A stretch of 64,000 nt of DNA from Pseudomonadota bacterium (GTDB lineage: Bacteria; Pseudomonadota; Gammaproteobacteria; Burkholderiales; Burkholderiaceae_C). The stretch lies in assembly GCA_020161145.1 (NCBI GenBank), contig JAIUPQ010000007.1, forward strand, positions 62,001-126,000. The letters are read 5' to 3'. Below, in pieces: positions 1 through 64,000 of this stretch (positions are counted from its first letter, which is position 1; every line of letters begins with the position of its first letter). The notes beneath the pieces are model-generated. The model was not told where the DNA came from, did no database searches, and worked only from the letters and a program-made list of their open reading frames with translations. Made by a program: the position numbers and the translations under genes.

Positions 1-1
1 G

Positions 2-1819
<1,818 letters not shown>

Positions 1820-1839
1820 GGGGGGCTACGCGGTCACCT

Positions 1840-2418
1840 TCAGTCCGACCCATACAACTGGACACGGGTGCAGCTCACAGTCACGCCAGGGCCGATGGCC
1901 TGTGCATTCGGAACCATTCGCATGTCGGCAAGCATGTAGTAGATGGGCCCACTGACGCCCGTCACACGACTCGAGTAGACCCGATACGGTTGATTGGCTG
2001 ACTGCTCCCGGTCAAAGGTCAGCGCGACATCTCGGGCTGCGAGTATGGCCCGGGCCTGATCCAGGGTGACGTCGCGCATCCACACGATGGGTACGGCATA
2101 GGCCAGGCCGGGCACCATGAACAAAGTTCCGGGCATACCGCCCCAAACGGCAATCGAGTGGGTGGACTGCGCACCATTGACCAGATCCTCAGACAGGCCC
2201 ACCTCAAAGAGCTTGGCATACAGCGCGACGAGGCGCTCGCCGCGTGGGCCTTGCCATGCGTTGTCGGGCACCTCGCAACGCATCAGGCTGGCCACGTCCT
2301 GCTGTTCTTGCGCCGTCAACGGGTGGGCGCCGACGGCCGCCTTGGGCGTGGCCACCGCCGATGCGGCCATTGCGGCCGCCACCCCGATTGCGCAAGCGCG
2401 CCAGATCAAGCCGTTCAT
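1840..2418 (-). CDS. hypothetical exported protein
   Basis: I do not recognise a family for this ~192-residue protein. The start was placed at 2418, where ATG overlaps the stop of the upstream gene as ATGA, so translation is probably coupled; a longer upstream extension in frame looks non-coding. The N-terminus is a clear Sec signal peptide (MNGLIWRACAIGVAAAMAAS, Ala-rich, cleavage likely near AVA/TPKA). The mature part has two cysteines (MRCEVPD near the N-terminus and VSCTRVQLYGSD at the C-terminus) that could form a periplasmic disulfide. Its coupling to the propeller-like protein upstream suggests the two exported proteins act together, but the role is unknown. Codon use is less G/C-biased than in uvrA or recQ. 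Confidence 0.75.
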   Translation of the reverse strand: MNGLIWRACAIGVAAAMAASAVATPKAAVGAHPLTAQEQQDVASLMRCEVPDNAWQGPRGERLVALYAKLFEVGLSEDLVNGAQSTHSIAVWGGMPGTLFMVPGLAYAVPIVWMRDVTLDQARAILAARDVALTFDREQSANQPYRVYSSRVTGVSGPIYYMLADMRMVPNAQAIGPGVTVSCTRVQLYGSD

Positions 2419-4412
2419 TGCGCACCTCCTGCGGTGCAGAGATTGGCCACCACAGTGGCCGTCCCCTCCCAAGGCTGCGGTAGGGCCAGGCGCATCACGC
2501 CCGCGCGCATCACCGCCACCATGTCGCCGGCCAGCCCCGGGATGAGCTGCAGCACCTGCTCAGGCACCTGGGGCAGCAGGCGCAGCGCCTGACCGTCCTG
2601 CACCCACACCCGGCCTCTGGGCGAGACCACCCACCAGCGGCCGGTGCTGTCCTGCTCGGCCATCTCCACGCCTTCGGCATGCGCGCCGCAGGGTGAGCGG
2701 CGGTTGCCGGTGGGCACGGGCATGACCGCCAACCGCTGAACGCCCAGGGCTGCGGTGATCTGGCTCAACTGGCCGGTGCGGCGGTTGAAGTGGAGGACCC
2801 GGCCCCGGCTGTCGTTGCCCAGCCAGATGGCGCCCCAGTTGTCGCCCGGCCGGCCGGCGGCGTCGTTGACGGGCAGCCGCACCGGCTGGTCGGCCAGCTG
2901 TTGGCGCGCCCAATCGACCATCCAGTAGCCGTCCTGCCTGGAGGTATGCAGCAGCAACCGGTTCGCGTCCAGCCGCGCCCAGGTGTCGACTGCGTCATCG
3001 GGCAGTTGCGCCTCGATGTGCCGGATGGCCTCGGGGCGCAGGTCGATGCCATCGATGCGCACGCTCTCCAGACGGCGGCCCGGGGCGCTGCCCCGCTCGC
3101 GAGTAAAACTCAGGTCTTGATGCAGCACGTCGGCCATCTTGATGCGCCAGGCTGTCGGCAAGGTTTCGGCGGTGTAGCCAGACAGCACAAACCGGGCCTG
3201 GGTGCGCCCCTCGGCCTTTGACAGCGTCATTTCAAACAGATGGGCCTGCTCGTCGTACCGCGAGGCAAACAGGTACCGCTGCGGCTCGACCGCCACGGCC
3301 ACGTAGCGATCGTCAAAACAAGGCTGGCTGCCGTCTTGCGGGCGCTCCAGGGTGGCGCAGGCCAGGTTGCGCCCGGCCACCACCGGCCCGTGCGGCTGCT
3401 GGGGCGTGAAGTGGCGGATGCGGCTGCCGTCGCTCATCCAGACGCCGCCCCGGCCATCGTCGGTCAGCGCGTGCACCGTATTCGTGTTCTGATTCAGGCC
3501 GTCGCAGTCACTGGGCTGGCTGCACACCGGCCACTGGGCCACCTGTTCGGCCTGGGCATTGAGCTTGACGATGCGCGGCTGCGACCAGTCGGCCACGATG
3601 AACACGCCGCCGTCGGCGGCCGGGTAGGCGCCCCGGTGGCGTTCCCGCGGATCGCCATAGCTGGCGCGGTCCGACTTGGGTCCCTCCGGCGCGCGCCATT
3701 GCGCCAGGATCTGGCCCTGTGGGGAGACGCGCCTGACCTCCGTCTCGGCATTGAGCCAGAGCGAGCCGGCCGGCCCCGTCGTCACGTACCGCGGGCCAAA
3801 CCGCTCGAAGGCCGGCCCCCAGGCATTCAGCTCCTGATGCCGCAACTGCCCCTGGGGCGACACGTGCGTCAGCGACCGGTCCATCGCACACAGCAGCCAC
3901 CAGCCCGATTGGCCGTCGGCCGCCACGTCGCCGTCCTGGCAATCCAGTGCGCTGCGCCGGGTCTCCTGGCTCACCGGCAGGGTGACCAGGGTCTGGAACT
4001 GGCCTTGCACCGACATGGCCCCGATCTGCGCCTGTCCGCGCTGCCGCCACGGCAGCTCAAAACGCCCGGCCTGGGCGTTGGGCAGCACGCGCCCGCCCTC
4101 GCGCACACGCTCGGGTGGGCTCATGGCCCCGCGCGCCACCGTCGTGAGCCGCCCATCGGGCGTGAGCCGGCGCAACAGGAGGTCGGCATCGCGCGGGCCG
4201 CCGTCGGCCATCCACAGGCTCCCGTCGGCCTGCGGCAGGATGGCCCGCACGTCGAGCAAGGTCTGCTCGCCCGGCCCACCGTCGGCCGACCCCGCCACAC
4301 GCTGGGCCGGCAGCAGCGTTTGCATGCCCGCCGCCCACGCCGGCCCGGCGACCACCGCCCCGAGCGCACACCAGAGTGCGGCCCCGTGGGGGCACCATCC
4401 ATTCGCTCGCAT
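2415..4412 (-). CDS. hypothetical exported protein, probable beta-propeller
   Basis: This 665-residue protein has an N-terminal signal peptide (hydrophobic stretch ALWCALGAVVAGPAWA, probable AWA/AG cleavage). The body is made of spaced repeats of the kind seen in NHL/SMP-30-like propellers: short Trp/Asp-rich strands such as GSLWMADGG, GGVWMSDGSRIRHFTPQ, RGRVLHFNRRTGQLSQI and STGRWWVVSPRGRVWV. No catalytic motif is visible. A periplasmic or surface scaffold or binding protein is the most that can be said. It is followed with a 4-bp ATGA overlap by a second exported protein, so the two form an operon. The gene starts 60 bp downstream of the end of recQ on the same strand. Fold inference is moderate; function unknown. 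Confidence 0.72.
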   Translation of the reverse strand: MRANGWCPHGAALWCALGAVVAGPAWAAGMQTLLPAQRVAGSADGGPGEQTLLDVRAILPQADGSLWMADGGPRDADLLLRRLTPDGRLTTVARGAMSPPERVREGGRVLPNAQAGRFELPWRQRGQAQIGAMSVQGQFQTLVTLPVSQETRRSALDCQDGDVAADGQSGWWLLCAMDRSLTHVSPQGQLRHQELNAWGPAFERFGPRYVTTGPAGSLWLNAETEVRRVSPQGQILAQWRAPEGPKSDRASYGDPRERHRGAYPAADGGVFIVADWSQPRIVKLNAQAEQVAQWPVCSQPSDCDGLNQNTNTVHALTDDGRGGVWMSDGSRIRHFTPQQPHGPVVAGRNLACATLERPQDGSQPCFDDRYVAVAVEPQRYLFASRYDEQAHLFEMTLSKAEGRTQARFVLSGYTAETLPTAWRIKMADVLHQDLSFTRERGSAPGRRLESVRIDGIDLRPEAIRHIEAQLPDDAVDTWARLDANRLLLHTSRQDGYWMVDWARQQLADQPVRLPVNDAAGRPGDNWGAIWLGNDSRGRVLHFNRRTGQLSQITAALGVQRLAVMPVPTGNRRSPCGAHAEGVEMAEQDSTGRWWVVSPRGRVWVQDGQALRLLPQVPEQVLQLIPGLAGDMVAVMRAGVMRLALPQPWEGTATVVANLCTAGGAQ

Positions 4413-4472
4413 GGCGAATCCTTCCCTTGATGAAAGGCCCCGAGCCTACACCCTTGTGAGAGCGTGGTTTTT

Positions 4473-6437
<1,965 letters not shown>

Positions 6438-6538
6438 GCGTGGCGATTTTCGTACATGCGGGTTGGACCTAGTCTGCAACCCGGGGGGTACGGGCGTAGT
6501 GTGCGCAGCTTCAAAAAACCGATTGCAGGAGAGATGTC

Positions 6539-9298
6539 ATGAGATTGCAACGTCGCACCCTATGCGTGCAACTGGCGCTGGCCTTTGGTGCCGGCTCGGT
6601 CTGGGCACAGGAGGCGCCCACGGCTCCTGTGCAGCGGGTGGAGATCACGGGGTCGTCGATCAAGCGGGTGGATGCCGAGGGCGCACTGCCTGTCACCGTG
6701 ATTTCGCGCGACCAGATCGAGAAGAGCGGTGCCGTCACCGTCGAAGACTTGATGCGCCGGGTCTCGGCCGGCGGCTCCATGTTTTCGTCCACCACCCAGG
6801 GGGTGGGCTATGCCACCTCCAACGCCAACCTGCGCGGGCTGGGCGCCAGCTCCACGCTGATCCTGCTCAACGGCCGCCGCCTGGCCAATCAGGCCTTCGG
6901 CAATGCAGGCGGCACTGCGGCGGTGGACCTCAACAGCATCCCGTTCGCCGCCCTTGAGCGCATCGAGGTGCTGCGCGACGGCGCCTCCGCCGTCTATGGC
7001 TCCGATGCCGTGGGCGGGGTGATCAACTTCATCACCCGCAAGGACTTCACTGGCGGCGAGATCACGGCGCGCTATGGCAACACCGCCGATGGCATTGGCG
7101 GTAGCGAACGCGGCGCCTCGCTGGCGTTTGGCTTGGGCGACCTGGACGCCGACCGCTACAACCTGCTGGTCACCGCCAACGTGCAAAAGACGACCCGCAT
7201 GAAGGCCATCGAGCAGCAGCTGTACATGCGCGGTCTCACCGAAGTGCCGGGCTCCGCCCCCCCCACGTCGGGCCGCGCCTTCCCCGGCCGGCTGGTGGAC
7301 TACGGCCTGTCGCCCGGTGCCTATGTCACCGACGCCAGCAACCCGGCGATTGCGCCCTGTGACCCGACCTTCACCACCATCACCACCGCCTCAGGTACGA
7401 CGCCGGGGGGACAGCCCATCAAGCGCTGCCGCTTCATCTACGCGGCCACGCTAGACGACATTCCCGACTCCAACCGTGCCGACCTGTACGCGCGCCTGAA
7501 CTTCAAGATCGACGAGAACAACCTGCTTTACGCGGAAGCGTCGGTGGCCCGCAGCCACGGCATTGGCCGCATCGCACCGGTGCCCATCGACTCCAGCGCC
7601 GGCCATGTCAATCCGACCACGGGTCAGTATCCGCACTTCGCCATGCCGATCACCAGCGCCTACTTCCCGGCCGCGCTGCTGGCCTCGCTGGGCTACACCG
7701 ACCCGGTGGAAATCGACGGCATGCCCGGTTTCGTCGAGATCGCCACCCGCGCCATCCCGGTCGGCAACCGCATCAACGACACCGTCAACCGCCAGGGTCG
7801 CTTCGTCCTTGGCGCGCGCGGCACCGTGGGCGATTGGGACTACGACAGCGGGTTCACCTGGTCGCGCGCCAACGCCGCCCTGAACTACCGGGGCTACATC
7901 AACGAGAGCCGCTATATCGCCGCCCTGGCCACCGGCCGCATCAACCCCTTCGGCGAGACCAGCGCCGCCGACATGCCGCTGCTGGAAAGCACGCTGATGG
8001 AAGGGCTGATGCGCAAGTCGAGCAGCACGGTGACTTCGCTGGATGCCAAGTTCTCGCGCGACCTGATGGCCATGGCCGGTGGCCAGATGGCCGTGGCCGT
8101 GGGCGGCGACCTGCGCCGCGAACAGGCCGACGACCGCCCCGTCAACGCCGACTACGGCGCCGGCCTGCACATCGGCGGCGAGGGTTCGGTGCCCACCACC
8201 GTGGCCTCGCGCAAGGTGGCCGCCGTGTTCAGCGAACTGGTCATGCCGTTCGCCAAGGGCTGGGAAGGCACGCTGGCCGCGCGCTACGACCACTACAGCG
8301 ATTTCGGCTCCACCTTCAACCCCCGCGCCAGTCTGCGCTGGCAGCCCGCCCGCGAGGTGCTGATGCGCGCCTCCGTCGGCACAGGCTTTCGCGCCCCCTC
8401 GCTGTGGGACGTGAACGCGCCGCCCTCGTTCACCAACACCGCCAACTCGCTGATCGACCCGAACTGCCCAGCCGGCTTCGAGGGCGATCCGCGCTGCGAG
8501 ACGCAGTTCACCGTCCGCAGCTCCTCCACCCCCGGCCTCAAGCCCGAAAAGTCGCGCCAATGGTCCATCGGCACCGTGGTGGATCCGATGCCCTGGCTGT
8601 CGGCCAGCCTGGATTACTGGCACATCGCCAAGTCCGACCAGATCGGCGTCATCGGCGGCGACGCCGTGATGTCCAACCCAGATCTGTATGCCAAGTACCA
8701 GAGCCGCATCCACCGCGGGACCGACGGCTTCATCGCCTGGATCGACACTCCGGTGGAAAACCTGGGCGGCCTGCGCACCTCGGGCTTCGACATCTCCGTC
8801 AACACCCGCTGGACGCTGGAAGATGGTTGGGGCAAGCTGACGGGCCGCTTCGACGGCACCTACATCACCCAGTGGGAGCAACAGAACGGCAAGGACTCGC
8901 CCTACGTGAGCTACGTCGGCACCGCTGGTGACGGCGCCGGTGTGCAGCCTGTGCCGAGGTGGCAGCACACCCTGTCGCTGGACTGGCAGATCGGCAACTG
9001 GGCCATGCAGATCGAAAACATCTTCGTGCGGGGCTGGACAGAATCCGCCGGCCTGGTGGACGCCAACATCGGCGTGGCCGTGGCCCACAAGGTCAAGAAC
9101 GCCAACACGTTCAACGTCTCGGCCGCCTACACCGGCTTCGATCACTGGACGCTGCGTCTGGGCGTGCGCAACATCGCCGACAGCGAGCCACCGTTCACGG
9201 CCGTCTCGTCCTACGGTTCGCACGCCGCCGGCTACAACGGCTCGTTCAGCGACCCGCGCGGCCGCTTCATCTACGGCTCAGTCAGCTACAAGTTCTGA
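6539..9298 (+). CDS. TonB-dependent outer-membrane receptor
   Basis: A 919-residue outer-membrane active transporter that takes a ligand across the outer membrane using TonB-ExbBD energy. A good ribosome site (AGGAGAG, 6527-6533) precedes the ATG. The signal peptide ends near SVWA/QEA. The plug domain (about residues 35-165) shows VEITGSSIKRVDAEG, NLRGLGASSTLILLNGRR and IEVLRDGASAVYGSDAVGGV; the rest is a 22-strand barrel typical of the Oar/vitamin-type receptors, with a terminal aromatic strand (YGSVSYKF). Ligand unknown: no siderophore synthesis, regulator or periplasmic binding gene sits beside it. A strong terminator follows at 9321-9346, so it appears to be transcribed alone. Confidence 0.93.
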   Translation: MRLQRRTLCVQLALAFGAGSVWAQEAPTAPVQRVEITGSSIKRVDAEGALPVTVISRDQIEKSGAVTVEDLMRRVSAGGSMFSSTTQGVGYATSNANLRGLGASSTLILLNGRRLANQAFGNAGGTAAVDLNSIPFAALERIEVLRDGASAVYGSDAVGGVINFITRKDFTGGEITARYGNTADGIGGSERGASLAFGLGDLDADRYNLLVTANVQKTTRMKAIEQQLYMRGLTEVPGSAPPTSGRAFPGRLVDYGLSPGAYVTDASNPAIAPCDPTFTTITTASGTTPGGQPIKRCRFIYAATLDDIPDSNRADLYARLNFKIDENNLLYAEASVARSHGIGRIAPVPIDSSAGHVNPTTGQYPHFAMPITSAYFPAALLASLGYTDPVEIDGMPGFVEIATRAIPVGNRINDTVNRQGRFVLGARGTVGDWDYDSGFTWSRANAALNYRGYINESRYIAALATGRINPFGETSAADMPLLESTLMEGLMRKSSSTVTSLDAKFSRDLMAMAGGQMAVAVGGDLRREQADDRPVNADYGAGLHIGGEGSVPTTVASRKVAAVFSELVMPFAKGWEGTLAARYDHYSDFGSTFNPRASLRWQPAREVLMRASVGTGFRAPSLWDVNAPPSFTNTANSLIDPNCPAGFEGDPRCETQFTVRSSSTPGLKPEKSRQWSIGTVVDPMPWLSASLDYWHIAKSDQIGVIGGDAVMSNPDLYAKYQSRIHRGTDGFIAWIDTPVENLGGLRTSGFDISVNTRWTLEDGWGKLTGRFDGTYITQWEQQNGKDSPYVSYVGTAGDGAGVQPVPRWQHTLSLDWQIGNWAMQIENIFVRGWTESAGLVDANIGVAVAHKVKNANTFNVSAAYTGFDHWTLRLGVRNIADSEPPFTAVSSYGSHAAGYNGSFSDPRGRFIYGSVSYKF

Positions 9299-9320
9299 CG
9301 CCCTCGCGCCCCAACCCCCA

Positions 9321-9346
9321 AGCCGCCCACCCGGGCGGCTTTTTTT
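9321..9346 (+). terminator. rho-independent terminator after TonB receptor
   Basis: Perfect 8-bp stem AGCCGCCC (9321-9328) / GGGCGGCT (9333-9340) with a 4-nt loop, followed by seven T (9340-9346). It lies 22 bp after the receptor stop codon and just before the convergent lipoprotein gene ends at 9351, so it serves the plus-strand transcript. Confidence 0.88.
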
Positions 9347-9350
9347 GCCC

Positions 9351-9749
9351 TCAGCGGATCAACCGCCCCCGCTCGTCGCCCCGCAGCTGGCAGCGGTTGG
9401 CCACGCATTGGGCACCGGGATCGCGCACCACCATGCAATCGGAGATGCGGCCGCTGGTCTGGTTGTCGGCGGCCTGGGTGTCCTTGAGCGCCTGGGCGGC
9501 GCGCTGAATGGCGGCCTCCTGGCCGCCGCGCGTGCTGTAAGCCATATAAGCCAGCGGCCCGCCGCAGGCCTTGCTGCCCACGGCGATGGTCTGGCAATCG
9601 GCGTCGGCCTGGCAGGCGGCGCTGCCCACCGCGTCCTGCAGCTGCTTGTAAGCCACCTCGGGGCTGGCCAAGACGGTCTGGGGCGTGGGCGGCGCCGCGC
9701 AGGCGGTCAGGGCGACGGCCAGCAGGCTGACAAAGGCAAGATGGCGCAT
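9351..9749 (-). CDS. small lipoprotein of unknown function
   Basis: A 132-residue exported lipoprotein. Start placed at 9749 ([17 protein letters not shown]), which gives a textbook signal peptide and lipobox (LTAC/A, Cys at residue 17); a longer start at 9788 would bury it. The mature protein has several spaced cysteines ([34 protein letters not shown]), so disulfides in the periplasm are likely. Family not recognised; cysteine-rich small lipoproteins of this sort are common in comamonads. It is divergent from ssb with only 71 bp between the two starts. Confidence 0.78.
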
Positions 9750-9820
9750 GGCGGGCTCCGGCAAAGAGGCCATCCTATTACGGCACAATCACCGGCCCTG
9801 CCCGTTTTTGGAATTCCCCC

Positions 9821-10315
9821 ATGGCCTCCGTCAACAAAGTCATCGTGCTGGGCAACCTGGGGCGCGACCCCGAGGTGCGCTACACGCCCAGCGGTGCCGC
9901 TGTTTGCAACGTCACCATCGCCACCTCGCGCCAATGGAAGAGCCGCGACAGCGGTGAGCGCCAGGAGGAAACCGAATGGCATCGCGTGGTGTTCTATGAC
10001 CGCCTGGCCGAGATCGCCGGTGAGTACCTGAAAAAAGGCCGCCCGGTCTACGTCGAAGGCCGCCTGAAGACCCGCAAGTGGCAGGACAAGGAAGGCAAGG
10101 ACAACTACACCACCGAAATCATCGCTGAGCAGATGCAACTGCTGGGCGGTCGCGATGGCGACGACGCCGGTGGCCGGGCCAACTACCGCGACGACGACCG
10201 CGCCGGCGCGCCCGCACCCCGTGCCGCCGCACCCCGGCCCGCACCCGCCCCGCGCCCGGCGCCCCAGCGCGACGCCACCGGCTTCGGCGATATGGATGAC
10301 GACATTCCGTTTTGA
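9821..10315 (+). CDS. ssb: single-stranded DNA-binding protein SSB
   Basis: SSB coats single-stranded DNA during replication and repair and recruits partner proteins through its C-terminal tip. The 164-residue protein has the OB fold at about residues 1-112 ([51 protein letters not shown]), a Pro/Ala/Arg-rich flexible linker (about 115-155) and the canonical acidic tip MDDDIPF that binds RecQ, PriA, RecO and others. Length is typical of betaproteobacteria. The gene stands alone between a divergent lipoprotein gene and a tandem intergenic repeat. Confidence 0.97.
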
Positions 10316-10320
10316 TTCAC

Positions 10321-10490
10321 CCACCCCCGTGAACGCCTGCGGCGTCCTCCCTCAAGAAAACGTCGGGCCGTCCCAAGTTTTCTTGTCCCCCTCGGGGGGC
10401 GGGCCGGGCGCAGCCCGGCCCTGGGAGCTCGTTCATCGGGGCGGCATCTGTGAACCGGCAGAGCCGGACCCACGATGCCACTGGGTTAGG
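10321..10490 (+). repeat. dispersed intergenic repeat, copy 1
   Basis: First of two tandem, diverged copies between ssb and trpS. It opens with CCACCCCCGTGAACGCCTGC, contains a block reading CAAGAAAACG...GGGCCGTCCCAAGTTTTCTTG (an inverted repeat, AAGAAAAC/GTTTTCTT), then CCCCCTCGGGGGG, and ends with an ACCGGC...GCCGG hairpin followed by CACGATGCCACTGGG. It has no coding potential. Copy 2 begins about 218 bp further on. The middle of this copy carries a different GC-rich stretch (GGGCCGGGCGCAGCCCGGCCC) from copy 2. Confidence 0.85.
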
Positions 10491-10538
10491 CCTTGTTTTG
10501 CATCCGCCGTGCGTTGAAAACACTTGTGAACCCAGACT

Positions 10539-10710
10539 CCACCCCCGTGAACGCCTGCGGCGTCCCCCCTCAAGAAAACGCCGGGCCGTCCCAAGTTTTC
10601 TTGACCCCCTCGGGGGGCCTGACGCGCAGCGGCAGGTTTGGGGGCTCTCCTTTAGGGGGCGGCATCTGTGGACCGGCGAAGCCGGTTCCACGATGCCACT
10701 GGGACTAGGC
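10539..10710 (+). repeat. dispersed intergenic repeat, copy 2
   Basis: Second copy of the same element, same orientation, matching copy 1 at its start (CCACCCCCGTGAACGCCTGC), in the AAGAAAAC/GTTTTCTT palindrome, in the CCCCCTCGGGGGG block and in the terminal GGACCGGCGAAGCCGGTTCC hairpin with CACGATGCCACTGGG. It ends 19 bp before the trpS start, so it lies in the trpS leader. The part reading CCTGACGCGCAGCGGCAGG is shared, inverted, with the copy at 16757-16837. Together with copy 1 it accounts for nearly all of the 414-bp gap between ssb and trpS. Confidence 0.85.
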
Positions 10711-10729
10711 CCAGTTTGGCAACCACTTT

Positions 10730-12016
10730 ATGACCACCCGCTATCTGACCGGCATCACCACCACGGGCACGCTGCACCTGGGCAACTACGTGGGCGCGCT
10801 GCGGCCGGCCATTGCGGCCAGCCGCCAGCCGGGTGTGGAGAGCTTCTTCTTCATGGCCGATTACCACGGCCTCATCAAGTGCGACGATCCGGCTCGCATC
10901 GAGCGCAGCACCCAGCAGATTGCCGCCACCTGGCTGGCCGCCGGGCTGGACCCCGAGCGGGTGGTGCTCTACCGCCAGAGCGATCTGCCCGAAATCCCCG
11001 AGCTGACCTGGCTGCTGACCTGCGTGACGGCCAAGGGCCAGATGAACCGCGCCCATGCCTATAAAGCCGCAGTGGATGCCAATGTGGCAGCCGGCGAGGA
11101 CGCCGACGCCGGCGTCACCATGGGTCTGTACAGCTACCCCATTCTGATGGCGGCCGACATCTTGCTGTTCAACCCGCACTTCGTGCCCGTGGGCAAGGAC
11201 CAGGTGCAGCACATCGAGATGGCGCGCGACGTGGCACAGCGCTTCAACCACACCTATGGCGGCGAGTTTTTCCGCCTGCCCGAGGCCCAGACCGAGGCCG
11301 AGATGGAGCTGCTGCCCGGCCTGGACGGGCGCAAGATGAGCAAGAGCTACGACAATGTGGTGCCCTTGTTCGAGGGCGGCGAGCGCGCGCTGCGCGAGGC
11401 CATCGCGCGCATCGTCACCGACTCCAAGTTGCCCGGCGAGCCCAAGCAGCCCGAGGGCACGACGCTGGTGGCACTCCACGATGCGTTTGCCAGCGCACCG
11501 CAGCGGGCCGCCATCCGCGCCGAGCTGCGCGCCGGCCTGGGCTGGGGCGACGCCAAGCAGCGGCTGTTCGACGTGGTCAACGCCGAAATCGGCCCCATGC
11601 GCGCCCGCTACGACACGCTGATGGCCGATCCGGCGCAGATGGAGACCATCTTGCAGGCCGGTGCGGCGCGCGCGCGCCGCGAGGCCACCCCGCTGCTGGC
11701 ACGGCTGCGCGAGGCCGTAGGCCTGCGGCGGTTTCAGCCGCTGGCCGCCGCCGCACCGCAGACCCAGCAGGCCAGGGCCGCCAAGCCCACGTTCAAGCAA
11801 TACCGCGAGGCCGACGGCCGCTTTTACTTCAAGCTGCTGGATGGGCAAGGTGCGCTGCTGCTGCAAAGCGCCCCCTTTGACCAGGGCCGCGAGGCCGGCG
11901 CCTGCGTGGCCCGCCTCAAGGCCGGCGCGCCGCTGGCCGACGCGCCACTGACCCTGGCCGAGGGCGTCACCACCGCCCAGGTGGAGGCCGCGCTGCAGGC
12001 ACTGGCGGACGCCTAA
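10730..12016 (+). CDS. trpS: tryptophanyl-tRNA synthetase
   Basis: TrpS charges tRNA-Trp with tryptophan (class Ic synthetase, cytoplasmic dimer). Signature motifs: the HIGH-like TGTLHLGNYVGAL at residues 12-24 and the KMSKS loop GRKMSKSYDNVVPLF near residue 205. At 428 residues it is longer than the ~335-residue E. coli enzyme; the extra ~90 C-terminal residues (FKQYREADGRFYFKLLDGQGALLLQS) form a YegP-like DUF1508 module, an extension seen in related betaproteobacteria. Its leader is occupied by the tandem repeat. Function certain; the role of the extension is not known to me. Confidence 0.96.
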   Translation: MTTRYLTGITTTGTLHLGNYVGALRPAIAASRQPGVESFFFMADYHGLIKCDDPARIERSTQQIAATWLAAGLDPERVVLYRQSDLPEIPELTWLLTCVTAKGQMNRAHAYKAAVDANVAAGEDADAGVTMGLYSYPILMAADILLFNPHFVPVGKDQVQHIEMARDVAQRFNHTYGGEFFRLPEAQTEAEMELLPGLDGRKMSKSYDNVVPLFEGGERALREAIARIVTDSKLPGEPKQPEGTTLVALHDAFASAPQRAAIRAELRAGLGWGDAKQRLFDVVNAEIGPMRARYDTLMADPAQMETILQAGAARARREATPLLARLREAVGLRRFQPLAAAAPQTQQARAAKPTFKQYREADGRFYFKLLDGQGALLLQSAPFDQGREAGACVARLKAGAPLADAPLTLAEGVTTAQVEAALQALADA

Positions 12017-12148
12017 ACAGCATCCGTGCCGCCGGTCACGGCCTGTCCGGCTACCCTAGTTTCCCGCCTTCCCAAGCTGCGCCGCTTGTGCACAATGCGC
12101 GGTTTCGGCCGCACCCTGCGGCTGTGGCCGTAGACGAGCAGGTGGCTG

Positions 12149-14155
12149 GTGGAGATGGGATCGACGCGCGCGCGCCGCAGGCGCTTCAAGTCGTGGGGTT
12201 TGGTGGGAGGCGCCGTCGCGGCGCTGATGGCCGTCGCCGCACAGGCTGCCGAAAGTGCCGATGCGGCGACGGTGGCCGACCCGCTGGTGCTGCCCATGGA
12301 GCAACTGCTGCAGACCGACGTGGTCAGCGCCGCACGCTTTGCCCGCCAGGTGACCGATGCCGCCTCGGCCGTCTCGGTGCTGACCGCCGAGGACATCCGC
12401 CGCTATGGCTGGCGCACGCTGGGCGAGGTGCTGGACCACATGCGCGGCATCTACCTGAACACCGCCAGCGACTATGTCTACATGGGCTCGCGTGGCATTG
12501 GCGGCATCAAGACCATGTCGGGCCGGCTGCTGCTGCTGATCGACGGCGTGGTTGCCAACGACAACTTCTACGAGCAGACCTTTCTGGGCTATGACAACCT
12601 GATCGACCCGGCGCTGATCGAGCGCATTGAATATGCGCCGGGCGCCGGCTCGGCCATGTACGGCAACAACGCCTTTCTGGGCGTCATCAACGTGGTCACC
12701 CGCCGCGGCCGCGGCGTGGACGGGCTGGAGGCCGCCGTGAGCGTGGGCAGCCACGCCGATCGCTATGGCCGCCTGACCTGGGGCCGGCGGCTGGAGGGCG
12801 GCAGCGAATGGCTGGCCTCGCTGACGGTGCACCGCAACGACGGCACGCCCAGCCTCGACTACGACAGCGACGACCAGATCCTGCCCTATCCGGGCCGCGA
12901 TCCGTACTACATCTACACCGGCCGGCTGGAGGGGGCGCAGGACGCGCACCTGTTCGTCAAAGGCCAGATGGGGAACTGGGGCCTGACGGTGCTGGGCATG
13001 ACGCGCCAGCAGCGCATCGCCTGGCCCTGGGCGCCGGACTGGGTGGACACGGACACCGGCACCGACAGCCTGGGCGTGGTCTCGCTGGCGCATGACGACA
13101 CCTACGGCGCTGGCTGGCGCGCCACGCAGCGGGCGGTGCTGGGCCGCTACCAGTTCCGCGCGGCGTCGAGCTCCACTTTTCCGGGCGAGGATTTCATTGC
13201 CTTTGCCGGCACCGACGGCGCCTGGTGGCTGCTGGACAGCCAATGGTCGTATGACGGCATCAACGGCCACAAGCTGGTGCTGGATGCGCGGATGCGCTAC
13301 GACACCATGCAAAAGCTGTGGCTGCATACGCGGGACCAGGCCTTGCACATCCAGACGCGCACGGTCAGCCTGGCGGTCGAGGACCAGATCGATCTGGCCG
13401 CCGGCTGGCAGGCCACGCTGGGCCTGCGCGCCGAGAACCGCACGCGCCAGCCCACCACCTGGAGCCCGCGCGCGGCGCTGGTCTACACGCCCGACGCGCG
13501 CTGGACGCTCAAGCTCTCGCATGGCCGCAGCACGCGCCAGTTCACCCTGCTGGAGACGCTGCGCCAATCGGCAGCGCTGGAAGCGCTCACCTGGCTGCCG
13601 GGCGAAAAAGCCACCATCACCGAGGGCATGGCCGAGTACCGCGACGGTGGCCTGCGGCTGCTGGGCTCGCTCTATCGCTACCGGCTGGACAACCCCTACA
13701 CCCTGGAGCGCACGCCCAAACGGCTCAACCTGCGCGGCCTGGAGCTGGAGGGCGAGTGGCTGTGGCAGGGCTGGCAGCTGCGCGGCAGCCAGACCTGGCA
13801 GTGGCCCGCCGCGCCGCTGGGCGAGCCCATCTACGACACCCCGCACACCATCAGCAAGCTGCTGGTGTCGGCCCCGCTGGGCAGCGAGCGCTGGCGCCTG
13901 GGCATGGCGCTGCGCCGCACCGGCGGCTACGCCTCGGTGGCCGATTTCAGCGACGACACCTCGCTGGTCTTTGACGTGCCCGGCCGCACCGTCACCGACC
14001 TGACCCTCACCGGCCTGCGGCTGGCCGACCAGTGGAACCTGACCCTGGCCGTGCGCAACCTGTTCAACGTGCGCAACAGCAGCCTGACCCTGGGTCGTCC
14101 GACCGACCGCAACAGCCGCAACGTCTGGCTGGAGGTCAGCACCACATGGCGTTAA
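12149..14155 (+). CDS. TonB-dependent receptor of the YfiR/GGDEF-EAL operon
   Basis: A ~668-residue outer-membrane receptor, first gene of a three-gene operon. GTG at 12149 and ATG at 12155 are both possible starts. After an Arg-rich N-terminus (TRARRRRFKSW) comes a signal peptide ending near AQA/AES. Plug motifs: VVSAARFARQVTDAASAVSV, GRLLLLIDGVVANDN, IERIEYAPGAGSAMYGNNAFLGVINVVTRRG. The barrel ends in LEVSTTWR, not in the usual aromatic residue. Its stop overlaps the start of the yfiR-like gene by 10 bp, so the two are coupled. Context suggests a role in sensing or signal input rather than only nutrient uptake; no ligand can be named. Confidence 0.9.
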   Translation: MEMGSTRARRRRFKSWGLVGGAVAALMAVAAQAAESADAATVADPLVLPMEQLLQTDVVSAARFARQVTDAASAVSVLTAEDIRRYGWRTLGEVLDHMRGIYLNTASDYVYMGSRGIGGIKTMSGRLLLLIDGVVANDNFYEQTFLGYDNLIDPALIERIEYAPGAGSAMYGNNAFLGVINVVTRRGRGVDGLEAAVSVGSHADRYGRLTWGRRLEGGSEWLASLTVHRNDGTPSLDYDSDDQILPYPGRDPYYIYTGRLEGAQDAHLFVKGQMGNWGLTVLGMTRQQRIAWPWAPDWVDTDTGTDSLGVVSLAHDDTYGAGWRATQRAVLGRYQFRAASSSTFPGEDFIAFAGTDGAWWLLDSQWSYDGINGHKLVLDARMRYDTMQKLWLHTRDQALHIQTRTVSLAVEDQIDLAAGWQATLGLRAENRTRQPTTWSPRAALVYTPDARWTLKLSHGRSTRQFTLLETLRQSAALEALTWLPGEKATITEGMAEYRDGGLRLLGSLYRYRLDNPYTLERTPKRLNLRGLELEGEWLWQGWQLRGSQTWQWPAAPLGEPIYDTPHTISKLLVSAPLGSERWRLGMALRRTGGYASVADFSDDTSLVFDVPGRTVTDLTLTGLRLADQWNLTLAVRNLFNVRNSSLTLGRPTDRNSRNVWLEVSTTWR

Positions 14156-14679
14156 GCCACGCCTGCCGCCTCTTGGGCGCCCTCGTGGCGCTGGCCGGCC
14201 TGGCCCTGCCCGCGCGGGCGCAGATCGACGAGCGCCAGGTCAAGGCCGCCTACGTCTACAACTTCATCCAGTTCACGCAGTGGCCGCACGCGCTGGAGGA
14301 GCCGCTGGTGCTGTGCGTGCTGGGCCGCTCCGACATCGACACCGAACTGCGCACCTTGCAAGGCCGCGTGGTGCTCAACGGCCTGCGCGTGCAGGTGCGG
14401 CATCTGGCGCCGCTCGACGACTTCAGCCCCTGCCAGGTGCTGTACCTGGACGAGTCGCAGCGCAGCCAATGGTTCGACGTCCAGCGCCGGCTGCGCGGCA
14501 TGGCCGTGCTCACGGTGACCGATGCAGACGGCCTGGCCGACCGTGGTGCCATGATCGAGATCGGCCGGCGCGAACAGCGCCTGACGTTCGAGGTCAACCT
14601 GCCGGCGGCCCGCACCGCCGGGTTGATGTTCAGCGCCCGCATGCTCAAACTGGCCAGCTATGTCAACCTAGGCCGCTAA
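14146..14679 (+). CDS. YfiR family (DUF4154) periplasmic protein
   Basis: A 177-residue exported protein with signal peptide MALSHACRLLGALVALAGLA (cleavage near ARA/QID). The mature start ERQVKAAYVYNFIQFTQWP and the block LVLCVLGRSDI are the classic DUF4154/YfiR hallmarks, with GLMFSARMLKLASYV at the C-terminus. In Pseudomonas YfiR is a periplasmic repressor of the diguanylate cyclase YfiN and is controlled by redox state. Here the gene overlaps the receptor gene upstream by 10 bp and is followed 3 bp later by a membrane GGDEF-EAL protein, so the same repression logic is likely. Two cysteines (VLCVLG and FSPCQVLY) could form a regulating disulfide. Confidence 0.88.
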   Translation: MALSHACRLLGALVALAGLALPARAQIDERQVKAAYVYNFIQFTQWPHALEEPLVLCVLGRSDIDTELRTLQGRVVLNGLRVQVRHLAPLDDFSPCQVLYLDESQRSQWFDVQRRLRGMAVLTVTDADGLADRGAMIEIGRREQRLTFEVNLPAARTAGLMFSARMLKLASYVNLGR

Positions 14680-14682
14680 ACC

Positions 14683-16755
14683 ATGGCTGCCAGCCGCCCC
14701 GAACGCCGCTCCATCCGCCGTCAGCTCACCGACATGGGCTTGCGCCTGACCACCACGGTGCTGGCGTTGCTGGCGCTGGCGGTGGCGCTGCACGAGGTCT
14801 ACAACCGTGTGGCCAGCGTGCGCGCCACGCTGGACACCCAGACCCGCATGGTGGCCGCCAACAGCACGGCGGCGCTGGTGTTCAACAACGCCGGCGAGGC
14901 GCATGAAATCCTGGCCTCGCTGGCCTCGCTGCCCGACGTGCAGCAGGCCGCGCTGTTCGACCTGGCGGGCCACCCCGTGGCCGGCTACGTGCGCGAGGGT
15001 CAGTCCGCCCCCTGCCACACCTTGCGGGGCGACCACCGGCCCGATACCGATTGGGACTGGTGCGGCGTGGTGGCCTACCGCACGGTCAGCCTGCACGCGC
15101 GGCCGGTGGGCCTGCTGGCGCTGGAAGTGGGGCTGCGGCCGGCCTATGTGCAACTGGTGCTGGCGCTGGGTTTCATCGGCCTGGTGACTGTGGCCGCCAT
15201 GGCCTTGGCGGCGCCGCTGTGGCGGCGGCTGGCCGACCGGCTGACGCAGCCGCTGTCCGAGCTGGTGCAGGTGACCGAGCGCGTGCGCCAGGAGCAGAAC
15301 TACCGGCTGCGCAGCGCCGCCAGCGGCAGCATGGAAGCCGCCGTGCTGGCCAATGCCTTCAACGAGATGATGGCCCAGCTGGAAAAACGCGACGTGCAAC
15401 TGACCGAGGAGCTGGATCAACGCCGCCGCGCCGAGGTGCGGCTCAACGACCTGGCCTATTTCGACAACGTCACCGCGCTGCACAACCGCCACTATTTCAA
15501 GGAGCGCGTCGATGCCGCCGTCGAGTCTGCACGCCGCACCGGCGCCAGTTGCGCGCTGCTGTACATCGACCTGGACGGCTTCAAGCAGGTCAACGACACG
15601 CTGGGCCACGAGGCCGGCGACGAGCTGCTGACCCAGGTGGGCGCGCGGCTGGTGGAGGTCTTGCACGGCCCCACCGGCGTGGCCCGACTGGGTGGCGACG
15701 AGTTCGCCGTCATCCTCGACGGCGGCGTCACCACCGAACAGCTCGAAGGCGTGGCCGCGAAACTGGTGCGCGCGCTGCGCGAGCCCTATGCGCTGGGCGC
15801 GCGCACGGCCTGGGTGTCGGCCAGCATCGGCGGCTGCCTCTTCCCCGACCAGGCCGACAGCCGCGAAGCCTGGCTGCGCCACGCCGACAGCGCCATGTAC
15901 GAGGCCAAGGCCGCCGGCAAGAACGGCTGGCGCCTGCACCAGCGCGGCCTTTCGCCCGAAATCAGCCGCCACCAGCAGCTGGAGCAAGGCCTGCGCGTGG
16001 CGCTGGGTGATGGCCAGCTGCACCTGGTCTACCAACCGCGCGTGGACCTGGCCAGCGGCCAGATCATGGGGCTGGAGGCGCTGCTGCGCTGGCACCACCC
16101 CGAGCTGGGCAGCGTGGCACCGGACGAGTTCATCCCCATCGCCGAGGCCATCGGCGTCATCGTGCCCATGGGTTTGTGGATGCTGCGCGAGGCCGTGCAG
16201 CAACTGACCGAATGGCGTGCCGTGGCGCCCGAGCTGCACCTGAGCGTCAACATCTCGGCACGGCAACTGACCGACGACGCCACGCTCGAGCCCATCTGCC
16301 AGGCCATGCGCGACAGCGGTCTGCCGCTGCACGCCGTGGAGCTGGAGCTGACCGAAAGCCTGCTGGTGGACCGCTCGCCCACCATGCTGGCGCGGTTGGC
16401 CACGCTGCGCGATGCGGGCTTCGGCCTGGCCATCGACGACTTCGGCATCGGCTACTCGTCACTGGCCTATCTGGACAGCTTCCCCATCACCACGTTGAAG
16501 ATCGACCGCGCCTTCGTGCAGGCCATGCACGACACCGCACGCGGCAAGGCCATTGCCCGCGCCATCATCGCCATCGGCCAGGCGCTGCGGGTGGAGGTGG
16601 TGGCCGAAGGCATCGAGACTCAGGCCGACGCCGACCTGCTGCTGCGGCTGGGCTGCCGGCGCGGCCAGGGCTACTGGTATTCGCCGCCGCTGGCCGCCGC
16701 CGAAGTGGGCCCCCGGCTGGCCCAAAGCCAGCGCGAAGGGCGGTGGCAGTCATGA
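14683..16755 (+). CDS. membrane GGDEF-EAL c-di-GMP enzyme with periplasmic sensor
   Basis: A 690-residue inner-membrane protein that makes and/or breaks cyclic di-GMP. Order: TM1 about residues 20-42, a periplasmic CHASE8-like sensor, TM2 about 157-182, HAMP to about 235, GGDEF domain with intact GGDEF at 337-341, and EAL domain with E465-A466-L467, the DDFGIGYSS loop near 585 and KIDRAFV. The product-inhibition I-site (RxxD before GGDEF) is absent: the sequence there is HGPT. Both active sites look usable, so it may switch between cyclase and phosphodiesterase. It follows the yfiR-like gene by 3 bp, and its periplasmic sensor is the expected YfiR target. Confidence 0.93.
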   Translation: MAASRPERRSIRRQLTDMGLRLTTTVLALLALAVALHEVYNRVASVRATLDTQTRMVAANSTAALVFNNAGEAHEILASLASLPDVQQAALFDLAGHPVAGYVREGQSAPCHTLRGDHRPDTDWDWCGVVAYRTVSLHARPVGLLALEVGLRPAYVQLVLALGFIGLVTVAAMALAAPLWRRLADRLTQPLSELVQVTERVRQEQNYRLRSAASGSMEAAVLANAFNEMMAQLEKRDVQLTEELDQRRRAEVRLNDLAYFDNVTALHNRHYFKERVDAAVESARRTGASCALLYIDLDGFKQVNDTLGHEAGDELLTQVGARLVEVLHGPTGVARLGGDEFAVILDGGVTTEQLEGVAAKLVRALREPYALGARTAWVSASIGGCLFPDQADSREAWLRHADSAMYEAKAAGKNGWRLHQRGLSPEISRHQQLEQGLRVALGDGQLHLVYQPRVDLASGQIMGLEALLRWHHPELGSVAPDEFIPIAEAIGVIVPMGLWMLREAVQQLTEWRAVAPELHLSVNISARQLTDDATLEPICQAMRDSGLPLHAVELELTESLLVDRSPTMLARLATLRDAGFGLAIDDFGIGYSSLAYLDSFPITTLKIDRAFVQAMHDTARGKAIARAIIAIGQALRVEVVAEGIETQADADLLLRLGCRRGQGYWYSPPLAAAEVGPRLAQSQREGRWQS

Positions 16756-16756
16756 C

Positions 16757-16837
16757 GCCCCCAAACCTGCCGCTGCGCGTCAGGCCCCCCGAGGGGGTCA
16801 AGCAAACTCGGGAGCGGCCCGTCGTTTTCCTGAGAGC
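16757..16837 (-). repeat. dispersed intergenic repeat, copy 3 (inverted, partial)
   Basis: The whole 85-bp gap between the GGDEF-EAL gene and the acyltransferase gene is an inverted, shortened copy of the repeat at 10539-10710. On the minus strand it reads AGGAAAACGACGGGCCG, then TTGACCCCCTCGGGGGG and CCTGACGCGCAGCGGCAGG. The terminal GGACCGGC hairpin is missing. Confidence 0.82.
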
Positions 16838-16840
16838 GCC

Positions 16841-17362
16841 ATGAGGACCGACGTGGACGCACCCGTCAGCGCCGACCTGCCCGACTGGTCGCGCGAGGCC
16901 TACCGCCCCACCCAGTGGGCGCCCAGCCGGGCGCTGCTGGCCAGCATCCGCGCGCACCAGCACCATGCGGCGCGGCGCGGCCCACTGGCCTGGCTGGGCC
17001 GCCAATGGGCCGGCCTGCGCCACCGCGTCTGGAGCGTGGTGACGGGCGCCGACGTGCCGCTGAACGCGCGCATCGCCGGCGGCCTGCTGATGCCCCACCC
17101 CAACGGCGTGGTCGTCCACCCCGAGGCCCGGATCGGCCCCAACTGCCTGTTGCTGCAGCAGGTGACCCTGGGCGTGGGCAGCGTACCCGGCCTGCCCGTG
17201 CTGGAAGGCCATTGCGACGTGGGCGCCGGCGCCAAGGTGCTGGGCGGCGTGCGGCTGGGCCGCCACTGCATCATCGGCGCCAACGCCGTGGTGCTGACCG
17301 ACGTGCCGGCCGGCGCCACGGCGGTGGGCGTGCCGGCGCGCATCATCCATGCTCGTCAGTAG
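16841..17362 (+). CDS. serine acetyltransferase-like hexapeptide acyltransferase
   Basis: A 173-residue left-handed beta-helix acyltransferase. Start at 16841 (MRTDVDAPVSADLPDW); the frame upstream runs through the intergenic repeat. The helix region shows PHPNGVVVHPEARIGPNCLLLQQVTLGV, VGAGAKVLGGVRLGRHCIIGANAVVLTDVP and the CysE-like end GVPARII. It is shorter than housekeeping CysE (~250-270 residues) because the N-terminal helical domain is reduced, so it resembles the exopolysaccharide or cell-envelope acetyltransferases (EpsC/WcaB type) as much as a true serine acetyltransferase. Substrate uncertain. It may be cotranscribed with the c-di-GMP operon. Its last 7 bp overlap the convergent gamma-glutamyltransferase gene. 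Confidence 0.85.
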   Translation: MRTDVDAPVSADLPDWSREAYRPTQWAPSRALLASIRAHQHHAARRGPLAWLGRQWAGLRHRVWSVVTGADVPLNARIAGGLLMPHPNGVVVHPEARIGPNCLLLQQVTLGVGSVPGLPVLEGHCDVGAGAKVLGGVRLGRHCIIGANAVVLTDVPAGATAVGVPARIIHARQ

Positions 17363-19056
17363 CCCGCCGCCAGCCCCGTGCCCCGGCGCGGGTCGTTGGC
17401 GCCCCAGTAGCGCAAGCCGTCCTGGGGCTTGGCGCCCAAGGTGGGACCACCGACGAGGATGGCGGCCATGTGATTGGCCATGGCCGGTGCGCACCAGCTG
17501 TGGCCGCGCGCGCTCAGCAGCTGCTGCGTGTCGGGGCTGAGGGCAAACGGCTCCAGCGTGGTGCAGGCCGGCCGCCATTGCTGGTGAAAGCGCGGGGCGT
17601 CCACGGCCTCCTGGATGGTCATGCCGTAGTCCACCACGTTGAGCAAGGTGTGCAGCACCGCCGTGATGATGCGGCTGCCGCCGGGCGTGCCCAGCACCAT
17701 CAGCGGCTGGCCGTCCTTGAGCACCACGGTGGGCGTCATGCTGGACAGCGGCCGCTTGCCCGGGGCGATGGCGTTGGCCTCGCCCTGCACCAGGCCGTAG
17801 AGGTTGGCCACGCCCGGTTTGGCGGTGAAGTCGTCCATCTCGTTGTTGAGCAGCACGCCGGTGCCGGCCGCCGTCACGCGGGCGCCAAACCAGTCGTTCA
17901 GCGTGTAGGTCACCGCCACCGCATTGCCCCAGCGGTCGATGATGGAGTAATGGGTGGTCTGCGTGCCCTCGCGCGCGGGCGGCGCTTCATCCACAACGGC
18001 GCCGGCCCGCTCGCCGAGGGCGGCGCGGATGGCGGTGATGGCCTCGGCGCCCAGAAAGCGCTCGCTGGGGTTGCGCACGAACGCCGGATCACCCAGGTGG
18101 GCGTTGCGGTCGCGGTAGGCGTGGCGCATGGCCTCGATCTGCACGTGCACGCCCTGCGCCGCGCGCCAGCCCCAGCCGGCCAGGTCATAGCCTTCGAGCA
18201 CGCCCAGCATCTGGCATAGCACCAGCCCGCCCGAGCTGGGCGGCGGCGCCGAGACGATGTGCAGACCTCGGTAGCGGCATTCGATGGGCGCCAGCTCGCG
18301 TGCCCGGTAGCCGGCCAGGTCGGCCTCGGTGATGAGGCCACCGCCGCGCTGGCTGGCGGCGGCGATGGCGCGCCCCACCGAGCCGCCGTAAAAGCCCTCG
18401 GGGCCGCGCGCGGCCACCTCGCTCAAGGTGCGCGCCAGGTCGCGCTGCACCAGCCGCTGGCCAGCCTGCCAGGGCTGACCCCGGTTGAGGAAGATGGCGG
18501 CGCTGGGTGCGTCGGCCGCGAAGTCGGTGGTGGCTTCTCGCAGCAGCGCCACATCGCCGCGCGTCAGCTCAAAACCATCCTTGGCCAGGCGGATGGCCGG
18601 CGCCAGCAGCCTGGCGCGCGGCTGCGTGCCCCAGCGCGTGCGCGCCCACTCCAGCCCGGCCACGGTGCCGGGTACGCCCACGGCCAGGTGGCCCCGCGTG
18701 GAGCGGCCGGGCACCACGTTGCCCTCGGCGTCCAGGTACATGCCGGGCGTGGCGGCGGCGGGGGCGGTTTCGCGAAAGTCGATGAAGGTCTGGCGCCCGT
18801 CGGCCATGCGCAGCGTCATGAAGCCGCCGCCGCCCAGGTTGCCGGCGGCCGGGTAGGTGACCGCCAGCGCATAGCCCACGGCCACGGCGGCGTCCACAGC
18901 GTTGCCGCCGGCCTTGAGCACATCCACGCCCACCTGGGTGGCGTGGCGCTCGGCGGTAACGACCATGCCCTGCGCCGCGCCCACCGGGGGCGGTGAGGCG
19001 GCCAGCGCGGGGCTGGCCAGGCTGGCGAGCAGCAAGGGGGTGATGGTGCGCAGCAT
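17356..19056 (-). CDS. ggt: gamma-glutamyltransferase
   Basis: A 566-residue periplasmic enzyme that cleaves gamma-glutamyl bonds (glutathione and relatives); it is made as a proenzyme and self-cleaves before a catalytic Thr. Start at 19056, with a strong GGAGGAG ribosome site just upstream and signal peptide MLRTITPLLLASLASPALAA. Visible motifs: GMVVTAERHATQVGVDVLKAG, NLGGGGFM, FRETAP, the processing site TTHYSIIDRWGNAVAVTYTL where the second Thr of TTH is the expected nucleophile, and LSSMTPTVV plus GTPGGSRI. All residues needed for activity seem present. It is transcribed alone and convergent with the acyltransferase gene. Confidence 0.95.
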   Translation of the reverse strand: MLRTITPLLLASLASPALAASPPPVGAAQGMVVTAERHATQVGVDVLKAGGNAVDAAVAVGYALAVTYPAAGNLGGGGFMTLRMADGRQTFIDFRETAPAAATPGMYLDAEGNVVPGRSTRGHLAVGVPGTVAGLEWARTRWGTQPRARLLAPAIRLAKDGFELTRGDVALLREATTDFAADAPSAAIFLNRGQPWQAGQRLVQRDLARTLSEVAARGPEGFYGGSVGRAIAAASQRGGGLITEADLAGYRARELAPIECRYRGLHIVSAPPPSSGGLVLCQMLGVLEGYDLAGWGWRAAQGVHVQIEAMRHAYRDRNAHLGDPAFVRNPSERFLGAEAITAIRAALGERAGAVVDEAPPAREGTQTTHYSIIDRWGNAVAVTYTLNDWFGARVTAAGTGVLLNNEMDDFTAKPGVANLYGLVQGEANAIAPGKRPLSSMTPTVVLKDGQPLMVLGTPGGSRIITAVLHTLLNVVDYGMTIQEAVDAPRFHQQWRPACTTLEPFALSPDTQQLLSARGHSWCAPAMANHMAAILVGGPTLGAKPQDGLRYWGANDPRRGTGLAAGY

Positions 19057-19346
19057 GGCGGGCTCCTCCAAGGGTGATGGGTATCCCCAGCCTAACGCAG
19101 CTTGCGGCGACAGACCCGGCGTGTAGCCCCGCTGGCGCCCGTGGTGCCGCTGTCGCAGCGCACGCGCACGCAGGCGGTGGCCGCGAGACCGCCGGCTGCT
19201 TGACTGCGACGTGAGGGGGCGCATGCCTCACCAACTTAGGGGAGCTCGCGGCGCGCGAGCTATCGGTTTGTCACAAATTCAAACAAAATTGCCATTGGCG
19301 AGACAGGGTTTCGCCCTCCCCCAACATTTCCCAGGTGTATCAGGCA
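19057..19346. other. 290-bp divergent intergenic region
   Basis: Space between the divergent gamma-glutamyltransferase and propeller/cytochrome lipoprotein genes. The left two thirds is GC-rich without a gene. Near 19262-19295 there is an unusually A/T-rich stretch for this genome (TTTGTCACAAATTCAAAC) with a TTGTCA hexamer at 19268-19273 that could be a -35 element for the plus-strand gene. No good -10 is seen at 17 bp. Nothing else is recognisable. Confidence 0.4.
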
Positions 19347-22300
19347 ATGTTCAAAAATTCGTTGTTCACCGGCGCGCTGTGCGCGCTGCTTGCGGCTTGC
19401 GGTGGCGGGCAGGATGCCAGCGCGCCCACACCCACCGTTGCGGCCACCACCCCGGCGGCACGGGCGCAAGCCCTGGCGGCCGCCCGGTCGGGCGCCTCGC
19501 CAGCCAGCACCAGCAACTTCGAGGTGGCCCAGGTGCATCCGCTGGACACCACGCCCGATGGCAAGCAGCTGCTCAGCGTCAACACCGCCAACGGCACGCT
19601 GGAAGTCTTCGACATCAGCGGCGATGCGGTGACCTTGAGTGCCGTGATCAAGGTGGGCATGGACCCGGTGACCGTGCGCGCCGCCTCCAACGACGAGGCC
19701 TGGGTGGTCAACGTGCTGTCCGACAGCGTCAGCATCGTGGACCTCAATACCCGCAGCGTGAAAACCACGCTGGCCACCGACGACGAGCCGGCGGACGTGG
19801 TGTTTGCCGGCGCGCCGCGGCGCGCCTACGTCTCGTGCGCGCAGGCGCGCAACCTGATGGTGTTCAACCCGCTGGCGCCGCAGGAGCCGGTGGCGCGCAT
19901 TCCCATCCTGGGTCAGCAGCCCCGCGCCCTGGCCACCAATGCCGACGGCAGCAAGATCTACCTGGCCATCTTCGAGTCGGGCAACGGCACGACGGCGCTG
20001 AACGGCCGCGACAGCGGCCTGGAGCCCAACGTGGTGCGCGACCCTACCGGGCCTTATGGCGGCGTCAACCCGCCGCCCAACGCCAACAACGGCACCACCT
20101 TCAACCCGCCCATGAACCCGGCCAATCCGGCCCCGCCGGCGGGCCTGGGCCTGATCGTGCGCCGCACCGCCACCGGCGACTGGGTGGACGACAACGGCCG
20201 CAGCTGGAAGCGCTGGGTCAGCGGCGGCGCCAACGCCGCCTGGGGCAGCCGGGCGCGCGTGCCCGGCTGGGACTTGATCGACCGCGACGTGGCCATCATC
20301 GACACCGCCACCCAGGCCGTCAGCTACCAGGGCGGCCTGCTCAACATCGTGATGGCCATGGCGGTCAACCCCGCGAGCGGGCGCGTGGCCGTGGTGGGCA
20401 CCGAGGCCACCAACGAGGTTCGCTTCGAGCCCTTGCTCAACGGCCGCTTTCTGCGCGTGCGCTACGGCGACTTCGTGCCCGGCCAGGCCAACACCGTGCG
20501 CGACCTCAACACCCACCTGAACTACAGCGGCCCGCGCGTGACCCAGAGCGAACGGGACAAGTCACTGGGCGATCCGCGCGGCATCGCCTGGAACGCCGCC
20601 GGCACCCGCGCCTACGTCACCGGCATGGGCTCCAACAACCTGGTGATGCTGGATGCGCAAGGCCAGCGCACCGGCCTGCGGCCCACCGTTGAAGTGGGCC
20701 AGGGGCCCACGGGCGTGGTGCTGCAGGAGTCGCGGCGACGCGCCTTCGTGCTCAACCGCTTCGACGCGACCATCGGCATCGTCAACCTCGACACCGAAAC
20801 CATGGTGGCCACGGTGCCGCTGTCCTACGACCCCACGCCGCAGGCGGTGCGCGAAGGCCGGCCGCTGCTGTACGACACCCACCGCACCTCGGGCCTGGGG
20901 CATGTGTCCTGCGCGTCCTGCCACGTGGACGGCAAAACCGACCGCCTGGCCTGGGATCTGGGCAACCCCGCCGGCGCCATGACCGCGACCACCGACTCGC
21001 GCGGCGTCACCGTGCAGCACCACCCCATCAAGGGCCCGCTGCTGACGCAGACGCTGGTGGACACCATGCAGAGCTACCTGCTGCATTGGCGCGGCGACAA
21101 GCCCACGCTGGGCCACTTTGCCACCGCCTTCCAGGATTTGCAGGGCGCCGACCAGCCGGCCACGGCCGGCGAGATGGCCTCGATGAAGGCCTTCCTGGAG
21201 GTGTTGCGCACCCCGCCCAACCCCTACCGCAACCTCGACAACTCCTACCCCACCTCGCTGGCCGTGCCCGGCCCGCGCGGCCAGACGCTGCGGGTGGGCA
21301 ATGCGGCCCAGGGCGCCGTGGAGTTCGAGACCTCCTGCCGCGCCTGCCACCCCGGCCACACCGGGCGCGGCAACGTGCTGCTGGACCGGCCCCAGTTCTC
21401 GGGCGGCCAGTTCCTGCTGCCACCGCGCTGGCAGAACTTCTACCGCCGCGATGGCCTGTGGTTCACCGACGCCACCGGCAGCACCTCGGGCTTCGGCATC
21501 ATCCAGGACGGCACCTACGACTCCACCCACAACCAGACGCGCACCGACAACATGATGGCGTTCATGTACGCCTTCAACGGCTCCTTCCCCTACGCACCGG
21601 CGGGGCTGGACGCCAACAGCGTGGCGGTGGACGCGCATGCCGCCGTGGGCAAGCAGGCCATGGTCTCGGGCACGGGCGTGGCCGACGCGCGGCTGGCCCA
21701 GCTGACGACGCTGGCCGACAGCCGCGCCATCGGCCTGGTGGCCAGCGCCTGCGTGGCCGGCGAGCGGCGCGGCTACGTCTACCTGGGCAGCGGCGTCTAC
21801 GAAGCCGACCGGGCCGGTGAGCGCTTGAACCTGGCCGCGCTGACGCAACTGGCGCAGGCCAACGGCCCGGTCACGTTCACGGCCGTGCGCACCGGCACCG
21901 AGCGCCGCGTCGGCATTGACGAGGACGACGACGGCGTGCCGGACGGCAACGCCGGCCTCACGGCCCAGCGCGCCTGCGCCAGCGCCACCAATGGCGAGCT
22001 GCTGGTCAACGGCGGTTTCGAGGACAACGGCGTGGGCGCCGGCAGCTGGGCCCTGGTGCCCACGTTGCGCGGCTGGACGTCCACGGCCGGACACATCGAG
22101 ATCTGGCGCAACCTCAGTGGCTGGCCTGCGGCCGAGGGTCAATCGTGGATGGAGCTGGACACCACCACCGCCGCCGACCGGGTCTCGCAACGGGTCGGCA
22201 CCGTGACCGGTGAAATGCTGGAGCTGCGCTTTGCCTACTCGGCCCGCCCTGGTACGGCCGCGTCCACCAACCGCTTCGACGTCATGTGGAACGGCATCGT

Positions 22301-22916
22301 GCTGGACACCTTGATGCCCGAAGGCGCGGCCCTGAGTGCGCCCGCCTGGCAGACCAGGACATACCGCGTGCGCGCCACGGGCAGCGACACCGTGAGCTTT
22401 GTGGAAACCGGCACCAACGAGAGCCTGGGTACCCTGATCGATGGCGTCAGCCTCAAGCGCACCCCGGCGCAGCCCCTGGTCAATCTGGCGCGCGGTGCAG
22501 CCGCCACCCAGGTCTCCACCTCATACGGCGGCGAAGCCGCCCGCGCGGTGGATGGCAACACCAGCGGCAACTACGGGGACTACACCGTCACCGCCACCGC
22601 CAACGGCCCGCAAGACTGGTGGCAGGTGGATCTGGGCACGCTGGCGGCGGTGGAGACCATCCGCATCCACAACCGCACCGACTGCTGCCGCGAGCGGCTG
22701 AGCGACTACCACGTGCTGGCCTCACCCACGCCCATGACCGGCCGCAGTCTGGCCGCGCTGCTGAGCGACCCCACGGTGGTCAAGCAGTTCGTCGCCGGCC
22801 AGTCCCCGACGCAGCTGAGCCTGAGCTTCGGCACCATGGCCCGCTACGTGCGCGTGCAACTCACGGGCACCAACTACCTGTCGCTGGCCGAGGTGGAGGT
22901 GATGGGCACGCGCTGA
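19347..22916 (+). CDS. large lipoprotein: YVTN propeller, two c-type haem motifs, discoidin-like domain
   Basis: A 1189-residue surface or periplasmic lipoprotein (start 19347; GTG at 19335 is an alternative). Lipobox LLAAC/GGG lies near residue 18. Residues ~50-515 are YVTN-type propeller repeats (LLSVNTANGTLEVFDIS, SDSVSIVDLNT, NNLVMLDAQGQ, TIGIVNLDTETMVATV). Then come two haem-binding CxxCH motifs, CASCH at 522-526 and CRACH at 664-668, in a cytochrome-c-peroxidase/MauG-like setting. A calcium-loop-like DEDDDGVPDGN follows, then a carbohydrate-binding-like sandwich (LLVNGGFEDNG), and a C-terminal F5/8 type C (discoidin) domain (NLARGAAATQVSTSYGG, WWQVDLG, IRIHNRTDCC). Electron transfer plus glycan or surface binding is suggested; exact function unknown. 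Confidence 0.82.
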   Translation: MFKNSLFTGALCALLAACGGGQDASAPTPTVAATTPAARAQALAAARSGASPASTSNFEVAQVHPLDTTPDGKQLLSVNTANGTLEVFDISGDAVTLSAVIKVGMDPVTVRAASNDEAWVVNVLSDSVSIVDLNTRSVKTTLATDDEPADVVFAGAPRRAYVSCAQARNLMVFNPLAPQEPVARIPILGQQPRALATNADGSKIYLAIFESGNGTTALNGRDSGLEPNVVRDPTGPYGGVNPPPNANNGTTFNPPMNPANPAPPAGLGLIVRRTATGDWVDDNGRSWKRWVSGGANAAWGSRARVPGWDLIDRDVAIIDTATQAVSYQGGLLNIVMAMAVNPASGRVAVVGTEATNEVRFEPLLNGRFLRVRYGDFVPGQANTVRDLNTHLNYSGPRVTQSERDKSLGDPRGIAWNAAGTRAYVTGMGSNNLVMLDAQGQRTGLRPTVEVGQGPTGVVLQESRRRAFVLNRFDATIGIVNLDTETMVATVPLSYDPTPQAVREGRPLLYDTHRTSGLGHVSCASCHVDGKTDRLAWDLGNPAGAMTATTDSRGVTVQHHPIKGPLLTQTLVDTMQSYLLHWRGDKPTLGHFATAFQDLQGADQPATAGEMASMKAFLEVLRTPPNPYRNLDNSYPTSLAVPGPRGQTLRVGNAAQGAVEFETSCRACHPGHTGRGNVLLDRPQFSGGQFLLPPRWQNFYRRDGLWFTDATGSTSGFGIIQDGTYDSTHNQTRTDNMMAFMYAFNGSFPYAPAGLDANSVAVDAHAAVGKQAMVSGTGVADARLAQLTTLADSRAIGLVASACVAGERRGYVYLGSGVYEADRAGERLNLAALTQLAQANGPVTFTAVRTGTERRVGIDEDDDGVPDGNAGLTAQRACASATNGELLVNGGFEDNGVGAGSWALVPTLRGWTSTAGHIEIWRNLSGWPAAEGQSWMELDTTTAADRVSQRVGTVTGEMLELRFAYSARPGTAASTNRFDVMWNGIVLDTLMPEGAALSAPAWQTRTYRVRATGSDTVSFVETGTNESLGTLIDGVSLKRTPAQPLVNLARGAAATQVSTSYGGEAARAVDGNTSGNYGDYTVTATANGPQDWWQVDLGTLAAVETIRIHNRTDCCRERLSDYHVLASPTPMTGRSLAALLSDPTVVKQFVAGQSPTQLSLSFGTMARYVRVQLTGTNYLSLAEVEVMGTR

Positions 22917-22925
22917 ACCGTCCCT

Positions 22926-22950
22926 GCGCGCCGCGCCTCACGCGGCGCGC
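22926..22950. terminator. perfect GC hairpin between convergent genes
   Basis: A 10-bp perfect stem GCGCGCCGCG (22926-22935) / CGCGGCGCGC (22941-22950) with a 5-nt loop sits in the 21-bp gap and overlaps the last codons of moaC. There is no T-tract on either side, so it is a possible bidirectional transcript-end structure rather than a classic terminator. Confidence 0.4.
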
Positions 22951-23411
22951 CAGGGCCCGCTCTTGCCGCCGTCTTTCTCGTCGAGCCGGATGGCGGTCAT
23001 CACCATGCCCCGATCCACCGCCTTGCACATGTCGTAGATGGTCAGCAAGCCCACCTGCACGGCGGTGAGCGCCTCCATCTCGACGCCGGTGCGCCCGCGC
23101 GTCTGCGCGGTGACGCTGCACTGCACGGCACTGGCCGCTTCGTCCAGTGTGAACTCGGCGCGCACGTGGGTCAGTGGCAGCGGGTGGCACAGCGGAATCA
23201 GCTCGGCCGTGCGCTTGGCGGCCATGATGGCGGCCAGGCGCGCAGTGCCGATCACGTCGCCTTTGGCCGCCTGGCCGGCCGCAATCAGCGCCAGTGTGGC
23301 GGGCAGCATGGTGATGCGGCCACTGGCACGCGCGGTGCGCAGGGTTTCGGGCTTGTCGGCCACGTCCACCATGTGCGCGTTGCCCTGGGAGTCGAAATGG
23401 GTCAGCGTCAT
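22938..23411 (-). CDS. moaC: cyclic pyranopterin monophosphate synthase MoaC
   Basis: MoaC converts 3',8-cyclo-7,8-dihydro-GTP (made by MoaA) to cPMP in molybdenum cofactor synthesis. The 157-residue protein carries the family landmarks [13 protein letters not shown] at the N-terminus, [33 protein letters not shown] (catalytic region), [28 protein letters not shown] and the DEKDGGKSG tail. Length is normal. No other moa gene is adjacent. It is divergent from the M48 protease gene with 74 bp between starts. Confidence 0.97.
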
Positions 23412-23485
23412 GTTGAAATTATCCAGAACCCGGCCGCCGGGTGCGCCCGAGCGGCAGGGTCACCGGCCGGGGTTAGGATCATAGG

Positions 23486-25069
23486 GTGAGCACCTTTCCC
23501 CTGCTGCGGACCACCGCGCTCGGCCTCGCCCTGCTGCTGGCGCTGCCCCTGCCGGCGCCGGCACAGACCACCAACCTGCCGGCGCTGGGCGACGGCACGG
23601 GCGGCGGCTGGGACATCACCGCCGAGCGCCGCGTGGGCGATCGCATCATGCGCGAGGTGCGGCGCGATCCCGACTACTTCGAGGACCCGCTGCTGGAGGC
23701 CTATGTCGATGCGCTGTGGCAGCCGCTGCTGGCCAGCGCCCGCGCGCGCGGCGACATCCGCCCCGACAGCGAGGCGCTCTACGCCTGGCAGACCTTTCTG
23801 ATCCGCGACAAAGTCATCAACGCCTTTGCCCTGCCGGGCGGCTATGTGGGCCTCTACCTGGGCCTGATGGCCATGACCACCACGCGCGACGAACTGGCCT
23901 CGGTGCTGGCCCACGAGCTCACCCACGTGACCCAGCGCCACATTGCGCGCGGGCTGGAGAGCGGCCAGCGCCAGCAACTGGGCGCCCTGGCGGCCACCAT
24001 CCTGGGCCTGCTGGCGGCCAGCCGCTCGAGCAATCCCGCCGCGGCCCAGGCCGTGGTGATGGGCGGCCAGGCCGCTGCGCTGCAAGGGCAGATCAACTTC
24101 ACGCGCGAGATGGAGCGCGAGGCCGATCGCATCGGCTTTGACGTGCTGGCCGGCGGCGGCTATTCGGGCGCCGGCATGTCGGGCATGTTCGAGAAGATGG
24201 ACACCGCCTCGCGCCTGAACGACAACAACCAGTACCCCTATCTGCGCACCCACCCGCTGACCATCGAGCGCATCAGCGAGGCCCGGCTGCGCGTGCGCGA
24301 GGCCAACCCGCCACCGCAGACCGGCACCCCCGTGGTGCATGCGCTGATGCAGGCCCGCGCCCGGGTGTTCATGGACACCAACCCCGAGGCGCTGCGCCAT
24401 TGGCAGACCCAGGGCAACGATGCCAGCGCGCCCGCCACCGACGTGGCACGGCTGGCCGCACGCTATGGCGCTGCGCTGGCCAGTGCCCAGCTGCGGGAGT
24501 GGGATCGCGCGGCCACCCAGCTCGACGCGGCCGACGCCCTGGCCACGCGGGGCTTTGCCGACCAGCCCGATGTGGCGCGCGCACTCGCGCTGGCGCGGGT
24601 GCAGATGGCCATCGATCAGGGCGGCAACGCCATCACCGGCACGTCAGCCCAGACTGCCTTGCGCACCCTGGCTGACGACGCCAGCCGCCCGGCCGTTTTC
24701 ATGCGTGCCGCCGCCGCACTGGCGCTGCAGCGCGCGGGCGCGCCTGCCGAGGCCGCGCTGCGCGAGGTGTTGCAGGTGCTGCAGAACTGGACGGTGATGC
24801 ACCGCACCGACGCCGCCGCCTGGCAGTGGCAGGCCCAGTGCGCCGACGCGCTGAACCTGCCGCGCCGCGCCCAGCGCGCCGGAGCCGAGGCCGCTTACGC
24901 GCGCGGCGACGTGCTGGGCGCCTACGACCGCCTGCGCGTCGCCCAGGCCTTGCCGCAGCGGGGGGCGGGTGACGAGATGGATCTGGCCGTGGTCAACGCC
25001 AGGCTGCGCGACCTGGAGCCCGAACGCCGCCGCGTGCTGGCCGAGGCGCGCGGCGAGAAAGTGGACTAG
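23486..25069 (+). CDS. M48 family metalloprotease, BepA-like
   Basis: A 527-residue periplasmic zinc protease with a TPR-like C-terminal half, as in BepA (YfgC), which helps assembly or degradation of outer-membrane barrels and LptD. Start is GTG at 23486; the signal peptide ends near APA/QTT. The zinc motif is HELTH in ASVLAHELTHVTQRHI, the third ligand is in EMEREADRIGFDVLA, and SGMFEKMD follows as usual. Residues after ~300 are helical repeats rich in Ala, Arg and Leu. All catalytic residues are present. The end overlaps the next, convergent gene by 4 bp. Confidence 0.93.
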   Translation: MSTFPLLRTTALGLALLLALPLPAPAQTTNLPALGDGTGGGWDITAERRVGDRIMREVRRDPDYFEDPLLEAYVDALWQPLLASARARGDIRPDSEALYAWQTFLIRDKVINAFALPGGYVGLYLGLMAMTTTRDELASVLAHELTHVTQRHIARGLESGQRQQLGALAATILGLLAASRSSNPAAAQAVVMGGQAAALQGQINFTREMEREADRIGFDVLAGGGYSGAGMSGMFEKMDTASRLNDNNQYPYLRTHPLTIERISEARLRVREANPPPQTGTPVVHALMQARARVFMDTNPEALRHWQTQGNDASAPATDVARLAARYGAALASAQLREWDRAATQLDAADALATRGFADQPDVARALALARVQMAIDQGGNAITGTSAQTALRTLADDASRPAVFMRAAAALALQRAGAPAEAALREVLQVLQNWTVMHRTDAAAWQWQAQCADALNLPRRAQRAGAEAAYARGDVLGAYDRLRVAQALPQRGAGDEMDLAVVNARLRDLEPERRRVLAEARGEKVD

Positions 25070-25416
25070 TTGAAGAGTTTTTCCATTGCCGCGTCGATCA
25101 GCACGCCGCAGGCGCTGTAGATCAGCGAGCCCAGCAGCGCCGCCCAGAACCCCGCCACCACGAAGCCGGTGAACAGCTGCGCGGCCAGCCAGAACATCAG
25201 CGCGTTGATGACGAACAGGAACAGGCCCAGCGTCAGCAGCGTGACCGGCAGCGTCAGCAACACCAGCAGCGGCCGCACCAATGTGTTGAGCAGGCCCAGC
25301 ACCAGGGCGGCCCACAGCGCGGTGACAAAGCTGTCCACCTGCACATAGGGCGCCATCAGCATCGAGACGATGACGAGGGCGGCGGCCAGCAACAGCCAGC
25401 GCAAGATGAGTTTCAT
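25066..25416 (-). CDS. small four-helix membrane protein (phage holin 4_2 / DUF360 type)
   Basis: A 116-residue integral membrane protein with about four hydrophobic helices (LILRWLLLAAALVIVSMLM, FVTALWAALVLGLLNTLV, LVLLTLPVTLLTLGLFLFVI, FVVAGFWAALLGSLIYS). Spacing and motifs (GLLNTLVRPLLVLLTLPVTL) match the PF04020 family, named after phage holins but chromosomal and of unknown role in most bacteria. Start at 25416 with GGAG about 10 nt upstream. No phage genes are nearby, so a lysis role is unlikely. Confidence 0.85.
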   Translation of the reverse strand: MKLILRWLLLAAALVIVSMLMAPYVQVDSFVTALWAALVLGLLNTLVRPLLVLLTLPVTLLTLGLFLFVINALMFWLAAQLFTGFVVAGFWAALLGSLIYSACGVLIDAAMEKLFN

Positions 25417-25618
25417 GAATGCACGTCTCCTTGAGCCTCGCATTCTGACGCGCGTGTGCGACAGCCATTGCCCATGCCGACAATTCCTGCACACGCTGGC
25501 TTCTCAGCACCGGCGCGAGGACGTACCATAGCGACCGCTCGCCCAGGTGAGGATCGCCAGCCCATGTGGCTTGCGCCCCGAGGGTGGCACATCAACACTT
25601 TTGATGGAGAGAATCCAC

Positions 25619-25939
25619 ATGGCAACTGCGAAGAAGGCGGCTGCGGCCACCAAGACGGCCCCCGCCAAAAAGGCCGCCCCGGCCAAGCGCACCCCCAGCG
25701 CGGCGTTCATGAAGCCCATGACCCTCAGCCCCGCGCTGGCTGCGGTGATCGGCGACAAACCGCTGCCGCGCACCGAGGTGACCAAGAAGGTCTGGGAATA
25801 CATCAAGAAGCACAAGCTGCAAGACGCCGAGAACAAGCGCAACATCAACGCCGATGACAAGCTCAAGGCCGTGTTCGGCGGCAAGAAGCAGGTCACGATG
25901 TTCGAGATGACCGCGCTGATCAGCAGCCACCTGAGCTGA
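25619..25939 (+). CDS. SWIB/MDM2 domain protein with histone-like tail
   Basis: A 106-residue protein. Residues 1-30 are a Lys/Ala/Pro-rich tail (MATAKKAAAATKTAPAKKAA) like histone H1 or bacterial Hc1; residues ~32-105 form a SWIB domain (KPMTLSPALAAVIGDKPLPR, VWEYIKKHKLQDAENKR, INADDKLKAVFGGKKQVTMF, TALISSHL). SWIB domains are best known from eukaryotic chromatin remodellers; bacterial copies occur in chlamydiae and many proteobacteria, where a nucleoid or topology role is suspected. Start chosen at 25619, with GGAGA upstream. A strong terminator follows at 25957-25986, so the gene is monocistronic. Confidence 0.92.
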   Translation: MATAKKAAAATKTAPAKKAAPAKRTPSAAFMKPMTLSPALAAVIGDKPLPRTEVTKKVWEYIKKHKLQDAENKRNINADDKLKAVFGGKKQVTMFEMTALISSHLS

Positions 25940-25956
25940 GCGCCACAGCGTCCCCT

Positions 25957-25986
25957 TGAAAACCGGCCCGGGTGGCCGGTTTTTTC
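25957..25986. terminator. bidirectional rho-independent terminator
   Basis: Stem AACCGGCC (25961-25968) / GGCCGGTT (25974-25981), flanked by a run of A on the left and of T on the right (25980-25985), so it can end transcription from either side. It follows the SWIB gene by 18 bp; the convergent DUF3280-like gene ends at 26066. Confidence 0.85.
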
Positions 25987-26065
25987 ATGTCCGCGTGACA
26001 CGCCGCGGCCGCACTCGTCGTACGACCGACACCTCTTTGCGACACCCACTGCACCGCGCGCTGAG

Positions 26066-26599
26066 CTACTGGCCGTAGTCGGCTCGCCGCGCGCGCCGCT
26101 CGGCCATGTCGCGCACCAGGTAGCTGGCGGCGCGCTGCCAGGAGTCATCGCGGTTGCCGCGCATCTGCACGCTCTTCATGTGCACCAGCCGGCCGGCGCG
26201 CACCGAGTAGATCTGCAGGCTCAGCGTCAGGATCAGCTCGCTGGTCTTGAGCACCCACGGCGTCATCACCAGGTCAACGCCCAGCGCACGGCCGATGTCG
26301 TCGGCGCAGGGGTCGCAGTCGCGCAGCGCGGCGCGCTGACCGGTCAGGCGCTCAATCAGCGCGGCAGCCGGGGCCAGGTCCACCACCCGATACAGCCCCT
26401 GCGCGGCCAGCTCCTGCCGCACATGGGCGGCCAGCTCGGTCAGCCGCTGGTGCTGCGCGGCACGCGTGGCGGGGTTGTCATGGTCATCGGCCATCTCGGC
26501 TTCCAGCACCGCCAGGCGGGGCAGGGGTGATGTCGCCTGCGCAAGGCTCGGCGACCAGCCTGGAGCAGTCAACAGGATCAGCAGGTGGCGGCGGTTCAT
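26066..26599 (-). CDS. DUF3280/DUF2380-like exported protein
   Basis: A 177-residue protein with a short N-terminal signal (MNRRHLLILLTAPGWSPSLA, cleavage near AQA). The mature part reads RLAVLEAEMADDHD, DCDPCADDIGRALGVDLVM, SELILTLSLQIYSVRAG and MRGNRDDSWQRAASYLV; the C-x2-CAD motif and the RGN-D-SW motif are typical of DUF3280. The family is of unknown function, periplasmic, and often found with redox or C1-metabolism genes. Here it lies 23 bp downstream of the Mn-exporter gene on the same strand and is probably cotranscribed, hence under the same riboswitch; a link to metal handling is inference only. Confidence 0.75.
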   Translation of the reverse strand: MNRRHLLILLTAPGWSPSLAQATSPLPRLAVLEAEMADDHDNPATRAAQHQRLTELAAHVRQELAAQGLYRVVDLAPAAALIERLTGQRAALRDCDPCADDIGRALGVDLVMTPWVLKTSELILTLSLQIYSVRAGRLVHMKSVQMRGNRDDSWQRAASYLVRDMAERRARRADYGQ

Positions 26600-26622
26600 G
26601 CCGGCATGCTAGTCGCTGACCG

Positions 26623-27201
26623 TCAGAATCCCAGCGAAGCACCCGCACCCACCAGGGTCGCCACGCCCAGCAAGGCGAAGATGGCGGCGGCGATGCCATG
26701 CACCAGCCGCATGGGGATGCGTGCCGCCAGCTTGTCGCCCACGAACACCGCCGGCACGTCGGCAATCAGCATGCCCAGCGTGGTGCCGATGACCACCAGC
26801 AGCGGCGCGCCGTAGTGGGCCGCCATGGCCACCGTGGCGATCTGGGTCTTGTCGCCCATCTCGGCCAGGAAAAAGGTGATCAAGGTGGCGCCGAAGACAC
26901 CGAAGCGTCTGGCGATCTGGGTCTCCTCTTCCTCGATTTCGTCGGGAATCAGCGTCCAGATGGCCATGGCGATGAACGAGCCGCCCAGCACCCAGCGCAA
27001 CACCTCGGGGCTGATGGTGGCGGTGATCCATGCGCCCAGGGCACCGGCCAGGCCATGGTTGACAAGGGTGGCCACCAGAATGCCCAGAATGATGGGCAAG
27101 GGCTTTTTGAAGCGGGCGGCGAGGATGAAGGCCAGCAGTTGCGTCTTGTCGCCGATTTCAGCGAGGGCAACGACGCCGGTGGAGACGAGCAGGGATTCCA
27201 T
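26623..27201 (-). CDS. GDT1/TMEM165 family Mn2+ exporter (MneA-like)
   Basis: A 192-residue inner-membrane cation transporter of the UPF0016 family. Two inverted halves each carry the hallmark E-x-G-D-K-[TS] motif: ALAEIGDKTQLLAFILA near residue 12 and FLAEMGDKTQIATVAMA near residue 107. Six hydrophobic helices are visible, with an acidic cytosolic loop (PDEIEEEETQ). Bacterial members export manganese. The upstream yybP-ykoY element (27230-27370) supports Mn2+-induced expression strongly. ATG at 27201. Confidence 0.93.
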   Translation of the reverse strand: MESLLVSTGVVALAEIGDKTQLLAFILAARFKKPLPIILGILVATLVNHGLAGALGAWITATISPEVLRWVLGGSFIAMAIWTLIPDEIEEEETQIARRFGVFGATLITFFLAEMGDKTQIATVAMAAHYGAPLLVVIGTTLGMLIADVPAVFVGDKLAARIPMRLVHGIAAAIFALLGVATLVGAGASLGF

Positions 27202-27229
27202 GCATACACCCAGGCCGGATCACAGACGA

Positions 27230-27370
27230 TTGACCACCACGCACCCCCGGCCAAACGGAGGCATGGTGGTCAAAGGTCTTGCCAAGCTTGGGACCGCTTG
27301 CGCCATGGCCGATAGGCCAAGTGTGTTGACGCGAGCCCCTTCAAGCAGAAGGGCGGCTACTCCCCAATGA
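27230..27370 (-). promoter_or_regulatory. yybP-ykoY manganese riboswitch
   Basis: On the minus strand upstream of the Mn exporter gene, the leader starts with TTGGGGAGTAGCC (core GGGGAGTAGC = complement of 27356-27365), contains GTCAACACACTTGG in the middle, and ends with GACCTTTGACCACCATGCCTCCG (ATGCCTCCG = complement of 27256-27264). These are the conserved blocks of the yybP-ykoY family (RF00080), which senses Mn2+. TTGACCACCA (end of the aptamer) is perfectly complementary to TGGTGGTCAA 24 nt downstream (27264-27273 with 27230-27239), giving a plausible switching hairpin 29 nt before the start codon. There is no T-run, so control of translation or Rho access is more likely than intrinsic termination. 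Confidence 0.9.
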
Positions 27371-27378
27371 CGGCGCGG

Positions 27379-27387
27379 ACTGTAGCA
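27379..27387 (-). promoter_or_regulatory. extended -10 promoter for riboswitch transcript
   Basis: On the minus strand TGCTACAGT is an extended -10 element (TGn plus TACAGT). It is placed so that transcription would start about 27372, just ahead of the riboswitch. No good -35 is seen, as is usual with extended -10 promoters. Confidence 0.5.
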
Positions 27388-27423
27388 CGCACACGCCGGC
27401 CATCGACCCCCGGCGCGGGCTGC

Positions 27424-28170
27424 TCAGGCCGCGCTGCCGCCATCGACCGCATATTCGGATGCCGTCACGAAGCGGGCTTCGTCGGACGCCAGAAAGGCCA
27501 CCATGGCCGCAACCTCGTCCCCGTCGCCGAAGCGGCCAAGGGGCACCATGGCGCGGACCGCGTCGATATGCGCCTGAGCCTGCGCCTGGGACAGCTGAGT
27601 CTTCTGGTAGATGGGCGTCTCGATGGGGCCGACGATGACCGAGTTGACCCGAATGCCATCGCGGGCCAGTTCCTTGCCCCATGATTTGGTCAGGGCTGAA
27701 ACCGCCGCCTTGCTGGCCGAGTAGATCGACATATTGGCCAGCGGACGCAAGGCGACCGATGACGAGATGTTGACGATGGCGCCCTTGGTGGCCTGAAGCA
27801 GCGGCAATGCCTGGCGGGTGGTATCGACCAGACCCCGGACGTTGACTTCAAAGGTGTGGTCGTACTGGTCCATATCGAGCTCACGCAGGGGCGCGATGGG
27901 CGCCACGCCGGCGTTGTTGACCAGGACATCAAGCCGCCCATGGCGGGCGTTGACCTCCTGCAGGGTGCGCGCCACGTCTTCGGCGCGGCCAACGTCGGCG
28001 ACGACGTAGCTGATCTTTTCATGCTGGCTTGCCGCCTCCTTGAGCGGCGCTTCACGACGGCCGGTGATGACCACGTCGGCCCCTTCGGCAGCCAGCCGGT
28101 TTGCAATGGCCCGGCCGATGCCGGTGCTGCCCCCGGTCACGAGAGCGGTGCGGTTTGCGAAGCGATTCAT
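27424..28170 (-). CDS. SDR family oxidoreductase
   Basis: A 248-residue classical short-chain dehydrogenase. Cofactor motif TGGSTGIGRAIA (residues 12-23), NNAGV near 86, catalytic Ser in NISSSVAL (about 137-144), Tyr-x3-Lys as YSASK near 153-157, and PG-like VGPIETP after it. GRREA after the second strand suggests NADP(H). The substrate cannot be read from sequence. It lies 40 bp downstream of the quinone oxidoreductase gene on the same strand and is probably the last gene of a three-gene operon facing a LysR regulator. Confidence 0.93.
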   Translation of the reverse strand: MNRFANRTALVTGGSTGIGRAIANRLAAEGADVVITGRREAPLKEAASQHEKISYVVADVGRAEDVARTLQEVNARHGRLDVLVNNAGVAPIAPLRELDMDQYDHTFEVNVRGLVDTTRQALPLLQATKGAIVNISSSVALRPLANMSIYSASKAAVSALTKSWGKELARDGIRVNSVIVGPIETPIYQKTQLSQAQAQAHIDAVRAMVPLGRFGDGDEVAAMVAFLASDEARFVTASEYAVDGGSAA

Positions 28171-28210
28171 ATCGAGTTCCTGGTTGTGTGGCTCGGGTGC
28201 GGCCCGCCGT

Positions 28211-29179
28211 TCAGGGCACGAGGTAGAGCTTGCCGTGCGTCTGGCGGCTTTCGATGTCGCGGTGGGCGTCGGCGGCGCGGGCCATCGGATAAGCCGTGGC
28301 CTCGGGCATGCGCAGCCAGCCGGCCGCTATCCCCTCGATGATGCGGGCCGCGCGCGCTTGGAATTCGCCCGGCCGGGCGATGTAGCTGAAGACCGAGCCG
28401 GCGGCGATGCGCGTGCAGGCGTGGGTCAACTCGGCCGGGTTGATGGCCGGCGCCGGGCCGGAGGAGACCCCGCAGCTGACCGCCATGCCCCCTCGCGCCA
28501 GCCCCTTCACGGTTGGGACAAACGTGGCTGCGCCCACCGAATCAAAGGCCAGATCCACGCCGTGGCCATCGGTCAGGTGCATCAGCTCATCAAGGAAGCG
28601 GTAGTCGCGCCCATAGTTGATGACGGCGTCCGCACCCGCCGCGCGCACCACCTCGGCCTTGTCTGCACTGGATGTGGTGCCCACCACCCACGCGCCAAGA
28701 TGCTTGAGCCACTGCACCAGCAGTTGGCCCACGCCGCCGGCCGCCGCGTGCACCAACACGCGGTCGCCCGGCTGGATGGCACGGTATTCGGTGGCGAGGT
28801 AGTGCGCGGTCGTGGCCTGAAACAGCAGGGCCTGCGCCGGGGTGAGGGACTCTGGCAACGGCACCACCCGATCGGCCGGCATCGTGAGCGCGCTGGCGTA
28901 AGAGCCCTGCACGTTGATCCAGGCCACCCGCTGACCGATGGGCAGCGCCACCCCCGCGCCGGCTGCGCGGACACGTCCTACGCCCTCCAGGCCAGGGGTG
29001 AAAGGCGCGGGCACCGCGTGGACGCCGTTGCCCTTGCGCAAGTTGATGTCCAGGAAGTTGACGCCCGCCGCCTCCACGTCCACCAGCACTTCGCCTGCGG
29101 CGGGTGCAGCGGCGGCGGCGCCGGTTTCGAGGGCCAGATGCTCGGGTCCGCCGAGCGCTTGAACGATGACACGTTGCAT
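28211..29179 (-). CDS. zinc-independent quinone oxidoreductase (MDR/QOR family)
   Basis: A 322-residue NADPH:quinone reductase-like enzyme. Features: N-terminal GroES-like fold (AAGVNFLDINLRKG, PFTPGLEGVGRV), nucleotide site VHAAAGGVGQLLVQWLKHLG (about 144-163), and VDLAFDSVGAATF. The zinc-binding cysteines of alcohol dehydrogenases are absent, as in QOR. GGAGATCATCACC precedes the ATG. It is the middle gene of an operon of three oxidoreductases, which suggests detoxification of quinones or electrophiles under the divergent LysR protein. Confidence 0.93.
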   Translation of the reverse strand: MQRVIVQALGGPEHLALETGAAAAAPAAGEVLVDVEAAGVNFLDINLRKGNGVHAVPAPFTPGLEGVGRVRAAGAGVALPIGQRVAWINVQGSYASALTMPADRVVPLPESLTPAQALLFQATTAHYLATEYRAIQPGDRVLVHAAAGGVGQLLVQWLKHLGAWVVGTTSSADKAEVVRAAGADAVINYGRDYRFLDELMHLTDGHGVDLAFDSVGAATFVPTVKGLARGGMAVSCGVSSGPAPAINPAELTHACTRIAAGSVFSYIARPGEFQARAARIIEGIAAGWLRMPEATAYPMARAADAHRDIESRQTHGKLYLVP

Positions 29180-29204
29180 GGTGATGATCTCCTTGAGCAG
29201 GCGT

Positions 29205-29729
29205 TCAGGCCGCCAGCGCTTCGACGAGTTGGTGCTGGAAGCCCGCTATCGTTTCCGGCGCGGCGCCCATCACGTCATGAAAGGCCAGCGGCGGCAGGTA
29301 CGTCATGCCCACGTACAGCGCGCTGGCCTTCATCGGCGTCAGCACCTCCTCCATCGTGCTTTGCACCAGGCCTTGGCGTGAAAGCGTGAGCGCGGAGGTG
29401 CCGGCCGACACCACCACCTGCATCTCTTTGCCACGCAGGGCATGGCCTTCGGGGCCAAACGCCCAACCATAAGTCCAGACTTCATTCAAATACGCCTTGA
29501 GCATCGGCGTCAAATTGAACCAATGGATGGGAAACATATAGACGATGCGGTCGGCCGCCTCATGGGCACGCTGTTCGGCGGCAATATCAAAATCATTGAG
29601 CCGTTGACCGTAACGCAGCTCCAGGTTATGTACCGTGACATCCATCATTTCACCGGCCGCCTCTTGCAGCGCCTTGATGATGCGTGATTGGTCTGGATAA
29701 GGATGAGAAGCGATGACGAGGGTTTTCAT
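29205..29729 (-). CDS. NAD(P)H-dependent flavin oxidoreductase (flavodoxin_2 / KefF type)
   Basis: A 174-residue flavodoxin-fold protein, first gene of the operon. FMN/FAD loop ASHPYPDQSRIIKAL at the N-terminus, VYMFPIHWFNLTPMLKAYLNEVWTYGWAF (about 68-96) and VVVSAGTSALTL are typical of NQO1-like two-electron quinone reductases and KefF. Such enzymes reduce quinones without radical formation. The start lies 139 bp from the divergent LysR gene. Confidence 0.92.
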   Translation of the reverse strand: MKTLVIASHPYPDQSRIIKALQEAAGEMMDVTVHNLELRYGQRLNDFDIAAEQRAHEAADRIVYMFPIHWFNLTPMLKAYLNEVWTYGWAFGPEGHALRGKEMQVVVSAGTSALTLSRQGLVQSTMEEVLTPMKASALYVGMTYLPPLAFHDVMGAAPETIAGFQHQLVEALAA

Positions 29730-29784
29730 GGTGAGTTTCTGGTTTTCTGCATGAATGGCAATGAGCGCATTGTCATCACGCCGG

Positions 29785-29835
29785 GGCGTGGTGTGAACAC
29801 GCCGCCGGGTTGGATGTTCATCAACCTTGGGTTGA
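29785..29835. promoter_or_regulatory. candidate LysR operator region
   Basis: In the 139-bp divergent gap between the flavodoxin-type reductase gene and the LysR gene there are two inverted repeats: GGCGTG-N7-CACGCC (29785-29803) and TCAACC-TTG-GGTTGA (29821-29835), the latter overlapping TTGACA (29832-29837), a good -35 for the LysR gene. Pairs of such dyads are typical of LysR recognition and activation sites. Assignment rests on position and symmetry only. Confidence 0.5.
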
Positions 29836-29868
29836 CAATCGCCCCGTCACCAGCCGAGATCACAACCC

Positions 29869-30822
29869 ATGGATTCCTCACAGCGCGTTCGCGCCATCCT
29901 GTCCTTCGTTCAGGCCGCAGACGCCGGTAGCTTTGCGGCGGCGGCCCGGGCGCTGGGCATTTCGTCTGCAGCCGTAAGCAAGAACATTGCGGGACTGGAG
30001 AAGGCGCTGGGCGTGCGACTGATGAATCGCACGACGCGAACCTTGAGCCTGACCGAGGAAGGCTCAGCGTTTGTGCAGCAGGCGCGCATCGCACTGGAAG
30101 CGCTCGATCTGGCCACAGAAGCGGTGATTGCCCATCGCGCCGCACCGACCGGTAGCGTGCGCATATCGACCAGCGTCGGTTTCGGCCGCGAGCAGTTGAC
30201 CCCTGTTCTGCCCGGGTTGCTGGAGAAATACCCCGCCTTGTCCGTCGACGTGGATTTCGATGACCGCGTGATCGATCTCGTGCAGGAGCGCTACGATATT
30301 GCGCTGCGCGGTGGCCACATCATCGATTCTTCCTATATCTCACGCCCGATCTGTCATTTGAATCCGGTGCTGGTGGCCTCGCCCGACTATCTCGCTCACC
30401 ACGGTATTCCGCGCCAACCCGAAGATCTCGCCAAACACCGTTTGCTCGCCCGGCGTTTTCTGGGAGGCTCCGTGGCCCCCTGGCATTTCAGGGCGGATGA
30501 CGCCAGCATCAGAACACTGGATTGCCGCGCCGCCGTCATGACGCTTTCGTCCCCCGAGGCCATCACCCAAGCCGCCGTATCGGGCGCGGGCATCGCCCGC
30601 ATCGGCGTGCACCACGCCTGGCGGCACGTGCGTGCCGGCCAGCTCAAGGTGCTGCTGCTGGACACCCACCACCCCGGCAGCCTGGAGATGACCTTGCAAT
30701 ACCCGCATCGGGCGCTGGTCGCCCCCCGCGTGCGGGTCACTGTCGAATACCTGCTGGAGGCGTTCGCGACGCTCGAAGAGCTGCATGTACCGCTGGAGGC
30801 GCTGAGGGGCTATCAGGCGTAA
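29869..30822 (+). CDS. LysR family transcriptional regulator
   Basis: A 317-residue regulator. N-terminal winged helix-turn-helix at about residues 5-63 (ILSFVQAADAGSFAAAARAL, SSAAVSKNIAGLEKALGVRL, NRTTRTLSLTEEGSAF), then a periplasmic-binding-like effector domain (about 90-300; GSVRISTSVGFGREQLTPVL). It belongs to the group of CrgA/DsdC-like regulators that usually control a divergent operon. Here that operon is the flavodoxin reductase-quinone oxidoreductase-SDR set, so response to a quinone or electrophile is a reasonable guess. The gene ends 21 bp before the left direct repeat of the accessory cassette. Confidence 0.92.
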   Translation: MDSSQRVRAILSFVQAADAGSFAAAARALGISSAAVSKNIAGLEKALGVRLMNRTTRTLSLTEEGSAFVQQARIALEALDLATEAVIAHRAAPTGSVRISTSVGFGREQLTPVLPGLLEKYPALSVDVDFDDRVIDLVQERYDIALRGGHIIDSSYISRPICHLNPVLVASPDYLAHHGIPRQPEDLAKHRLLARRFLGGSVAPWHFRADDASIRTLDCRAAVMTLSSPEAITQAAVSGAGIARIGVHHAWRHVRAGQLKVLLLDTHHPGSLEMTLQYPHRALVAPRVRVTVEYLLEAFATLEELHVPLEALRGYQA

Positions 30823-30843
30823 GCCCGGTCGCACGAGGCCCGA

Positions 30844-30931
30844 CGATCGAATCGCACGAGGGTGGTTCGCTTCCACCCTGGGCCCATGAAAAACGGCGCC
30901 CGCAGGCGCCGTTCAATTTGGTGGCCACGGG
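30844..30931 (+). repeat. left direct repeat of the tRNA-Phe cassette
   Basis: 88-bp segment, same orientation as 34173-34260 and identical at 79 of 88 positions in an ungapped alignment done by eye. Shared blocks include CGAGGGTGGTT, ACGGCGCCCGCAGGCGCCGT and TTCAATTTGGTGGCCA. The right copy contains the tRNA-Phe transcript-end hairpin and about 13 bp of the tRNA 3' end. In this left copy the tRNA match stops after GTGGCCACGGG. It lies just after the LysR gene and marks the left edge of the accessory region. Confidence 0.88.
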
Positions 30932-31311
30932 CTTGACGCAGGATAAGACCGAGGCTGCGCGCTCGCCCGAAACGGGCTTGCCCCAGCCCACAGGGTGCTG
31001 CATTGGTTGCTGACGCGCATCGCCGAGCGCATGGCTAGGTGGCGTCCCCGCTTAAAAATCCAGCATTACGAACGCATCTTGCAGAGGCCTGCATCTTCTC
31101 TCAAGTCCAGGCCGACGTCTCGCAGCGTTTCGCAAAGTCCCGGAAGGTGCCGCATGGATCGACGCGGCCTTGCAAGCTTTCGCGACTGCGGCCCGAGATG
31201 TGACGGGCAAGTGCATGAGCCAGGTCCTACCCCACCGGCCGTACGGGAACGCCTTACATTGGCGGTGCTGGCGCAATGCCAGCGCCCTTTCAACCGAGGC
31301 GTTTTCAGACC
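30932..31311. other. 380-bp non-coding stretch at left end of cassette
   Basis: No convincing gene. Short frames are open in places (for example around 31083-31240 on the plus strand), but none has a start, a ribosome site and a recognisable motif. TTACAT at 31254-31259 could be a -10 for the operon that follows. A 9-bp hairpin (with one G-T pair) GGTGCTGGC (31264-31272) / GCCAGCGCC (31278-31286) lies between it and the MazG-like start, where an operator would be expected. Confidence 0.45.
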
Positions 31312-31662
31312 ATGCCCGACTCCCTCGCCGACCTTGCCCAGCAGCTCGACCGGTTCGCCAAGGACCGGGACTGGCAGCAGTTCCATTCCCCGAAGAACCT
31401 GGCCTCGGCGCTGGTCGTCGAAGCAGGCGAGTTGCTGGAACACTTCCAATGGCTGACGGAAGAACAGAGTCGCAGCCTGCCGCCCGAGAAGCGCGACGCG
31501 GCCGGAGCTGAGGTCGCGGACGTGCTGCTGTACCTGATCCAGCTTGCCAGCACGCTCGGCATCGACCCGATCGCGGCGGCGCAGGCCAAGCTGAAGCTCA
31601 ACGCACAGAAGTATCCGGTCGACCTGGCGCGCGGCAGCAGCGCGAAGTACGACCAGCTCTGA
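31312..31662 (+). CDS. MazG-like nucleotide pyrophosphohydrolase (RS21-C6/dCTPase type)
   Basis: A 116-residue all-alpha NTP pyrophosphohydrolase that hydrolyses (d)NTPs to (d)NMP and pyrophosphate. The Mg2+-binding helices are visible: SALVVEAGELLEHFQWLTEE (E-x2-E type) and AEVADVLLYLIQLA (E-x2-D), followed by AKLKLNAQKYP. The N-terminal DRDWQQFHSPKNLA matches the RS21-C6/DCTPP group rather than full-length MazG. Start at 31312. It is followed after 13 bp by the large nuclease-helicase-protease gene on the same strand, so the two are very likely one operon. A role in lowering or cleaning the nucleotide pool during phage attack is inference. Confidence 0.9.
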   Translation: MPDSLADLAQQLDRFAKDRDWQQFHSPKNLASALVVEAGELLEHFQWLTEEQSRSLPPEKRDAAGAEVADVLLYLIQLASTLGIDPIAAAQAKLKLNAQKYPVDLARGSSAKYDQL

Positions 31663-31675
31663 GCGCGGCCGCACC

Positions 31676-34120
31676 GTGATCATCTACCAGGCCAGCAAGA
31701 GCCAGTTTCTGCGCCACGCACTTCACGACGACATCGAAGACGTCGTGTCCCGGCAATATCGCAGCATGACGGGCCATGGCGTTGGCCCGTCGGAGATCCA
31801 GGCCTGGAAGCACTCGCTGCTGGAGATGGCCAAGGTGCTGGGCGACGACGAGATCCCCGACGACGCCGGAGTAGCCATCGAGTATCAGTTGCCGCAGAGC
31901 TCTAAGCGCATTGATTTCGTGATCACCGGCGAGGACGCGGCGGCGCGCACCAAAGTCATCATCGTCGAACTCAAGCAGTGGTCGGAGTCCCGTCGCAGCG
32001 ATAAGGACGCCATCGTGTGGGCGCGCCGCGGCGGCCGCGCAGGCGAACGCGAGGGCCCGCACCCTTCCTACCAGGCATGGTCCTACGCTGCCTACCTGCA
32101 GGACTTCAATGCTGCCGTGCAGGATGGCACCATGGCGCTGCAGCCTTGCGCCTACCTGCACAACCACCCCCGCGATGGCGAGATCGACCACCCGCACTAC
32201 CGCGCGCATCTTGATCGTGCGCCGCTATTCCTGGCACGCGAACGCGCGAAGCTGCAGGCCTTTATCCGCGAGCATGTGCGCCATGGTGACCGCAAGGGTG
32301 CCCTGTATGCCATCGAGAACGGGCGCATCCGGCCGTCGAAGCTGCTTGTCGACAGCGTGGCCGGCCTGCTGCAGGGCAAGCCCGAGTTCGTCTTGATCGA
32401 CGACCAGAAGGTGGCCCATGAAAGCATCCTGGCGGCCGACGCCCGCGCATCGCTGAAGAAGCAAGTCGTCATCGTCCAGGGCGGCCCTGGGACGGGCAAG
32501 TCGGTGATCGCCATCAACCTGCTTGGGACGCTGATCGCACGCAAGCGCAACGTGCGCTACGTTTCCAAGAACGCGGCGCCTCGCGCCGTCTACGAGGCCA
32601 AGCTGACCGGTACGTTCACGAAGACGCGAATCAGCAACCTCTTCTGTGGCTCGGGCGCCTTTGTAAACGACGAAGCCGACACCTACGACACATTGATCGT
32701 CGACGAGGCGCACCGCCTCAACGAGAAGAGCGGCCTGTATCGCAACCTCGGCGACAACCAGGTGAAGGAACTCATCCGGGCCGCCCGTTGCGCCGTGTTC
32801 TTCGTCGACGACGACCAGCGGGTCACTCTGCTCGACATCGGCCACACGGACGAGCTTCGTCGCCACGCCCGCGAACTGGGCGCCGAGGTGACCGAACTGG
32901 AGCTGTCGTCGCAGTTCCGCTGCAACGGCTCCGATGGCTACCTCGCTTGGCTGGACCACACGCTCGACATTCGCGAGACCGCGAATCCGACCCTCGACAC
33001 GGCCGAGTACGATTTCCGCGTCTTCGATAACCCGAACAATTTGCACGCGCTGATCGAGCTGAAGAACCGCGCCAACAACCGGTCGCGCGTGGTCGCGGGC
33101 TATTGCTGGAAGTGGCCCAGCAAGAAGAACCCAGCAGCCTGGGACATCGACATGCCCGCGATAGGCTACCGGCGCCGATGGAACCTGGACAAGGACGGCA
33201 GCCTGTGGATCATTGCGCCAGAGTCGGTGGAACAGGTGGGGTGCATCCACACCTGCCAGGGGCTGGAGCTGGACTACGTAGGCATCATCATCGGCCCGGA
33301 CTTGGCCTACCGTGACGGGCGTATCGTGACCGATGCGACGAAGCGCGCGTCGTCCGACCAGTCGGTCAAGGGGCTGAAGAAGATGCTGAAGGAGGAGCGT
33401 GCACGAGCCCAGGCACTGGCCGACGCCATCGTCAAGAACACGTACCGAACTCTGATGACCCGGGGCATGAAGGGCTGCTACGTGTACTGCACGGACGCAC
33501 CGCTGGCCGACTACTTGCGATCCCGCCTCCGGGGAAATCCTCGGCTCTTGGATATTGACGATGTGCCAGTCGGCTCTACGGTGCCAACTGGCGCGCGATC
33601 CAATGTCATCCCATTGCGCCGCGTGACAAAGGACGAGCGCGATGCCGGCGTCTTGTCCGCACCACTTGTCGGCCTGCAGTTCGCAGCTGGGGCCTTCTCG
33701 GATGTTCAGGCGCTCGAGGATGGCGCAGACGAGTGGGTCGCGCTACCCGACTGGGTGCGTCCTCAGCCAGGGCTGTTCGTGGCACAGGTGGTGGGCGAAT
33801 CGATGAATCGCCGCATTCCGAACGGCGCGTGGTGCCTCTTCCGGGCGAACCCGACTGGAACGCGCCAAGGAAAGGTCGTCGTCGTTCAACACCGCAGCAT
33901 CGCCGATCCTGAGACCGGAGGGCAGTACACCGTCAAGCTCTACACGAGTGAGAAAGTGCCGGCTGAAGAAGGGGGCTGGCGTCACGAACGCATCACATTG
34001 CGCCCGGACTCAGATCGACCGGGATTCGAGCCGATCGACCTCGCCGCCGGTGACGATGAAGGCGGGGTTCGAGTGATTGCGGAGATGCTGATGGTCTTAG
34101 ATGCGACGGGAGCCCAGTAG
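31676..34120 (+). CDS. PD-(D/E)XK nuclease - DUF2075 helicase - S24 autoprotease fusion
   Basis: An 814-residue cytoplasmic protein starting with GTG at 31676. Residues ~60-120 look like a PD-(D/E)XK nuclease core: RIDFVI with D80, then VIIVELKQW with E98 and K100. Residues ~255-630 are a DUF2075/SF1 NTPase-helicase: Walker A GGPGTGKS (K275), Walker B DEAH at 343-346, SSQFRCNGSDGYLAWLD, and HTCQGLELDYVGIIIGPDL. Residues ~660-814 match LexA/UmuD peptidase S24: Ala671-Gly672 in QFAAGAF, Ser709 in VGESM, Lys754 in YTVKLY. The A-G to Ser distance (37-38 residues) equals that of lambda CI. The layout suggests DNA degradation controlled by self-cleavage. No integrase or methylase is adjacent. Phage defence is inferred from domains and location. 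Confidence 0.88.
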   Translation: MIIYQASKSQFLRHALHDDIEDVVSRQYRSMTGHGVGPSEIQAWKHSLLEMAKVLGDDEIPDDAGVAIEYQLPQSSKRIDFVITGEDAAARTKVIIVELKQWSESRRSDKDAIVWARRGGRAGEREGPHPSYQAWSYAAYLQDFNAAVQDGTMALQPCAYLHNHPRDGEIDHPHYRAHLDRAPLFLARERAKLQAFIREHVRHGDRKGALYAIENGRIRPSKLLVDSVAGLLQGKPEFVLIDDQKVAHESILAADARASLKKQVVIVQGGPGTGKSVIAINLLGTLIARKRNVRYVSKNAAPRAVYEAKLTGTFTKTRISNLFCGSGAFVNDEADTYDTLIVDEAHRLNEKSGLYRNLGDNQVKELIRAARCAVFFVDDDQRVTLLDIGHTDELRRHARELGAEVTELELSSQFRCNGSDGYLAWLDHTLDIRETANPTLDTAEYDFRVFDNPNNLHALIELKNRANNRSRVVAGYCWKWPSKKNPAAWDIDMPAIGYRRRWNLDKDGSLWIIAPESVEQVGCIHTCQGLELDYVGIIIGPDLAYRDGRIVTDATKRASSDQSVKGLKKMLKEERARAQALADAIVKNTYRTLMTRGMKGCYVYCTDAPLADYLRSRLRGNPRLLDIDDVPVGSTVPTGARSNVIPLRRVTKDERDAGVLSAPLVGLQFAAGAFSDVQALEDGADEWVALPDWVRPQPGLFVAQVVGESMNRRIPNGAWCLFRANPTGTRQGKVVVVQHRSIADPETGGQYTVKLYTSEKVPAEEGGWRHERITLRPDSDRPGFEPIDLAAGDDEGGVRVIAEMLMVLDATGAQ

Positions 34121-34172
34121 GGACCTCGCAGACGGCAATGGGACACGACCTGCCTTGCCGCAGGCGGCCAGG

Positions 34173-34260
34173 CGACCGAACCGAACGAGGGTGGTTTGCC
34201 TGCACCCTTGGCCCATGAGAAACGGCGCCCGCAGGCGCCGTTCAATTTGGTGGCCAAGGG
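34173..34260 (+). repeat. right direct repeat of the tRNA-Phe cassette
   Basis: Partner of 30844-30931 (79/88 identical by eye). It runs from 52 bp after the nuclease-helicase gene into the last ~13 bp of the tRNA-Phe 3' end (TGGTGGCCAAGGG). It includes the tRNA terminator hairpin. Position at a tRNA 3' end is typical of integration sites of islands; no integrase is left between the repeats. Confidence 0.88.
34221..34242 (-). terminator. tRNA-Phe transcript-end hairpin
   Basis: Perfect 9-bp stem AACGGCGCC / GGCGCCGTT (34221-34229 with 34234-34242) with a 4-nt loop. On the minus strand it is followed by TTTCTC, a weak U-tract. It lies 5 bp beyond the CCA end of the tRNA. The same hairpin exists at 30892-30913 in the left repeat, there with five T on the minus strand. 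Confidence 0.7.
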
Positions 34261-34323
34261 CGGAATCGAACCACCGACACGCGGATTTTCAATCCGCTGC
34301 TCTACCGACTGAGCTACTTGGCC
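34248..34323 (-). tRNA. tRNA-Phe (GAA)
   Basis: On the minus strand the gene starts GGCCAAGTAGCTCAGTCGG, has the anticodon arm GCGGATTGAAAATCCGC with anticodon GAA, the T-arm GTCGGTGGTTCGATTCCGCC and ends CTTGGCCACCA, so CCA is encoded. The acceptor stem GGCCAAG/CTTGGCC is perfect. It is 27 bp downstream of ntrX and reads in the same direction. Its 3' end is the right edge of the accessory cassette. Confidence 0.98.
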
Positions 34324-34335
34324 GTGAAGCCCGCC

Positions 34336-34344
34336 AGTGTAGCA
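34336..34344 (-). promoter_or_regulatory. extended -10 promoter of tRNA-Phe
   Basis: TGCTACACT on the minus strand (TGn extended -10, TACACT hexamer) ends 12 bp before the mature 5' end of the tRNA, within the 27-bp gap after ntrX. The bases after it are GC-rich (GGCGGGC), as in stringently controlled stable-RNA promoters. Confidence 0.55.
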
Positions 34345-34350
34345 CCGGTT

Positions 34351-35085
34351 TCAGCCGTGGCTGCCACGCTTGTTGCGCGAGAGATCAACACCCAGTTGGC
34401 GCAGTTTGCGGTACAGGTGGGTGCGCTCCAGGCCGGTCTTTTCAGCCACGCGGGTCATGGAGCCGTTCTCGCGTGCCAGGTGGAATTCGAAGTAGCTCTT
34501 CTCGAACGCGTCGCGGGCCTCGCGCAGCGGACGGTCGAGCGTGAAGGTCTGTTCGGCCTGCGGCCCCAGGTCCACCGGCGAGCCGAATGCGGGCAGACCC
34601 ATGCCGCCGGTCATGGCGGCCTCGACGGTGAGATCGGCCGGGCGTGCCGTGGGCAGGGCGCCATAGGTGGGCGGCATGCCCACCAGCCCAGGCGTCGCCA
34701 GACGCGGAGCAGGCGGTGGGGCGCTGCGGCTCAGCGCCTGCTCGACGGCCCGCAGCAGTTTTTGCAGCGTGATGGGCTTTTCCAGAAACGCCATGGCACC
34801 GAATTTGGTGGCCTCCACTGCCGTGTCGATGGTGCCGTGGCCGCTCATCATGACGACGGGCATGTTGAGCAGGCCGCAGGCACCCCATTCCTTGAGCAGG
34901 CTGATGCCATCGACGTCGGGCATCCAGATGTCCAGCAACACCAGATCGGGTCGCAGGCGATCGCGCACGGCGCGGGCCTGGGCGGCGTCTTCGGCCAGCT
35001 CGATGGTGTGCCCCTCGTCGGAGAGGATTTCGGACAGCAGGGCACGAATGCCCATTTCGTCGTCAACTACTAGGATGGTCGCCAT
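34351..35085 (-). CDS. ntrX: response regulator, NtrX-like, without AAA+ domain
   Basis: A 244-residue regulator, partner of the upstream NtrY-like kinase. Residues ~1-120 are a receiver domain (ATILVVDDEMGIRALLSEIL, LVLLDIWMPDVDGISLL with the phosphorylated Asp, MMSGHGTIDTAVEATKFGA, LEKPI). A Pro/Gly-rich linker follows, and the C-terminus is a Fis-type helix-turn-helix (MTRVAEKTGLERTHLYRKLRQLG). The central sigma54-activating AAA+ domain of classic NtrX is missing, as in the short NtrX-type regulators of betaproteobacteria. Start at 35085 lies inside the kinase gene (23-bp overlap), so the two are translationally coupled. The tRNA-Phe gene follows. Confidence 0.88.
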   Translation of the reverse strand: MATILVVDDEMGIRALLSEILSDEGHTIELAEDAAQARAVRDRLRPDLVLLDIWMPDVDGISLLKEWGACGLLNMPVVMMSGHGTIDTAVEATKFGAMAFLEKPITLQKLLRAVEQALSRSAPPPAPRLATPGLVGMPPTYGALPTARPADLTVEAAMTGGMGLPAFGSPVDLGPQAEQTFTLDRPLREARDAFEKSYFEFHLARENGSMTRVAEKTGLERTHLYRKLRQLGVDLSRNKRGSHG

Positions 35086-37312
35086 GTGGGGTGCTTTGGG
35101 GCCCGCGCGAATCGGCGGGCATTGAAAATGATAACGAAACCTCGGCACCACCTTGTGGGTGGTTGTACAGACGGATGCGGGCGCCGTGCTCGTCGGCAAT
35201 CTTCTTGACCACCGCCAACCCCAGGCCCGTGCCCTTGCTTTTGGTGGTGACGTAGGGCTCGAACGCGCGCTGCATGACGGCCGGCGCAAAGCCGGGGCCG
35301 TTGTCGCGCACGGTCAGGCGCACGGCACCGGGCACTCCGTCGGTGCAGATGTGGACGTGGCTCTCGGCGTCACCCTCGGTGGCGTCCAGCGCATTCTGCA
35401 CGAGGTTGTGCACGACCTGACGCAACTGGCTGGGGTCGCCCTGCACGGGCGGCAGGTCGGTGGCCGCCTCGAAGTGCAGATGGCCACTGTCCTGCGCGTC
35501 GCCATAGAGGCCAAGCACCTCGGTCACCAGGGCGTTCAAATCCACCGCCTGGGTTTGCATGGCGGGCAGGCGGGCGTAGTCCCGAAAGGCGTTGACCAGC
35601 TCTTTCATGGCCTGCACCTGGGCCACGATGGTGGCCACACTGCGCGCCAGCATGGCGGCATCGTTGGGGTCGGCCAGCTTGGCTTCGAGTTTGTGCTGCA
35701 GTCGCTCGGCCGAGAGCTGAATGGGGGTCAGCGGGTTCTTGATCTCATGCGCCAGCCGCCGGGCGACCTCGCTCCAGGCGGCCGAGCGCTGGGCGACGAC
35801 GACTTCGGTGATGTCGTCGAAGACCATCAGCCGCTCGCCACCGGGCAGCACCGCGCCGCGCACCAGCAGGGTCAGCGTCTGCTCGCCCTGGCCAGGGTCG
35901 CGGCTGTGGCGGGCCAGCTCGAAGGCGTCCTGCCAATGGTCGCGCTCGGCGGCGCCGGGGTTGGTCTCGAACCGCGCGAAGTGCTCACCCACCCATTGCC
36001 CCAGCGCCGCCAGACCGGGCAGGGCGGCCAGCTCGGCACCCAGATGGGCCGACAGCGGCGCGCGCAGGATGCGGGTGGCGCCGGGGTTGACGGTGTCGAT
36101 GCGGCCCGGCGGGTCGAAGACGATGACACCGGCGGTGAGGTTGTCCAGGATGGTCTGCAGCCGCCCGCGCGCGCTGGCCAGTTCGGCAAAGCTGCGGTCG
36201 GCCTCGGCACGGGCGCTGTTGAGCTGTTCGGTCATGTCGGCAAAGCTGCGCGTCAGGCGGCCCAGGTCGTCGTTGCTTTCATAGACCTCGGGGCGGCGCA
36301 GATCGCCCCCGGCCACACGCCGCACGCCCTGGGCCAGCACCAGCAGTGGGCGGCCGATCTGGTTGCCCAGCACCGCCGCCATCAGCAGCGCCGCAAACAC
36401 GGCCAGCACCAGCGTCAGGGTGAGGGTGCCGATGTAGATGCGGCGCAGCCCGTCGCGCGCCAGCATGCGCTGCTGGTAGTCGCGGTTGGCGGCCTGCACG
36501 GTCAGCGCGTTGCGCACCAGCTCGCTGGGCAACTGGCCCACCACCATCAGGTACTGCTCGTGGCGCTCCAGCAGGTTGAGCTGCATGGCGGGTATGGCCA
36601 CCAGCACGCGCACGCGGGCATCGAGTGGGGCGTTGGCGGCCAGCGTCTCGTCATCCAGCCCTTCCACCCGCACGGCGGCGCGGGTCAGCCGCGCCTGGCG
36701 CATCAGCGCAGGGTCGGGGCGCTCGGGCGACAGCGCCGCGCGGGTGCCGGCGGTGAGCAAGATCTGTCCGCCCGCCGCCACCACGGCCATCTCCTGGGCA
36801 CCCAGCTGGTCGCGCAGCCGCTCCAGCTGCACCAGCGGCGGCATGTCGCCCTGGCCCTCGGCGTAGAGGGCGGCGGCGCTGCGTGACTTGTCCGCCAAAT
36901 CCTTGGCCAGCGCATCCAGCGAGGCCTTGCCCAGGTTGAGGCCGGCGTCCAGCGCGCCCGCCACGCTGGTGTCGAACCAGGCGTTGACGGTGTGCGAGAG
37001 AAACTGCACGCTGACGGTATAGAGCAGCGCCCCGGGCACCACGCCCACCAGCACGAAGATGCCCGCCAGCTTGAGCAGCAGCCGGCTGCCGAATTTGCCC
37101 TGGCGCAGCCGCACGGCCAGCCGCACCGCCGCCGCCAGCACCACCGCCGCCAGCAGGGCGGCCACGGCCAGGTTGAGCCAGAACAGCCAGACGAAATACC
37201 GCTCGTAGCGCTCGGGCGCCTGGGCCAGCAAGGCCAGGGTCACCACCAGCACCAGCGCAAAGCCCGCGCTGGCCAACAGCGCAATGCCCCACTCCCAATG
37301 CTGCCGACGCAT
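35063..37312 (-). CDS. ntrY: sensor histidine kinase, NtrY-like
   Basis: A 749-residue membrane kinase. Three N-terminal hydrophobic segments (about 8-30, 42-66, 82-105), a periplasmic region, a further TM near 300-320 (LTLTLVLAVFAALLMAAVLG), HAMP, PAS (TILDNLTAGVIVFDPPGRI), then HisKA with the phospho-acceptor in RRLAHEIKNPLTPIQLSAERL, and HATPase motifs (VHNLVQNALDA, DNGPGFA, GTGLGLAVVKKI). This is NtrY architecture. In alpha- and betaproteobacteria NtrYX responds to nitrogen or redox state and to envelope signals. It is third in the rsmB-DUF4390-ntrY-ntrX operon, 5 bp after the DUF4390 gene. Confidence 0.92.
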   Translation of the reverse strand: MRRQHWEWGIALLASAGFALVLVVTLALLAQAPERYERYFVWLFWLNLAVAALLAAVVLAAAVRLAVRLRQGKFGSRLLLKLAGIFVLVGVVPGALLYTVSVQFLSHTVNAWFDTSVAGALDAGLNLGKASLDALAKDLADKSRSAAALYAEGQGDMPPLVQLERLRDQLGAQEMAVVAAGGQILLTAGTRAALSPERPDPALMRQARLTRAAVRVEGLDDETLAANAPLDARVRVLVAIPAMQLNLLERHEQYLMVVGQLPSELVRNALTVQAANRDYQQRMLARDGLRRIYIGTLTLTLVLAVFAALLMAAVLGNQIGRPLLVLAQGVRRVAGGDLRRPEVYESNDDLGRLTRSFADMTEQLNSARAEADRSFAELASARGRLQTILDNLTAGVIVFDPPGRIDTVNPGATRILRAPLSAHLGAELAALPGLAALGQWVGEHFARFETNPGAAERDHWQDAFELARHSRDPGQGEQTLTLLVRGAVLPGGERLMVFDDITEVVVAQRSAAWSEVARRLAHEIKNPLTPIQLSAERLQHKLEAKLADPNDAAMLARSVATIVAQVQAMKELVNAFRDYARLPAMQTQAVDLNALVTEVLGLYGDAQDSGHLHFEAATDLPPVQGDPSQLRQVVHNLVQNALDATEGDAESHVHICTDGVPGAVRLTVRDNGPGFAPAVMQRAFEPYVTTKSKGTGLGLAVVKKIADEHGARIRLYNHPQGGAEVSLSFSMPADSRGPQSTPHGDHPSS

Positions 37313-37317
37313 GGTGG

Positions 37318-37884
37318 CTAGTCGAGGCGCAACGTGCGCTCAAGACCCATCTGCCAACCGGCCTGGCCGCCCGGATCCAGTTGCATGGGGCGAGGCAGCT
37401 GGCTGGCATCCAGCCGCCAGCTGAAGATGATTTCGTAGCTCTGGCCGGCCTCCAGGTCCTCGGCCTCGGTCAGCCGCCAGCGGGTGGCACTGCTGACGGC
37501 GGCCAGCGCCTCGGCCAGCGTGTCATGGCTTTGCGACAGCGCACCCAGCCCCACGCGCCAGCGGCCGGTCAGCGGCTGGTACGACAGGCGCCAGGTGCGG
37601 GTGGCGGTGGCGATGCGCTCGTCGCGCCAGTACCAGCGCGGGCGCAGCACCTGCGCCTCGGCCACGAAGTACACCGGCACACCGCGCCGCAGCGCGTCCT
37701 CCACCGCCGAGCTGAGCTGGGGCCGCACGGCAAAACTGAGGCTGGCCACGCCGTCCGCCCGCTCGGCGCGCAACAACGTCAACTCCACCTGCTGGGCCTG
37801 CACCGGGCTGGCCACGGCCACCAGCCACAGCGCCAGCAAGGCGGCGAGGCGGTGGGCAAACCAGCGGGGCAGGAGGGCGGTCAC
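37318..37884 (-). CDS. DUF4390 exported protein
   Basis: A 188-residue protein. GTG at 37884 was chosen because it overlaps the rsmB stop (GTGA) and gives a proper signal peptide (WFAHRLAALLALWLVAVASP, cleavage near VQA/QQV). The mature part (VELTLLRAERADGVASLSFA, AVEDALRRGVPVYFVAEAQV, WYWRDERIATATRTWRLSYQ, WRLDASQLPRPMQL) is typical of DUF4390. The family is periplasmic, of unknown function, and regularly found just before ntrY in betaproteobacteria, so a part in the NtrYX signal path is plausible. Confidence 0.88.
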   Translation of the reverse strand: MTALLPRWFAHRLAALLALWLVAVASPVQAQQVELTLLRAERADGVASLSFAVRPQLSSAVEDALRRGVPVYFVAEAQVLRPRWYWRDERIATATRTWRLSYQPLTGRWRVGLGALSQSHDTLAEALAAVSSATRWRLTEAEDLEAGQSYEIIFSWRLDASQLPRPMQLDPGGQAGWQMGLERTLRLD

Positions 37885-39152
37885 GTCGTTTTGTGCAGCA
37901 GCGCGTAGTAAAAACCGTCGGCAGGCGAGCGCCCATTGTCGGCCAGGGGCAGCGCATGGCCCGGTGCACGGGCATCCTGCCGCACCGTGCCCTGTGGCTG
38001 TGCGGCCACAAAAGCCGCCACCTGCGCCTCCCCCTCGGCCTTGAAGACCGAGCAGGTGGCATAGAGCAGCCGCCCGCCCGGACGCAGCAGCGGCCACAGC
38101 GCCGCCAGCAGCTCGGCCTGCGTGCGCGCCAGCGCATCCACGTCCGCCGCGCGGCGCAGCCAGGCCATGTCAGGGTGGCGGCGCACCACGCCCGAGCCGC
38201 TGCACGGGGCGTCCAGCAAGATGGCGTCGAACGATCGGCCGTCCCACCAGCTGGCGACGTCGCGGGCATCGGCCGTGCGGGTGGTCGCCCGCAGGCCCAG
38301 CCGCGCCAGGCCGCTGTCCACCAGCGCCAGCCGCCTGGCGTCGGCGTCCAGCGCCAGCACCTCGGCATCGGCCAGCTCCAGCAGATGGGCCGTCTTGCCG
38401 CCGGGCGCCGCACAGGCATCGAGGATGCGCTCGCCATCCTGCGGCGCCAGCAGCGGCGCCGCCCATTGCGCCGCCACGTCTTGCACCGAGACCCAGCCCT
38501 GGGCGAAGTGCGGCAGCGCATCCACCGGGCGCGGCGCGTCCAGCAGCAGCGCCTGCGGTGCCGCCAGCCCATGCAGCACCGGCGCCGGCTGGCAGGGCAG
38601 CAGCGTCTGGTAGGCCGCCGGCGCGCAGCGGCGCGGGTTGACGCGCAGTGCCATGGGTGCGTGCTGGTGGCTGGTGGCCAGCAGCGCCTCGGCCTGCGGA
38701 CCCCAGTCGGCGTGCAGGCGTGCCACCCACCAGGGCGGCAGGTTCCAGCGTGCCTCGGGGCCATCCGCCAGCGCCGCGGCCACCAGGCTGGCCCGCTCGC
38801 GGATGAAGCGGCGCAGCACGGCGTTGACGAAGCCGCCCGCCTTGCCGGCCGCCGTCACCGCCTGATCCACCAGCGTGTGGTCGGCATAGGGCGGCGCCGG
38901 GTCGGGCCAGGCCAGGGCCAGCGCCACGTCCAGCAGCGCCGCCAGCGCCGGCTCCGGCGCGCGCGGCACCAGCCGGGCCCGCACGGCGCGCACGGTGCCC
39001 CAGCGGCGCAACGCGGTGTAGGCCAGCGCCTGCGCCATGGGCCGCAGCGCGGGCGGGGTCTTGGGCAGGGCGTCGGTCAGCGAGCGGCCCGCGGCCACCG
39101 CACGCACCAGCGCAGCGGCCGCTTTCAGCCCATAGGCCAGAGGGAATTGCAT
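37881..39152 (-). CDS. rsmB: 16S rRNA (cytosine-967-C5)-methyltransferase RsmB
   Basis: RsmB (Sun) methylates C967 of 16S rRNA using S-adenosylmethionine. The 423-residue protein has the N-terminal NusB-like domain (about 1-145; YTALRRWGTVRAVRARLV, LVDQAVTAAGKAGGFVNAVLRR) and a C-terminal Rossmann methyltransferase: ILDACAAPGGKTAHLLEL (SAM site), LLDAPCSGSGVVRRHPDMAW and YATCSVFKAEGE, which hold the two catalytic cysteines. It leads the operon; 36 bp separate its start from the divergent folE. Confidence 0.96.
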   Translation of the reverse strand: MQFPLAYGLKAAAALVRAVAAGRSLTDALPKTPPALRPMAQALAYTALRRWGTVRAVRARLVPRAPEPALAALLDVALALAWPDPAPPYADHTLVDQAVTAAGKAGGFVNAVLRRFIRERASLVAAALADGPEARWNLPPWWVARLHADWGPQAEALLATSHQHAPMALRVNPRRCAPAAYQTLLPCQPAPVLHGLAAPQALLLDAPRPVDALPHFAQGWVSVQDVAAQWAAPLLAPQDGERILDACAAPGGKTAHLLELADAEVLALDADARRLALVDSGLARLGLRATTRTADARDVASWWDGRSFDAILLDAPCSGSGVVRRHPDMAWLRRAADVDALARTQAELLAALWPLLRPGGRLLYATCSVFKAEGEAQVAAFVAAQPQGTVRQDARAPGHALPLADNGRSPADGFYYALLHKTT

Positions 39153-39188
39153 AGGCCGAGTCTATGTGCTGCCGTCACAATGCCGCCC

Positions 39189-39905
39189 ATGTCCAAGCCG
39201 CCCACGCTCACCCCCGACGCCCTGGCCGCGCTGCCCACCTCCGAGCGCGTGCGCTACCGGCTGGTGCGGGCGGGCCAGCGCTTCCATGCCAACGACAACA
39301 TCGCCCAGGCGCTGGAGCCGGGCGAGGTCGAGGCGCTGAAGGCCGAGGTGGAGGCCAGGATGACCGAGGTGCTGCGCGCGCTGGTCATCGACACCGACAG
39401 CGACCACAACACCCAGGAGACGGCCAAGCGGGTGGCCCGCATGTACATCGACGAAGTCTTTCGGGGGCGCTACCGGCCTGCGCCCGACGTGACCGAGTTC
39501 CCCAACGCCGAGCGGCTCAACGAGCTGATGATCGTGGGCCCCATCACCGTGCGCTCGGCCTGCTCGCACCACCTGTGTCCCATCATGGGCCGGCTGTGGA
39601 TCGGCCTGCTGCCCAACGAGCACTCCAACCTCATCGGCCTGTCCAAATACGTGCGCCTGGCCGACTGGATCATGAGCCGCCCGCAGATCCAGGAGGAGGC
39701 CGTCGTCATGCTGGCCGACGCCCTGGCCGCGCGCGTCAAGCCCGACGGCCTGGCCATCGTCATGAAGGCCGACCACTACTGCATGCACTGGCGCGGCGTG
39801 CGCGACAGCCAGGCTGAAATGACCAACAGCGTGATGCGCGGCGCCTTCCTGACCGACGCCAACCTGCGGCGGGAGTTTCTGGCGCTGATGCGGCGAGGGG
39901 CGTGA
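39189..39905 (+). CDS. folE: GTP cyclohydrolase I
   Basis: FolE opens the GTP ring to give 7,8-dihydroneopterin triphosphate, first step of folate (and tetrahydrobiopterin) synthesis. The 238-residue protein shows TPERVAKMY-like QETAKRVARMYIDEVFRG, ITVRSACSHHLCPIMGR with the zinc Cys and His, HSNLIGLSKYVRLADWIMSR and KADHYCMHWRGVRD with the second zinc Cys. ATG 39189 is used; an in-frame ATG at 39180 would add MPP. The long N-terminus (~40 residues before the core) is usual in this group. It is convergent with the LemA-like gene. Confidence 0.96.
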   Translation: MSKPPTLTPDALAALPTSERVRYRLVRAGQRFHANDNIAQALEPGEVEALKAEVEARMTEVLRALVIDTDSDHNTQETAKRVARMYIDEVFRGRYRPAPDVTEFPNAERLNELMIVGPITVRSACSHHLCPIMGRLWIGLLPNEHSNLIGLSKYVRLADWIMSRPQIQEEAVVMLADALAARVKPDGLAIVMKADHYCMHWRGVRDSQAEMTNSVMRGAFLTDANLRREFLALMRRGA

Positions 39906-39918
39906 AGAGGCCGCCCCT

Positions 39919-40473
39919 TCACCCCACCCCCACCCCCACCTCCCGCCAGCCCAGCAGCCGCGCCAGCCAACAGGTGGGCGCCTCGGTGATGGCCTGGTTG
40001 TAGGCGGTGGCAGCCGTGGCCAGGCCCTGGCGGGCGTAGGCGATGCGGGGGGCCTGTTCGGCCAGCAGCCGCACCTGGGGCTGAACCTCGGCGGCTGCGG
40101 CCAGCTCGGGGTGTTGCTCCAGCAAGGCCATCAGCCGCGCCAGCGGGGAGGCCAGGGCGGCTTCGGCGGCCGTCCAGGCGGCCACCACTTCGGGCTGGCC
40201 CATGCGGCTGCGCATGGCGCGGCTGGCTTCCTGCTGGGTGGCGTGGATGGCGGCCAGCGCCTGCAAGGTGCCGGCCTCGGCGGCCAGCGGCTGGTGCAGG
40301 TGGGCCAGCAAGGCGTCCACCGCGCCGCCGCGCTGGGCCAGCAGGTCGTCGAGCTGGCCCCAGGCGGCCGCAATGGCCTGGCGCAGCTTCTTGACCCGAC
40401 CCGCGGCGCCCACGACCCAGAAGGTGACCAGTGAACCCAGCAGGGTCAGCAGCGTGAGCTGGGTCAGCGTCAT
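39919..40473 (-). CDS. LemA family protein
   Basis: A 184-residue protein with one N-terminal membrane anchor (LTLLTLLGSLVTFWVVGAAG) followed by a helical bundle of the LemA type (VKKLRQAIAAAWGQLDDLLAQRG, TLQALAAIHATQQEASRAM, AYARQGLATAATAYNQAI). LemA proteins are inner-membrane, with an extracytoplasmic or cytoplasmic helical domain; the cellular job is not established. It is 61 bp downstream of proA on the same strand and may be cotranscribed. Confidence 0.82.
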   Translation of the reverse strand: MTLTQLTLLTLLGSLVTFWVVGAAGRVKKLRQAIAAAWGQLDDLLAQRGGAVDALLAHLHQPLAAEAGTLQALAAIHATQQEASRAMRSRMGQPEVVAAWTAAEAALASPLARLMALLEQHPELAAAAEVQPQVRLLAEQAPRIAYARQGLATAATAYNQAITEAPTCWLARLLGWREVGVGVG

Positions 40474-40534
40474 GGGTTGTTGACTCTGCGCACGGCGTGT
40501 TGCGGGATTCGCACTGGGGAGCGGCCCGGCGCAC

Positions 40535-41800
40535 TCATGCCCGCACCTCGCCCTGGCCCAGCACCACCCACTTGAGTGAGGTCAGGCCCTCCAGCCCCAC
40601 CGGGCCGCGAGCGTGGAATTTGTCGGTGGAGATGCCGATCTCGGCACCCAGGCCGTACTCGAAGCCGTCGGCGAAGCGGGTGCTGGTGTTGACCATGACG
40701 CTGGCCGAGTCCACCTCGCGCACGAAGCGCATGGCATGGGCATGGAGGGCGGTGAGGATGGCGTCGGTGTGGTGCGAGCCGTGGCGGTTGATGTGGGCGA
40801 TGGCCTCGTCCAGGCTGTCCACCACCTTGATGCTGATGACGGGCGCCAGGTACTCCTCGTCCCAATCGGCCTCGGTGGCGGGCACCACGCCCGCCAGACC
40901 GGCCAGGTGCACGGCGGCACGGGGGCAGGCGCGCATCTCCACGCCCTTGGCGGCGAAGACGCGGCCAAGGGCGGGCAGGAAGGCCGCCGCCTGGTCCGCA
41001 TGCACCAGCAGCGATTCGGTGGCGTTGCAGGGGCTGTATTTGTGGGTCTTGGCGTTGTCGGTGACGCGCAGCGCCAGCGCCAGATCGACCTGGGCATCCA
41101 CATAGGTGTGGCAGTTGCCGTCCAGGTGTTTGATGACGGGCACCCGCGCCTCGGCCGCGATGCGCGCGATCAGCCCCTTGCCACCGCGCGGGATGATGAC
41201 GTCCACGTACTCGGGCATGGCGATGAGCCGGCCGACGGCGGCGCGGTCGGGGGTGGGCACGAGTTGCACGGCGTCCTCGGGCAGGCCGGCGTCGGCCAGC
41301 GCGGCGCGCACCTGATCGGCCAGCAGGCGGTTGCTGTCCAGGGCTTCGGAGCCGCCGCGCAGGATGGCGGCGTTGCCGCTTTTGAGGGCCAGGGCGGCGG
41401 CCTCGATGGTGACGCCGGGGCGGCTCTCGTAAATCATGCCAAACACGCCCAGCGGCACCCGCATGCGGCCCACGGCGATGCCGCTGGGGCGGCGGCGCAG
41501 CTCGGTGATCTCGCCGATGGGGTCGGGCATGGCGGCCAGCTGCTCGCAGCCCTCGGCCAGCGTGGCGATGGCGGCGGGCGTCAGGCGCAGGCGGTCCACC
41601 AGCGGGGCGGCCAGGCCCGCCGCCTGAGCGTTGGCGGCATCGGCCTCGGTCTGGGCGGCGATGGCAGCCGCCTGGCCGCGCAGCCGCGTGGCCAGGGCGC
41701 GCAAGGCCGCGTCCTTGGCGGCGGTGGGCGCGGCGGCCATGCGCGTGGCGGCGGCCCGGGCGCGCTGGCCCAGCGCCGTCATCAGCGCGTCGTCGCTCAC
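40535..41800 (-). CDS. proA: gamma-glutamyl phosphate reductase
   Basis: ProA reduces gamma-glutamyl phosphate to glutamate semialdehyde with NADPH in proline synthesis. 421 residues; start is GTG at 41800, overlapping the topB stop as GTGA. Motifs: [61 protein letters not shown] with a conserved active-site region, [14 protein letters not shown] carrying the catalytic Cys, and [21 protein letters not shown]. The partner proB is not in this window. The link to topB is positional only. Confidence 0.97.
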
Positions 41801-44346
41801 GCCGCCGCCTTGCGCGCGGTCTTCTTGGCCGGCACCCTGGGCGCGCGCGGCTCGAACTCGAACACCACCTTGCCCTCTTTGGCGTCGTAGGCCAGGAAGG
41901 CCTTGAACTTGCGCCGCGTCTTGTTGGAGACGAAGCCGTCCAGCAGGTCGGTCTTGCCGCCAGCCAGCAGCTTGCGCACCTGCTCGGGGCTGATGGGCTG
42001 GGTGAGGATGATCTGCCCGGTCTTGAAGTCGCAGGTGATGTGCGCACCCACGCTGTGCTCGCAGACGTAGTTCGTGCCGTGGGCATAGACGTGGCCCTGG
42101 CATTTGGGGCAGGCGCCCAGGCTGTCCTGGCCGCTCCAGTCCACCGGCGTGCCGTCGTCCTTGGCCTTGTCGTCCTCGCCGAAGTCGAACTCCAGCTTCC
42201 AGTTGGCGATTTCTTCGTCGCGGGTCAGGCGCAGCTCGGCGGTGAACGGCCAGCCGGCCTTGGAGCGGAAACCCTCCAGCGGGCCCACCTGTTTGTCGCG
42301 CAGCAGCTGCTCGGCCTCGGCCAGCTCGAAGCTGCGGCCGGCCGGAATCTTGGTGATGGAAAACGCGCAGGCCGTGCAGGCGAAGCGGCGGTAGTTCTCC
42401 TTGACCACGCCGCCGCAGTTGGGGCAGGGCGTGGCCAGCGTGGCGTAGTCACCGGGGATGGTGTCGCGGTCGTATTCCTTGGCTTTTTTGACGATGCGCT
42501 CAGCCATGGCGGCCACGTCGGCCATGAAGCGTGCGCGCGCCAGGCGGCCGTGCTCCATGTCGGCCAGCCGGTGCTCCCAGTCGCCGGTGAGCTCGGGCCG
42601 GGTCAGCTCCTCGACCTCCAGCCCGCGCAGCAGCGTCATCAGCTGGAACGCCTTGGCGGTGGGGATGAGCTCGCGCCCCTCGCGCAACATGTATTTCTCG
42701 GTCAGCAGGCCTTCGATGATGGCGGCGCGCGTGGCCGGTGTGCCCAGGCCTTTGTCCTGCATGGCGGCCTTGAGCTCTTCGTCGTCGATGAGTTTGCCGG
42801 CGCCCTCCATGGCGCTGAGCAGCGTGGCCTCGGTGTAGCGCGCGGGCGGCTTGGTGACCAGGGCCACGAGCTGCACCGACTCGGTCTGTACCGTCTCGCC
42901 GGGCTGCACGGGCACCAGGTTGGCGTCCTCGCCCTGGGCCTCTTTGCCATACACCGCCAGCCAGCCGGGGTTGACCAGCACCTTGCCGTTGGTCTGGAAG
43001 CGGTGCGCGCCCACGGTGGTGGTGCGCGTGGTCACCAGGTATTCGGCGCTGGGGTAGAAGACGGCGATGAAGCGCTTGACCACCAGGTCGTAGAGCTTGG
43101 CCTCGGCCTCGGTCAGCGCCTTGGGCGTCTGCGGCGTGGGGATGATGGCGAAGTGATCGCTGACTTTGGTGTTGTCGAAGACGCGCTTGACGGGTTTGAC
43201 ATAGCCCTCGCGCAGCGCCTTGGCGGCATGCGGCGCCAGCGCCGCCAGCGGCCCCGGCAGCGGCTCCTCGGCCAGCACCGCCAGCGTCTGCTTGACGGTG
43301 CCCAGGTAGTCCTCGGGCAGGGCGCGCGAGTCGGTTCGGGGGTAGGTCAGCGCCTTGTGCTTTTCATACAAGGCCTGGGCCAGCGACAGCGTGGTCTTGG
43401 CCGAGAAGCCAAAGCGCGAGTTGGCCTCGCGCTGCAGCGTCGTCAAATCGTAGAGCTGCGGGCTGGCCTGGGTGCTGGGCTTGGCCTCTTCGCGCACGGT
43501 GCCGGGCTGGCCCTGCACGGCGGCGACGATGGCGCGGGCCTGGGCCTCGTCCCACAGGCGGTCGGCGCGGCGATCGGCGTCGTCATTCTTCTTGAACGCG
43601 GGGTCGAACCACTTGCCGTCGTAGTCGCCCGCCGCAGCGCCGAACGTGGCCTTGACCTCCCAGTAGTCGCGCGGCACATGCTTGCGGATTTTCTCCTCGC
43701 GCTCGACCACGATGGACAGCGTGGGCGTCTGCACCCGGCCCACGGTGGTCAGGAAAAAGCCGCCGTCGCGCGAGTTGAACGCCGTCATCGCGCGCGAGCC
43801 GTTGATGCCCACCAGCCAGTCGGCCTCGCTGCGGCTGCGGGCGGCATCGGCCAGGCCCTGCATCTGGGCGTCGCTGCGCAGGCTCTCAAAGCCCTCGCGG
43901 ATGGCCTGCGGCGTCATGGATTGCAGCCACAGCCGCCGCACCGGCTTGTCGATGGGCTTTTTCTCGCTGCCGGCGTACTGCACGATGAGGCGAAAGATCA
44001 GCTCCCCCTCGCGCCCCGCGTCGCAGGCGTTGATCAGCTCGGTCACGTCTTTGCGCTTGACCAGCCTGACCACGGCCGCCAGCCGGCTCTTGGTCTTGTC
44101 GATGGGCGCCAGCTCGAAGTGCGGCGGCACCACCGGCAGGTGGGCGAAACTCCATTTGCCGCGCTTGACGTCGTAGGCCTCGGGCGCCTTGATCTCCACC
44201 AGATGGCCCACCGCCGAGGTGACCACGTAGTGGTCGTTCTCGAAGTGATCCGCTTCCTTTTCGAACTTGCCCGCCACGGGCGTCAGCGCGCGCACGATGT
44301 CCTGCGCGACACTGGGTTTCTCGGCAATGATCAGTGCTTTGCTCAT
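41797..44346 (-). CDS. topB: DNA topoisomerase III
   Basis: TopB is a type IA topoisomerase that decatenates DNA during replication and works with RecQ. 849 residues from ATG 44346 ([21 protein letters not shown]). Toprim domain: EKPS near 10 and [15 protein letters not shown] (DxD-type metal site). Active-site Tyr335 lies in [11 protein letters not shown]. The C-terminus carries zinc-ribbon-like repeats ([11 protein letters not shown] with [17 protein letters not shown] with CEHS), then a Lys/Ala/Arg basic tail ([11 protein letters not shown]). Somewhat longer than E. coli TopB (653) owing to this tail and zinc region. It heads the topB-proA-lemA-like group and is divergent from the SET gene. 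Confidence 0.96.
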
Positions 44347-44525
44347 CCAATTCTCCGTGGTGGCCCTCGCCACCGACTGCCCGGCACAAGGTCACTCCTC
44401 GCGGCGCCCCTGAGCCGAAGCGCCATCGGTGACCGTGCAGGAGTGGGGCCCTGCCGGGCTCTCTACAATTCCGTCCATCCCTCGCGTGCGTGTGCGCACG
44501 CCCACATGAAACCACTTTAACCACA
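44347..44525. promoter_or_regulatory. divergent promoter region topB / SET gene
   Basis: A 179-bp gap between divergent starts. It holds TACAAT (44464-44469), a likely -10 for the plus-strand operon, and a perfect 7-bp inverted repeat GCGTGCG-TGTG-CGCACGC (44484-44501) between that hexamer and the SET gene start. The dyad could be an operator or a leader hairpin. No gene is seen. Confidence 0.4.
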
Positions 44526-45008
44526 ATGCGCAACTCCCCTCCCACCAGTGGCCGGCGCCTGCAGGTGCGGCGCAGCGGCGTGCACGGCAAAGGGGTGGTG
44601 GCACGGCGCGCCCTGGCGGCCGGCGATACGCTGATCGAATACACCGGCGAGCGCATCTCCTGGGACGAGGCGCTGGATCGCCATCCGCACGACCCGGCTC
44701 AGCCGGATCACACGTTTTATTTCCAGCTCGAAGGCGGCCAGGTCATCGATGCCCTCTACGGCGGCAACACCTCGCGCTGGATCAACCACGCCTGCGCGCC
44801 CAACTGCGAGGCCGAGGAGGTGGAGGGCCGGGTGTTCATCCGCGCGCTGCGCGACATCGCCCCGGGCGAAGAGCTGAACTACGACTACGGCCTGACCATG
44901 GACGTGCGCCTCACCCCAGCGCTGAAAAAGCGCTTTGCCTGCCACTGCGGCGCGCCCGACTGCCGTGGCACGCTGCTGGCGCCGCGCCGTCGCGGAGGCT
45001 CGCGGTGA
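44526..45008 (+). CDS. SET domain protein (putative lysine methyltransferase)
   Basis: A 160-residue bacterial SET protein; SET enzymes transfer methyl groups from S-adenosylmethionine to lysines. Start at 44526. Motifs: VRRSGVHGKGVVARRALAAGD, LIEYTGERISWDEA, the NHxCxPNC core as WINHACAPNCEAEEVEG, DIAPGEELNYDYG, and a post-SET cysteine cluster CHCGAPDCRGTLL. All substrate and cofactor motifs are complete. Family members are common in chlamydiae, Legionella and many free-living proteobacteria; the natural substrate here is unknown. It is coupled to birA by a GTGA overlap. Confidence 0.92.
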   Translation: MRNSPPTSGRRLQVRRSGVHGKGVVARRALAAGDTLIEYTGERISWDEALDRHPHDPAQPDHTFYFQLEGGQVIDALYGGNTSRWINHACAPNCEAEEVEGRVFIRALRDIAPGEELNYDYGLTMDVRLTPALKKRFACHCGAPDCRGTLLAPRRRGGSR

Positions 45009-45850
45009 GCGGCCAGACGGAGCGCCGCGCCAGCCCGCCGTCGCCGGGTCGCTGGCAGGCCGAGGCGCTGTGGCAGCAGCTCACGCCGCTGTGGCCCGGT
45101 TTCAGCATCGAGGTGGTGGCCACCCTGCCCTCCACCAACACCGCGCTGCTGGAGCGGCTGCGCACCCCCGCCGCACTGGGCCATGCCGAGCGCCGCACCC
45201 GCGACGACGGCCCCATGCTGCTGGTGGCCGAACGCCAGACCGCCGGCCGGGGCCGCATGGGCCGCACCTGGCAGTCCACGCCCGACGGTTCGCTGACTTT
45301 TTCATTGGCGCTGGCGTTGCAGCGACCCGATCTGGCCGGTCTCTCGTTGGCCGTAGGCCTGGCGCTGGCTCAGGCGCTGGACCCCCAGGGCCAGCACCTG
45401 GGCCTGAAGTGGCCCAACGACCTGTGCCTGCGCACGGACGGGCGCAAGCTGGGCGGCGTGCTGATCGAAGCCGTTCAGCAAGGTGCGCAGCGCCACGTCG
45501 TCATTGGCGTGGGGCTCAACGTGCTGCCCCTGCCTTCTAGCTCCAGCCTGCCGGCCAGCGCCGCCCTGGCCGAGTGGTGGCCCGACGCCACCCCACCGCT
45601 GGCGCTGGCCCGGCTGCTGCCCCCGCTGGCGCAGGCGCTGCACGCCTTTGATGCCCAGGGCTTCGCTCCCCTGGTCGGCGCCTATGCCGAGCGCGACGTG
45701 CTGAGCGGCCACCCCATCACCACCACCGACGCTGCCTGCCCCGCAGGCATGGCGTTGGGCGTGGACGCGGACGGTGCGCTGAAGATGCGGGCCGCCGGCG
45801 GCCAGATCCACCGCATCGTCAGCGGTGAGGTCAGCGTGCGGGCCGCCTGA
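45005..45850 (+). CDS. birA: biotin-[acetyl-CoA-carboxylase] ligase
   Basis: BirA attaches biotin to the carrier subunit of acetyl-CoA carboxylase through biotinyl-AMP. 281 residues; start is GTG overlapping the upstream stop. Motifs: TLPSTNTALLERL, LLVAERQTAGRGRMGRTWQS (biotin/AMP loop), LGLKWPNDLCLRTDGRKLGGVLIE and VVIGVGLNV. The N-terminal helix-turn-helix of E. coli BirA is missing, so it is a ligase without repressor function (class I). It continues directly into the SPOR-like gene (TGATG). Confidence 0.95.
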   Translation: MSGQTERRASPPSPGRWQAEALWQQLTPLWPGFSIEVVATLPSTNTALLERLRTPAALGHAERRTRDDGPMLLVAERQTAGRGRMGRTWQSTPDGSLTFSLALALQRPDLAGLSLAVGLALAQALDPQGQHLGLKWPNDLCLRTDGRKLGGVLIEAVQQGAQRHVVIGVGLNVLPLPSSSSLPASAALAEWWPDATPPLALARLLPPLAQALHAFDAQGFAPLVGAYAERDVLSGHPITTTDAACPAGMALGVDADGALKMRAAGGQIHRIVSGEVSVRAA

Positions 45851-46485
45851 TGTTGCGGGCGCTCATCGTCCTGCTGCTGTTGGCCAACCTGGCTTTCTGG
45901 GCCTGGCACCACGAGGACGTGGCCCAGGCGCTCGGCCTGCCGCGCCACAGCGACCGCGAACCCGAGCGGCTGGCGCGCCAGATCAACCCACAGGGCGTGC
46001 GGCTGCTGACCACCACCACCGCCTCGGGCCCTGGCGTGGCGCCCTGCATGGAAACCCCGGCCCTGACGGCCGAGGCCGCCGCCGCGCTGGGCCGCGCGCT
46101 GCGCCAGGCCGGCCTTGCAGCCGAGCGCTGGACGGAGCTGCGCCGCGAAACCGGCGGCCGCTGGGCCGTGGTCTTCGGGCGGGACGAGCCCGCCGCGCGG
46201 CTCGAGCGCCGGCTCGCCCAGGTGCAGGAGCTCAAGCTCGATGGCGCCGAGCCGGCCATCGTCGAAGGCAGCCTGCGCCTGGGCAGTTTCACCAGCACCG
46301 AGGCCGCCGAGCGCCAATTGCAGGGCTGGCAGCAGCAAGGCCTGCGCGGCGCGCAAGTACTGACGCTGGAGGCGCCGCGCACCGAGGTGCGGCTGCGCGC
46401 CGACGGCCTGGACGCGGCGCGCTGGGCTGCGCTCAAGACGGCCACGCCAGCCGATGGGCCGGCGTGGGCGGCGTGCGCGCCCTAG
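45850..46485 (+). CDS. SPOR-like membrane-anchored protein
   Basis: A 211-residue protein with a single N-terminal TM (LRALIVLLLLANLAFWAWHH) and a periplasmic part. The C-terminal ~70 residues (VEGSLRLGSFTSTEAAERQL, TEVRLRADGLDAARWAAL) resemble a SPOR peptidoglycan-binding domain. Its start overlaps the birA stop by one base. In many betaproteobacteria a SPOR-like protein follows birA. Binding to denuded glycan strands at the septum is the family role; here it is inferred from weak similarity. Confidence 0.72.
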   Translation: MLRALIVLLLLANLAFWAWHHEDVAQALGLPRHSDREPERLARQINPQGVRLLTTTTASGPGVAPCMETPALTAEAAAALGRALRQAGLAAERWTELRRETGGRWAVVFGRDEPAARLERRLAQVQELKLDGAEPAIVEGSLRLGSFTSTEAAERQLQGWQQQGLRGAQVLTLEAPRTEVRLRADGLDAARWAALKTATPADGPAWAACAP

Positions 46486-46526
46486 CGCCCCAACCCCTGA
46501 ACCGCCACCCGCCGCCGCACGCACCC

Positions 46527-47875
46527 ATGAACCCTGCCACCCTCTGGCCCCCCGGCCCTGCCGCCAGTCCGCTGGGCTGGCCCCTGCTGCGCCGCATGGC
46601 GCACGACTGCCGACCCAGTTGGCGCACTGGCAGCGCGAGTTCGGCGACACCGTCCACCTGCGCATCTGGCCCGAGCACATGGTCGTGCTGGCCGAGCCGC
46701 AACTGGTGCGCGAGCTGTTGGTGGCGCGCCACGATGCGCTGGTGCGCTGGGAGCGGGGCATTGCGGTCATGGCCCGCACCCACGGCCACAGTGTGCTGAT
46801 GGCCGAGGGCGAGGCCTGGCGTGCCAAACGCCAGGCGCTGCAACCGGCCTTTGCTCCCAAGGCGGTACAGGCCTTCGTGCCCGCCATGGGCGACGCCGTC
46901 GCGCGGGCGCTGGATGGCTGGCCGCACGAGGCCGCGCGCTGGCCCATCGAGCAGGCGCTGACCGCGCTGACCATGGACGTCATCATGCGCCTGCTGTTCT
47001 CCAGCACCGTGGGCGATGACGCGCGCACCGCCGAGACCGCGGTCCACGCCCTGAGCCGGGCGGCCAACACGGCGTTCTACTGGCCGGCCAGCATCTCTGA
47101 ATGGCTGCCCGGTCAAGCCCGCGCGCGCCGCGCTCGCCAAGCCCTCGAAAGCCTGATCGACCGCCATCTGACGGCCCGCCTGGCGCTGCCCGATGCCGAC
47201 TGGCCGGACGACTTGCTGACACGCCTGCTGCGCCTGCACCGCAGCGAGCCCCAGGCCTGGCCGCTGCAGGCCGTGCGCGACGAATGCATGACGGCGTTTC
47301 TGGCCGGCCACGAGACCACCGCCGCCACACTGACCTGGTGGGCCTGGTGCATGGCCGCCCACCCCGAGATCCAGACCGCCGCACGCGCCGAGGTGGCGCA
47401 GGTGCTGCAGGGCCGCCGGCCCGAGGCGGCCGACCTGCCGGCGCTGCGCCTGCTGACGGCCACGCTGCAGGAGACGCTGCGCCGCTACCCGGCCGTGCCG
47501 GTGCTGATGAGCCGGCGTGGCCGCGAGCCGGTGACGCTGGGCGGCCGCACCTACCCGGCGCGCACGCTGTTCGTGCTGCCGGTGCAACTGCTGCACCACG
47601 ACGCCCGCTGGTTTGAGCAGCCGCTGGCCTTCCGCCCTGCGCGCTTTCTGGATGGTGCGCCGGAGATTCCGCGTGGTGCCTACCTGCCGTTTGGTGCCGG
47701 GCCGCGCGTCTGCCTGGGCCAGCATCTGGCGCTGACCGAGATGGTGGTGGTGGCGGCCATGCTGCTGCAGCGCGCCACGTTGACCGTGCCGGCCGGCATG
47801 GCCGCACCCGAGCCGGTGGTCAACGTGACGCTGCGCCCCCGCGAGCCGCTGGTGTTAGCAGTCGGTCCGGCCTGA
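46527..47875 (+). pseudogene. cytochrome P450 with apparent frameshift near its 5' end
   Basis: A haem monooxygenase gene whose natural start appears to be ATG 46527 (MNPATLWPPGPAASPLGWPL, the Pro-rich P450 N-terminus). About 28 codons on, near 46600-46612, the P450 reading continues in another frame (LPTQLAHWQREFGDTVHLRI). One frameshift joins the two. From there the protein is complete: I-helix AFLAGHETTAATLTWW, ExxR in LQETLRRYPAVP, and haem loop FGAGPRVCLGQHLAL with the Cys ligand. Without correction the only starts in the main frame give an N-terminus that is shadow sequence (GTG-like region from 46454) or a truncation at Met 46679. A sequencing error or a recent mutation are both possible. 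The substrate cannot be told. The end overlaps the convergent subtilase gene by 21 bp. Confidence 0.72.
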
Positions 47876-49795
47876 CGCGCGCCAACCCCGGCGCGGCAGC
47901 AAGGCCACGCCCAGCGCCAGCAGCAGGCCCCAGATCAGCCCGACGGCGCCCCCGCCGGTGTCCGACACATCGGGCACGCCCGGTGCAGCCGGCGCCACCA
48001 GATCCAGCGTCTCGCTGGACTGGGCGCCCTGGTCATCGGTCACGGTCAGGCGCACGGTGACGGTGCCCGCCGCCGTGATCTGCAACTGGGCCGAGGCGCT
48101 GGTGGTGCCGCCCACGAAGCTGGCCTTGTCGGCACCGGTCACGATGGACCAGGCGTAGCCCACGATGCTGCGCCCCGAGGCGGCCACGCTGGCGCTGCCA
48201 TCCAGCGACACGGTCGAGCCCACGCTGGGCGTGGTGGTGGAGGCGGTGATGTGGGAGACCACTTCGTTGGTGGCCGCCGTCACGGCGGCGGCGGTGTTGA
48301 GCATGCCGGCGCCGCAGGTGGTGGTGGTGCAGTCGCAGGCGCTGGTCTGCGCCGGCCCGCCCGGGGCCTGGCAGGTGTCCACGCCGGTGACCGGGAACGG
48401 CGTGGCCGTGCCGCGCAGCAGGCTGGTGAGGGTGGATGGCTTGATCTCGGGGTTGATGCTGCGCATCAGCGCCACGGTGCCGGTGACCAGCGGCGTGGCA
48501 AAGCTGGTGCCTATGCTCAGGCTGTAGCCGTCGGTGTAGCCATAGCCGGCAGGGCCTTGGGTGCCCAGGTTGGTCAGCGTCAGCAGCGGGTAGGTGCAGG
48601 CGCCGCTGGCGTCGGGGCAGTCGCCGCCCGGGGCGCTGACGATCAGCTCGGGGCCCAGGCTGGAGTAGCCGCCCTTGGCGCCGTCGTGGGCCAGGCCGCC
48701 CACGCCGATCACGCCCGAGCAACTGGCCGGCACGCCCACGGCCGTGCCGTCGTTGCCGGCGGCGGCGACGACGGCCACGCCCAGCGGCACCAATTCGTCC
48801 ACCACGCCCTGGTAGCTGCTGCCGTCCACCACGTTGGCGCAGGTGCCGGCGCCGCCCAGGCTGAGGTTGATGATTTTGGCCGGGTTGGGGTTGACGGGCA
48901 CGCCCGGTACGGTCAGCCCGGCCGCCCAGCGCATGGCCGGCAGGATGTCGCTGTCCCAGCCGCCGCACTTGCCCAGCACGCGCACCGGCAGCAGGCGCAC
49001 GCCAGGCGCCACGCCGGCCATGCCGATGGCGTTGTCGGTGGTGGCGGCGATCAGGCCGGCCACCTTGGTGCCATGCCAGGAGCTGTCTTCCACGGTGCAG
49101 TCCGAGAACACCGACTGGCTGCGGTCGGCGGCGGTCAGCCAGTCGCCCGGATCGGCCGGGTCGGCATCGCGGCCGTCGCCGTCATTGGCGGTGGGCGCGT
49201 CGTGGATGAAGTCGTAGCCCGGCAGCACGGTGGTGCCGGCGAGGTCGGGGTGGTTGCGCAAAATGCCCGAATCCAGCACGGCGACGACCACGCCGGAGGC
49301 GCCGCGCGTGTGCGTCCACGCGCCCTCGGCGTTGATGGCGGCGGCGGTGCTGGTGGTGGGCGCGCGCAGATACCACTGGCCAGCCGTGGGCGTGGTGCCC
49401 ACCAGGCCGTCGGGGTAGAGCGGGTCGTTGGGTGCGGCCAGTGCATGGCGGCGGCGGTCCACGGTGGCAAACGCCACGCGCGAGTCGGCGCGCAAGCGGG
49501 CGGCGAACTGCTGCGCGCTCATGCCCGCCGGCGCTTCCAGCACCTGCATGCGCTCGCTGATGGCAGGCCCGTCGCGCAGCGTCAGGCCCATCCGCGCCCC
49601 CAGCCAGGCCGCCGCCTCGGGCCCGCGCTGGCGCAGCGCGGCGGGCGAGCGGCGCTCAGCCAGCGCCTGGGGCTTGAAGCCGACGATGACGCGCTGATCG
49701 GATTCGGCAGCCGGCGCAGCCAGGGCCGGCGCCAGGCCGGCCAGGCAAAAGGCCAGGGTCAGCGCGGTGCGCAGCAAAAGGCGTGAGGCGGACAT
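47855..49795 (-). CDS. S8 subtilisin-family protease with PKD-like domain and C-terminal sorting tail
   Basis: A 646-residue secreted protease. Start 49795; signal peptide LLLRTALTLAFCLAGLAPAL (cleavage near ALA/APA). An inhibitor-like propeptide precedes the catalytic domain (about 130-480). The triad is visible: Asp in VVVAVLDSGILRNHPDL, His in SSWHGTKVAGLIAA, Ser in SIGTSFATPLVTG; the oxyanion Asn is in VVAAAGNDGTA. Residues ~490-580 are a PKD/cadherin-like sandwich (SVGSTVSLDGSASVAASG). The C-terminus is GGGAVGLIWGLLLALGVALL plus PRRGW, a Gly-rich/TM/Arg tail like GlyGly-CTERM, which rhombosortase removes. Ten more residues follow it, ending in Cys. The stop overlaps the P450 gene. Confidence 0.92.
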   Translation of the reverse strand: MSASRLLLRTALTLAFCLAGLAPALAAPAAESDQRVIVGFKPQALAERRSPAALRQRGPEAAAWLGARMGLTLRDGPAISERMQVLEAPAGMSAQQFAARLRADSRVAFATVDRRRHALAAPNDPLYPDGLVGTTPTAGQWYLRAPTTSTAAAINAEGAWTHTRGASGVVVAVLDSGILRNHPDLAGTTVLPGYDFIHDAPTANDGDGRDADPADPGDWLTAADRSQSVFSDCTVEDSSWHGTKVAGLIAATTDNAIGMAGVAPGVRLLPVRVLGKCGGWDSDILPAMRWAAGLTVPGVPVNPNPAKIINLSLGGAGTCANVVDGSSYQGVVDELVPLGVAVVAAAGNDGTAVGVPASCSGVIGVGGLAHDGAKGGYSSLGPELIVSAPGGDCPDASGACTYPLLTLTNLGTQGPAGYGYTDGYSLSIGTSFATPLVTGTVALMRSINPEIKPSTLTSLLRGTATPFPVTGVDTCQAPGGPAQTSACDCTTTTCGAGMLNTAAAVTAATNEVVSHITASTTTPSVGSTVSLDGSASVAASGRSIVGYAWSIVTGADKASFVGGTTSASAQLQITAAGTVTVRLTVTDDQGAQSSETLDLVAPAAPGVPDVSDTGGGAVGLIWGLLLALGVALLPRRGWRASGRTDC

Positions 49796-49823
49796 GACGA
49801 ATCCTTGCGGGCAAAGACAGAAA

Positions 49824-49875
49824 AGCCGCCACCTTAACCCGCCCGGGCCCAAACCGAGCGGTCAAAGTGGCGGCT
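49824..49875 (-). terminator. terminator of the tkt-gap operon
   Basis: On the minus strand, stem AGCCGCCA / TGGCGGCT (49868-49875 with 49824-49831) with a long GC-rich, internally paired loop, followed by TTTTCTG. It lies 24 bp after the gap stop codon and before the subtilase start. Confidence 0.5.
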
Positions 49876-49898
49876 GGAGCCGGCTTATTCGGCCGGGC

Positions 49899-50933
<1,035 letters not shown>

Positions 50934-51938
50934 TTACAAATCGATGGTGGTGCAGGGCACGTGGACGGTCAGGGTGTCGCCAATGACCATGCGACGGGTC
51001 TTTTCAGGTAAGCGCAGTGTGAAGCGCTTGAGCCAATCCACCAGCGGCTTTCGCGCTGGATGGGTTTGTTCCAATTGCCCAACCGAGTTGAGTTCGTAGG
51101 GGCGGTAATAGGTCACTCGCAGATCGAACGGGCAGCCCATCTGGGCGGTGTCAAAGTAAACCGGCGTGGGGTAGTCTTGGCTGCCTCGAATGAAGTCCAC
51201 CAAGTCCAGATCCTTGAGCACAGTCACAGGACCATCGTTAATGCGGAATTTGTAGATCAGGCTGAAGGTCTTAGGAAAAGCGTCGGCGGCGTCGGTCTTG
51301 CAGGTCAGACGCAACCGCTCAGCCGCAGCCATGACGGCCGACGAGAAATTGGCATGGGGGCTGGAAAGTACCTTCACCTCTGGCGCAGCGCCGGCGCTCG
51401 CAAACTGCAAATCCACCAGTACCGGCCCCCACATGTCCTCTCGCATTTGCCGCGTGGGATAGGTGGGCGGATTACTTGCAGCGTTGAGCACGCAGGCCGC
51501 CTCGTAAGGTTTTTCACCATCGGCTGTGCGCTGCTCAGGATCGGTGGACACAACTTTGCGTCCGTCATTGGGCACGAACACATAGTCCTGAAACAGAACC
51601 ACTGGGACTTCGCCCGCCTTCAGGCACGGCAAACGAAACTGGCGCACATGCGAGCGCACGGCGTCCAGCAATTCGGCTGACGTCGTGCGGTGGTCGCTGA
51701 GCAACTTGTAGTCGGGGGCCGCATCAGGTGCATCAAAACTCAGCCGCACCGAGACCGTACCAGCATCCTTGCGTTGGTATGCACTTTCCGGATAGACCAA
51801 CGGCTTCACGGTCGGCCCGCTGGACACCAGGCAGGCCAACGCGGGCGTGGGGCCTTCGATCATCTGCTGGCCACAGGCCGCCTCAGTGACACACAGGGCC
51901 AAAAAGCCCAGCCCCAAGCGCCCGCTCACGGCGTTCAC
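50934..51938 (-). CDS. exported protein with two TonB_C-like domains
   Basis: A 334-residue protein; GTG at 51938 overlaps the tkt stop (GTGA). The N-terminus (GRLGLGFLALCVTEAACGQQ) is a signal peptide and may be lipoprotein-type (cysteine of AAC). Two regions share the TonB C-terminal pattern: VYPESAYQRKDAGTVSVRLS with LLDAVRSHVRQFRLPC, and TYPTRQMREDMWGPVLVDLQ with VMAAAERLRLTC. Each ends with a conserved Cys. A third, diverged unit may follow (TLRLPEKTRRMVIGDTLTV). Codon choice is less G/C-rich than in tkt or gap, so the gene may be a late arrival in this operon. No proline-rich span or TonB TM box, so it is not a normal TonB. Function unknown. Confidence 0.78.
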   Translation of the reverse strand: MNAVSGRLGLGFLALCVTEAACGQQMIEGPTPALACLVSSGPTVKPLVYPESAYQRKDAGTVSVRLSFDAPDAAPDYKLLSDHRTTSAELLDAVRSHVRQFRLPCLKAGEVPVVLFQDYVFVPNDGRKVVSTDPEQRTADGEKPYEAACVLNAASNPPTYPTRQMREDMWGPVLVDLQFASAGAAPEVKVLSSPHANFSSAVMAAAERLRLTCKTDAADAFPKTFSLIYKFRINDGPVTVLKDLDLVDFIRGSQDYPTPVYFDTAQMGCPFDLRVTYYRPYELNSVGQLEQTHPARKPLVDWLKRFTLRLPEKTRRMVIGDTLTVHVPCTTIDL

Positions 51939-53956
51939 TTGCCCAACACCTTGCGCACCGTCAGCGCCAGGTTGGCGGCGGTGAAGCCGAAGGTCTGGAA
52001 CAAGGCGTCGGCGGGGGCCGATTCGCCGAAGCGGTCCAGGCCCACCACGGCGGCGCAGCCGTATTTCCACCAGCCGTCGGTGGCGCCGGCCTCGATGGCG
52101 ATGCGCGGCAGCTTGGGCGGCAGCACGTCCAGCTTGTAGGCCATGTCCTGGCGGTCGAAGACGGTCGTCGAGGGCATGGAGACCACGCGCACGGGGATCT
52201 TGGCCAGCGCCAGTTGGGCCTGGGCGTGCAGCGCCAGCTGCACTTCGGAGCCGGTGGCGATGATGACGGCCTTGGCGGGTTTGTTCAGGCCCACCTCGGC
52301 CGGTTCGGCCAGCACGTAGGCGCCGCGGGTGATGACGTCGGCGTCCTGCTTGGGCGCATAGGGCAGGTTCTGGCGGCTCAGCAGCAGCGCCGTGGGCCGG
52401 TCGGACTGGGCCAGGGCCATGGTCCAGGCCACGGCCGTCTCGGCGCTGTCGGCGGGGCGCCAGACATCGAGGCCGGGGATGAGCCGCAGGCTGGCCGCAT
52501 GTTCCACGCTCTGGTGGGTGGGGCCGTCCTCGCCCAGGCCGATGGAGTCGTGGGTGAAGACGTGGATGACGCGGCGCTTCATCAGCGCGGCCATGCGGAT
52601 GGCGTTGCGGCTGTAGTCGCTGAAGGTCAGGAAGGTGCCGCCATAAGGGATGAAGCCGCCATGCAGCGCCATGCCGTTCATGATGGCAGCCATGCCGAAC
52701 TCGCGCACGCCGTAGTTGATGTGACGCCCACCATTGACGTGGCCGGCGGCATCCACGCGCAGCGGCGGCGTGGCCTCGGTCTGGGTGAGGTTGGAGCCGG
52801 TGAGGTCGGCCGAGCCGCCCAGCAGCTCGGGCAGCGCGGCCGTGAAATGGGTCAGCGCCTGCTGGCTGGCCTTGCGCGAGGCCACGGTTTCGGCCTTGTC
52901 GTGGGCGGCGGCCACGGCCTGCACGGCCACGTCGGCAAAACCCTCGGGCAGCTTGCCGGCCATGCGGCGCAGGTAGTCGGCGGCGAGCGCGGGGTGGGCC
53001 TGGGCGTAGGCGGCCAGGCGGGCGTCCCAGTCGGCCTGGGCGGCGGCGCCCTGGGCCTGTTGGGACCATTGGGCGGCCAGGTCGGCCGGAATCTCGAACG
53101 GCGCGGCCGTCCAGCCCAGCGCGGCGCGGGTGGCGGCGATCTCGTCCTTGCCCAGCGGCTCACCGTGGGCTTTGGCGGTGCCGGCGCGGCCGGGCGAGCC
53201 CTGGCCGATGGTGGTTTTGCAGACGATGAAGACGGGCTTGTCCTGGCTGGCCCGGGCGGTGCGCAGCGCGGCGTCGACGGCGTTCACGTCGTGGCCATCC
53301 ACGGGGCCGATGACTTGCCAGCCGTAGGCCTCGAAGCGCTTGGGCGTGTCGTCGGTGAACCAGGGCGCCACCGGGCCGTCGATGGAGATGCCGTTGTCGT
53401 CGTACAGCACCACCAGCTTGTTGAGCTTCCAGGCGCCGGCCAGCGAGGCCGCCTCGTGACTGATGCCTTCCATCAGGCAGCCGTCGCCCACGAAGACGTA
53501 GGTGCGGTGGTCGACCACGGTGTGGCCGTCGCGGTTGAACTCGGCGGCCAGGCGTTTCTCGGCCAGGGCCATGCCCACGGCATTGGCCAGGCCCTGGCCC
53601 AGCGGGCCGGTGGTGGTTTCGACGCCGGGGGTCACGTCCACCTCGGGGTGGCCGGGGGTGGCGCTGTGCAACTGGCGGAAGCGCTTGAGCTGCGCCATGG
53701 GCAGGTCGTAGCCGGTCAGGTGCAGCAGGCCGTAGAGCAGCATGGACGCATGGCCGTTGCTGAGCACGAAGCGGTCACGGTCCAGCCAGCCGGGGTCGGC
53801 GGGGTTGTGCCTGAGGTGGCGCGTCCACAGCGCCTGCCCCATCTCCGCCATGCCCATGGGGGCGCCGGGGTGGCCTGAGTTGGCGGCCTGCACGGCGTCC
53901 ATCGCCAGCGCGCGCAGCGCGTCGGCCAGGGTGGGGTTGGGGGAGGCGTCGGGCAT
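51935..53956 (-). CDS. tkt: transketolase
   Basis: Transketolase moves two-carbon units between sugar phosphates in the pentose phosphate and Calvin pathways, with thiamine diphosphate. 673 residues, full length. Motifs: AMDAVQAANSGHPGAPMGMA, VLSNGHASMLLYGLLHLTGY, GPLGQGLANAVGMA, ThDP-binding VGDGCLMEGISHEAASLAG, and in the pyrimidine domain GVREFGMAAIMNGMALHGG and FTHDSIGLGEDGPTHQSVEH. The C-terminal domain ends at VRKVLGK. Its order tkt - TonB_C-like - gap places the two sugar-phosphate enzymes in one transcript. Confidence 0.97.
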   Translation of the reverse strand: MPDASPNPTLADALRALAMDAVQAANSGHPGAPMGMAEMGQALWTRHLRHNPADPGWLDRDRFVLSNGHASMLLYGLLHLTGYDLPMAQLKRFRQLHSATPGHPEVDVTPGVETTTGPLGQGLANAVGMALAEKRLAAEFNRDGHTVVDHRTYVFVGDGCLMEGISHEAASLAGAWKLNKLVVLYDDNGISIDGPVAPWFTDDTPKRFEAYGWQVIGPVDGHDVNAVDAALRTARASQDKPVFIVCKTTIGQGSPGRAGTAKAHGEPLGKDEIAATRAALGWTAAPFEIPADLAAQWSQQAQGAAAQADWDARLAAYAQAHPALAADYLRRMAGKLPEGFADVAVQAVAAAHDKAETVASRKASQQALTHFTAALPELLGGSADLTGSNLTQTEATPPLRVDAAGHVNGGRHINYGVREFGMAAIMNGMALHGGFIPYGGTFLTFSDYSRNAIRMAALMKRRVIHVFTHDSIGLGEDGPTHQSVEHAASLRLIPGLDVWRPADSAETAVAWTMALAQSDRPTALLLSRQNLPYAPKQDADVITRGAYVLAEPAEVGLNKPAKAVIIATGSEVQLALHAQAQLALAKIPVRVVSMPSTTVFDRQDMAYKLDVLPPKLPRIAIEAGATDGWWKYGCAAVVGLDRFGESAPADALFQTFGFTAANLALTVRKVLGK

Positions 53957-54176
53957 GGGGCAATCCTGGCAGGCGGTGAAAAAGAGGGTGAATTTTAGAG
54001 GCCCTGCCAGTCACCCGGCCATCCGGGCCGCCGTGCCCATTAATTCACGCCCGAGCGCACCGACACATAGGAGTGCCCCTCAATCGCCAGGCGCCAAAAG
54101 GCGATACCCGAGTCAAGGCCTCGGCCATCTCACCCACTCGCTGGTGGGTGTGCGCCGGTGAGGCCAGGAGGCCTTG
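53957..54176. promoter_or_regulatory. 220-bp divergent region with three hairpins before the HD-GYP-like gene
   Basis: Gap between tkt and the divergent response-regulator gene. Reading toward the regulator there are successive dyads: ATCGCC/GGCGAT (near 54083-54104), CCGAG/CTCGG (near 54109-54125) and CACCCAC-N6-GTGGGTG (54131-54150). A strong ribosome site AGGAGG (54166-54171) follows, 5 bp before ATG 54177. The string looks like a folded leader. It does not match the c-di-GMP riboswitch consensus. Confidence 0.4.
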
Positions 54177-55526
54177 ATGTCAGAACCCACTGTCACCTTG
54201 CTCCTCGTCGATGACGAGCCCTCCATCCTGAGCGCGCTGCGGAGGCTGTTCCGGCCCCAGGGTTACCGCATCCTGCTGGCCGAAAGCGGCGCGGCCGCGC
54301 TGACGATGCTGGCCACCGAGCCGGTCGATCTGGTGCTGTCCGACATGCGCATGCCGGGCATGGACGGCGCCACCCTGCTCGAGCAGGTGCGCCAGCGCTG
54401 GCCCCAGACGCTGCGCATGCTGCTGACCGGCTACGCCGACATCTCATCCACCATCGCCGCCATCAATCGCGGCGAGATCCATCGCTACATCGCCAAGCCC
54501 TGGGACGATCAGGATCTGGTGCTGTCGGTGCGCGAGGGGCTGACGCGGCGGGCGCTTGAGCTGGAAAACCAGCGCCTGCTGGCGCTGACGCGTTCGCAGA
54601 ACGAGGAGTTGCAACAGGCCAACAGCCAGCTGGAGCATCGGGTGCACGCGCGCACCGCTGAGCTGGAACAGGTCAACAACATGTTGCAAATGGCGTACGC
54701 GCAACTGGACGAGAACTTCCTGCTGTCGCTGGACGTGTTCGCCGGCCTGATGGAGCTGCGCGAGCGCGGGGCAGCCGGCCATTCGCGCGAGGTGGCCAGG
54801 CTGGCCAAGGGCATTGCCCAGCAGTTGGGCTTGCCCCCACGCGAGGTGCGCGACGTGTTCGCAGCCGGCCTGCTGCACGAGATCGGCAAGATGAGCCTGC
54901 CCGACACCATGCTGCACAAGCCCCTGTCGCTGATGAGCAGCGACGAGCAAACCCGCTGGCGGCGGCATCCGTTGGCGGCCCAGACCGCGCTGCTGCCCCT
55001 GGCCCAGTTGCAGCGCGTGGCCCAGCTGGTTCGCGCCCAGCTGGAGCGGCTGGATGGCAAAGGCGGCCCCGACGGCCTCCAGGGTGAGGACTTTGCGCCC
55101 GCCGCCCAGGCGCTGGCGGTGGCGGTGCGGTACATGGGGTTGATCCATGGCCGCATGTCGGAGAAGGCCTGTGACGCGAGCGCCGCCCAGGCGCTGATTG
55201 CGGGCGGCGCCGGCACCCACTTCAGCGCGGCGGTGGTCCAGGCGTTTGCCGGCGTCATGGCCACGCAGGCCGAGACGCCGCCGGCTCAGGACGTGTGCAT
55301 CGACGCCCAGGCGCTGCGGCCGGGCATGGTGCTGGCGCGCGACCTGCATAGCGCCAGCGGTGTGCTGTTGCTGGCGGCCGGTTTTCGCTTTGACGCCCAG
55401 GTGGTGCGCCAGATCCACGAATTCGTGGCGCGCGAGGGCAGCCGCCTCAAGCTTCATGTCCACCCCACGTCGCAGATGGCTGCCGAAGGCCTGTCCGCCG
55501 AGCGCCTGCCGGAGTCCGTTCGGTGA
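54177..55526 (+). CDS. response regulator with degenerate HD-GYP-type domain
   Basis: A 449-residue cytoplasmic regulator. Start ATG 54177 with AGGAGG 5 bp upstream. Receiver: LLLVDDEPSILSALRRLF, phospho-Asp56 in VLSDMRMPGMDG, TGYADISS, AKPW. A coiled coil follows (about 125-175; NEELQQANSQLEHRVHART). The HD-GYP-like domain begins at HSREVARLAKGIAQQLGL, but the usual HD is HE (His234-Glu235 in LLHEIGKMSLPD), the HHE cluster is AQLE, and GYP is G296-G297-P298 in LDGKGGPDGL. So several metal and signature residues are changed and c-di-GMP hydrolysis is doubtful. It is coupled to the histidine kinase gene (TGATG). Confidence 0.9.
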   Translation: MSEPTVTLLLVDDEPSILSALRRLFRPQGYRILLAESGAAALTMLATEPVDLVLSDMRMPGMDGATLLEQVRQRWPQTLRMLLTGYADISSTIAAINRGEIHRYIAKPWDDQDLVLSVREGLTRRALELENQRLLALTRSQNEELQQANSQLEHRVHARTAELEQVNNMLQMAYAQLDENFLLSLDVFAGLMELRERGAAGHSREVARLAKGIAQQLGLPPREVRDVFAAGLLHEIGKMSLPDTMLHKPLSLMSSDEQTRWRRHPLAAQTALLPLAQLQRVAQLVRAQLERLDGKGGPDGLQGEDFAPAAQALAVAVRYMGLIHGRMSEKACDASAAQALIAGGAGTHFSAAVVQAFAGVMATQAETPPAQDVCIDAQALRPGMVLARDLHSASGVLLLAAGFRFDAQVVRQIHEFVAREGSRLKLHVHPTSQMAAEGLSAERLPESVR

Positions 55527-57628
55527 TGGCCGCATCGCTGGGCTGCACCCGCGTGCTGGACGCCGTCAGCGCCGCCACGCTGGTGCATGCCGGTGACCGC
55601 ATCCTGTTTGCCAACCCGGCCATGCAGCGGCTGCTGGGCTACGACCAGGCCGCGCTGCTGCAGATGCACCACGCGGACTGGGCCACGCCCGAGACGCGCG
55701 AGGCCTTGTTGCACTATGGGCAGCAGGCGCTTAGCGAGGAGGGCGAGTTGCCGGTGCTGGAGGTCACGGCGCACACCGCCAGCGGGGCACAAAAGGTGCT
55801 GGAGATCGGGGCGCGCACGCTGCGCGAGCGTGGACAAGTTCTGGTGTTCGTCACGGCCCAGGATCTGAGCGACATGCGCTATGTGCAACAAAGCCTGCTG
55901 GACATGGGCCAGGTGATGCACCAGATCGTCGCCAACGACCCGGTCCCGACCTTCGTGCTGGATGCCCAGCACCGCGTCACGCACTGGAACGCCGCCTGCG
56001 CGCAACTCACCGGCATTCCCACCCACCAGATGCTGGGCAGCACCGAGGTCTGGCGCGCCTTCTACGCGCAACAGCGCCCGATGCTGGCGGACATGATCAT
56101 CGATGGCGACATTGCCCAGGCCGGGCCGCAGCACTATGGCCAGGGGTTGCGGCCGGCCCCTGCCGTGGCGCAGGCCTACGAGTTTGAGGACTTCTACCCC
56201 CAGCTTGGTGAGAACGGCCTGTGGCTGTTCTTCTCCTCGGCGCCCCTGCGTGACCTGGAGGGCAAGGTGGTGGGCGCCATCGAAACGCTGCAGGACGTCA
56301 CGGCCCGGCGCAGCGCCGAAGAAGCGCTGCGCCGCCACCATCATGAGCTGGAGCGCATGGTGGCCGAGCGCACGGCCGAACTGCTGGCCACCCACCACGA
56401 CCTCGACGCCTTTCTTGAAAACGCGCCGGTGGGCATCCTGGCCACCGAAGACCGGCGCATCGTGCGCCACAACAAAACCTATTGCACCTGGTTCGGCCTG
56501 GAGGGCGCAGACCCGGCCACGCTGGGTGGTGGTGGCACGCTGTTTCTCGATGACGACGAATACGCCGAACTGGCCCCCATCGTGGAGCCGCAGCTGCGCC
56601 AGGGCCATGCCGTCTCGCACGAAACGCATATGCGCACCCCCACCGGAACGCTGTGGGTGCAGCTCATCGCCTACGTGGCCGACCCCACCAGCGCCTCGCC
56701 GCGCGTGTGGTGGATGCTGCACGACCGCACCGCCATCTGGAAGGCCCAACAGGAGCTGGTCGAGAACTACCGCAACATCCAGGAAACCAACGCGCGGCTG
56801 GAAGAGGCGCAGAACCAGCTGCTGCAGTCGGAAAAAATGGCCTCCATCGGCCAGTTGGCGGCCGGCGTCGCGCACGAGATCAACAACCCCATCGGCTTCG
56901 TCAACTCCAACCTGGGTTCGCTGCGCCGCTACGTGGAGGCCTTGCTCGCGCTGCTTCAGGCCTACCTGTCGCAAGAGAGCGACGCCCAGCGCCTGAATGC
57001 GCAAATCGCGCAGCTCAAACAGGATGCCGACCTCGACTACGTGGCCGAGGACTTGCCCGTGCTGCTGCGGGAAAGCGAAGAAGGCCTGGGCCGGGTCAAG
57101 AAAATCGTCCAGGACCTGAAGGACTTCTCCCGCGTGGACCAGGCGGACTGGCAACTGACCGACCTCAACGTCGGCCTGGAATCCACGCTGAACGTGGTCA
57201 TGAACGAGGTCAAGTACAAGGCCGACGTGCACCGCGACTACGGCCGCCTGCCGCCCGTGCGCTGCCTGGCCGGTCAGCTCAACCAGGTCTTCATGAACCT
57301 CATCGTCAATGCCGCGCACGCCATCCCCGAGCGCGGCGTGATCACGCTGCGCTCGGGCACCCAGACCGTGGACGGCGCCGAGTGGGCCTGGGTGGAGGTG
57401 CAGGACGATGGTGTCGGCATGACGGCCGAGGTCCAGCGCCGCATCTTCGAGCCGTTCTACACCACCAAAGCCGTCGGCAAGGGCACGGGCCTGGGCTTGT
57501 CGCTGTCGTTCTCCATCGTGCAACGACATGGGGGGCGCATCGAGCTGGAATCGGCACCCGGCCAGGGCGCCCGCTTTCGCGTCTGGGTGCCCGCCGCCGG
57601 GCCGTCCACAGCCGAGACCAACGCCTAA
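55526..57628 (+). CDS. multi-PAS sensor histidine kinase
   Basis: A 700-residue soluble histidine kinase with no TM segment. Three PAS-like regions: about 10-115 (VHAGDRILFANPAMQRLLGY), about 135-265 (PVPTFVLDAQHRVTHWNAAC), and about 285-400 (FLENAPVGILATEDRRIVRH) after a coiled coil. HisKA-type dimerisation with His450 in AAGVAHEINNPIGFVNSNLG, then HATPase motifs (FMNLIVNAAHAIPERG, VQDDGVGMTAEV, GTGLGLSLSFSIV). Start overlaps the response-regulator stop by one base, so kinase and regulator form a pair. Signal unknown; cytosolic PAS domains suggest redox, oxygen or small-molecule sensing. Confidence 0.92.
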   Translation: MAASLGCTRVLDAVSAATLVHAGDRILFANPAMQRLLGYDQAALLQMHHADWATPETREALLHYGQQALSEEGELPVLEVTAHTASGAQKVLEIGARTLRERGQVLVFVTAQDLSDMRYVQQSLLDMGQVMHQIVANDPVPTFVLDAQHRVTHWNAACAQLTGIPTHQMLGSTEVWRAFYAQQRPMLADMIIDGDIAQAGPQHYGQGLRPAPAVAQAYEFEDFYPQLGENGLWLFFSSAPLRDLEGKVVGAIETLQDVTARRSAEEALRRHHHELERMVAERTAELLATHHDLDAFLENAPVGILATEDRRIVRHNKTYCTWFGLEGADPATLGGGGTLFLDDDEYAELAPIVEPQLRQGHAVSHETHMRTPTGTLWVQLIAYVADPTSASPRVWWMLHDRTAIWKAQQELVENYRNIQETNARLEEAQNQLLQSEKMASIGQLAAGVAHEINNPIGFVNSNLGSLRRYVEALLALLQAYLSQESDAQRLNAQIAQLKQDADLDYVAEDLPVLLRESEEGLGRVKKIVQDLKDFSRVDQADWQLTDLNVGLESTLNVVMNEVKYKADVHRDYGRLPPVRCLAGQLNQVFMNLIVNAAHAIPERGVITLRSGTQTVDGAEWAWVEVQDDGVGMTAEVQRRIFEPFYTTKAVGKGTGLGLSLSFSIVQRHGGRIELESAPGQGARFRVWVPAAGPSTAETNA

Positions 57629-57669
57629 ACTGCGGACCGGGCCCCTTGCCTGGGGCCGGGACGAAGCCG

Positions 57670-58371
57670 ATGCGCGCGATGATTCTGGCGGCCGGGCGCG
57701 GCGAGCGCATGCGGCCGCTGACCGATACCTGCCCCAAACCCCTGCTGTCCGTGCGCGGCCAGACGCTGATTGCCTGGCACCTGACCGCCCTGGCGCGCGC
57801 CGGCGTGCGCGAAGTGGTCATCAACACCGCCCACCTCGAAGATCAGTTCCCCGCCGCGCTGGGCGACGGCAGCCGCTGGGGGCTGACCCTGCACTACGCC
57901 ATGGAGGGCCGGCTGTATGGCGGCGCGCTGGAGACGGCCGGCGGCGTGGCCAGCGCGCTGCCGCTGCTGGCGCCGCAAGGCCATGAGCCGTTCTGGGTGG
58001 TGTCGGCCGACATCTACGCGCCCGGCTTCACCTTCGATCCCGCGCTGGCGGCGGCGTTTGCGGCCGGGACGGATGAGGCCTGGCTCTGGGTCGTGCCCAA
58101 CCCCGCCTTCAGCCCTGGCGGCGACTTCGCGCTGCAAGGCGACCGCCTCGTGCGTGCGGCCCAGCCACGCCCCTATACCTACGCCAACTTCGCGCTGATG
58201 CGCCCGGCGCTGGTGGCCGGTGTGGCGCCTGGCCAGCGCGCCGCGCTGGCGCCCTGCCTGTTTCGCGCGGCGGACGCCGGCCGCCTGGGCGGCCTTGTGC
58301 TCACCAGCGAGTGGCACAACGTGGGCACGCCCGCGCAACTGGCCGCGCTCAATGCAGGGGCGGCCGCATGA
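57670..58371 (+). CDS. murU: N-acetylmuramate-1-phosphate uridylyltransferase (MurU)
   Basis: A 233-residue nucleotidyltransferase. N-terminal signature MRAMILAAGRGERMRPLTDT with CPKPLLSVRGQTLIAWHLTAL, then VINTAHLEDQF and the metal-site strand WVVSADIYAPGF. This short NTP-transferase type adjacent to or near amgK is MurU, which makes UDP-MurNAc in the recycling of peptidoglycan. amgK itself is not in the window. GlmU- or RmlA-type enzymes are longer. Its stop overlaps the next start (ATGA). Confidence 0.82.
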   Translation: MRAMILAAGRGERMRPLTDTCPKPLLSVRGQTLIAWHLTALARAGVREVVINTAHLEDQFPAALGDGSRWGLTLHYAMEGRLYGGALETAGGVASALPLLAPQGHEPFWVVSADIYAPGFTFDPALAAAFAAGTDEAWLWVVPNPAFSPGGDFALQGDRLVRAAQPRPYTYANFALMRPALVAGVAPGQRAALAPCLFRAADAGRLGGLVLTSEWHNVGTPAQLAALNAGAAA

Positions 58372-59522
58372 GGCTGGCCGTCATCGGGGCCGGCCCGGTC
58401 GGGCTGACGCTGGCGCTGCTGGCCGCGCGCCACCTGCCGCAGGCCCAGGTCTGCGTCTTCGATGCCCGCCCGCCCACGGCCGATCTGGGCGCCGATCCGC
58501 GCACGCTGGCGCTGGCGCTGGGCAGCGTGCAACTGCTGCAAAGCCTGGCCGCCTGGCCCGCCGACGCCGCCGCGCCCATCACCGAGGTGCGCGTCTCGCA
58601 GACGCCGCCCGGCGGCGCCGTGGACGTGCGGCTGCGCGCCGCCGAGGAGGGCGTGCCCATGTTGGGCGCCGTGCTGCGCTACGGCCCGCTGCTGGATGCG
58701 CTGCAAACCGCCTGGCAGGCCGAATGCGCGCGCCGACCCGCAAAAGCCCTGCTGCGGCTGGGCCAGCCGGTGGCGGGGCTCAAAGACCTGGCGGGTGGCG
58801 TTGAGGTCGATGCCGGCATTGCCGAGGTGTTCGACCTGGCCGTGGTGGCCGAGGGCGGTGTCTTTGGCCAGCAGGCCCGCAAGGCCTTGCAGCGCGACTA
58901 CGGGCAGACGGCCTGGGTGGGCGAGGTGACGCTGGCCCCCGGCCCGGCTGGCGTGGCCATCGAGCGCTTCACGCGCGGCGGCCCCATCGCGCTGCTGCCG
59001 CTGCCCAGCCCCGACGGCAACCGCCGCGCGGCCCTGGTCTGGTGCGTGGCCCAGGCCGACGACCCCGTGGCCGCGCTGGACGACGCCCAGCGCCTGGCGC
59101 TGCTGCGCCAGCGGTTGCCCGCCGACGTGGCGGCGGCGCTGACGGCCATCGGCCCGCTGCAGGCCTTTGCGCTGGGCCTGGCGGCCGAGGCCACGCTGGT
59201 GCGCGGCCGCCAGGTGCGCATCGGCAACGCCGCCCAGACCCTGCACCCGGTGGCCGGCCAGGGGTTGAACCTGGGCCTGCGCGATGCCCACACCCTGGTC
59301 GATGCGCTGCGGCGCACCCCTGACGTGGACGCGGCGCTGGCCCGCCTGGCCTGGCGCCGCGCACCCGACCGCTGGCGCACCATCCTGGCCACCGACCTGC
59401 TGGCGCGGGGCTTCACCTGGCCGGGCCTGTGGGGCCTGCGCGGCGCCGGCCTGGCCGCGCTGCAGGCCATCCCCGCGCTGCGCTCGGCGCTCGCACGCCA
59501 GATGATGTACGGATGGCGGTGA
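58368..59522 (+). CDS. FAD-dependent monooxygenase, UbiH family
   Basis: A 384-residue flavoprotein hydroxylase. Start 58368 overlaps the murU stop by ATGA. Motifs: dinucleotide site LAVIGAGPVGLTLALLAAR, the DG-like region LAVVAEGG, and FAD-binding RVRIGNAAQTLHPVAGQGLNLGLRDAHTLVDAL, which is diagnostic of the UbiH/UbiF/UbiL class of aromatic hydroxylases in ubiquinone synthesis. It is a good candidate for one of the ring hydroxylases, but which position it attacks cannot be read. Transcription from the response-regulator promoter could include it. Confidence 0.9.
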   Translation: MRLAVIGAGPVGLTLALLAARHLPQAQVCVFDARPPTADLGADPRTLALALGSVQLLQSLAAWPADAAAPITEVRVSQTPPGGAVDVRLRAAEEGVPMLGAVLRYGPLLDALQTAWQAECARRPAKALLRLGQPVAGLKDLAGGVEVDAGIAEVFDLAVVAEGGVFGQQARKALQRDYGQTAWVGEVTLAPGPAGVAIERFTRGGPIALLPLPSPDGNRRAALVWCVAQADDPVAALDDAQRLALLRQRLPADVAAALTAIGPLQAFALGLAAEATLVRGRQVRIGNAAQTLHPVAGQGLNLGLRDAHTLVDALRRTPDVDAALARLAWRRAPDRWRTILATDLLARGFTWPGLWGLRGAGLAALQAIPALRSALARQMMYGWR

Positions 59523-59550
59523 TCGCCCACCCCCTACGCGATCGCAGATC

Positions 59551-59612
59551 GCGCCCCCTCAAGGGGGCACTGCCAGTGGACCGGCAAAGCCGGATCCACG
59601 GCAGTCGGCTGA
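59551..59612 (+). repeat. intergenic repeat, copy 4 (partial)
   Basis: Between the UbiH-like gene and the convergent amidase gene, CCCCCTCAAGGGGGC is followed by GGACCGGCAAAGCCGGATCC within CACTGCCAGT...ACGGCAGT. The hairpin corresponds to the terminal hairpin of the repeats at 10440-10490 and 10660-10710. It can fold in the transcript of either gene. Confidence 0.65.
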
Positions 59613-59642
59613 GTGGGCCGAGGTGTGCGCGGGTGGGTGCCG

Positions 59643-60443
59643 CTATACCTTGCGATGCGCCAGCGCCGGCAGGCGGCTGCGCACGGTGTCGCGCAGGCTG
59701 GCGTCGAGCTCGCCCAGCACCACGCCGGCCCCCTCGGGCAGGCAGGCGCCCACCTCGCCCCAGGGATCCACCACCATGCTGTGGCCCCAGGTGCGGCGGC
59801 CGTTGGCATGGCGGCCACCCTGGGCCACGCCCATCGTCCAGCACTGGTTTTCGACCGCGCGCGCGCGCAGCAGCAGCGACCAATGCGCCTCGCCGGTGGT
59901 GTAGGTGAAGGCCGCCGGCACGAGCAACAGATCGCAGGGCGGGTGCATCAGCGCGCGGTACAGCTCGGGAAAGCGCAGGTCGTAGCAAACCGAGAGGCCC
60001 ACGCGCCAGCCGTCGGCGTCAAAGGCCACCGGGGTGTCGCCGGCTTCCAGCACCCGGCCTTCGTCATAGGCCTCGCGGCCGTTGTCGAAGGCAAAGAGGT
60101 GGATCTTGTCGTAGCGGGCCACGCGCTGGCCGGCGGGGCCATAGACCAGGCAGGCGTTGCGCACCCGGCCCGGCTGGCTGGCGTGCAGCGGGATGGTGCC
60201 GCCGACCAGCCACAGACCCAGGCGACGGGCGGTGGCGGCAAGGAAGGTTTGCAGCGGGCCGTCGCCATCGGCCTCGGCGATGGCCAGCTTGTCGCTGTCC
60301 TGGTGGCCCATCAGGCAGAAGTACTCGGGCAGGCAGGCCAGGCGTGCCCCGCGTGCGGCGGCCCGGGTCAGCAGCGCCTCGGCGGTGGCGCAGTTGGCGG
60401 CCACGTCGGGGCCGGAGACCATCTGGATGGCGGCGATCTTCAT
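59643..60443 (-). CDS. nitrilase-superfamily amidase (deaminated-glutathione amidase type)
   Basis: A 266-residue carbon-nitrogen hydrolase. The Glu-Lys-Cys triad is visible: Glu in ARLACLPEYFCLMG, Lys in ARYDKIHLFAFDN, Cys in VGLSVCYDLRFPELYRAL. The pattern KIHLFD-like and LRFPELYRAL, with AFTYTTGEAHWSLLLRARA, are those of NitN/Nit1, which hydrolyse deaminated glutathione. Start 60443 overlaps the yhdP-like stop (ATGA), so the two are coupled, as in many betaproteobacteria. Confidence 0.9.
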   Translation of the reverse strand: MKIAAIQMVSGPDVAANCATAEALLTRAAARGARLACLPEYFCLMGHQDSDKLAIAEADGDGPLQTFLAATARRLGLWLVGGTIPLHASQPGRVRNACLVYGPAGQRVARYDKIHLFAFDNGREAYDEGRVLEAGDTPVAFDADGWRVGLSVCYDLRFPELYRALMHPPCDLLLVPAAFTYTTGEAHWSLLLRARAVENQCWTMGVAQGGRHANGRRTWGHSMVVDPWGEVGACLPEGAGVVLGELDASLRDTVRSRLPALAHRKV

Positions 60444-63400
60444 GGTGTGACCTCCTCCGGTTGGCGGTTCAGGGTTTCGATCTGGGGTTCGTCCCAGCTG
60501 CCGGTGACGCGCAGTTCGCGCGTGTTGGCGTCCTGCAGCGGTTTGCGCAGCAGGAACTGGGCCGCGAACGTGCCCAGGCCCAGCACGGGGTTGATGGCCG
60601 CATAGGCCAGCGCGGCGGTGCCGGCGTTGATCTCGGGCACGATGACCACGTGCAGGTTCTGAGTCTCGCGCGCCAGGTCGGCCTCGCCTTCGACGACGAT
60701 GATGGCCTGCACGCCCCGGATGCGCAGGTTGTGGGTGCGGGCCTGACCGGCGTCCAGTTGCAGCTGGCCATCGATCTGGTCGAAGGTAAAGCCTTCGGCA
60801 AACACATCGCGAAAGTCCAGCGCCAGCCGGCGCGGCAGCGCCTGCAGGTTGAGAATGCCCAGCAGCCGCGCGGCGCCCGGCTCGGCCTGCAGGAACTGGC
60901 CGCTGGCCACGTCCAGATCCAAGGTGCCGGTCAGCCGCGCGCGGCTGAGGTCGGTGGGGCCGCCGGGCCAGGCCAGCTCGCCCTTGATCTGGCCTTTGCC
61001 GCCGCGCACCAGCGGGCCCAGTCCCAGGTGCTCAATGAGGCGGCCGGCGTCGGTCAGCGTCAAGGTGCCGGCCACCTCGGTGCGGCTGCCCACTTCCCAG
61101 CGGCCGGTGGCGGACAACGCCGCGCTGCTGCCCTGCAAATCCAGCTGCTCCACCAGCCAGTTGCGGCCCCGGTTCTGCGCGACCAGGGTGAGGCGGCCCC
61201 AGGGCTTGTCGCGCCAGACGATCTCATCGACCACCACATCCAGCGCCGGCCAGTCGCCGCCCCCTTCGCGCCGCAGCGGCTCGCCGTCCTGCACGCCCTG
61301 CAGCACCAGGCGCTCCAGCCGGGCCTTGACGCTGTGGGCGCTGGCCTCGACCCGGCCCTTGGCATGCGGGCCGTCCAGCGTCAGCAGCCACTGGCCCGCC
61401 TTGGCCGAGCGGGCCTGGACCTGTTGGCTGGGCCAATGCAGCCCGCTCAGGGTGAGGTCGGCGATGCGCAGGTGCGCCTCGGTCGGTTCATAGGCACTGG
61501 CGGCGGCAGCGCCTGGCGGGTGCAGGCTGTCCAGCCGGGCCCACCAGGCGTCGGCGTCCAGTTGCGGCAACCCGATCTGGGCCTGCACGCCCTGCTCCGG
61601 CCAGGGCAGCTCACCCGGCCCGATGGCCATACCGCCCGCCGCCACGCGCGCCGGACCGCTGCCCAGCTCGCGCCGGTAGCGGGCGCGCACCACGTCGGCC
61701 AGCGTCAGCTCCAGCGTGTCGTGGCGGGCGTCGGCGTCCAGGCGGGTGGCGATGTGCAGCGGCCACGCGGCCTGGGCCGGCTTGTGCAGCGGTGGCGGCA
61801 GGTCTACGGCCAGGCCTTGCAGGTCGCTGTCCACGCGCCACTCGGACTGGCCGTCGCGCAGGGTCAACGCCAGGGTGTAGGCAGCCTGGCCACTGAGCGC
61901 CCGCGCTGCGGGTGCCGCGTCACGCCAGGCGGCTTCGGTGGCCAGGCCGGTGGCCGTCGCCACGCCCTGGCCGCTGAACTGCAGGCTGCCGTCCGGCTGG
62001 CTGCCGCCGGCGAACCGGGCCGGGCCGCCCAGCACGGTGGCCTGCCCCCCACGCACCTGGAAGTCGCTCTCGGTGAACGCCACCTCGCCGCTGGCCGCCG
62101 CCAGCAGCGGCACGTCGGGGCGCAGCCGCACGTCGTTGTCGGCCAGGGTGATGCGGCCTTTCAGGCGGGTGTCGCCGGCGTTCAGCAGCGGGATGGTGAG
62201 GGCCAGCTCCAGCCCGGCGGTGCCGCTGGCCTGGGCCTGGCCCAGCGCATGGCCCATCCAGCCGGCGATGGGCGTGGCCTCCAGAAACCGCAGGGCGTCC
62301 ACGGCCGGACCGCGGCCTTTGCCGTGCACGGTCAACTCGGGGGCGTCGGCGCCCAGGTTGGGGATTTCGCCCTGCACGCCGCTGAGGGCCACGCCCCAGA
62401 GCCGGGCGCTGGCATCCTTGATCTGCATGCGGGCGCGATCGAACACCAGCTCGCCCGCCACGTCGGTGAACGGTGGCCAGCCTGCGTCTTCGGGATCGAC
62501 CAGCCCTGGCGGCACATAGGCCAGCTCCAGCCCGCGCACGCGCCCGGCAATGCGAAAGACACCGGGCTCGCCATGGGCGTACGGGAAGTCCCACAAATCG
62601 CCCTGCACGGCAAAGCGGGCGTTCTCGATCTGCCCGCTGTGCACGGCGGTGGCCACGTAGTGCCGGGTGTCGACGGGAATGTCCAGCGGCAGGTAGCGCA
62701 CCACCTGCGTGCCCTGCCCCTTGGTGATGACGCCTTCCAGATCGATGCGCCCGGGCAGCCGTTGGCCCGCGCCGACGCCGGGTGTGGCGCCGGTTTGCCA
62801 GCGGCCGCTGAGGCTGCCCTGGGCGTCGGCGTTGGCAAAGGTGGCGCCTTGCACGCGCAGGGCGATGGCGGGTGGGCCACCGCCCTGCGCCGGCGTGGCC
62901 GTCCAGCTCAGGTGGGCGTCAGCCCGGGTGAGGGCAATCTCCGGCTCGGCGAACACGCCGGGGAAGGTCAGTGACCCGTTCTCGATCTGGATCCGTGCCG
63001 TGCCCCCGGTGTGGCTGGCCTGCACCTGCGTGCGCAAACCCCGCACGCCCGGGCGGCCCAAGGCCCTGGGGTCGTCCGCGCGCTCGGCCCGCAGCGCCAG
63101 GCCACTGGCGGTGAAGCCAACGCGCCAGTCCGTGGGCGCGTCCGGCCGGCCCTGCCAGCGAAACGCGAAATCGCTGACCTGGCCTTGCGGCGCCACGTCT
63201 TGCAGGCTTTCGCGCAGCGTGGCCGACAGTGGCAGTCGCAGCGCCAGCTCGGTGGCGCCGGCCAGGGCCAGGCTGGGCACTTGCAACTCGCCGCCCACAA
63301 TGGCGGCCACCTCGCCGGCCGCGCTGTCGCCTCGCTGGCGCCACTGCAGCGTCACGTTGCCGGCGGGCCAGGTCGTGCCGTCCTGCAGCACCCCTTGCAC

Positions 63401-64000
63401 GGCCTGCGTGGCGGCCTGGTAGCGGTCACCGTCGCGCTGCAGGTGCAGCCGGCCTTGCAGCGCCTGCCACCGCAGCGGCGGCAGGTCGCCGGCGGCACGG
63501 CCCTGCACGTCGGCCAGCGCCACGTCCAGCGTCATGGCCTGCCAGCGGCCCGGCGCACGGCTGAGCCAGGCGCGCAAGGCGCCACGGCCGGTGCCCACCG
63601 TCACGGGCAGGTGCAGATGGGGCACCAGCGCCGCCCAGTCCAGCAGCGGCGCGTCGGCATAGACCCGGCCCTGCCACTGCGCCACGTCACCGGCCCGGGT
63701 CAGCAGGCCGCGCGTGAAGTCGCCGCGCAGGCCAAAGCGCTGGCCCCAGGCGGGGGGCGGTGTGGCGTCCAGCCGCCAGCGGTGGCGGTGCAGGCTGTGG
63801 CGCAGCAGCACATCGACGCCGGTGAGCTCGGCCGCTGGCTGGCCGCTGGCATCGTCCTGCCAGCGCACCTGGCCGGCGCGCACGACGATTTCGGGCTTGC
63901 CCAGGATCCAGTCGGCCGCTGGACTGCCGCCCTGGGCCTCGGGGTGCAAGGCGATGCCGGCCACCTGCCAGCGGCCGTTGGCGTCGCGGTGGGCGGTGAC
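60440..64000 (-). CDS. YhdP family AsmA-like envelope protein (N-terminus outside window)
   Basis: Open to the right edge; the last ~1186 residues are present. YhdP and other AsmA-like proteins span from the inner to the outer membrane and take part in phospholipid transport to the outer membrane. The visible part is long beta-rich repeats typical of the class (GQVSDFAFRWQGRPDAPTDW, ALSGVQGEIPNLGADAPELT, FSGQGVATATGLATEAAW). The C-terminal DUF3971-like end is LDLDVASGQFLQAEPGAARL, LGILNLQALPRRLALDFRDV, FAEGFTFDQIDGQLQLDAGQ and VIVPEINAGTAALAYAAINP. The start lies beyond base 64000. It shares its stop with the amidase start. Confidence 0.9.
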   Translation of the reverse strand, partial: VTAHRDANGRWQVAGIALHPEAQGGSPAADWILGKPEIVVRAGQVRWQDDASGQPAAELTGVDVLLRHSLHRHRWRLDATPPPAWGQRFGLRGDFTRGLLTRAGDVAQWQGRVYADAPLLDWAALVPHLHLPVTVGTGRGALRAWLSRAPGRWQAMTLDVALADVQGRAAGDLPPLRWQALQGRLHLQRDGDRYQAATQAVQGVLQDGTTWPAGNVTLQWRQRGDSAAGEVAAIVGGELQVPSLALAGATELALRLPLSATLRESLQDVAPQGQVSDFAFRWQGRPDAPTDWRVGFTASGLALRAERADDPRALGRPGVRGLRTQVQASHTGGTARIQIENGSLTFPGVFAEPEIALTRADAHLSWTATPAQGGGPPAIALRVQGATFANADAQGSLSGRWQTGATPGVGAGQRLPGRIDLEGVITKGQGTQVVRYLPLDIPVDTRHYVATAVHSGQIENARFAVQGDLWDFPYAHGEPGVFRIAGRVRGLELAYVPPGLVDPEDAGWPPFTDVAGELVFDRARMQIKDASARLWGVALSGVQGEIPNLGADAPELTVHGKGRGPAVDALRFLEATPIAGWMGHALGQAQASGTAGLELALTIPLLNAGDTRLKGRITLADNDVRLRPDVPLLAAASGEVAFTESDFQVRGGQATVLGGPARFAGGSQPDGSLQFSGQGVATATGLATEAAWRDAAPAARALSGQAAYTLALTLRDGQSEWRVDSDLQGLAVDLPPPLHKPAQAAWPLHIATRLDADARHDTLELTLADVVRARYRRELGSGPARVAAGGMAIGPGELPWPEQGVQAQIGLPQLDADAWWARLDSLHPPGAAAASAYEPTEAHLRIADLTLSGLHWPSQQVQARSAKAGQWLLTLDGPHAKGRVEASAHSVKARLERLVLQGVQDGEPLRREGGGDWPALDVVVDEIVWRDKPWGRLTLVAQNRGRNWLVEQLDLQGSSAALSATGRWEVGSRTEVAGTLTLTDAGRLIEHLGLGPLVRGGKGQIKGELAWPGGPTDLSRARLTGTLDLDVASGQFLQAEPGAARLLGILNLQALPRRLALDFRDVFAEGFTFDQIDGQLQLDAGQARTHNLRIRGVQAIIVVEGEADLARETQNLHVVIVPEINAGTAALAYAAINPVLGLGTFAAQFLLRKPLQDANTRELRVTGSWDEPQIETLNRQPEEVTP

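Follow-up and report, generated by a model that had tools for sequence, protein, structure and literature searches.

An 814-residue nuclease-helicase encoded in the window (the 64,000-nucleotide stretch of DNA analysed here) carries a LexA-type, predicted self-cleaving S24 domain at its C-terminus. The same kind of domain is joined to the type I restriction subunit HsdR and to at least three other bodies, namely Schlafen nuclease-helicases, type III-like Res and HNH enzymes. That several unrelated restriction-type enzymes bear the same tail suggests a common built-in safety switch, and touches on the old question of how cells keep their own restriction and nuclease-helicase enzymes off damaged, recombining host DNA. 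If it works as proposed, a single reaction, self-cleavage set off by RecA, would control bacterial immunity quite generally at the post-translational level, and grafting the tail onto other enzymes could make it a tool. Each component of the fusion is already known; the combination appears to be new.

A RecB-like nuclease, a Schlafen-type helicase and an S24 domain in one protein

The original prediction held that one 814-residue protein combines a nuclease, a helicase and a complete S24 set. Motifs, conservation and fold (the latter for helicase and S24 domain) bear this out, with the following features.

31676–34120, + strand: fusion of nuclease, Schlafen-g3 helicase and S24 domain, 814 aa
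31865–32158, + strand: RecB-like PD-(D/E)XK nuclease core, residues about 64–161
32459–33496, + strand: SLFN-g3 SF1 helicase, residues 262–607 (K275, DEAH 343–346)
33536–33604, + strand: flexible linker, residues 621–643 (pLDDT <50; length and sequence vary)
33653–34117, + strand: S24 autopeptidase-like domain, residues 660–814 (Pfam match above cut-off; LexA/CI/UmuD fold)
33686–33691, + strand: predicted scissile bond Ala671-Gly672 (bond pattern and dyad in the alignment of S24 rows)
33800–33802, + strand: predicted catalytic Ser709 (conserved across rows)
33935–33937, + strand: predicted catalytic Lys754 (conserved across rows)

A pattern scan of 84,980 species genomes yielded 359 relatives, the best 80 of which were aligned (two pairs among these rows are identical). 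They occur in two forms, of about 800 aa with and about 620 aa without S24. Forty-four rows are long (41 with an intact S24 domain, three with a decayed one) and 36 are short. This count of homologs with the same three-part architecture, which had been proposed as a check, rules out a unique fusion. In the alignment, nuclease residues E69, D80, E98, K100, Q133 and Y137 are invariant (80/80 rows), among them the D80, E98 and K100 originally proposed as the PD-(D/E)XK core. The fusion contains both the D...ExK motif and QxxxY, a hallmark of the RecB family, and its nuclease elements follow the expected order in the predicted structure. For the nuclease there was a weak family match to NERD, under the cut-off. 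The fold list of the modelled fusion was filled by the helicase, the nuclease being modelled within the whole protein only, and absence of a family from such lists does not exclude that family. Assignment of the SF1 helicase was upheld, with Pfam PF09848 matching at 348.9 bits (cut-off 24) and K275 and the DEAH box kept in 80/80 rows.

The prediction had been made to depend on an S24 fold at residues 660–814, and the model of this part indeed matched LexA, CI and UmuD; the titles of five matched PDB entries name RecA-filament complexes, RecA-bound LexA, CI and UmuD being among them. Among the 17 families listed for the fusion at E 0.1, none is a helix-turn-helix family beside S24. The proposed autocleavage set (A671-G672, S709 and K754) is intact in the fusion, and site and dyad are complete in 45 of the 48 rows of this architecture, where the bond reads AA-G in 34, AC-G in 11 (ten of a Bacteroidota-type clade and one Omnitrophota bin) and neither in three. 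Across all 59 S24 rows (48 window-type, four GIY-YIG, three Res, two HsdR, one HNH and one cut by a contig end, its body unseen; three weak matches, a LexA, a UmuD and the broken L177 were left out), 55 are complete, with AA-G or the UmuD-like C-G as the bond. These rows come from Pseudomonadota, Bacteroidota and an Omnitrophota bin. Row conservation, fold and complete sites rule out an S24 assignment due to chance or faulty annotation.

Retention of bond, serine and lysine together in 55/59 rows exceeds what docking alone would need. A role of the domain in docking on RecA filaments or in dimerisation, which would aim the enzyme at damaged or replicating DNA and make cleavage incidental, is thus improbable, even though S24 domains bind RecA filaments (according to the PDB titles), those of LexA, UmuD and CI dimerise, and nuclease-helicases presumably act on broken DNA. 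A locus on a viral contig (L171), with a type III Mod and a Res-S24 protein, fits docking better, as its scissile Gly is replaced while Ser and Lys are kept.

The same tail on unrelated DNA-cutting enzymes

To place the tail in a wider context, we used two profiles, A4 for the S24 subfamily of the window and the wider A6, on genome samples that do not include Bacteroidota, for which no frequency is claimed. A4 found a match in 13/399 genomes of the order (ten window-type, one GIY-YIG-Schlafen and two BPTD_3080-type Res) and in 4/398 genomes of the phylum (two window-type and two GIY-YIG-Schlafen). The ten window-type proteins of the order were assigned by length and profile, several being frame-broken or decayed, and the N-terminal nuclease was seen in full for G000, G554, G603, G749 and G798 only. 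A6 matched in 12/369 genomes of the class, two of which recur from other samples, and returned three window-type proteins, one GIY-YIG-Schlafen, two HsdR, one HNH_4, one protein cut by a contig end, one broken and three weak matches near E 1e-8; the last are, by our reading, an SF2 helicase fragment, an HTH repressor and a LexA-like protein. In another order, A6 matched in 2/53 genomes, one of them already known and the other a short fragment.

The bodies that bear the tail are supported by Pfam, NCBIfam and PADLOC matches. The HsdR bodies (L172 and L173) have HSDR_N and T1R_D3-like domains and match TIGR00348 hsdR at 190 bits, under the cut-off of 284.55. In L172, HsdS and HsdM are encoded on the same strand, and an OLD-like AAA gene sits in between; the HsdM/HsdS context of L173 covers one neighbour only. 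The Res bodies (L150 and L151) match ResIII and restr_BPTD_3080, the latter at 589 and 575 bits (cut-off 800), and a type III methyltransferase lies about 1 kb upstream of Res in L150. Three of the four GIY-YIG/Schlafen loci (L152, L154 and L174) match SLFN-g3 and, just below the cut-off, GIY-YIG; the fourth (L153, the same gene as L124) is assigned to GIY-YIG by likeness to these three and weak PDC-S14 matches only. The HNH_4 body of L176 scores above the cut-off. A search for the source of the tail with two query sequences gave no match in phages, leaving one viral contig only, and plasmids gave one Halomonas record plus a UmuD in Erwinia; a source was not found.

We consider it a tentative possibility, short of an even chance, that one S24 subfamily serves many unrelated immune enzymes that cut DNA as a portable C-terminal fuse able to cleave itself, coupling restriction to the RecA filament without transcription, as either an alleviation or an activation switch. 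If so, this would be, to our knowledge, the first S24 autopeptidase that controls an immune enzyme, as opposed to a repressor or polymerase subunit.

A MazG-like gene is the usual partner

The fusion gene is preceded by a second gene, whose stop lies 13 bases before it.

31276–31662, + strand: MazG-like NTP pyrophosphohydrolase, dCTPase/DCTPP1-like (Pfam MazG-like PF12643, E 8e-13); start probably the ATG at 31313

The closest solved structure is dCTP pyrophosphatase 1 (E 1e-32), and residues E49, E52, E79 and D82, which we take to bind metal, are kept in 71/71 rows. The view of a single protein was incomplete, since this gene usually accompanies the fusion: in 36/41 S24-bearing rows (window included), mazG precedes it on the same strand at a distance of up to 300 bp. 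Among further loci with the window architecture, it is upstream in L155, L159, L178 and L119 and downstream in L157; none was seen at the L156 locus. It also adjoins the GIY-YIG version in 4/4 loci (one MazG ORF truncated), which indicates that there the nuclease was swapped and the rest stayed.

This linkage, together with the lack of mazG at the decayed-S24 loci (0/3; an HNH_2 gene takes its position in L022 and L023), would fit self-cleavage with a trigger other than RecA, such as the enzyme's own engagement of DNA or a MazG-controlled nucleotide signal, that acts as a timer or limits the enzyme itself. However, mazG is also found beside S24-free or frame-broken rows (30/38 within 300 bp upstream), and none was seen in the locus stretches examined of the HsdR, Res and HNH fusions. 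We consider such a trigger unlikely.

The gene pair lies between direct repeats at a tRNA gene

In the window, the mazG-fusion pair lies between two 110-bp direct repeats (85% identical, spacing 3329) next to a tRNA gene.

30823–30932, + strand: left 110-bp direct repeat (tRNA-Phe 3' end and downstream flank), att-like
34152–34261, + strand: right 110-bp direct repeat, overlapping the tRNA-Phe 3' end
34248–34323, − strand: tRNA-Phe(gaa), likely integration target (ARAGORN)

In the genus, this site also holds other inserts and partial copies of tRNA-Phe, which makes tRNA-Phe(gaa) the likely integration target. No integrase was found between the repeats among the sense genes: mazG and the fusion fill 31276–34120 and match none, and the remaining 30933–31275 is too short for one. 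The pair resembles mobile cargo that lacks an integrase of its own. In 12/12 same-genus regions, tRNA-Phe and ntrX were recognisable, in two of them with a 2.7-kb insert in between, and the pair was missing. Two same-genus regions contain extra partial copies of tRNA-Phe, at distances of 1.4 and 5.4 kb. No clean empty site could be established, as the 12 regions lack the left-hand genes of the window, except for a LysR (33–35% identical, some kb away) in three. Of 58 loci scanned in relatives, five have a tRNA at most about 250 bp from the pair (tRNA-Met in L008, L033 and L048; tRNA-Asn in L003 and L004); L008 also has a 66-bp repeat (95%) on the far side of the pair. Neighbouring genes of 27 relatives gave raw counts of three Mrr-type, two SoFic and four HipA_C matches among 116 ORFs (147 listed).

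The fusion is full-length in 1/16 genus genomes, the window's own, one other match being a short P-loop, and has a strong match in 8/398 genomes of the phylum sample (window's own included). This patchy presence, the setting at tRNA genes and the sharing of the tail with restriction enzymes argue against a housekeeping module for DNA repair or the nucleotide pool. We regard such a role as very unlikely, although enzymes of the MazG type keep nucleotide pools clean and SF1 nuclease-helicases take part in DNA repair.

Decayed tails and S24-free relatives

S24-free relatives measure 617–643 aa, with one distant row of 688. On the tree, S24 presence clusters yet needs nine changes, at least six of them forced by starred branches. 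That S24 exists as a separate gene near S24-free relatives was mostly ruled out, the frame-broken L015 being the only case among the scanned loci. In the Halomonas record L180 and in L159, body and S24 lie in two overlapping frames.

The catalytic set is gone in L022, L023 and L024. Because L022 and L023 are sisters, this amounts to two decay events rather than three. Between these sisters, the nuclease-helicase body shows a dN of 0.087 and a dS of 1.19, and the S24 remnant a dN of 0.56 and a dS of 2.1, resulting in an S24-to-body dN ratio of 6.4; dS values were mostly saturated in these comparisons. Against the intact L014, the ratio was 3.8 for L022, 4.2 for L023 and 2.7 for L024, and among ten intact-S24 pairs nine ratios ranged from 1.3 to 2.7, with L058/L065 at 5.4. 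By rates alone, drift of the decayed S24 domain is no more than suggestive. Firmer is the observation that the catalytic residues are lost while the body next to them stays conserved, and the L022/L023 nuclease-helicase appears to be still under constraint. As the decayed loci also lack mazG, they offer no clean comparison with intact loci.

A RecA-triggered OFF switch as the favoured reading

Our best explanation, which we put forward with less than even confidence, is a two-gene module with a RecA-triggered S24 OFF switch, that is, built-in restriction alleviation. The module would comprise a dCTPase-like MazG, which may contribute to its function, and a DNA-degrading nuclease-helicase (a role suggested by the RecB-like nuclease and SF1/Schlafen motifs), and is probably directed against phages or plasmids. 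The LexA-family autopeptidase would hang C-terminally on the flexible linker of the nuclease-helicase. Host DNA damage would lead to RecA filaments, upon which S24 would cut its own chain at Ala671/Gly672. The cleaved nuclease-helicase would then end in -Phe-Ala-Ala, like the LexA fragment, and be passed to ClpXP, and its removal would protect host DNA that is broken or newly recombined. On GIY-YIG/Schlafen, type III-like Res, type I HsdR and HNH enzymes, the same tail would act alike.

Several observations bear on this proposal. S24-free relatives are common (36/80 rows), which argues that S24 is an add-on, and cleavage is seemingly dispensable for activity in the decayed-S24 relatives, as these keep a constrained nuclease-helicase. 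The predicted product ends in X-Ala-Ala, where X is mostly a hydrophobic residue; cleaved LexA has the same kind of end, and its fragment is degraded via ClpX. In the 44 AA-G rows, X is F in 17, I in 9, A in 8, L in 4, M in 4 and V in 2. On the other hand, -AA is the usual end of an S24 site and thus gives no independent evidence for a degron, and in 11/48 rows the product would end in -Ala-Cys, a poorer fit to the ClpX degron. The LexA box, CTGT-N8-ACAG, was absent as an exact match from 85 upstream regions (0/85 vs 0.34 in letter shuffles) and present with one mismatch in 2/85 (vs 6.9), ruling out SOS transcriptional control via this box.

The opposite outcome, in which intact S24 restrains the enzyme until infection or damage gives rise to RecA filaments that set off cleavage and release active residues 1–671, fits the catalytic set and fold equally well, and the 671-aa product would resemble the natural S24-free relatives, which are presumably active. 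Constraint on the nuclease-helicase of decayed-S24 relatives speaks against such an ON switch, but is compatible with it if the decayed domain has lost an inhibitory role. In addition, type I and III subunits that wait for damage would be expected to lose early defence and to hit the cell's own unmodified DNA. We consider an ON switch unlikely, with roughly half the weight of the OFF switch. The latter is modestly favoured also because the tail occurs on type III-like Res and on HsdR, the subunit that ClpXP clears during alleviation. The original idea that cleavage frees the nuclease-helicase is hence one of two outcomes, and the data lean slightly to removal of the enzyme instead.

Comparison with known systems

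In keeping with the original prediction, the portions of open-licence literature covered contained no described nuclease-helicase with a fused protease switch. Nor was a description found there of S24 on a nuclease-helicase or restriction subunit, which is weak evidence of absence, and S24, LexA and self-cleavage or autoproteolysis do not occur (0 occurrences) in an RM review (PMC12707154).

According to PMC13148647, S24 proteins self-cleave at Ala-Gly via a Ser-Lys dyad once RecA filaments form. LexA, UmuD and lambda CI share with the tail the fold, the Ser-Lys dyad, an Ala-Gly bond preceded by Ala and a similar spacing. Unlike LexA and phage repressors, the fusion has no helix-turn-helix among its listed families, and unlike UmuD, the tail belongs to a DNA-cutting enzyme instead of a polymerase subunit. 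The S24 tree separates the tail domains from LexA and UmuD by a 100/97 branch, with two weak long-branch rows (the HTH repressor and the SF2 helicase fragment) also on the tail side. The source genome encodes a separate 232-aa S24 protein, which we read as LexA; PF00717 finds this LexA-like ORF at 110.5 bits, and A4 does not match it at E up to 1.

DCTPP1 (RS21-C6) has the ExxE and ExxD residues that are also present in the partner protein, whose gene, unlike DCTPP1, is linked to a nuclease-helicase. PADLOC defence proteins match the helicase part (Nhi, E 1e-12; AbiO, E 1e-13; PDC-S41, E 4e-17), the best Nhi and AbiO stretches covering residues 237–417 only and that of PDC-S41 residues 404–608, with the S24 part unmatched. 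Human Schlafen 11 and 14 carry a nuclease different from the RecB-like one of the fusion, which belongs to a bacterial gene pair. BPTD_3080, a type III-like restriction endonuclease, forms the body of L150 and L151 (beneath the equivalog cut-off); for the 20 listed of its 44 plasmid relatives, the alignment ends at query residue 917, without an S24 tail.

In type I restriction alleviation, ClpXP removes HsdR (PMC4231737, PMC11109961, PMC12707154). A degron in EcoKI HsdR was sought and not found (PMC4231737). EcoKI alleviation goes on in a lexA1 strain, so that LexA need not cut itself, and it can also proceed without RecA (PMC11109961), implying that S24-free restriction enzymes manage without this tail. 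The portions covered of PMC4231737 and PMC11109961 mention no S24 tail on EcoKI HsdR. Like the fusion, EcoKI HsdR is a nuclease-motor that needs a curb on the cell's own DNA, and in L172 and L173 it is HsdR bodies that carry this S24 tail.

Relatives of the fusion protein and the tRNA-Phe site

In the genus of the window, the tRNA-Phe gene beside ntrX (window 34248-34323; compared loci L110, L112, L116 and L117) looks like an insertion hotspot. Two genomes of the genus carry partial tRNA copies at this site, and two further genomes carry inserts on the ntrX side of tRNA-Phe.

Among the relatives of the window protein (alignment A1), HTH_31 was matched weakly by 3 of 60, with a best E of 0.0016. 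The N-terminal nuclease varies: in loci L152, L153, L154 and L174, the Schlafen helicase-S24 backbone carries a GIY-YIG-like N-terminus where the window protein has its PD-(D/E)XK nuclease, and the MazG-like gene still adjoins the fusion gene. A relative is also present in the deposited record of Microcystis phage Mwe-JY31 (PP438423.1 3852-5705; match H42), with 50% identity over query residues 1-618; its product is annotated as hypothetical.

Altered and divergent S24 domains

All loci with a decayed S24 domain (L022, L023 and L024) lack MazG, and an HNH_2 gene lies directly upstream of the fusion in L022 and L023. Further departures were observed in the following loci:

L171 3571-8429: Res-S24 with type III Mod, viral contig
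L180 4920-7387: body and S24 split over two overlapping frames, Halomonas sp. PA16-9 plasmid NZ_CP040452.1
L181 3366-5093, minus strand: incomplete SF2 helicase, truncated where the contig ends, that carries a divergent S24-like tail

The viral Res-S24 protein has Ala-Thr at the scissile Ala-Gly position and retains both Ser and Lys. The S24-like tail of L181 retains the bond between AC and G and has no clear position for Lys. The two-frame layout of L180, which has a MazG match downstream, recurs in L159 (both sequences taken as deposited). It may represent a genuine two-frame gene, a decayed one or an error.

S24 tails on restriction-type proteins

The S24 subfamily of the window protein is also shared, as a C-terminal tail, by BPTD_3080-type Res, HsdR and HNH_4 proteins:

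L150 3846-7163: Res-S24, BPTD_3080-type body
L151 1311-4634: Res-S24, BPTD_3080-type body
L172 221-3784, minus strand: HsdR-S24
L173 2929-6465: HsdR-S24
L176 3783-5456, minus strand: HNH_4-S24

Directly 3' of the L151 Res-S24 gene lies an AAA_11/AAA_12 helicase gene with a DUF559-like C-terminus (L151 4634-8953), whose product resembles the Mokosh MkoA and MkoC models.
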